From a virus, in IMG/VR virus record IMGVR_UViG_3300042350_001609, positions 1 to 23,983 of that record: DNA of 23,983 nt; one strand, given 5' to 3'. Below, one piece after another: positions 1 to 23,983 of this stretch (within the stretch, counting starts at the first letter, position 1; each line of letters opens with the position of its first letter). Under the pieces are notes generated by a model. The model saw nothing but the letters and a program-made list of their open reading frames with translations. It had not been told where the DNA came from and searched no databases. The position numbers and the translations under genes were made by a program.

Positions 1-47
1 GCGCGCGCGAGCCATTCCCTGTCCCAGTCGTCGAGTTCAATCGCCAC
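1..47 (-). CDS. Partial small protein, N-terminus only
   Basis: A GTG at 47-45 opens a frame that runs off the left edge and begins VAIELDDWDREWLARA. It has a strong Shine-Dalgarno sequence, GGAGG, about six bases upstream (reading gcggaggtggaccGTG), and it overlaps the last codons of the methyltransferase by 11 bases, as is usual for coupled phage genes. Only about 15 residues are visible; they look amphipathic and acidic. I do not recognise the family. The start and its ribosome binding site are the real evidence. Confidence 0.55.
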   Translation of the reverse strand, partial: MAIELDDWDREWLAR

Positions 48-1443
48 GGTCCACCTCCGCGATCCGCTTGCCGATCCAGGCCATGCACGGCACGGCCATG
101 CTGTTTCCGAGCGCCTTGTAGCGCGGCCCGTCCGGTGCCTCGGGCGACTTGCGCCACGGTATGTTGGTGTAGTTGTCGGGGAAGCCCTGCAGCCGCTCGC
201 ACTCCACGGGCGTGAGGCGGCGGACTTGCATGGCGACCGCGTGGACAGCAGCGACCTGCTGCGTAACCTCGCTGCTCTGCGGGCTGCGGCTCGGGTCATT
301 GCTTGCCGTCAGCGCAGGCGCCACCGGCTGCGCGACCCGTGCGCCCTCGTAGCCGCCAGACTGGTGCGAGCGCAAGGTGCCAATCAGTTCCTCGGAGCAG
401 TTCTGCTCGCCGTCGATGCCATACGCCACCGGCTGCGCGACCGCCACCGTCGCAGCGCCGCCCTTAGACCCGCAGCCCATCGCGTGCGTCGTGCCGTCCT
501 CGCTGCTGATCGGGTCTTGCGTGGGGTGGAAGGCGACCGGCTGCGCCACAAACTGATCTTGCGCCGCCGCCAGCGTAAAGGCGCGTTCCTCGCTGCCGAG
601 GTAGCCCTTGCCCGCCTGCTTGCCGATGTTGGTGCTGCCGCGCGAGCCGTCCTCGCGCTCAACGCCGCCGCGGACTTTGAATACCTGCGCGACCATGTTG
701 TAGCACTCGTCGCCCGCCGGGCCGCCGCTGCCCTTCGACCACTTGCTGCTTACTGTGCCGGCGATGCGACCGCCATCAGGGCCACCTCCAACGCACTCGC
801 TCCACGCTAGTTCTTCGTGGTTGTTGCGGCTGATTCCAAAGCGCGCTGCAATTGTTCCGGCAACTGCTTCCCGCGCTTCCCGGCTCGGCGGAGAATCCCG
901 GCGCACGCTTTCGCGCTCAAAAAGAACCTGGGCGGCACGCTGCCAGTCTCCAAGATGTCCGACAACGAACACACGACGGCGGCGCTGGGCCACTCCGAAC
1001 CATTGAGCGTCCAGGACTCGGTAGGCCCACCCATACCCCAACTCCCCCAGCGCCCCGAGGAAGGTGCCAAAATCCCGTCCTCCGCCAGATGACAGGACGC
1101 CGGGGACATTTTCCCAGACAACCCATCTAGGCCGGTAACGTTGAGCGATTGCAAGGTACGTGAGCATGAGGTTTCCTCTGGGATCCTCAAGCCCTTTGCG
1201 GAGGCCCGCGACCGAGAAGCTTTGACAGGGGGTTCCTCCAACGAGAAGGTCAACTGTTTCATCGGGCCACTCCTGGAACTTGGTCATGTCGCCGAAGTTC
1301 GGGACAGACGGATAGTGATGCGCCAACACGGCGCGCGGAAACGGTTCGATTTCGCTGAACGCCACCGGCTGCCAGCCAAGCGGGTGCCAGGCGACGGATG
1401 CGGCTTCGATGCCGCTGCACACCGAGAGGTAGCGGAGGCTCAT
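37..1443 (-). CDS. DNA (cytosine-5-)-methyltransferase
   Basis: A 468-residue C5 DNA methyltransferase, which transfers a methyl group from S-adenosylmethionine to cytosine C5 in a specific DNA sequence; phages use such enzymes to evade host restriction. The motifs are in the standard order: motif I near the N-terminus (SVCSGIEAAS), motif IV GGTPCQSFS with catalytic Cys73, motif VI ENVPGV (Glu111), motif VIII QRRRR (153-157), motif IX RRLTPVECERLQGFP (about 408-422) and motif X ALGNSMAVP. The target-recognition region, about 185-400, is long and holds VAQPVA repeats at 299, 335 and 370. The start at 1443 is chosen over an upstream alternative because its ATG overlaps the preceding stop as ATGA and follows AGGGG. 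The target sequence cannot be read from the protein. The enzyme looks intact. Confidence 0.95.
   Translation of the reverse strand: MSLRYLSVCSGIEAASVAWHPLGWQPVAFSEIEPFPRAVLAHHYPSVPNFGDMTKFQEWPDETVDLLVGGTPCQSFSVAGLRKGLEDPRGNLMLTYLAIAQRYRPRWVVWENVPGVLSSGGGRDFGTFLGALGELGYGWAYRVLDAQWFGVAQRRRRVFVVGHLGDWQRAAQVLFERESVRRDSPPSREAREAVAGTIAARFGISRNNHEELAWSECVGGGPDGGRIAGTVSSKWSKGSGGPAGDECYNMVAQVFKVRGGVEREDGSRGSTNIGKQAGKGYLGSEERAFTLAAAQDQFVAQPVAFHPTQDPISSEDGTTHAMGCGSKGGAATVAVAQPVAYGIDGEQNCSEELIGTLRSHQSGGYEGARVAQPVAPALTASNDPSRSPQSSEVTQQVAAVHAVAMQVRRLTPVECERLQGFPDNYTNIPWRKSPEAPDGPRYKALGNSMAVPCMAWIGKRIAEVDRGD
319..549 (-). repeat. Degenerate repeat in methyltransferase target-recognition region
   Basis: The 19-mer CGCCACCGGCTGCGCGACC occurs exactly at 319-337 and 424-442, and a diverged copy lies near 532-549. 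The spacing is 105 then 108 bases (35 and 36 codons), so the repeats are in frame and encode the three VAQPVA motifs of the methyltransferase. Confidence 0.75.
807..1262 (-). CDS. Overlapping frame inside the methyltransferase gene, 151 aa
   Basis: This frame lies wholly inside the methyltransferase gene on the same strand, shifted by one base. Its ATG at 1262-1260 is preceded by AGGAG at 1274-1270 with a 7-base spacer, an ideal ribosome binding site. The 151-residue product starts MKQLTFSLEEPPVKAS and includes GKMSPASC, SLSDILETGSVPPRFFLS and ACAGILRRAGKRGKQLP. Its composition is balanced, unlike the Arg/Ala/Pro-rich shadow frames elsewhere in the window. From memory it resembles short proteins annotated in many phages with the same MKQLTFS start and LETGxVPxRxFLS-ACxGILRRA core, but no function is known to me. 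That likeness could be passive, because methyltransferase motifs IV-VIII constrain the DNA of this frame. Translation is therefore plausible but not shown. Confidence 0.5.
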   Translation of the reverse strand: MKQLTFSLEEPPVKASRSRASAKGLRIPEETSCSRTLQSLNVTGLDGLSGKMSPASCHLAEDGILAPSSGRWGSWGMGGPTESWTLNGSEWPSAAVVCSLSDILETGSVPPRFFLSAKACAGILRRAGKRGKQLPEQLQRALESAATTTKN

Positions 1444-1817
1444 GTCCGCCCCTGCTTGTGTACCCACACCTCTACTTTGGTGTCAGGATCTACGAAATTG
1501 AGTTCGGGGTTGCACCAGCAAGGCGAACCGTCCGTAACATGTTCGGTTGACAGCGCGGCAAGTTGCGCCTTTCGCAGCGCATCCTCGGCGGCGCGAAGGC
1601 GAACATAAGCCGCCTCTCGCCTGTTCCGGGCATCTTGCGCATCCAAAGCCATCTTAACGGCCGCCTGCTTGGCGGCTTCGCCGGTTCTTCGCTTAGACGC
1701 TTTGCGCGCGCGCCATGTAGCGTGCAGCGACAAGCGTGATTCGCTATATACCGCACGATGCCACTCTCTGCGCGCCGCTTTGCGCTCCGCTTTTAGTTCG
1801 GGAATCGTCTTGCTCAT
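1440..1817 (-). CDS. Small coiled-coil protein with C-terminal CWC motif
   Basis: A 125-residue protein of unknown function. The N-terminal two thirds are highly charged, Ala/Arg/Lys-rich and probably a long helix or coiled coil. The C-terminus has HVTDGSPCWCNPELNF followed by VEVWVHK. A CWCNP motif followed by a valine/histidine strand is common in small phage proteins, and the two cysteines could help bind metal. I chose ATG 1817 (MSKTIPELK) over a start 20 codons upstream because the longer start would run back through the terminator stem, while 1817 has GAGGGTGGAAGG just before it. Its stop overlaps the methyltransferase start as ATGA, so the two are probably translationally coupled. Confidence 0.75.
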   Translation of the reverse strand: MSKTIPELKAERKAARREWHRAVYSESRLSLHATWRARKASKRRTGEAAKQAAVKMALDAQDARNRREAAYVRLRAAEDALRKAQLAALSTEHVTDGSPCWCNPELNFVDPDTKVEVWVHKQGRT

Positions 1818-1829
1818 CCTTCCACCCTC

Positions 1830-1867
1830 AAAAAGAAGGCCGGGAGCGGCGCGAACCGCCCCCGGCC
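1830..1867 (-). terminator. Rho-independent terminator
   Basis: Stem arms are 1838-1849 and 1856-1867 (12 bp) with a 6-base loop. The only non-Watson-Crick pair is A/C on the plus strand, which becomes G-U in minus-strand RNA, so the hairpin is complete only in that direction. TTCTTTTT follows directly in the minus-strand transcript (1837-1830). It lies between the 216-aa gene and the CWC gene. Confidence 0.85.
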
Positions 1868-1873
1868 GGTTGC

Positions 1874-2524
1874 TCACGCCCGACGACGACGGCGACCCGG
1901 CGCCGCCTCGTCAGCCGCAGGAGCCTCAACCGCTTCGCCGCTTGCGGCGTTGCCGTCAAGGTTCACCCACCCGACGATTTCAAAGATCGGCGTGAAGATG
2001 CGCCCGTACATCTTGTGCTGGTAATGCTCCTTCTTGAGTCGCACGACCGGCACCGGCAGGTCAGGGTTGGTTTCGACCTGTGCGGCAATCGCTGCCGCCA
2101 AGCCCTGCACGGCACGCTTGCCGCCCACGGATGTCACGGTGTAGCGGGCTTCCAAACCCGCATCCTCACCGTTGACGCACTTGAGCGAGAAGCCCACCTG
2201 CGTCTCCCACCCCTTCTTGGCGGCCTCGGGCGCCGGGCCAATCTCCGGGAGCGGCTGCGTAACCGGCCCCATCTTCTCGCCCAACACCTCGCCCGCACCC
2301 CAAGCGATGAAGCCGTGGATAAAGCTGAACGGGTTGACCGCCCAAGTGGAGTCATCCTCCACTTCGGTTTGATCGGCACCGAACACCCAATGGCCGGTCT
2401 TGTCCATCTTGAGGATGGTCACACCGACCGTGCCCACCGCCGTGTCAAGCGACTTGAGGGCGGTGGCGAGGGTGGTGGGCGCCGGTAAACCGGCCTTCTG
2501 GAACAACGAGATTTCATTCGACAT
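1874..2524 (-). CDS. Unrecognised phage protein, 216 aa; possible recombination partner
   Basis: I do not recognise this family with certainty. The protein has a mixed alpha/beta-looking body containing GHWVFGADQ and KKEHYQHKMYGRIFTPIFEIVGWVN. The tail is disordered, Ala/Glu-rich and ends in five arginines (RRRRRA). It has a good start: AAGGAG about 11 bases before ATG 2524. It lies 15 bases downstream of the Cas4-like nuclease gene and shares its transcript, which ends at the terminator just beyond this gene's stop. Single-stranded DNA-binding proteins often occupy this place beside phage exonucleases, so that is one guess from position; an acidic stretch before the C-terminus would fit loosely, but the Arg-rich end would not. 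Confidence 0.75.
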   Translation of the reverse strand: MSNEISLFQKAGLPAPTTLATALKSLDTAVGTVGVTILKMDKTGHWVFGADQTEVEDDSTWAVNPFSFIHGFIAWGAGEVLGEKMGPVTQPLPEIGPAPEAAKKGWETQVGFSLKCVNGEDAGLEARYTVTSVGGKRAVQGLAAAIAAQVETNPDLPVPVVRLKKEHYQHKMYGRIFTPIFEIVGWVNLDGNAASGEAVEAPAADEAAPGRRRRRA

Positions 2525-2539
2525 GACTATTAATACTCC

Positions 2540-3661
2540 TTACACAAGTTTAGAAAGAGCCGCAGTCAACTGCTGCCCGATTTGCAACACCGCCGGTCGG
2601 GAATCGCTTTCCGACGCGAGGGTGGTGCCTGACGACGCCATGACGGTCAAGCCTTCCGGCAAAACCTTCTTGGCGGCTTTCAGCTTTTTCTCCGCCTGCG
2701 CCGGAGAGACAAGCTCCGTCACAAGCGGGTCGATTCCGAGGCCGACGAGGGCGATTTCCGCCGCCTTCTCGTCAACCCATTTGCGGGTGCCGCGCTTCTG
2801 TACGAGCTTGAAGCCTGGCACCTGATTGCCGGACTCTAGCACTTGGAGCGCAAGCGCGCGCAAGTCGCTGATCCAGCCTTCAAGGATGTCCGCGCGTTGC
2901 AGCATGACGCCAAGCTGCGTGGCGTCCAGTTCCTTGATGGTCTTTTGCAACGCCCGGTCAACCGCGCCCGTCATTTGCGGGCAGATGGGCTTGGCGGCGC
3001 ACCACCTGCAATGATCGCCCACCGCAAGCGCCGCATCGGGGCGCAACGCCGTGTGGACGGCAAGCGCCAGGTCAGCCTCAAAGCGCCGGATGCGGTCGGG
3101 CGTTGTGACCCATCGCTTGGGGTCAGAGGGCGGCTGCGCGATGACGAGTTCGATTTCCTCCGCGCCGTCAAACACCCACTTGGTTGCGGGCGTGCGCATC
3201 GCGGCAGCGGCGTAGAACATGAGCTGTTCGTTCTCGACGGGCGACACCGGCACGCCGTCACCAAACTTCCAATCCCAGACGATGGCGCGCTTGCCGATGC
3301 GGCCAAGCACGTCAGCCGATCCGAACACGCCGGGGAGGAAGTCGCCAAAGCCGACCACGGCTTCGATGGCGAATTCCATCTGCTTGTCGGGGTCAACGGC
3401 GTCGAGCATCGCAAGCGCCGGCAGGATCTTGGCTTCCATCAACTCAGGGGTAAGTTCCTCGCCCTCGTAGGTCGCGCCCAAGAAGTTCGCGGGCGGCTCG
3501 TCATGCTCAAGGATCTTGGCGATGACATCGTGAAGCAAGGTGCCGCGCAGGGCATCCTTGGATGCGGGCTTCGGCGGGACTTGCTGAACGAGCTTGACGC
3601 TGCCAGGGCAGGCCATGACGCGCTTGGCGGTAGACCCGCCGACGATAGTGCTGTGTGCCAT
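2540..3661 (-). CDS. Cas4/RecB-like PD-(D/E)XK exonuclease, DUF2800-type
   Basis: A 373-residue nuclease of the Cas4/AddB-like group that probably processes DNA ends in phage recombination or replication. Visible signatures are an N-terminal cysteine (ACPGS, Cys18), His44 in TLLHD, Asp117 in FGSADVLG, the D-x-K core VWDWKFGDG (Asp130, Lys132), Gln146 in NEQLMFY and a cysteine cluster HCRWCAAKPICPQM (Cys218, 221, 227). Cys18 with these three would form the iron-sulphur cluster known in the family. The ATG at 3661 follows GGAG at a normal distance. It is the first gene of the leftward transcript from the divergent promoter at 3695-3723. All key residues are present, so it should be active. Confidence 0.85.
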   Translation of the reverse strand: MAHSTIVGGSTAKRVMACPGSVKLVQQVPPKPASKDALRGTLLHDVIAKILEHDEPPANFLGATYEGEELTPELMEAKILPALAMLDAVDPDKQMEFAIEAVVGFGDFLPGVFGSADVLGRIGKRAIVWDWKFGDGVPVSPVENEQLMFYAAAAMRTPATKWVFDGAEEIELVIAQPPSDPKRWVTTPDRIRRFEADLALAVHTALRPDAALAVGDHCRWCAAKPICPQMTGAVDRALQKTIKELDATQLGVMLQRADILEGWISDLRALALQVLESGNQVPGFKLVQKRGTRKWVDEKAAEIALVGLGIDPLVTELVSPAQAEKKLKAAKKVLPEGLTVMASSGTTLASESDSRPAVLQIGQQLTAALSKLV

Positions 3662-3694
3662 ATCAAACTCCGATAGTGGATTGAGTGAGCCGCT

Positions 3695-3723
3695 AGGTTA
3701 GCCGCAAGAATCTAGGTTGTCAA
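3695..3723 (-). promoter_or_regulatory. Leftward sigma70-like promoter
   Basis: On the minus strand, TTGACA (3723-3718, a perfect -35) is followed after exactly 17 bases by TAACCT (3700-3695, a weak -10, three of six consensus bases). It would drive the Cas4-like nuclease gene starting at 3661. Confidence 0.55.
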
Positions 3724-3751
3724 GCATTGTCTTTTCAGATAGTCTTGCGGC
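3701..3751. promoter_or_regulatory. Candidate operator: 9-bp inverted repeat across divergent promoters
   Basis: GCCGCAAGA (3701-3709) and TCTTGCGGC (3743-3751) are perfect inverted copies 33 bases apart, centred on the overlapping -35 boxes. The left arm abuts the leftward -10 and the right arm overlaps the rightward -10 and start point. A regulator bound to both arms would affect both transcripts. No regulator gene is recognisable nearby. Confidence 0.5.
3717..3745 (+). promoter_or_regulatory. Rightward sigma70-like promoter, possibly leaderless
   Basis: TTGTCA (3717-3722, five of six -35 bases) is followed after exactly 17 bases by TAGTCT (3740-3745, four of six). The expected start of transcription, about seven bases on, falls at the ATG of the VRR-NUC gene (3752). 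No Shine-Dalgarno sequence precedes that ATG, which fits a leaderless message. Confidence 0.55.
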
Positions 3752-4030
3752 ATGAAAGAATCCGAATTGGAGACGCATTTCGATTGGGCGGTGCAGGTTG
3801 CCGGGGGCAAGACCTACAAGTTCCGATCCCCGACGCAGAACGGCGTGTCCGACCGCATTGCTTGCTTCCCGGACGGTAGCACTTGGTTCGTGGAGTTGAA
3901 GGTTAAGGGCGGGCGCATCGACCCGCTGCAAGCCTTGTTTGCGGCGGACATGAAGCGGCTGAACCAGTCATACGCCACGATTTGGACGAAGGAGGACGCC
4001 GATGCTTTCGTTGCGGCGGCAACACAATGA
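3752..4030 (+). CDS. VRR-NUC domain nuclease
   Basis: A 92-residue stand-alone VRR-NUC domain, a compact PD-(D/E)XK nuclease found in phages, often beside helicases. Visible features are acidic residues at the N-terminus (ESELE), the nuclease core with Asp34 in NGVSDRI and Glu48/Lys50 in FVELKVKGG, then RIDPLQ with Gln60. Related stand-alone domains can act on branched DNA; the substrate here is inferred only. It is the first gene of a four-gene rightward operon, and its TGA overlaps the next ATG as ATGA. No Shine-Dalgarno sequence is visible upstream and the predicted transcript starts at or next to the ATG. Confidence 0.9.
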   Translation: MKESELETHFDWAVQVAGGKTYKFRSPTQNGVSDRIACFPDGSTWFVELKVKGGRIDPLQALFAADMKRLNQSYATIWTKEDADAFVAAATQ

Positions 4031-4473
4031 TTATCCGCCCTGTTTCGCTTAAATTTGCGCAAGAGTTTGTTCGGCAAAATCACCGTCACAACAAACCACC
4101 TTCGGGGCATAAGTTTAGTATTGGCCTATTTGACGGCGACGTGTGCGTGGGCGTTGCTACCGCAGGACGCCCTATTGCACGGATGCTTGATGATGGGTTG
4201 ACTTTAGAAGTGACGCGAACTTGCACCGATGGCACTCGAAACGCTAATTCAATGCTGTACGGCGCTATTGTTCGTGCGGCAAAAGCACTTGGGTATCTGA
4301 AAGTTGTGACGTATACGCAGCACGATGAAAGCGGAGCTAGTTTGCGTGGTGCGGGATGGACTCCGATTGCGCATTTACCCCCGCGCAAAGGATGGGATTC
4401 GCCTGGACGTCCTCGCGCGGACATTGGCAGCGGTGGCGTAGCGCGCGTTCGTTGGGAGCGCGTATGCAATTAA
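4027..4473 (+). CDS. XF1762-type GNAT-like acyltransferase protein
   Basis: A 148-residue protein resembling the phage XF1762 family, which looks like a GNAT-fold acyltransferase. Recognisable blocks are NHRHNKPPSGHKFSIGLFDG, VGVATAGRP, LEVTRTCTDGTRNANSMLYG and SLRGAGW. The substrate is unknown. The strand order E-x-T-R, N-A-S-M-L-Y, G-A-G-W recalls Mom-type DNA-modifying acyltransferases; that is inference. The start at 4027 is chosen because its ATG overlaps the upstream stop as ATGA; an earlier in-frame start would lie inside the nuclease gene. Hand counts of G+C are 21/50, 30/60 and 28/60 in three stretches (4031-4080, 4081-4140, 4201-4260) against 43/60 in the helicase gene (4621-4680), a sign of separate origin. 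Confidence 0.8.
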   Translation: MIIRPVSLKFAQEFVRQNHRHNKPPSGHKFSIGLFDGDVCVGVATAGRPIARMLDDGLTLEVTRTCTDGTRNANSMLYGAIVRAAKALGYLKVVTYTQHDESGASLRGAGWTPIAHLPPRKGWDSPGRPRADIGSGGVARVRWERVCN

Positions 4474-5804
4474 GACCCTATCAAGAAACGGCGGCTGACT
4501 TCCTCTACGAGCATGACCGGGCGATGATGTTGGCGTGGGTTGGCGCCGGCAAGACCGCTACGGCGCTCACGGCCATGCGGGATGCCCTGCGCGATGGGGT
4601 GGTCAAGCGGTGGCTCGTTGTCGCGCCCCTGCGCGTCTGCCGCTACGTGTGGCCGTCTGAGGCTGCCAAGTGGACGCCTGATGTCAAGGTGGCGGTGGCG
4701 CTCGGCGCGTCCAAGGCGCGGGCTGCGGCGCTTGCATCCGATGCCCGCGTGGTCGTCATCAACTACGAGAATCTGGCGTGGCTCGCCGGGCAACGGTTTG
4801 ACTTTGATGGCGTGGTGTTTGACGAGCTGACGCGCCTCAAGAACCCCTCCGGCGTGCGGTTCAAGGCCATCCTCAAGCGCCTGGAAGATGTCCCCATCCG
4901 GTGGGGGCTGACCGGCAGCTTCACGTCCAACGGCCTTGAGGACGTGTTCGGCCAATGCAAAATCATCGACCAGTCGTTGCTTGGTCGCTCCAAGGGCGCG
5001 TTCCTGCAACAGTATTTCCATTGCATCAACCGCGACCACGGCCAATGGGAGCCGGCGCGCGGATCGTTGGAGCAGGTCATGGCGCGCATCAAGCACGCAA
5101 CCTTCGTGCTTGAGCCTGGCGAGTACGCCGACACCTTGCCGCCGCTGCACGTCACCCCGCTGCGAACCGTCCTGACCGACCGCGAACCCTACCAGAAGAT
5201 GAAGCAGGACTTCGTGGTGCGCTTCCCTGACGCGCAGGCGGTCGCCGTCAACGCCGGCGCCGTCACGCAGAAACTTCAACAGATGGCGTGCGGGTGGGTG
5301 TACGACACCCGTAAGACACCCAACCCCGCCAAGCCGGGCAAGTTCATCGTCACGCAGACCCCGGTGTGGTTTTCTAGCCACAAGTTTGACTTGCTAGAGG
5401 AAGTTCTTGACGGCAATCAGCGGGTGAACACGGTGGTGGTGTACAACTACGTCGAGGAACAAGCAGAGTTGTTGCGCCGCTACCCCCATGCCGCCACAAT
5501 AGACCAGCCAGGCGTAGTGGATCGGTGGAACCGCGGCGAAGTGCCGCTGCTGCTGATTCACCCCCGCTCGGCCGGCCACGGCCTCAACTTGCAGCACGGC
5601 GGGAGCCATATGGTGTTTCTGTCGCTGCCGTGGTCGCTAGAGGAATACGAGCAGACCGTTGGTCGACTGCACCGCAGCGGTCAGCGGCAGGATGTGTGGG
5701 TCTATGTCTTGCTTGCCAATCAGACGATTGACGAGCGTATCTGGTCGGCGCTGCACGACAAGCGTGCGGTATCCGACATAGCCATGAAGGAGTTGACCGA
5801 ATGA
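4464..5804 (+). CDS. SNF2-type superfamily 2 helicase/ATPase
   Basis: A 446-residue DNA-dependent ATPase of the SNF2-like helicase group common in phage replication modules. Motifs are a Q-like start LRPYQ, Walker A VGAGKT (Lys30), motif II VVFDELTRLKN (Asp120, Glu121; DELT in place of DEAH), motif III LTGSFTSN (about 149-156), motif V SAGHGLNLQ, and motif VI EQTVGRLHRSGQ with Arg401, His403 and Arg404. It probably remodels or unwinds phage DNA together with the adjacent VRR-NUC nuclease. The ATG at 4464 is preferred to an upstream frame start because the protein then begins at the conserved LRPYQ block and GGGAG precedes it. It overlaps the previous gene by 10 bases. Confidence 0.92.
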   Translation: MQLRPYQETAADFLYEHDRAMMLAWVGAGKTATALTAMRDALRDGVVKRWLVVAPLRVCRYVWPSEAAKWTPDVKVAVALGASKARAAALASDARVVVINYENLAWLAGQRFDFDGVVFDELTRLKNPSGVRFKAILKRLEDVPIRWGLTGSFTSNGLEDVFGQCKIIDQSLLGRSKGAFLQQYFHCINRDHGQWEPARGSLEQVMARIKHATFVLEPGEYADTLPPLHVTPLRTVLTDREPYQKMKQDFVVRFPDAQAVAVNAGAVTQKLQQMACGWVYDTRKTPNPAKPGKFIVTQTPVWFSSHKFDLLEEVLDGNQRVNTVVVYNYVEEQAELLRRYPHAATIDQPGVVDRWNRGEVPLLLIHPRSAGHGLNLQHGGSHMVFLSLPWSLEEYEQTVGRLHRSGQRQDVWVYVLLANQTIDERIWSALHDKRAVSDIAMKELTE

Positions 5805-5992
5805 ACTGGACGCAACTGAACGCTGCCATGAAGGGCATGGGCGAGGAACAGGTGCTTGAGCTGCTGGTGGCCGAACGCAACGGTCAGCGCCGCAAGGTGT
5901 TCCTTGAGCGCCTGCACCAGCGGTACACGTCGATGCGCGCCGCGCGCGAGCGCGACGAGATTATGGCCGAGGCGCGTCAGGCGCGAGGTTGA
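5801..5992 (+). CDS. Small helical protein downstream of helicase
   Basis: A 63-residue charged protein, MNWTQLNAAMKGMGEEQVL onwards, predicted from its sequence to be mostly alpha-helical. Function is unknown. Its ATG overlaps the helicase stop (ATGA) and has AAGGAG eight bases upstream, so translation is well supported. Small proteins of this kind often follow phage SNF2-like helicases and may be partners. Its 3' end overlaps the end of the convergent i-spanin gene by 32 bases. Confidence 0.8.
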   Translation: MNWTQLNAAMKGMGEEQVLELLVAERNGQRRKVFLERLHQRYTSMRAARERDEIMAEARQARG

Positions 5993-6446
5993 CCCACCCT
6001 TGCAGGGCGCGTAAGCGTGCGCTTACGGCGTCACAGGAGGCTGCGAGGTCGCGGAGGTCGGGGCCGATGTCTGGCCCTGACCCTTCTCCAGAATCCGCTC
6101 CAACCTGTCCTGCATCGCTCCCGGCGGCGGGGGCGGCAGCATCAGTTCCTTCGGAGGGCGGCTTGGGGCTGCGCACGGGGGCGGTGCGGCACAGCCGGAC
6201 AGGAGTAGCAGGCTGAGGCCGGCTAGCAAGACCATCCAGCTCCGAGCGGTAGGCGTCGAGGGCAGTCTCGGCACGCGCGCGATCAGCGCGTTCAACCCGT
6301 AGTTCAGTCTCCAGACGGCGAATTTCCGGTTCCAGTTCATCGCGCACACCCTCGCGGATCTTGTGGACGCCCCATGCCGCAGCCGCCACGACGGCAACGG
6401 CGGCAATCAGATGGGGCAGGTAGCGAAGCAGCCAAACGGGCATCAT
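5961..6446 (-). CDS. Rz: Rz-like i-spanin (inner-membrane spanin)
   Basis: A 161-residue i-spanin, which spans the periplasm with the o-spanin to fuse inner and outer membranes in the last step of Gram-negative lysis. It has an N-terminal membrane segment at about residues 8-25 (LPHLIAAVAVVAAAAW), then a charged coiled coil (about 35-70, ELEPEIRRLETELRVERADR), then a Pro/Ala/Gly-rich periplasmic stretch. The ATG at 6446 overlaps the upstream stop (ATGA); an in-frame start further upstream would add 28 residues inside the previous gene and displace the membrane segment. The o-spanin gene is embedded in it in another frame. It is the last gene of the leftward lysis operon. Confidence 0.85.
   Translation of the reverse strand: MMPVWLLRYLPHLIAAVAVVAAAAWGVHKIREGVRDELEPEIRRLETELRVERADRARAETALDAYRSELDGLASRPQPATPVRLCRTAPVRSPKPPSEGTDAAAPAAGSDAGQVGADSGEGSGPDIGPDLRDLAASCDAVSARLRALQGWVNLAPDAPRP
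6010..6027. terminator. Hairpin between convergent operons, weak terminator candidate
   Basis: CGTAAGC (6010-6016) and GCTTACG (6021-6027) form a perfect 7-bp stem with a 4-base loop. It lies 17 bases past the end of the rightward operon and overlaps the o-spanin stop codon. No T-tract follows on either strand, so termination would be weak or would need another factor. Confidence 0.3.
6023..6235 (-). CDS. Rz1: Rz1-like o-spanin lipoprotein, embedded in Rz
   Basis: A 70-residue outer-membrane lipoprotein encoded entirely inside the i-spanin gene in a different frame. It has a short lipoprotein signal, MVLLAGLSLLLLSG, with lipobox Cys15 (LLSGC). A proline-rich mature part follows (PPPCAAPSRPPKE, LPPPPPG), typical of Rz1 proteins. 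The ATG at 6235 has GGAG about seven bases upstream (cggagctggATG), which supports independent translation. It would pair with the i-spanin C-terminus in the periplasm. It is easily missed, because the open frame extends 57 codons further upstream. Confidence 0.88.
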   Translation of the reverse strand: MVLLAGLSLLLLSGCAAPPPCAAPSRPPKELMLPPPPPGAMQDRLERILEKGQGQTSAPTSATSQPPVTP

Positions 6447-6625
6447 GGCCGCAAGTCTGTCTGAAAGGCTTTCCCGTCGCAAGCGGCTTTGTCGGTCATC
6501 CACCCATGATGGACGGCGTGGCTGCACCACACCCGGTCATCCTTGCGGGTGAGGAACGCCGACCAGAAGCACACCCGGCAAGGCAGCGTGGCTTCTTTCA
6601 CTTTGCCCGGCGTTTCCGTAGCCAT
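6443..6625 (-). CDS. Small cysteine-containing protein, possible zinc knuckle
   Basis: A 60-residue protein with cysteines at 16, 19, 34 and 49 (PCRVC, VWCSH, AACDG) and several histidines, a pattern that could bind zinc. Family and function are not recognised. It overlaps the end of the metallophosphoesterase gene by 28 bases, and its stop overlaps the i-spanin start as ATGA. There is no clear Shine-Dalgarno sequence, so it may depend on coupling with the gene upstream. Confidence 0.65.
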   Translation of the reverse strand: MATETPGKVKEATLPCRVCFWSAFLTRKDDRVWCSHAVHHGWMTDKAACDGKAFQTDLRP

Positions 6626-7707
6626 GTCAAGTAGTCCGCAGCGGCTTCAATGTCGTGTTCCACCCGCACCAGGCCAAGCTCGTTGGCCTGCGGGTCTAGA
6701 ATGACGGTGCAGGACGGGGCGATCATGGACGGCGGCAGGCCAAGCGCATCGGCGTAGGAGTCGTGAATCTTGTATGACCCAAGTTGCAGCAGGTGCGCAA
6801 GATGCCCGGTCGCCGGGATGCGCAAAAGCTGGTACCCGCCCGTATGCTTGTGGCCGGAGACAATCACGTGGTCGTGGTGCGTGAGCTTGGCGGCGCGGAG
6901 CTGCCCGTGGCTCGGGTTCCACATTGAGTTGCCGGGCCAGTCGTGGCGGGCGGCGATGCGCACCTCGGCGCCGTTCTGGAACGTGAGCGCGATGCGGACG
7001 GTATGATCGCCCGTCAGCGTCACCCCGGCTTGCCGCTGAATCCACCGCAGAGGGTCGCCCGCGCCGCTCCAATGGTCGTGGTTGCCCTGCACCATAAACA
7101 GCCAGTCCTCGCGCAGTTCCTCGACAAGCCACTCAACGAGCTGCCACGCCTGCCCCGCAGTCGTCTCCTGCTCGCCGTATAGGCGGGCGAGACGGCCAAT
7201 CCAGTTGTTTTGCAAATCGCCTACGCAGGCGGCGTATAGCCCAGGCGTGGCCTTGATGATGTTGATGTCGCGCTCAAGCTGCCCGAGGTCGGTGTAATCG
7301 TCATCCACATGCGGGTCGCCAAGCAGCGTCACGCCGATGGGCGCGTTCCCGCGTACCTTGACCTTGACTAGTTTTCGCGCCTCGGCAGCGGCGTCCTTGC
7401 GGGCAAAAGTCGCTTTCCTGCGGTCAATCAATTCGCGGATGTCAATTTTGCCCGAGGGTAACTTCGGGGCTTCCAGCAGTTCGCGCTTGCGCGGTGCGCT
7501 CTCCACCACCCCGTTCGCGGTGCGGAACCGTGCCGCCGGGTCGTAGGTTGAGTCGGGCACCGGCACGCCGCGCGACTTCAACCCGTCAATGCGCTGCGAC
7601 AGCGCGCGGGTGTTGATGCCAAGTTGGCGTGCGGCCTCGGCGCGTACCCCCTTTGCGGCATTGAGCGCCGAAAGGATTTGTTCATCCGTTGCTTTTTGAG
7701 CGGGCAC
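6598..7707 (-). CDS. Helix-turn-helix metallophosphoesterase
   Basis: A 369-residue two-domain protein. Residues about 7-43 form a Fis-like helix-turn-helix (DEQILSALN, AEAARQLGINTRALSQRI). Residues about 123-340 form a calcineurin-like metallophosphoesterase with all metal-binding motifs: GDPHVD (Asp131, His133), GDLQNN (Asp164), GNHDH (Asn209, His210), His255 in ARHDW, and GHKH (His286, His288). The substrate is unknown; nucleic acid or nucleotide phosphate esters are likely. I chose GTG 7707 because GGAGG lies six bases upstream; a TTG 27 bases earlier extends the frame but has no such signal. It overlaps the metallopeptidase gene by 26 bases. Such HTH-phosphoesterases are known in phages, but its place within lysis genes is notable. 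Confidence 0.88.
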   Translation of the reverse strand: MPAQKATDEQILSALNAAKGVRAEAARQLGINTRALSQRIDGLKSRGVPVPDSTYDPAARFRTANGVVESAPRKRELLEAPKLPSGKIDIRELIDRRKATFARKDAAAEARKLVKVKVRGNAPIGVTLLGDPHVDDDYTDLGQLERDINIIKATPGLYAACVGDLQNNWIGRLARLYGEQETTAGQAWQLVEWLVEELREDWLFMVQGNHDHWSGAGDPLRWIQRQAGVTLTGDHTVRIALTFQNGAEVRIAARHDWPGNSMWNPSHGQLRAAKLTHHDHVIVSGHKHTGGYQLLRIPATGHLAHLLQLGSYKIHDSYADALGLPPSMIAPSCTVILDPQANELGLVRVEHDIEAAADYLTWLRKRRAK

Positions 7708-8029
7708 GCGGCCTCCGGTGTGTGAACGAAGCAAGTGCCTGCTGTAGCAGACTGCCGAGAGTATCCACGAATACTTCGTCGTGTGAAAGTTTATGGTTCA
7801 TCTCGTCAAGCAGGGCGTGGACAAGTTCGTGGCAGAAAGTTTGTTGGACGGCAGTTTCGGGTTGATCGCCGCGGATGTCTATGCGATGCAAAGTCGGGTC
7901 GTACATGCCGACCGCGCCCTTGGTGTGCGGCCATTTGGATAGGGGCAGAATGCGCACGGCGATTTCATGTCCGTGCAGCCGGAACCTGCGCGGGATGCCG
8001 AGGCGGGTGTGTCGGTCATCCGCGCGCAT
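7682..8029 (-). CDS. Small zinc metallopeptidase, HExxH
   Basis: A 115-residue protein with a zinc-peptidase signature FCHELVHALLDEMNHK (His67, Glu68, His71) and a probable third ligand in the following SHDEVFVD block. The core matches small phage and ImmA/SprT-like metallopeptidases by motif. There is no signal peptide, so it should act in the cytoplasm. Its target is unknown; host or phage protein processing are both possible. It sits nine bases downstream of the endolysin gene and overlaps the phosphoesterase start. The ATG at 8029 lacks a clear Shine-Dalgarno sequence, so the exact start is less certain than the gene. Confidence 0.82.
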   Translation of the reverse strand: MRADDRHTRLGIPRRFRLHGHEIAVRILPLSKWPHTKGAVGMYDPTLHRIDIRGDQPETAVQQTFCHELVHALLDEMNHKLSHDEVFVDTLGSLLQQALASFTHRRPRARSKSNG

Positions 8030-8038
8030 GACGGGGCG

Positions 8039-8542
8039 TTACGCCTCGTTGTCGCTTGCCGGCTGCCCGTTGTCAGCCAACAGCGGCAAGCCGTTGGTGT
8101 TGGGCGGCGGAGCATCTAGCGGCCATCGGTAACCCAACACGCGGCTCTTGACGAACGGGGCGATGGTGACGGCGTTGCCCTGATTGCCGCCCAAGACCAT
8201 CAGCCGGTTCCATTGATCCTGACCGACGACGAAGCCGACATGCCCACCGCCAGGACGCTTCAAGCCGCCGTTGAACACGACGATGCACCCCGGCTGCGGC
8301 TTGGGCAGCGCGTAGCCGTAGTTGAGGTACGCCCGCGCGCGGTACCAGTCCTTGGGCTTGGCAAGGCCGATGTCGGTGAGGCACCCGCCGACGAACGCAC
8401 CGCACCACGGCGTCTCGTCATCCGTCCACCAAGCGTTGAGCTGCCGCAGCCACCGGGCGATGACAGGCGCGGTAGTCTTGCCGGGGATTTCCTGCACGCC
8501 GACAAAGCGCCGTGCGTGCATCAGCCAACGGGGGCCGCTCAC
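8039..8542 (-). CDS. Endolysin, NlpC/P60-CHAP-like (TIGR02594 type)
   Basis: A 167-residue cysteine peptidase/amidase-type endolysin that would cut the peptide part of peptidoglycan. The nucleophile is Cys47 in TPWCGAFVG, the histidine is His101 in RPGGGHVGFVVG, and Asn120 in LGGNQGN completes the usual triad. The start is GTG 8542: it overlaps the stop of the preceding membrane-protein gene as GTGA, and the protein then begins just before the conserved WLMHARRFVGVQEIPG block. The longer open frame upstream is Arg/His-rich shadow. There is no signal peptide, so export through the holin is expected. Confidence 0.9.
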   Translation of the reverse strand: MSGPRWLMHARRFVGVQEIPGKTTAPVIARWLRQLNAWWTDDETPWCGAFVGGCLTDIGLAKPKDWYRARAYLNYGYALPKPQPGCIVVFNGGLKRPGGGHVGFVVGQDQWNRLMVLGGNQGNAVTIAPFVKSRVLGYRWPLDAPPPNTNGLPLLADNGQPASDNEA

Positions 8543-8829
8543 GGCTTCACCCCGGTGACGAAGTAAAACACCAGCCCGATAAGGCCGATGACGAGCGCGA
8601 CCAGCCCGGTGCCGATACGCAGCCCGATGCCAAGCAGCAACTTGTTGAGGGACGCTTGGCTTTCGGTCAGGTGGCGCACCTGCACGGTCAGTTCCGACAC
8701 GGCGATGGTGGTCGCGCGACTGCGCTCGGCGCACTCGACCAAGTGATCGTTCAGCGCCGCCGAGGTGCCAAGCGCCAGACGCTCAACCGACCGCAGGCGA
8801 TCATCCTGCGTATCCGAAAGGCCGGACAC
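8539..8829 (-). CDS. XhlA-like coiled-coil membrane protein, holin candidate
   Basis: About 96 residues with a helical, coiled-coil-like N-terminal part (about 1-65) and one C-terminal membrane segment (LLLGIGLRIGTGLVALVIGLIGLVFYFV, split here as LLLGIGLRIGTG then LVALVIGLIGLVFYFV). This layout is that of XhlA-type holin partners. The start is less certain: GTG 8829 lies one base past the upstream stop, and an ATG at 8889 would add 20 residues of low-quality sequence. The stop overlaps the endolysin start. It may tune or form the membrane lesion with the 67-aa protein. Confidence 0.7.
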   Translation of the reverse strand: MSGLSDTQDDRLRSVERLALGTSAALNDHLVECAERSRATTIAVSELTVQVRHLTESQASLNKLLLGIGLRIGTGLVALVIGLIGLVFYFVTGVKP

Positions 8830-8830
8830 G

Positions 8831-9034
8831 TCACTTGTCCCGCAGCGGCGTCGTGGTGACGGCGCGCAGTACGAGGTTGGCAAGCGCACCCACGGCGAGG
8901 ATAGCCGCCGCCACCTTGGCGCCGAACAGCGTGGTCAGATGCCCGCCGATCAGCTCTAGGCCGCCCAAAACGGCAAGGAGGATGTTCCACCAGACGGTGC
9001 GCGACTTGAACGCGCCTTTCAACAGGTCGGTCAT
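8831..9034 (-). CDS. Two-helix holin candidate
   Basis: A 67-residue membrane protein with two predicted helices: about 15-32 (WWNILLAVLGGLELIGG) and about 36-58 (LFGAKVAAAILAVGALANL). The size and the position just before the endolysin genes fit a small class II-type holin, which forms inner-membrane holes at the time of lysis. ATG 9034 follows GAGG closely. It is the first gene of the lysis group and begins 12 bases after the last ejection-protein gene, so it is probably carried on the late virion transcript. Confidence 0.7.
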   Translation of the reverse strand: MTDLLKGAFKSRTVWWNILLAVLGGLELIGGHLTTLFGAKVAAAILAVGALANLVLRAVTTTPLRDK

Positions 9035-9046
9035 TGGGGCCTCGTA

Positions 9047-10651
9047 TTAAAGTCCAAGCCGGTTAAGCGTTTCGGCTTCGGGGGAAACAAACGGTGCGTT
9101 TGCGGCGCCTGTAGCCGTGCCAAGGCCGATAGACAACGGCGGCATCTGCCACTTCCGACCGCCGCGCATTTCAAAGGCGGCTTGCTGCGCGCGTTGCGTG
9201 GCGAGTGCGTTGGCGGTGCGCCGCGCAACCGAACCCGTAGCCCCGACGCCAAGCGCGACCGCAGCGGCGGTCTTTGCATCCACTTGCGGCAGATACATGC
9301 CGACACCCGCACCGGCATACAAGCCGCCGCCAAGCACGGAGCGAACCCGCAGCGATTCACCGAAGGAAGTCAGCGATGCGGCCAGTTTGCCGCCTTGCGC
9401 TACCTGCTCAATGAACTGGCGTTCCTCTGGCGTAAACAGTCGCATTTGTCGCGGGTTGCGCGCGACGTTCAGAAACTCCCGTCGAACCGCGTCGTCAAGC
9501 GGCTGCCGCGACAACTTAGCGCGGCGGAGCAATTCTTCCATGCGCTCGCTTTTGCTGACGGCCGCATACAACTGCCGCGCCTGCTGCAACGAAGCCACCG
9601 CATCGGGATAGCTGCCCGACATGACCGACGAAGGCGGGGCGTTCAGCACGAAATCGTCAATTTCGTCGGCCAATTCGCTGCCGAGGCGGCGGATGTTCGG
9701 GTCGGTGCTTTTGCCCAAACGCTTTTTGATGTTGCTGCGAGCCGTATCCAACTCGCTGATAGTGCGCGCTTGCCCTGCGGACTGCTCCAACTGCCGGATT
9801 TCAAAATCGACTGCACGGTGCTGATCGGGGTCGAACCCCGTAAGTCGTCCGCGCACGCCCGACAAGAACCCGTCATAGGCGGCGGGGTCAAACGCTACGC
9901 CCGAAGCATCTACGTCCGCGTAGGCTTGCGCGGCTTGCGCCTTCATCTTCGGCAGCGTTGGCGCGCGCACCCCGCCGACGTTAAGCGCCTTGGCCGTACC
10001 CGCACCGCCAAGCACACCGCCAAGCACGCTTGCCACCCCGTACACATACGGGTTGTCAAGCACGGAACCTTCTTCGGTGAAGTCCGACACCGCTTGGGGC
10101 GCCGTCGCAGCGCCTACCGCCGCGCCCGTTTGCGTGGCGGGCGCGCGCCCCAACTCACGCAAGACATTCTGCGTTGTGCCAGGCGCCGTTTTACTCGCCA
10201 ACTTTAGCAGCGCGTTAGCCGCCGTACCGGCGCTTGTCGCCGCTTCGGCTCCAGCGGCCAAGTACCGCTGCCCGGAGGTAGTCGGCTCCCGAAACACATT
10301 CGGCGCCACGCTTGTCAGCCCTTGGCGGACAACATCTGACGGCACAGGCAGTCGGTTTTCCGACCCAAGCGCGCCAGCACCAAGGTTGTATAGCGTAGCC
10401 GTAAGATCCGTTGCGCCAAGGGCAAGCGGCGCCGCCACCGCCCCGAAAGGCCCGCCAACCGCCGCACCGCCGCCGGCGGCGAGGGCATACGGCGCTACTG
10501 CGCGGTTAATCACGCCGGCGTACTGCCCTGCCGCGCCAGAAGATTCGGGCGCGGGCGCGGCGGCTTTGGGCTTTGCCGCCGCCGCTCGAAGGCGCGCGCG
10601 AGCAAGCGCAAGCGCCTGCTGTTGCTCTAGCGTCAGGGCTTCTTCTGCCAC
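9047..10651 (-). CDS. Large virion/ejection protein candidate, 534 aa
   Basis: Not recognised by sequence, but placed where P22-like phages encode their last ejection protein (gp16/gp20). The N-terminal 50 residues are Ala/Arg/Glu-rich and helical. Residues about 45-90 are hydrophobic and Gly/Ala-rich (YALAAGGGAAVGG, FGAVAAPLALGA), as expected for proteins that enter the host envelope. The middle is helical and charged, and a second Gly/Ala-rich hydrophobic part lies near the C-terminus. I use GTG 10651, with GAGG about 10 bases upstream; another GTG at 10684 is possible. It overlaps the preceding gene by 19 bases. The role is inferred from order and composition. Confidence 0.72.
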   Translation of the reverse strand: MAEEALTLEQQQALALARARLRAAAAKPKAAAPAPESSGAAGQYAGVINRAVAPYALAAGGGAAVGGPFGAVAAPLALGATDLTATLYNLGAGALGSENRLPVPSDVVRQGLTSVAPNVFREPTTSGQRYLAAGAEAATSAGTAANALLKLASKTAPGTTQNVLRELGRAPATQTGAAVGAATAPQAVSDFTEEGSVLDNPYVYGVASVLGGVLGGAGTAKALNVGGVRAPTLPKMKAQAAQAYADVDASGVAFDPAAYDGFLSGVRGRLTGFDPDQHRAVDFEIRQLEQSAGQARTISELDTARSNIKKRLGKSTDPNIRRLGSELADEIDDFVLNAPPSSVMSGSYPDAVASLQQARQLYAAVSKSERMEELLRRAKLSRQPLDDAVRREFLNVARNPRQMRLFTPEERQFIEQVAQGGKLAASLTSFGESLRVRSVLGGGLYAGAGVGMYLPQVDAKTAAAVALGVGATGSVARRTANALATQRAQQAAFEMRGGRKWQMPPLSIGLGTATGAANAPFVSPEAETLNRLGL

Positions 10652-11928
10652 AGCTTCTTTTCCTCTGCCGTAAGCGCGTTCCACACGTCGGCGGGGACGT
10701 TGGCCGGTTTGCCGCCCGAAGGCGCGGTGCGCGCCGGCTTGGAGATTTCCGTTTTCGGCCGTCGCGTGGCTTGGAAGAACGGGTCAAGCTCGCCGCTGCG
10801 GATGCGCTGGTTGAACCGATCAATCGCGCGCTCTTTCATGCGCGCGCGGATTCGCGCCATTTCGGTAAGCGTCTGCTGATTGAGCGCAATAGTACCCGAC
10901 ACGACTTCGCGCAGGTATTCGCGTTCGGCAGGCGTATCCAAGCCTCGCGCACCGATGCCCAAAGCCTGGATATTGGCGAACACATCCTGGCCAAGCACCG
11001 CGTTGAGCAGTTCCGTATCGCGCACTTTGGCCGCTGCGGTCTTGTCGCCCTTGACGCTTGCGATAAGGCGGTTGAACTCCAACGCAATCGGCGCGGTGAT
11101 GCCGGTGGCGGGCTGCCCTTTCTCCAGCAAATCCAACGCCGCGTTGTCCCGCTCCAAATCCGCTGCGGCTTTTTCCGCAGCGGCATACGCTGTCAAATCA
11201 GCTTCACCCTGCCCCTTACCGACTACTTTGGCGTATTCAGTTTCCGCTGCCGGAAGGAATGTGTTGACCGTCGTGCGCGGCGCGTTAGGCGACGGCGTGA
11301 TGGCGGCAACCGATCCCGGCACAATGGTTGCGGGGCCACCACCAAGGTCGGCCATCTCAATGACCCGCTCGTACCCGCCCAAAGACTGGTTGACGCGGTG
11401 CCGCCGCATCTGCTGTTCCGGCGTCAACCCCGCCGTTTGCATTTGCCCCAAAACGCCCGAAATAACTTTAGGGTCGTCAGGCAGACCATTAAAAAACGCG
11501 ACTTCTTCCGGGTTAAGCAGTCCTATACCGCTCATGCTTGACACCCACGGTGCAAGCGCCGCCTTGTTCAATTCGCCGGGCGACCGCAAAAGCGATCCTG
11601 CAAGTTGGGCGAAAAACTCCGTTCGCTTAACGCGCGCCTCAAGGTCTTTGGTATCCGCACCAACGCGCTCACCGCGCGCCTTGTGCATGGCCGCCACATA
11701 GTCGGCGCCTCCAGGCGTGCGCATCAATTCGTCCTCGGGCGCGCCGCGCGCAAGCGCCTGCTGCAACGCCATCGCGTTCGACTGCTCCCGCTCGGCGGCT
11801 TGGAGTTGCAGGGCGTTCAGTTGCTCGGCCTGCGCGTTCACACGCCGCCCGCGCGCGAACTCCTGCCCCCGCATGTACTGCTCAAGGAAGTTGACCGGCT
11901 GAATCTGCGTGTCTCCGATGATAGGCAT
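10633..11928 (-). CDS. Ejection/internal virion protein candidate, 431 aa
   Basis: A 431-residue mostly helical, Ala/Glu/Gln-rich protein directly downstream of the gp7-like gene, the usual slot of P22 gp20-type ejection proteins. It begins MPIIGDTQIQPVNFLEQY and continues with a Gln/Ala-rich helix (NALQLQAAEREQSNAMALQQ). There is no signal peptide. ATG 11928 has GAGG nine bases upstream. It presumably leaves the virion with the DNA and helps form the periplasmic conduit. The family is not firmly recognised; position and composition carry the call. Confidence 0.72.
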   Translation of the reverse strand: MPIIGDTQIQPVNFLEQYMRGQEFARGRRVNAQAEQLNALQLQAAEREQSNAMALQQALARGAPEDELMRTPGGADYVAAMHKARGERVGADTKDLEARVKRTEFFAQLAGSLLRSPGELNKAALAPWVSSMSGIGLLNPEEVAFFNGLPDDPKVISGVLGQMQTAGLTPEQQMRRHRVNQSLGGYERVIEMADLGGGPATIVPGSVAAITPSPNAPRTTVNTFLPAAETEYAKVVGKGQGEADLTAYAAAEKAAADLERDNAALDLLEKGQPATGITAPIALEFNRLIASVKGDKTAAAKVRDTELLNAVLGQDVFANIQALGIGARGLDTPAEREYLREVVSGTIALNQQTLTEMARIRARMKERAIDRFNQRIRSGELDPFFQATRRPKTEISKPARTAPSGGKPANVPADVWNALTAEEKKLWQKKP

Positions 11929-11937
11929 ACCGAGTCC

Positions 11938-12687
11938 TCAACCGTAGCCGATGTAGCGCGGGCCTTGGTAATTGACCGCCATCGTGTTAGCGCCGGTAGA
12001 CGTAGGCGCGCGCGCACCGCCACCAAACATTCCGTACCCCAAAGCCGCTTGGCCGAGGGCGTTGGAGATAGCATTGGCAGAGCCGATGTAGCCCGACGCG
12101 CGTGCGCGGCCCGACTCCATCATCATGTTGCCGGCGTTGACGCCGTACTGCCCGGCGGCGTTCGTCACCTGATTGGTGGCGGTCTGCCCGGCGCCGTAAA
12201 GGCCACCAAGCGCGCCGATGCGCTCGTTCTTAAGCGCCTGTGCGCGGTTAAAGGCGTTCATGTACTCTTGCGAGGCCATGTCCTGCCCGAAGCGTCCTGC
12301 GGCCTTGAGCGCAGCACCCGACATCATGCCCCCGCGAGCTGCGGCGGTGCGGTCAAGCGCCTTCATGCCTTCGGACAGCCGGAACCCGTAGCCGGGATCC
12401 ATTTCAAGGTCGGCCATCGTGTAGTTGCGGCCAAGGCTGCCGTAGCCCGATGATGCGGGGTCGCCGCCAAGCCCAAGCATCCGCAACAGTTCGTTCTGAC
12501 TGGTGATGCCCGCCTGCCGAAACGGCTCGTTGAGTTCAACCTGCCGGTCGAACATTTCCTTCTGCAACCGCGCCGACTGATCGGCCGCCTGCTGCTGCGC
12601 GCGCGATGCTTTTTTGGATGCGCGGGAAGCCATACCGCCGCCAATGACGGCGCTGCCAAGGATTGCAGCTGATGTACCGATAGCCAT
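11938..12687 (-). CDS. gp7-like DNA transfer (ejection) protein
   Basis: A 249-residue protein resembling the phage DNA-transfer protein group that includes P22 gp7. It has a hydrophobic N-terminus (AAILGSAVIGGGMAS), a helical region (RAQQQAADQSARLQKEMFDR), then the characteristic core DPGYGFRLSEGMKALDRTAA followed by RGGMMSGAALKAAGRFGQD. The C-terminal part is Gly/Ala/Asn-rich. Such proteins are packaged in the head and ejected with the genome. Its ATG overlaps the GNAT stop by one base (TAATG). Confidence 0.85.
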   Translation of the reverse strand: MAIGTSAAILGSAVIGGGMASRASKKASRAQQQAADQSARLQKEMFDRQVELNEPFRQAGITSQNELLRMLGLGGDPASSGYGSLGRNYTMADLEMDPGYGFRLSEGMKALDRTAAARGGMMSGAALKAAGRFGQDMASQEYMNAFNRAQALKNERIGALGGLYGAGQTATNQVTNAAGQYGVNAGNMMMESGRARASGYIGSANAISNALGQAALGYGMFGGGARAPTSTGANTMAVNYQGPRYIGYG

Positions 12688-13145
12688 TACGCGACCTCTC
12701 TCATAAACGTGCGCTCCATTGGGCGAAACCCTTTGCGCGCGTACAGATTCGCCATTTTGCCAACGCGCTCATCTTCAAGAGCAATCATAAACAGCGCGGT
12801 TGCGCTTTTTGTGGTTGCCCACGATTCAATCGTGCGATACATGGCTTGCCCTGCGCCTTTGCCTCTGGCCTCTGGGGTCAGCCACCACCACAGTTCTTGG
12901 ACTACCGTAGTGGCGGGGCTAAAGTACATAGGGTAGGCCAACGCGCCGGCGATGCCAACCATTTTGCCGTCATCTTCCGCAAGCCACACCCCGATATCGG
13001 GGTTCTCTACCGCCGAAAGGAAAAAGTCAGCGTAGCCCTCGTCGTCAAACGGAATGACGTTGCGGATAGGGGATGCCGCGTGAAAGGCGTGCGCTAGGGG
13101 CAGATATTCCGCGAAATCGTAAGCGGTGGCGTTGCGGACGATCAC
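12687..13145 (-). CDS. GNAT N-acetyltransferase within the virion operon
   Basis: A 152-residue GNAT-family protein. The acetyl-CoA-binding motif A is intact as ARGKGAGQAMYRTIESWA (Arg94-Gln100), preceded by a beta strand VQELWWWLTPEA and followed by the closing ANLYARKGFRPMERTF motif. It starts at GTG 13145, overlapping the previous stop as GTGA, and ends in TAATG with the gp7-like gene. GNAT-fold proteins are known next to ejection genes in podoviruses; T7 gp13 is one with a virion-assembly role. This position equals that of P22 gp14. It may acetylate a virion or host protein or serve only in assembly; the substrate is unknown. Confidence 0.88.
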   Translation of the reverse strand: MIVRNATAYDFAEYLPLAHAFHAASPIRNVIPFDDEGYADFFLSAVENPDIGVWLAEDDGKMVGIAGALAYPMYFSPATTVVQELWWWLTPEARGKGAGQAMYRTIESWATTKSATALFMIALEDERVGKMANLYARKGFRPMERTFMREVA

Positions 13146-13477
13146 GACACTTCCCTGCCCGAACAGCGGATGTTGATGGCCGACGCCGTACCGGCGATGG
13201 TCGAGATATACCCGCCCGGTGCCAGGATGTGGCCGACCAGTTCGGGGAAGGTGTAGGTTTCGTTCGGCAACAAGGTCTTGGTCTTGACGATCAAGTTCTG
13301 GTTGCCCGTCGAGTCGTACTGCGTGACCAAGTTGACCGACAGCGTAGCCGCCGACGCGCTGTAGTTGGTCGCCGTGAACTTGTCGATGATGGCCGACACG
13401 TTCGCGGCGGTGTACTGCGTGGTTTGCGCGTTCTCCGCCGTCTTGGACGGAATCAAGGGTTTGACGCTGACTGCCAT
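13142..13477 (-). CDS. Small virion protein, beta-rich, 111 aa
   Basis: A 111-residue protein without a named family that I can give. The sequence looks like a single beta-sandwich: TAANVSAIIDKFTATNYSAS, ATLSVNLVTQYD, LIVKTKTLLPNETYTFPELV. Proteins of this kind occur in phage tail gene clusters and may be small fibre or tail-tip parts. The ATG at 13477 follows AGGGGTAGG and the stop overlaps the GNAT start. Confidence 0.72.
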   Translation of the reverse strand: MAVSVKPLIPSKTAENAQTTQYTAANVSAIIDKFTATNYSASAATLSVNLVTQYDSTGNQNLIVKTKTLLPNETYTFPELVGHILAPGGYISTIAGTASAINIRCSGREVS

Positions 13478-13486
13478 GACCTACCC

Positions 13487-14101
13487 CTAGAAAGTGAACA
13501 CCATACGAACGCGGCCGCTTTGGCCGGGTTGACCGCCAAGGTAGCTGCCTTCGCCGCCGCCGCCCGCCGTCAAGCCCCCATCACCCGCAATCGGAAGGCC
13601 GCCTGCCGAAGTATACGCCGCTCCGCCGTTGCCGGTAGTGTTTGTGGTGTTGCCGCCCGTAGCCGTGCCGCCTGCACCCTGCGTCTGTAACGGCCCGGCG
13701 TTGCCCGGCTGACCACCATTGGCGGTCATCGTCGTGATGGTGTACGTGCCGCTGTAGACGTTGGAGAAGCCACCAGCCGTAGCCGATCCGGCGCCCGCAC
13801 CTGCGGCGCCCACGGTATACAGGATTGTCTTGCCGTCCTGCCCGGTCAAAGTCAGCGCGGTCTTAGAGTATCCGCCGCTGCCGCCGCCGCCGCCTTCAAC
13901 GATGTCCGGTTCGCCTGGTACGCGGAATGACTCGTAGCCCGTAGCGCCACCGCCACCGCCGCCCCACACTTCGATAGTGACGTTGGTTGCGCCTGTGGGG
14001 ATAGACACCGACCCGGTGCCGGCTTCGGAATAGTCGTACACCCCGGCGCCCGCGCCGCCAGGGCTGCCGTTGAAGAACGACGCAAGCGTGGCGCCGCTCA
14101 T
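13487..14101 (-). CDS. Glycine-rich tail adhesin candidate
   Basis: A 204-residue protein with a strand-forming N-terminus (GSVSIPTGATNVTIEVWGG) followed by repeated glycine tracts (GGGGGGATG, EGGGGGSGGYS, AGAGAGSATAGG, GNGGAAYTSAGG, TAGGGGEGSYLGGQPGQSG) and an ending RVRMVFTF. Gly-rich domains of this type occur at receptor-binding tips of phage fibres, where polyglycine helices can pack into a sandwich, as in the T4-like gp38 adhesins. The exact family is not certain. ATG 14101 is one base past the upstream stop, so it is coupled with the putative fibre gene before it. Confidence 0.75.
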   Translation of the reverse strand: MSGATLASFFNGSPGGAGAGVYDYSEAGTGSVSIPTGATNVTIEVWGGGGGGATGYESFRVPGEPDIVEGGGGGSGGYSKTALTLTGQDGKTILYTVGAAGAGAGSATAGGFSNVYSGTYTITTMTANGGQPGNAGPLQTQGAGGTATGGNTTNTTGNGGAAYTSAGGLPIAGDGGLTAGGGGEGSYLGGQPGQSGRVRMVFTF

Positions 14102-14102
14102 G

Positions 14103-14903
14103 TCAGGTCAGCCCCGCCCCGCTGATAAGCCACGACGCGCCCGAAATCTTAATAAGGGTAGCGACACCGTTACGCGCAAGCGTGCGAGTGCCCGTCGTGG
14201 TGCTGTTGGCGAGGGTCATCGTATCGGTCGTGATGGCGATGGACAGCGCCGTAGCGTTGAGGTTGACGATGATGATGACGGTGCCCAACGGAAACGCCGT
14301 AGCGCTGTTGGCCGGAATAGTCAGCGTCAGGCTAGTGCCGTTCATCACGACCGCTTTGCCGCGATCCGACAACAGCAGCTCGTAGTTGGCGGTCTTGGAG
14401 TTGGTCGGCGCGTCTCGGTAGCCCACGGCATAGTCGGCGCTGACCGCAGCGTTATCCGGCACGGTCGGCGTGCCGGTAAACGTCGGGCTGTCAAGCGGCG
14501 CGTAGGTAGCAGCGGCGGCGGTCGTGGTGAGGGCGTCGGTGATGCCGTAACCCGCAACCGTGGCCGGGGTGCTGGTAATGTCCGCCCACGCCACGCCAGC
14601 CAGACTCAAGTCGTTGAGGCCAGTCAAGTCATCGTAGGTGCCAAGCGTTACGTCAGCCGAGGTCTTGAGGACGAACTTGTAGGCCACGCCTTCGGTCAGC
14701 CAGATTTCCTGCGTGACCCGACCTGCCGAGTCAAAGATAATGGGGTTAGTGTGCGGCGTAGCCCCTGAAGCGGAGGTGTAGACCGCTTCGGGCGTGGTCG
14801 TACCGGCCTGATAGGTGAAAATCTTGCCGCCCGCCAACGGATTGCCGTTGTTGTCAAAAAACTGCGCGCCGGCACCCGCCAGCGGGGAAAGGAACACGGT
14901 CAT
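14103..14903 (-). CDS. Tail fibre/spike protein with head-binding-like N-terminus
   Basis: A 266-residue protein. The N-terminal about 100 residues carry a pattern common in podovirus spikes and fibres: FDNNGNPLAGGKIFTYQAGT, then PIIFDSAGRV, then IWLTEGVAYKFVLK. The middle has a fibre-like PLDSPTFTGTPTVP segment. The C-terminal part is beta-rich and hydrophobic (TLTIPANSATAFPLGTVIII, LSIAITTDTMTLA) and ends in LIKISGASWLISG. It is probably a short fibre attached at the tail. Its ATG overlaps the previous stop (ATGA). Confidence 0.8.
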   Translation of the reverse strand: MTVFLSPLAGAGAQFFDNNGNPLAGGKIFTYQAGTTTPEAVYTSASGATPHTNPIIFDSAGRVTQEIWLTEGVAYKFVLKTSADVTLGTYDDLTGLNDLSLAGVAWADITSTPATVAGYGITDALTTTAAAATYAPLDSPTFTGTPTVPDNAAVSADYAVGYRDAPTNSKTANYELLLSDRGKAVVMNGTSLTLTIPANSATAFPLGTVIIIVNLNATALSIAITTDTMTLANSTTTGTRTLARNGVATLIKISGASWLISGAGLT

Positions 14904-15610
14904 ATGTACACCTGCGTCATGGTGAGGATGACGGAGGGGATGCCAGGGACAACCCCCGCCGCCGCCTTGGATTGTACCTGCACGGTCGTGTCATCAACCG
15001 CCCACATCAACTGAAAGTAGTCGCCGTCCGACATGGAGACAAACAGATTGGCGGCCACGAATACCTCGGCGTTGTTGCCTTGAATTCGCACTTCGGAGGC
15101 AGAGTCTGCAATGTTGTTGCCGTTGATGCGCCCCCACACCCAAAAGAGGCCGGTGCCGCCCGAAGTCTTGTCCAGTTGCAGTGAAAACTGCATGTTGTAG
15201 ACCGCCGGGCGTGTGACCTTGATGCGGGTAGAATCCGCCGGATCGACGTACACGCCATAGCGGTTGGACGACGTGTTGAACTTCATGCCGTAGGCCGTGT
15301 TGATGGCCGCCGCCGTCTGCGTAGTCGTGTCGTAGAACTGCCCGTAGTTGATGGGGTTTGGCTCAAATCGCGGGGGGCCGACTTGCAACCCGCGCACCGC
15401 CGCTTCAACTTGCGACAACTCAGCGTCGGTCACATTGTTCGGCGGCGTCAGTTCCAGATCGGCAAGCGTGGCGTCGGTCGTACCGCCGCCCGTCAGCCGG
15501 AACTGATTGTTGAGGTAACGGAACCACTCCCGCGAGATAAGCCCCGTCCGCGCATCAATCAGCGGAACGCGCGGCGCAGGGATGTTGGTGATGTTCTGCG
15601 CGTTAGGCAT
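14900..15610 (-). CDS. Tail protein with possible C1q-like beta domain
   Basis: A 236-residue protein. The N-terminus reads NIPAPRVPLIDARTGLISRE then WFRYLNNQFRLTGGG, a common opening of podovirus tail proteins encoded after gp10. The C-terminal about 140 residues look like a jelly roll: an FNTSSNRYGVYV start, a YNMQFSLQLDK strand, GLFWVWGRINGN, FVAANLFVSMSDGDYFQLMW, a C1q-like order of strands. It is in the place of the tail needle gene of P22 (gp26), but the sequence does not look like a trimeric coiled-coil needle, so a fibre or tip role is as likely. It overlaps the gp10-like gene by 8 bases. Confidence 0.75.
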   Translation of the reverse strand: MPNAQNITNIPAPRVPLIDARTGLISREWFRYLNNQFRLTGGGTTDATLADLELTPPNNVTDAELSQVEAAVRGLQVGPPRFEPNPINYGQFYDTTTQTAAAINTAYGMKFNTSSNRYGVYVDPADSTRIKVTRPAVYNMQFSLQLDKTSGGTGLFWVWGRINGNNIADSASEVRIQGNNAEVFVAANLFVSMSDGDYFQLMWAVDDTTVQVQSKAAAGVVPGIPSVILTMTQVYI

Positions 15611-17129
15611 TGGTGCCGTCCAGAATCAGGTCAGCACCCATGATGGCCGTCACAACGGGGTCCGAACCAGACACTTCGTACACCCGGTCGCGGGACTTGA
15701 GCGTAGCACCCAAGCGCGTCCAAATGACGCGGGTCTGCGTAGCCCCGATGCGGCCGACGTCCTTCCAATGCTCATGGCTCCACGTGTGACCGCCATCGTC
15801 CGACCACCGCAGCATCATTTTGGGGTCTGAACCTTGCGTAACGGCAAAAGACACCAGAAACGAATCGCCCGATTCTGTGGTCAATGTGTCGCCAGATTCA
15901 GCCAACAACAAATCTAGCGTTTCAAACCCCGTGTAGCCGGACAGCCCGACGCCCGTCTGGCAGTCCAACTGCAGTCGGCGGTGCAGCGTGCGAAAGAGGT
16001 TGTTCTGCCCTGGCGCGAGCGCGCGCCACGACCGCAGCCACTTCTGCTCGGCGCCGTTGTCGGAAAAGTACGCCAAATCGTAGGCGTACAAGTTGCCGTT
16101 CTCAAAGTCGCCTACGACGGGTTCGCCGTTGAACCGCGCCTGGCAGTTGGATCGGTGGCGCTTATAGCGACCGTTGACCAACGCAGCGCGCTCATGCCAC
16201 GCATTGGTGGCGGCGTCGTACACCCACGTCGTTTCGGCGCTCGGGAAGATAAGCACGTAGAAGGCGTGGCCGTCCTGCTGATAGGTGTACGCCAGCGCGT
16301 CCGACATGTCGGCGTAGCCTTGGATGGCGAACTCAACGGCGTGGGTGGACACCCGCACGCCCTGATAGCCCTGCGCCCGGTAGACGATGCCCTGCCCGCG
16401 CGCGTCGGCGCCAAGCCAAAACACGCTGTTGTCAAGCTTGGCGACCGAGTAGGGGGCGATGCAGCCAATCTCGTTGTATGCGCCTTGGATGCGCGTCAGC
16501 GGAAAGTCGGGGTCGCCCGAGTTGTACCAGACCTCAACCGAGTTGGTGCCGAACAGCCACACCTCTCGGTGATCGACCGCCAACGACACCAAGCCATCCG
16601 GCGAACCTTCGGCGCTAGCAAAGTCCAACGGATCGACGGAGAACCCGTCAAGCAAATCCGTCACCCACACCCGCTGGCTGTTCGGTTCGTTGAACACGAA
16701 GTAGCCGTCAAGGTAGCCGACGTTGACCGCGCCGGGGAAGTCCGGGTCGGTGATTTGGGCAAACGTTGCCGTGTGGAAATTGTAGATGAACCCGTCAGGG
16801 TTGCACGCGACGAACAGCTGCGTACCGTTGTCGGCCATCGACACCGGGCCGGAACCCGTGATGTCGCCCAACTTCGTCTGCGTCAGGTTGGCCGCGACCT
16901 TGTAGAACTCCGTGCCGCTCGCCACGTACACATCCGTGCCGTGCGCCCACAAACCACGGATGGGGCCGTTGCCGACTGTAGCGACCAGACGCAGCCCAGG
17001 ACACCGCTGAAGGTACGCCGGCTCCTTTCCCCCCTCGGGGATAACTTCGGGGTACAGGTTGACCATCCGGTTGTCAGCCGCGTTCGGGCTGCGGAGGACA
17101 TAGCTGCTACCGAGGATGGGGGTTTTCAT
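15603..17129 (-). CDS. gp10-like packaged DNA stabilisation protein
   Basis: A 508-residue protein matching the P22 gp10 type tail/neck protein that seals packaged DNA. The start MKTPILGSSYVLRSPNAADN followed by RMVNLYPEVIPEGGK and PAYLQRCPGL is characteristic. A run of beta-propeller-like repeats follows, with GLWAHGTDVYVASG, VGYLDGYFVFNEPN and VSLAVDHREVWLFGTNSVEV. P22 gp10 is somewhat shorter (472 residues). It starts 21 bases after the tailspike stop without a clear Shine-Dalgarno sequence, so the start is chosen by homology. Confidence 0.88.
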   Translation of the reverse strand: MKTPILGSSYVLRSPNAADNRMVNLYPEVIPEGGKEPAYLQRCPGLRLVATVGNGPIRGLWAHGTDVYVASGTEFYKVAANLTQTKLGDITGSGPVSMADNGTQLFVACNPDGFIYNFHTATFAQITDPDFPGAVNVGYLDGYFVFNEPNSQRVWVTDLLDGFSVDPLDFASAEGSPDGLVSLAVDHREVWLFGTNSVEVWYNSGDPDFPLTRIQGAYNEIGCIAPYSVAKLDNSVFWLGADARGQGIVYRAQGYQGVRVSTHAVEFAIQGYADMSDALAYTYQQDGHAFYVLIFPSAETTWVYDAATNAWHERAALVNGRYKRHRSNCQARFNGEPVVGDFENGNLYAYDLAYFSDNGAEQKWLRSWRALAPGQNNLFRTLHRRLQLDCQTGVGLSGYTGFETLDLLLAESGDTLTTESGDSFLVSFAVTQGSDPKMMLRWSDDGGHTWSHEHWKDVGRIGATQTRVIWTRLGATLKSRDRVYEVSGSDPVVTAIMGADLILDGTNA

Positions 17130-17150
17130 GCGGCGACTACAAGCGTAGCG

Positions 17151-19022
17151 TCAGGAGGCCCAACGGTTGAACACCACACGCGCGCCGTTTGCAGCAGATC
17201 GCCCCGCAGGGATAGCCGCAATGGTGAACGTAGCGCCGGCCAAAGCCGAAATAGCCGACCAATGCGTAGTTCCGTCGTCAAGCAAGATGCCGCAAATGTC
17301 GCCGTTGGCAATAGACCCTGCCGCCGAAACCGTCGCGGAAGTGTTGCCGGCAGACAACGCGCCATTGAGCTTGTTTTCGTACTGATACGACACCCATCGC
17401 ATAACCTTCGCGGTCTTGTCCCACACGGCAAAGTTGAACGGCGCGTAGCCGCGCGTCGGAGCGCCGTCAAGGACGGGCAGCGAGTACGGCTGTTGCGTTG
17501 CGTTTTCGGTGGGACCGCGCCCGAGCGCTTGCGTGAAGATGCTCGCGCCGATGGATTTGATAAGCCCGGCCGAAGAACTGATGATGCCAACGCGGATAAA
17601 TTTGACTTCGCTGCGGCGCACAAAACCTGGAATCAAATCGTTAGCGCCCAAGCCCGTGCCGACCGTATAATAGCCATACGTAGTGTCGAACGTGGTCAGG
17701 TTGACTTGGCTGTAAAACGCGCCGCCAGCGCCTTCCGACAGCAGCGGGTTCTGGTTCGCGTCGTACACCCACACTAGCGGGCGCATCAACGCGCCGCTGT
17801 AGTTGGCATCCCATACCACCACATCGCCAAGCGAAACCGGAATCAAATCCGACATGCCGATAGTGGTGAACGAATCAACGGTAAACCCGTTGAGCGACGG
17901 CGTGATAAGCGCCGGCGAAGGCAGAGCAGTCAAACCGTTTGTAGTGGGCGCGATACGCTTGTTAGGCGCCGCGCAAGCGGTGGACGTGCCGACAATCATG
18001 CTGTTGGCATCCACCAAGAAAAGCGGCGACTTACGGAATTGCGTAGAGGATTCCGTCGCCACCATGTTGTTGCGACCGGAATCCGTCACCAAAATCGGCG
18101 TAGCGAACTGACCGTAGGTTACGCCAGACCAAGACGCAAGCACGGTGTTGCTGTACGCGCTTGAAGCAAACGTCACACCCGAAGAAGCGGCGACATCCTC
18201 AAACCGCGCGCCATACACGCTGTTGTTCGTGGTGTTGGTGAACGTCAGCGCAACCGCCGATCCCTCCATGCAAGGATGGAAGATTTTGTTGTGGTTGTGC
18301 GGGTAATTGACGCCCACAATGGACAGCTTCACTAGCCGGTCGGCATAAATGAAGTTCTCGTTGACGTAAGGCGTACCGCCCACACCGCCGTCAGTCAGTT
18401 CAAGCAGGGTCACCATGCCAGTGATGCGGAATTGGTTGTACGAAACGCCCCTATCTTCGCCCGCGCCTTCGGCGTAGAGCTGCGCGAAGTTGCACGCGCC
18501 AAGCGATACGAACGACTCCGACAAGCCGGTGATGCGCAGCACCGGGGATGCGGGCGGGGCGCCGAACAGGCTCGTCCCGTTGGTCACGTTCGCCAACCGG
18601 ATGTCGCCGCCGCCAGAGTTGAAAAACCCGCCGACCGTCAGGGTGCCGGCGGCAACAAGGATGTTCGACTCAAAGTTGAGGCGCTTGACGCCGCGCAGAT
18701 CGGTCGAGGAGCCGAGCCGAACGGTCATGCCGCTCGGACACCACAGCCCCTTGCCGCTGCTGATGGCGTAAGTCTTGGCAAGCAGCAGAGCCGCGCGGTC
18801 GTCAGTCACTCCGTCACCGACCACGCCAAAGTCCTTGACGCTCACCATGTCGCGCAGCCTATCTTGGATAGTCCGCGTCACGGCGCCGGCGCCCGCCTGG
18901 ACAAAGCCCAACTGGTTTATCGCCGCGCGTTTGGTGTCACCGCCCTGATTGATAGGCAGTTCGCTCGTAGGGGCGACCGGCGACGTTGCGGCCGGAAGCT
19001 GCGAAATCTTGATGTTAGCCAT
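17151..19022 (-). CDS. Tailspike with right-handed beta-helix
   Basis: A 623-residue tailspike. The N-terminal adapter (IKISQLPAATSPVAPTSELP) would hold it on the virion. Residues about 60-350 begin with the pectate-lyase-like signature VSVKDFGVVGDGVTDDRAAL and continue as short repeating turns expected of a trimeric right-handed beta-helix, which commonly binds or cleaves surface polysaccharide. The C-terminus (about 545-623) is a beta-rich module with GDICGILLDDGTTHWSAIS. Catalytic residues cannot be assigned by eye. It lies between the gp4-like and gp10-like genes, whereas P22 gene 9 is elsewhere. The ATG is one base past the gp4-like stop. Confidence 0.85.
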   Translation of the reverse strand: MANIKISQLPAATSPVAPTSELPINQGGDTKRAAINQLGFVQAGAGAVTRTIQDRLRDMVSVKDFGVVGDGVTDDRAALLLAKTYAISSGKGLWCPSGMTVRLGSSTDLRGVKRLNFESNILVAAGTLTVGGFFNSGGGDIRLANVTNGTSLFGAPPASPVLRITGLSESFVSLGACNFAQLYAEGAGEDRGVSYNQFRITGMVTLLELTDGGVGGTPYVNENFIYADRLVKLSIVGVNYPHNHNKIFHPCMEGSAVALTFTNTTNNSVYGARFEDVAASSGVTFASSAYSNTVLASWSGVTYGQFATPILVTDSGRNNMVATESSTQFRKSPLFLVDANSMIVGTSTACAAPNKRIAPTTNGLTALPSPALITPSLNGFTVDSFTTIGMSDLIPVSLGDVVVWDANYSGALMRPLVWVYDANQNPLLSEGAGGAFYSQVNLTTFDTTYGYYTVGTGLGANDLIPGFVRRSEVKFIRVGIISSSAGLIKSIGASIFTQALGRGPTENATQQPYSLPVLDGAPTRGYAPFNFAVWDKTAKVMRWVSYQYENKLNGALSAGNTSATVSAAGSIANGDICGILLDDGTTHWSAISALAGATFTIAAIPAGRSAANGARVVFNRWAS

Positions 19023-19023
19023 G

Positions 19024-19734
19024 TCAGTAGTTTCCGGCGAAGATGTTGAAGCGGTTACGCCGCGCCATGAGGCTATACGGCATCGCCATTATGTCCTTGG
19101 GCGCGTTGATGCGCTTGATGTCGCGCTTGCTCGCCATAGCGATCCGTTGCACCTGCGGTGTCGGCTCCACGCCGAACTCCGGCGCAAGCTCCATCGCCAA
19201 GTTGTAGGTAAACGCCCGCAGATAGCCTGGCGGGAACGCCAATTCGGTCGTAAGCGTAGCCGGCTGCGTCAGCGGCTTGACCGAAATGAAGTGGAACTCT
19301 AGCGCGCGCGACGGCACCGGATAGACATGAATCGTCACGTCCGGGTAGGTCATATTGACCCACATGACCTGCGGGAAGGTGCTAGTGACCGTCTTGACCG
19401 CGATGTTGTTGTACTGCATCTCGTTCAGCAGTTTGATGCCATACGAGACATTCGTGGTCGGGTCGCGGAAGTAGGTGGCATCGTCAATCAGCACCGGACG
19501 GTCGGCTACGATGTTGCCGGTCGGGCCGAAAGTCTGCACGCGCTCGTTGACGGGCCACGTGTGGGTCTGGTCAAGGGTGGAAAACACGGCCAGACGCTCC
19601 GTGTTCCAACTGTCCACCATCTGGTCGAACGCCGCGAGGGCGTCTTGCGCCATCGCAGCGGAGGGCGTCTCGCTTTCCGCCAACACGCCAAGCAGGCGCA
19701 GCGCCCGAGTAATCTGATCGCCTGCCGTTGCCAT
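19024..19734 (-). CDS. gp4-like tail accessory factor
   Basis: A 236-residue protein of the P22 gp4 (tail accessory factor) type, which binds the portal after packaging and is the first ring of the tail. Typical parts are an N-terminal helix pair (ITRALRLLGVLAESETPSA, ALAAFDQMVDSWNTERLAV), LDQTHTWPVNERVQTFGPTG, then RALEFHFISVKPL and AFPPGYLRAFTYNLAMELAPEFG. P22 gp4 is smaller (166 residues) because this form has an extended beta-rich middle. The ATG lies 3 bases after the upstream stop. Confidence 0.88.
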   Translation of the reverse strand: MATAGDQITRALRLLGVLAESETPSAAMAQDALAAFDQMVDSWNTERLAVFSTLDQTHTWPVNERVQTFGPTGNIVADRPVLIDDATYFRDPTTNVSYGIKLLNEMQYNNIAVKTVTSTFPQVMWVNMTYPDVTIHVYPVPSRALEFHFISVKPLTQPATLTTELAFPPGYLRAFTYNLAMELAPEFGVEPTPQVQRIAMASKRDIKRINAPKDIMAMPYSLMARRNRFNIFAGNY

Positions 19735-19737
19735 GCG

Positions 19738-19923
19738 CTATTCCTCGGTCGTTCGGCGGCGCCGTTTGACCTCAAGGGTGTTCATCGGTTCGCCGTCCTG
19801 CACCGGCGCAGGCGGCTCCTGCGGGTCGTACTGCAACCACCCGTTACGCAAGTCGGCGGCCATTTCCATTTCGGAAATGGCCACCTTGTTGCCGTGCCGC
19901 GGATGGCGCAGGTAGAAGTGCAT
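19738..19923 (-). CDS. Small basic virion-operon protein, 61 aa
   Basis: A 61-residue protein with FYLRHPRHGNKVAISEMEMA, a short aromatic strand (LRNGWLQYDP), a proline-rich linker and a KRRRR near the end. Small proteins with this HP-HG-x6-E-M and NGW pattern occur between head and gp4-like genes in related phages, but I know of no assigned function. Its ATG overlaps the upstream stop as ATGA. A DNA- or connector-binding role is only a guess from the basic tail. Confidence 0.7.
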   Translation of the reverse strand: MHFYLRHPRHGNKVAISEMEMAADLRNGWLQYDPQEPPAPVQDGEPMNTLEVKRRRRTTEE

Positions 19924-20426
19924 CAGGCCGGTGCGATGACGAGCGCGTAGACCGGGATAGTCACCGTGTTGGCGAGCGTGCCGGTAGCAGCCGCGCGGAC
20001 ACGCAACCGATCACCACGCGCGACGACGAGATTCGCCGCCGTGCCGTTCAGCGCCAAGTCGCGGCGACCGTTGGCGACCAGCGCCGAACCGCCCGTGACC
20101 TGCGTGGTGTTCGCAGCCGTAGCCGCAAGCACCGCCGTCGAACCCGCGCCGGCTTGGCCCAGGTTCGTGATGCTGAACGTAATGAAGTTGGTGTTGTTGG
20201 CCGCCAACGCATCCGCGCCCGAAAACATCGCCGCCGTAATCACGCCGTTGAAGGGCGCGATGATGGCGTTGTCGGTGTTGCCGGTCGTGGCCACGGTAAC
20301 GCTGTGCGTCTGCACCACCGCACCCGCAAACAGACCGTTCTCGGTCAGCGCAGCGGGGGCGATAGTGGTGCCGGACTCAAGTGCCGGGTCGGCGTATGCA
20401 ACGCCAACAGGCTTGGAATTGGGCAT
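19923..20426 (-). CDS. Beta-rich head protein, decoration candidate, 167 aa
   Basis: A 167-residue, Ala/Thr/Val-rich protein built of short strands (THSVTVATTGNTDNAIIAPF, TNFITFSITNLGQAG, RDLALNGTAANLVVARGDRL, TVTIPVYALVIAPA). It resembles head-decoration or head-fibre proteins in composition and place, two genes after the coat, but no family is firmly recognised. Its Shine-Dalgarno sequence AGGAG (20447-20443 on the complementary plus-strand numbering) is part of a small hairpin, so its translation may be controlled or dampened. Confidence 0.72.
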   Translation of the reverse strand: MPNSKPVGVAYADPALESGTTIAPAALTENGLFAGAVVQTHSVTVATTGNTDNAIIAPFNGVITAAMFSGADALAANNTNFITFSITNLGQAGAGSTAVLAATAANTTQVTGGSALVANGRRDLALNGTAANLVVARGDRLRVRAAATGTLANTVTIPVYALVIAPA

Positions 20427-20433
20427 CGAAGTT

Positions 20434-20447
20434 CTCCTGATAAGGAG
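20434..20447 (-). promoter_or_regulatory. Hairpin at the ribosome binding site of the 167-aa protein
   Basis: In minus-strand RNA, CTCCT (20447-20443) can pair with AGGAG (20438-20434) around a 4-base loop. The AGGAG is the Shine-Dalgarno sequence of the gene starting at 20426. The 5-bp stem is short and would hide the site only partly. Confidence 0.45.
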
Positions 20448-20479
20448 CGGCCCCCGCGTCGGTCAGACGCAGGGGCCGC
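20447..20479 (-). terminator. Strong GC hairpin between decoration-like genes, no U-tract
   Basis: Arms 20447-20460 and 20466-20479 form a 14-bp stem with a 5-base loop. The single non-Watson-Crick pair (C/A on the plus strand) is G-U in minus-strand RNA. It begins 6 bases after the stop of the 132-aa gene. The transcript continues CTCCTTATC with no run of U, so it is more likely an attenuating, RNA-stabilising or processing hairpin than a full terminator. Confidence 0.6.
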
Positions 20480-20485
20480 AAGCCG

Positions 20486-20884
20486 TTACACGCGGTAGGC
20501 GACCCAAGTACCGTCAGTCACCTTGCGAGCGCGGTAGCGCCCCGAAGTGCTGATGGCGACCGTGGCCGAACCCACCACCGAGAAGCCCGTGCCGCCGTTA
20601 AGCGTCACCGCACCCGAGGCCGAACCCAGGTTGACGATGACGAACTCAAACGCCGAGTTGGCGCCCATGTTCGGCTCCGCCGCATCCATCAGCGCAGCGG
20701 TGGGCAGCGTGAAGCCGACCGCCGAAGCGTTGGTGGACGTGATAAGGCCGTTGACGAGATCGCTCGCCGCGAGGGTGACAGTCGTGCCGGTGTAGGCGAC
20801 AGGCGCCAACTGCGGCGAAAACTGCACTTCATCGAAGTTGCCGTTGCCGACCTGGTAACCACCAGCTCCGTTTGCGATAGGCAT
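20486..20884 (-). CDS. Beta-rich head protein next to coat, 132 aa
   Basis: A 132-residue Ala/Thr/Val-rich protein immediately downstream of the coat gene. It starts MPIANGAGGYQVGNGNFDEV and has repeated strands (TTVTLAASDLVNGLITST, AFEFVIVNLGSASGAVTLNG, TVAISTSGRYRARKVTDGTW). In composition it is like phage head-decoration proteins and it may stabilise the shell, but the family is not firmly recognised. ATG 20884 has AGGAG about 11 bases upstream. A strong hairpin follows its stop. Confidence 0.75.
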   Translation of the reverse strand: MPIANGAGGYQVGNGNFDEVQFSPQLAPVAYTGTTVTLAASDLVNGLITSTNASAVGFTLPTAALMDAAEPNMGANSAFEFVIVNLGSASGAVTLNGGTGFSVVGSATVAISTSGRYRARKVTDGTWVAYRV

Positions 20885-20914
20885 GTTTGAAAATCTCCTG
20901 AAAGGGTTGGTGAA

Positions 20915-22120
20915 TTAGCCCCAAACGCGCGCGGCGAGCTGCGGACGGATGACTCCGTAACCGTACAGCACGTCGATGCGGCAAGGCATCCGGTCGTTGT
21001 TGATGTCGTACTGGCGCACGATACGCAGGCTGATGCCGTTGTGAACCTGCCGCGAGGCCATGTCAACGCCCTGCGGAAGCAGGAGGTCGGCGGTGGCGAA
21101 CGAAATCGCGTCCTTGTGGTACGCGAGGTTCTGCGGGTAGCTGGTGCTGGCGGCACCAACGAAGGTCACGACGGCGCTGTTCTGCGGGAACGAATCCACG
21201 GTGGCAAGCGGGTGCGACGAGGTGTAGATCGCCGGGCTGATCTTCACGTTCGTGAACGCGCTAGCCGCAGCCGTGTTGGCTTCGGTCACGACGAACTGCT
21301 GGAGCGAGCCGGTCGATTCGCGGGTCTGCGGGTTGACCGCAAACACGTTGGCGATGGTGAACACATCGCCCACCGCAAGGGTGTGGCCGGTCGTGCCGTT
21401 GAACGAAATGGTGCTAGCGCCCTGAGCCGACACCGTGCCGTTCACCGTGATGCTGCCCGAACGGGAACCCGTCACGAACTGCTTGATGGACTGCGACATG
21501 CCGATTTCGTCAAAGCCGAGGATGCCCTCGCCCATCATGCCGCCCTTGAACTGCTTGCTCACGGTGCTGACGGGGTTGAACAGGCCCTTCATGCCCTCGA
21601 CCAAGCCGGCGTTGGCAGCCGGGTTGACCGTGAGGTAGCGCGGCGACATCGGCGCGGCAGCCTCGTTGAGCTTCTGGTTGGCCTGGAGCAGAACCAGCGA
21701 GGTCGCCGGCGTAGTGCCGGGGGTGCCGACCGACTGGTAGATGCCGTTGTAGGCGTTCGCCACATCGGCGTCCACGCTCGACGCAAGCTGCGAGATACGC
21801 GGCTTGAGGACGCGCTCCGCGAAGTCGTCCAACGACAGCGCAAGCTCAGCGGACGTGAAGTTCACGCCGACGTGCTTCTGGCTGGACACGGTGAGCGAGG
21901 TGAACTGCTCGTTGTCGGACTGCACCTGGAGGGCAGCACCGTCCGTCACCAGCGCACGATCCGGGAGACGGATGCGCAGGGTCGAGCCGATCTTGGCGCC
22001 TTCGACGGCGAACGAATCGTCGTACTGGCGGTTGACGTTGCGGGTGATCACCAGATTGTTCTCAAGGATCTCAAGAGCCTTGCGGGTGATCATGTCGATG
22101 GTAAGCAGTGAATTGGCCAC
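20915..22120 (-). CDS. P22-type major coat protein
   Basis: A 401-residue HK97-fold coat protein of the P22 gp5 family. Recognisable parts are MITRKALEILENNLVITRNV, FTSAELALSLDDFAERVLKP, SVDADVANAYNGIYQSVG and a C-terminal IVRQYDINNDRMPCRIDVLY. Residues about 222-332 are beta-rich (HTLAVGDVFTIANVFAVNPQ, SLQQFVVTEANTAA) and correspond to the insertion domain of the P22 coat. The start is GTG 22120 with GGAG about 10 bases upstream; it would be unusual, though not rare, for such an abundant protein to begin with GTG. P22 coat has 430 residues. It follows the scaffold gene by 21 bases. Confidence 0.92.
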   Translation of the reverse strand: MANSLLTIDMITRKALEILENNLVITRNVNRQYDDSFAVEGAKIGSTLRIRLPDRALVTDGAALQVQSDNEQFTSLTVSSQKHVGVNFTSAELALSLDDFAERVLKPRISQLASSVDADVANAYNGIYQSVGTPGTTPATSLVLLQANQKLNEAAAPMSPRYLTVNPAANAGLVEGMKGLFNPVSTVSKQFKGGMMGEGILGFDEIGMSQSIKQFVTGSRSGSITVNGTVSAQGASTISFNGTTGHTLAVGDVFTIANVFAVNPQTRESTGSLQQFVVTEANTAAASAFTNVKISPAIYTSSHPLATVDSFPQNSAVVTFVGAASTSYPQNLAYHKDAISFATADLLLPQGVDMASRQVHNGISLRIVRQYDINNDRMPCRIDVLYGYGVIRPQLAARVWG

Positions 22121-22141
22121 GGATGTCTCCGAAAGTAAGGG

Positions 22142-22918
22142 TTAGCGGTTCCGCGCTTCCCACATCTTCTGCTGCCGCAGGCGCTCGGCTGCAATCCACT
22201 CCGACGTACTCATGTCCTTGATGGAGCGAGGGTCGGTCGTGTCTCTTGCCGGCGCACCTGTCGTCCGCGCCGTTACCGGCGTGATGGGGGGTGGCGCACT
22301 AGTCGTCTTGCGAACCGGGGCGGGGTTGTCAGCCAACTTCGCCTCAATTCGCCCAATCTCTTTGGCTTGCAGAAACGGTGCCAAGCGGGAGATACGGTCT
22401 GCTTCCTGGGGGTTAGACCCAAGGTAGTAGGCCACATCGGGGCCGACATCGGACGCTTGAATCGTCTCGGCCATCACGGTCGTGATTCGCAGCGAAGGGT
22501 TGTAGGCGACTTGCTCGAAGTCGTCGTACTTATCCCGCGCCGATTCCTCACGCTCCTGATACGCCGAAAGCCGGTCAATGCGTTCGCGTTCAGCCTCGCG
22601 TTGGGCGAGAAGTTCCGCGGCTTTGCGTTCGGCCAGAGCCTCCGCATACGCCTCGGGATCCTCGTCCTTGGGCGGCAACGGCGCGTCGGCTCGGGGAGCC
22701 TCGGGTGCCTTCACCGCCTGTTCGCGTTCCCACTTGCGCCGTTCACGCGCAAGCCTCTTACCTACCGCCGCGTCCAGTTCCTCTTGGGTAAAGGTCTTGG
22801 AGGCAGGTGTTTCTTCCGGCTTTGCCGCCGCAGGGGCAGCACCTTCGGGTTCCGGGGTCGCCGTGACTTCCGGTTCCAGCGCGGGAACTTCCCCCGCTAC
22901 AGCTTCATTTTCGGACAT
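22142..22918 (-). CDS. Scaffolding protein
   Basis: A 258-residue acidic, highly charged protein directly upstream of the coat gene. The N-terminus is Glu/Pro/Ala-rich and disordered (EPEVTATPEPEGAAPAAAKP), the middle is helical (AEALAERKAAELLAQREAER, IDRLSAYQEREES), and the C-terminus is a short basic helical part (TSEWIAAERLRQQKMWEARN), as in P22 scaffold (303 residues), where such a tail binds the coat. It would guide procapsid assembly and then leave. ATG 22918 has AAGGA upstream; an open-frame start nine codons earlier lacks that. Confidence 0.85.
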   Translation of the reverse strand: MSENEAVAGEVPALEPEVTATPEPEGAAPAAAKPEETPASKTFTQEELDAAVGKRLARERRKWEREQAVKAPEAPRADAPLPPKDEDPEAYAEALAERKAAELLAQREAERERIDRLSAYQEREESARDKYDDFEQVAYNPSLRITTVMAETIQASDVGPDVAYYLGSNPQEADRISRLAPFLQAKEIGRIEAKLADNPAPVRKTTSAPPPITPVTARTTGAPARDTTDPRSIKDMSTSEWIAAERLRQQKMWEARNR

Positions 22919-22988
22919 GCGTGATCCTTGCGAATCCCTGGTCAACCGGGCCAGTACGGGTTACAGCATACGCTGTGGCGAAAAAGTG

Positions 22989-23480
22989 TCAAGCCTTCAT
23001 TCGGGCGGCCATGTCCTGGAAGGACGCGACCTTGGCGTTGAAGGCCGTGCGCTCGGCGTCAAGCTTGGATGCCGCATCGGCAAGCGCCTGTTCCTTGGCG
23101 GCGGCGGCGGACTCTCGGGCAGCGACATCGCGCTCTCGGCCGGCGGCCGCGGTTTCACGTGAAACAAGCACCGCACGGGCGTCAGCCTCGGTACGGTCAA
23201 GCTCCTTCGCGCGCGCGTCCAGTTCAGCGGCCTTCGCCTTGCTCTTGGCATCCGCGGCCTTGGCGTCAGCGACCAGTTTGGCCGCCTGCTCCTTGGCTTC
23301 GGCAAGCTCCGCCGCCGCCGCCTCACGGTCTTTCAGCGCATCGTCAACGGCGGTGATTGCGCCCTGGCGCTTGCGCAGCTCGTCGCGCAGTTCGGTCAGA
23401 CGAGCCAAGTCCAGCGGAAGCTGCCGGGTGTAGTAATCCACCGGGTCAAAAGCGGCGGTTTCGTTGGCTATGCTAGGCAT
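22989..23480 (-). CDS. Coiled-coil protein in head gene cluster, 163 aa
   Basis: A 163-residue, Ala/Lys/Glu-rich protein that is almost all helix and probably a long coiled coil from about residue 20 (LARLTELRDELRKRQGAITA, AAELAEAKEQAAKLVADAKA, AKAAELDARAKELDRTEADA). It lies upstream of scaffold and downstream of the gene at the portal position. Function is unknown; an internal assembly or structural role is inferred from place and shape only. The gene carries the parS-like palindrome at 23151-23166 in its coding sequence (codons for VSRET). ATG 23480 starts MPSIANETAAFDPVDYYTRQ. Confidence 0.75.
   Translation of the reverse strand: MPSIANETAAFDPVDYYTRQLPLDLARLTELRDELRKRQGAITAVDDALKDREAAAAELAEAKEQAAKLVADAKAADAKSKAKAAELDARAKELDRTEADARAVLVSRETAAAGRERDVAARESAAAAKEQALADAASKLDAERTAFNAKVASFQDMAARMKA
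23151..23166. promoter_or_regulatory. parS-like palindrome (ParB binding site)
   Basis: GGTTTCACGTGAAACA matches the conserved bacterial chromosomal parS site TGTTTCACGTGAAACA at 15 of 16 positions, with the 14-bp palindrome GTTTCACGTGAAAC perfect (23152-23165). It lies inside the coiled-coil gene. No ParA or ParB gene is in the window, so host ParB would be the candidate ligand. Confidence 0.6.
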
Positions 23481-23489
23481 GATGCACCC

Positions 23490-23795
23490 TTAAGCGTAGT
23501 AGCTGATGTTGAGGATGGCGCTGGCGGTCTGCTGGATGAAGCGAATCCGCGAGAGATCCCCGTCATACTGCAAAGTCACACCAGAAGCCAGCGGCATGCC
23601 GACCGTTGTAGTCGGGTCGGTGCCGTCATCGCGCCAACGGACGCCGGCGCCTTCGGGCGTGATGATGGCAAGCGTCGGCTTGGCCGACAGCCCGTTAGCG
23701 TCCCGCGTGGGGACGGTGAGCGAAACCGCACCGGACAGCGAAGTGATCTGCTGGTACCCGATGCAGGAAGTGATCGCCTTGAGATTGATGGCCAT
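23490..23795 (-). CDS. Small beta-rich virion-operon protein, 101 aa
   Basis: A 101-residue protein, MAINLKAITSCIGYQQITSL then GAVSLTVPTRDANGLSAKPT, with strands TLAIITPEGAGVRWRDDG, VTLQYDGDLSRIRFIQQTAS and AILNISYYA. Small proteins of this pattern are frequent in podovirus head operons; no function is known to me. ATG 23795 has AGGAG about 9 bases upstream, next to a 7-bp hairpin. It is the first complete gene after the gene cut by the right edge. Confidence 0.75.
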   Translation of the reverse strand: MAINLKAITSCIGYQQITSLSGAVSLTVPTRDANGLSAKPTLAIITPEGAGVRWRDDGTDPTTTVGMPLASGVTLQYDGDLSRIRFIQQTASAILNISYYA

Positions 23796-23808
23796 AGTCA
23801 GATTCTCC

Positions 23809-23829
23809 TGCGTTCTGTGAAGGAACGCA
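23809..23829 (-). promoter_or_regulatory. Hairpin beside ribosome binding site of the 101-aa protein
   Basis: TGCGTTC (23829-23823 in minus-strand RNA) pairs perfectly with GAACGCA (23815-23809) around a 7-base loop. The last base of the stem is the first base of the AGGAG Shine-Dalgarno sequence. It may affect translation start or protect the 5' side of a processed message. Confidence 0.4.
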
Positions 23830-23880
23830 ACCGGATCAAGTTTATATCAACTGCAACGGGTGGGGGAACCACACCGCCGC

Positions 23881-23926
23881 CCCAAGAGTTACCCCAAGAC
23901 GTCGCCCAGGAATTACCCCACGTCTT
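23881..23926. repeat. Imperfect direct repeat and inverted repeat in leader region
   Basis: CCCAAGAGTTACCCCAAGACGTC (23881-23903, given here in two parts: CCCAAGAGTTACCCC and AAGACGTC) recurs as CCCAGGAATTACCCC plus ACGTC at 23905-23924. AAGACGT (23896-23902) and ACGTCTT (23920-23926) are a perfect 7-bp inverted pair. They lie in the 145-base gap before the head genes (23796-23940), which holds no gene I can support. Confidence 0.55.
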
Positions 23927-23940
23927 AAAAAGGAAAGCCA

Positions 23941-23983
23941 TTACAGCGGCCCCCACTCGTTGCCAGACTGACCGGTGCCCTTG
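23941..23983 (-). CDS. 3' end of a gene cut by right edge, portal position
   Basis: A minus-strand frame enters at the right edge and ends with TAA at 23943-23941; its last residues read KGTGQSGNEWGPL. Only 13 codons are visible, so the identity is not readable. In P22-like gene order the portal gene stands upstream of scaffold and coat, which makes a portal C-terminus the best guess. Confidence 0.35.
   Translation of the reverse strand, partial: KGTGQSGNEWGPL

Follow-up and report, generated by a model that had tools for sequence, protein, structure and literature searches.

A gene nested out of frame within phage C5-cytosine methyltransferase genes and its possible role as a trans-acting piece of a split enzyme

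Within the 23,983-nucleotide stretch of viral DNA analyzed here (positions 1 to 23,983 of IMG/VR virus record IMGVR_UViG_3300042350_001609; hereinafter, the window), the gene for a C5-cytosine DNA methyltransferase, which we denote alpha, contains a second open reading frame, denoted beta, that is almost certainly a real, translated overlapping gene, its translation being inferred in the absence of ribosome profiling or proteomic data. Provided that the gene is real, its product is probably a subunit of the methyltransferase; the binding of beta to alpha and the need for it in methylation are inferences as well, without biochemical data behind them. The reading as a whole, namely, that an overprinted gene in the +1 frame encodes a trans-acting piece of a split C5-methyltransferase, is one toward which we lean, with considerable reservation.

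Alpha spans positions 37..1467 on the minus strand (476 amino acids counted from a GTG, with a further ATG at 1443) and matches Pfam PF00145 (E 2e-52), TIGR00675 (E 4e-52) and PHROG_116. On the same strand, we located what we take to be motifs IV (1216-1239), VI (1099-1113), VIII (967-987), IX (178-222) and X (88-120), so that the criteria for a C5-methyltransferase, a match to PF00145 together with these motifs, are met. Beta (807..1262, minus strand; 151 amino acids from the ATG), which was identified in a list of open reading frames and is supported by the comparative tests described below, occupies the +1 frame relative to alpha and lies wholly within the alpha reading frame. Its ATG (1260-1262) is preceded, 7 bases ahead, by a Shine-Dalgarno-like AGGAG (1270..1274, minus strand), and farther upstream an in-frame TGA (1284..1286, minus strand) within the Asp-Met-Thr codons of alpha shuts the +1 frame. 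The coordinates confirm what an earlier note on this DNA had described, a 151-codon frame inside a methyltransferase gene with AGGAG exactly 7 bases before its ATG. The conserved, predicted helical C-terminal domain of beta (residues 99-148, positions 819..968, minus strand, SLSDILETGSVPPRFFLSAKACAGILRRAGKRGKQLPEQLQRALESAATT), which was delimited from alignments, the confidence of the structural model (pLDDT) and third-base identity, overlaps the end of motif VIII of alpha and then continues past it. When the window beta protein alone was compared with Pfam, NCBIfam and PHROG, no match was detected in the first two collections, and the sole profile match was PHROG_16143, 'DNA methyltransferase'.

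A tblastn search with the 151-amino acid protein matched 127 phage records, most strongly along residues 80-147. At each of the first ten annotated loci (from P1, Vibrio, mycobacterial, Roseobacter, Pseudanabaena, Caulobacter, Enterobacter, Pseudomonas and two environmental phages), the match was located in the +1 frame of an annotated methyltransferase, open for 145-221 codons. Because selection for the +1 frame was to be avoided, methyltransferases for unbiased sampling were drawn with N-terminal queries in frame 0, mostly from the portion that precedes the overlapping frame. Of the 80 loci of the window type, 78 contain the +1 domain, the other two being truncated, as do 76 of the 80 loci of the P1 type, the rest comprising one frame-changed, two truncated and one without the domain; among the 80 loci of the mycobacteriophage type, 20 possess the domain, 52 lack it and 8 are truncated. 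Some contigs are present in more than one locus set, and the counts refer to loci, not to independent phages. Searches with the domain matched 142 phage records and 533 plasmid records.

This frame has been largely overlooked in annotation. Among the 120 phage matches listed, which include overlapping records, 90 bear the name of a methylase, 20 are labeled hypothetical protein, 3 have no feature and 7 are unannotated, and the +1 frame itself is annotated in only one of the 19 regions that were opened, as a hypothetical protein of Escherichia phage 813R1; in the phage P1 record, dmt alone is annotated at the locus. This differs from the earlier note, which had such frames annotated in many phages. 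That note had also proposed a search for copies of the 151-amino acid protein outside a methyltransferase gene, and no intact free-standing copy of beta was found among the frame-checked loci from the phages, plasmids, genomes and viral contigs searched: the match was in the +1 frame of a methyltransferase or in a broken methyltransferase, plus one remnant (L428). The search covers the best 60 of 127, 60 of 142 and 25 of 370 phage records, the best 60 of 533 plasmid records and the best 80 of 491 genome matches and, as this is only a part of the records among the matches listed, an occasional free copy could have been missed.

Taken singly, the reading frame in the window is unremarkable. Its 151 codons remain open in 8% of 3000 synonymous-codon permutations of the methyltransferase (P = 0.08), and 61% of the permutations contain a +1 open stretch that equals or exceeds the observed one of 158 codons (GC content 66%). 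The evidence for the gene is comparative, and it is strong. For the counts of stop codons, 83 of the 411 loci, which had no match to motif VIII and included truncated contigs and the WPTP type discussed below, were excluded; 319 of the remaining 328 contained enough sequence, and dereplication at 80% identity left 106 representatives, which are not phylogenetically independent. In these representatives, the +1 frame contains 286 stops upstream of the overlapping frame, 71 in its first part, a single one in the C-terminal domain and 750 downstream, against 260, 300, 75 and 678, respectively, expected from synonymous permutation, so that the depletion is confined to the overlapping frame, with none outside. 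A permutation that respects the base following each codon yields the same pattern, with observed and expected numbers of 286 and 244 upstream, 71 and 230 in the first part, 1 and 65 in the domain, and 747 and 644 downstream; the +2 frame over the domain region shows a mild depletion by this procedure (173 observed, 209 expected). The +1 domain scores at least 81 bits against its profile in real genes, with a median of 117, compared with 61 at most in permuted genes, and in each of the 106 genes the real domain outscores all 20 permuted versions. A +1 stop within the C-terminal domain was found in only one of the 319 genes (locus L319 carries a stop codon inside the domain); frequent stops in homologs with an intact methyltransferase, which the earlier note had named among the findings that would refute the gene, were thus not observed. 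Accordingly, the first criterion for an overlapping gene, a frame that is kept open beyond what the host gene explains, is met by permutation in this main set and also in the Firmicutes set described below.

Constraint on synonymous positions tells the same story. In the 106 representatives, third-base identity in fourfold-degenerate codons is 0.30 upstream of the overlapping frame, where 0.27 is expected from codon usage, and climbs along the frame to 0.81 in the domain, where the expectation is again 0.27. Residue identity in the domain is 0.62 for the +1 frame versus 0.50 for alpha, and around KACAGILRR the respective values are 0.78 and 0.38; given that the +1 residues are more conserved than those of alpha, conservation of alpha cannot be the cause. 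The second criterion, synonymous constraint on the host gene that is limited to the overlap, is met in the main set and in the Firmicutes set. In 54 of the 106 relatives, versus 14.3 expected, the start zone contains an ATG accompanied by a Shine-Dalgarno sequence of at least 4 bases; a control zone does so in 12, versus 6.8 expected. About half of the relatives are without such a combination in the start zone. The third criterion, an own start codon with a ribosome-binding site, is met in the main set and is weaker in Firmicutes. What the data show directly thus comprises an open frame, a +1 protein under selection, the boundaries of the selected region and, in the main set, the enrichment of start codons and Shine-Dalgarno sequences, to which the comparisons below add the in-frame segment of canonical enzymes, its +1 counterpart in phages and three loci in which the +1 frame extends into motifs IX-X.

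The methyltransferases of Firmicutes phages, which were drawn with the N-terminus of a Lactococcus phage enzyme (70 of 80 parsed, 35 representatives), differ in motif VIII, which reads PQNRERVF, but share the +1 motif (SLSDILEENVDEKYFLS). In the interval that opens 105 codons ahead of motif VIII and closes 30 codons past it, these 35 genes contain no +1 stops versus approximately 230 expected; the stop-free zone is sharp-edged, with the numbers of stops outside it near expectation. Within the zone, third-base identity is 0.53-0.85, and beyond its edges it is 0.33-0.35, near the 0.31-0.32 expected there. Shine-Dalgarno sequences of 4 or more bases are not enriched in these 35 genes (13 versus 12.1 expected) and those of 5 or more bases number 9 versus 3.4 expected, a weak enrichment overall. 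Canonical bacterial C5-methyltransferases served as the negative control (74 of 90 parsed, 3 of which turned out to be of the phage type, leaving 71); they contain 354 +1 stops versus 364.5 expected, and L589 and L604 are the only two of the 71 in which the stretch tested is free of +1 stops.

The structure predicted for beta with AlphaFold, from an alignment of 79 of the 104 candidate relatives together with the window (A4), is of low confidence over the first ~95 residues, which, judging from the model, are probably disordered, and includes helices at residues 100-106, 117-130 and 136-148, with block mean pLDDT of 92-98 at residues 121-150. Comparison of this model with PDB using Foldseek produced no match at E <= 0.001; the best VIA result for it had a Z of 3.4 and an rmsd of 6.1 over 46 aligned residues. 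A sequence search of solved structures with beta yielded at best an unrelated match with E 1.3, and a further search none. In a viral library, beta showed a structural match to an 81-amino acid protein of mycobacteriophage Thibault (E 5e-3), which has the look of the same family.

A more telling resemblance is to the canonical methyltransferases themselves. The pattern SLSDILE..RYFLS, found in the +1 frame of the phage genes, resembles L-DILE..V-KYxLS-K, which in many canonical C5-methyltransferases is read in frame, past motif VIII and ahead of the target-recognition domain; examples of sequences that follow motif VIII in frame in some of these enzymes are LGSILEPHVDEKYTLTPKLWKY and VGDILENNSEVDPKYTISDRLLAGHKRRL. 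We constructed a profile of the domain from ten phage sequences, none of them from Firmicutes (A2), and scanned 71 canonical methyltransferases with it. Of the 42 that gave any match, 22 had the best placement in frame and 15-75 residues past motif VIII, against 6.0 by chance. Twenty column-permuted profiles produced between 1 and 12 such placements each, with about 29 enzymes giving any match, and the ten best canonical scores averaged 5.0 with the real profile versus at most 0.8 with the permuted ones; the other 29 of the 71 canonical enzymes showed no match whatever to the domain profile. The segment was placed in frame 0 of the phage alpha in 4 of 16 matches (106 scanned, 2.7 by chance) and of the Firmicutes alpha in 0 of 10 (35 scanned, 1.5 by chance), and with the same profile, each of the 35 Firmicutes genes showed the domain in its +1 frame. 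A regular-expression search for the motif in phage-type alpha genes (L001-L411) returned 0 occurrences in frame 0, 188 in the +1 frame and 0 in the +2 frame. Taken together, the profile placements in the two kinds of enzymes indicate that the segment is encoded in frame in many canonical methyltransferases and in the +1 frame in those of phages. Profile-profile comparison of the domain with the canonical segment gave a probability of 73% and E 3e-5, using 8 canonical sequences that had been preselected for the presence of the motif. Two candidates for an in-frame domain were rejected, one in Pectobacterium phage ZF40 and the other in Flavobacterium phage FPSV-S27; motifs IX-X, and not the domain, account for the in-frame alignment of ZF40. 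One hallmark of split methyltransferases, a segment of the enzyme that is absent from the large chain, is thus met, by a statistical likeness at the level of the family, with no curated match for the window beta. Another hallmark, motif IX or motifs IX-X in the small chain, is found in L339, L446 and L278 and in a separate reading frame of L458; the window beta contains neither motif, and alpha contains both.

These exceptional loci show how the pieces can be joined. In the viral contig L339, alpha ends shortly past motif VIII and the overlapping +1 frame comprises the domain, the recognition region and motifs IX and X, so that the Pfam DNA_methylase profile is split, with positions 2-168 in alpha and 184-323 in the +1 frame, starting from residue 100, where the domain begins. 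The order is the same in a Firmicutes phage (L446), in which TIGR00675 is split over the two reading frames and the Pfam match of the +1 frame starts at residue 311, past the domain. In a bacterial metagenome-assembled genome (L278), sequence similar to motifs IX and X follows the domain in the +1 frame, for which no Pfam or NCBIfam match was obtained; with L278 unmatched and the L446 match starting past the domain, L339 alone has the domain within a curated match. The AlphaFold model of the L339 beta is poor (pLDDT 59.5), and no Foldseek match at E <= 0.001 was found for it. At L458, where alpha is interrupted, the domain is found together with motifs IX and X in a separate reading frame farther downstream. 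Among the 431 domain-bearing loci, motifs IX-X are within alpha in 373, in the same reading frame as the domain in 4, and in a third reading frame in 25 (15 of them in the frame of the domain); they were not found in 29, of which 24 are truncated. The four loci in which the domain and motifs IX-X share a reading frame could reflect later frame changes.

Under the reading that we favor, translation of beta would begin at an ATG served by a separate Shine-Dalgarno sequence, yielding a protein of ~150 residues in which an N-terminal tail of low conservation, probably disordered, precedes a conserved domain predicted to be helical. This domain would correspond to the canonical segment following motif VIII that is absent from the phage alpha, and most likely, beta would bind alpha and provide the segment in trans as a small subunit; conceivably, nesting within alpha would ensure joint production and joint inheritance of the two chains. 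A strict need for beta is counted against by the finding that, in the 373 loci where alpha has motifs IX and X of its own, it could act alone, and by phage ZF40, in which a P1-type alpha is apparently intact and the +1 frame has decayed, with stops in its first part and a weak domain (43 bits).

The same two observations lend weight to the alternative that survives best, which we nevertheless consider unlikely: beta could be a translated protein that performs a separate task, such as inhibiting a host restriction or defence enzyme or regulating alpha, with a domain that only resembles, or was derived from, the methyltransferase segment. Also in its favor are five loci (L186, L253, L262, L274 and L329) in which alpha is broken and the +1 domain is intact; these, however, may be assembly errors. 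Against such independence stands the fact that, in the checked loci, beta was not seen apart from a C5-methyltransferase or its remains, that its domain matches the very segment missing from alpha, and that the domain is continuous with motifs IX-X in L339, L446 and L278; furthermore, no PADLOC family matched beta (three proteins tried). A programmed +1 ribosomal frameshift within alpha, which would fuse motifs I-VIII to the domain, appears improbable, although no search for slippery sites was performed. Natural frame changes do occur close by in L186, L253 and L329, with L186 joining the N-terminal part of alpha and the domain in one frame, and the 25 loci with motifs IX-X in a third reading frame imply that frames change in this gene. 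Yet the selected open frame starts about 80-105 codons ahead of motif VIII, often at an ATG with a Shine-Dalgarno sequence, and a shift near motif VIII would free the upstream +1 codons, which contain 71 stops where 300 are expected. Constraint on the nucleotide sequence instead of the protein, such as RNA structure or a regulatory site, for which there are no RNA-folding data, could account for the high third-base identity but hardly for the near absence of +1 stops, the sharp edges of the stop-free zone, the enrichment of start codons and Shine-Dalgarno sequences, and the likeness to a canonical protein segment, and is only barely conceivable. The same holds for a passive shadow, in which conservation of motifs IV-VIII would keep the +1 frame open, as the earlier note had cautioned: long shadow frames are typical of GC-rich genes and the window alone is compatible with one, but at the family level the possibility is ruled out by the codon permutations, the rise of synonymous constraint along the frame, the +1 residues being more conserved than those of alpha, the Firmicutes set and the undepleted canonical methyltransferases, and the decay of the ZF40 frame under an apparently intact alpha implies that alpha does not hold this frame open, so that the characterization of beta in that note as a conserved out-of-frame partner, not a shadow, is supported.

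On the subunit reading, the beta family would be a variation on split C5-methyltransferases and overlapping genes that are already known. Among the closest precedents is M.EcoHK31I, the beta chain of which is read from a different frame within alpha. As is proposed for the case described here, this is a C5-methyltransferase with a small chain that bears the missing piece of the large chain; the difference is that most of the alpha proteins considered here contain motif IX and that beta carries the segment following motif VIII. M.EcoHK31I is described as a two-polypeptide enzyme, with motifs I-VIII and X and the target-recognition domain in the large chain and motif IX in the small chain (PMC3404938), and is termed naturally split (PMC3439449). 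M.AquI is described as consisting of a large chain, which comprises motifs I-VIII and a portion of the variable region, and a small chain that supplies the remainder, including motifs IX-X (PMC3404938). This is the division seen in L339 and L446, whereas the window and most of its relatives have motifs IX-X in alpha, and the overlap here is about 150 codons. The window beta was not filed as a member of either the EcoHK31I or the AquI type because it lacks motifs IX and X. PHROG_16143 (139 positions) is matched by 53 of 104 +1 proteins, which means that PHROGs already clusters such products; this cluster, however, is named after the methyltransferase, with no overlap noted, and covers residues 12-119 of the window beta, not the whole domain. 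An out-of-frame protein within a phage methylase gene is also known from ShiLan, where it is described as a mobile out-of-frame HNH insertion in mycobacteriophage methylases with a disjunct distribution (PMC11855218); by contrast, beta overlaps the catalytic core, and hardly any complete locus of the window and P1 types is without it. We found no description of the beta overlapping gene by title or abstract in a literature search that left subscription journals mostly outside its scope.

The 52 mycobacteriophage-type methyltransferases that lack the beta domain, with a motif VIII mostly of the APHRRDRVW kind, contain a second overlapping family, the WPTP type. From 45 to 150 codons past the PC motif, their +1 frame contains no stops, versus about 115 expected; its product has WPTP-like motifs in 47 of the 52 and a motif IX-like LMGFP in 37, and by regular expression, a canonical motif IX was found in frame 0 of none of the 52. 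Synonymous positions are constrained here as well (n=49), with identity of 0.40-0.58 in the +1 region versus 0.26-0.27 expected and 0.26 before the region. With no canonical motif IX in frame 0 and LMGFP in the +1 frame, the WPTP type is closer than the beta family to the division of M.EcoHK31I.

The earlier note gave no function for the overlapping frame, and a subunit of a split methyltransferase is now proposed. With beta, a selected gene of ~150 codons joins the inventory of many phages and prophages, the textbook phage P1 among them. Should the subunit reading be true, methyltransferase tests with a recoded or carelessly cloned alpha would give false inactivity, and the overlap would be a clean system for the study of two interlocking protein parts encoded by one DNA stretch. 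More tentatively, and short of an even chance in our own assessment, there might be a pan-phage class of C5-methyltransferases, reaching from P1 to the phages of Lactococcus and mycobacteria, made of two proteins from one DNA stretch, in which the small-domain segment has moved into the +1 frame of the gene that it belongs to and is provided in trans, with the sister WPTP type keeping its motif IX-like segment likewise, so that an enzyme overprinted by its own piece would be a recurrent design missed by annotation. Beta is widespread among phages of different phyla, and its role is directly testable in laboratory phages.

In 25 of the C5-cytosine DNA methyltransferase (MTase) loci compared, mostly those of the mycobacteriophage type and of freshwater phages, motifs IX and X were placed in a third piece, that is, a separate, overlapping or adjacent ORF, which in 15 of the 25 shares its frame with the +1 domain, the conserved C-terminal helical domain of the overlapping +1 ORF (these loci include L333-L338, L340, L344-L348, L003, L432 and L433). 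An HNH endonuclease gene lies within each of the Omega-like mycobacteriophage MTase genes (L432, 1345-2868; L433, 1345-2772) and interrupts it, the intron boundaries being undetermined according to the annotation of one record.

The C5-MTases of 52 loci within L354-L411 carry overlapping +1 ORFs that belong to a different, second family, the 'WPTP' type. Motif VIII of these MTases is APHxRxRVW in most cases; a regular expression search of the 52 loci did not find the canonical motif IX in the MTase frame, and the +1 frame, stop-free across approximately 105 codons, encodes the motif IX-like sequence LNPxWVEWLMGFPxGWT.

In Pectobacterium phage ZF40 (L613, 1611-2645), several stops and a degraded domain are present in the +1 frame under an apparently intact P1-type MTase, a natural case of +1 frame decay. 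In five loci (L186, L253, L262, L274 and L329), the +1 domain is intact and the MTase frame is broken by a frame change or a stop, although these breaks may be assembly errors. A bacterial genome locus (L428) has lost the N-terminal part of the MTase and keeps a 77-codon +1 domain ORF. The MTase frame is broken also in the P1-like Escherichia phage 813R1 (L436, 2264-2755), whose annotation lists the +1 ORF under the name hypothetical protein. Another annotated +1 product is, possibly, the 81-aa uncharacterized protein of mycobacteriophage Thibault (BFVD G1FGG9), which matches the model of the 151-codon +1 ORF product (807-1262, minus strand) with 41% identity (E = 5e-3).
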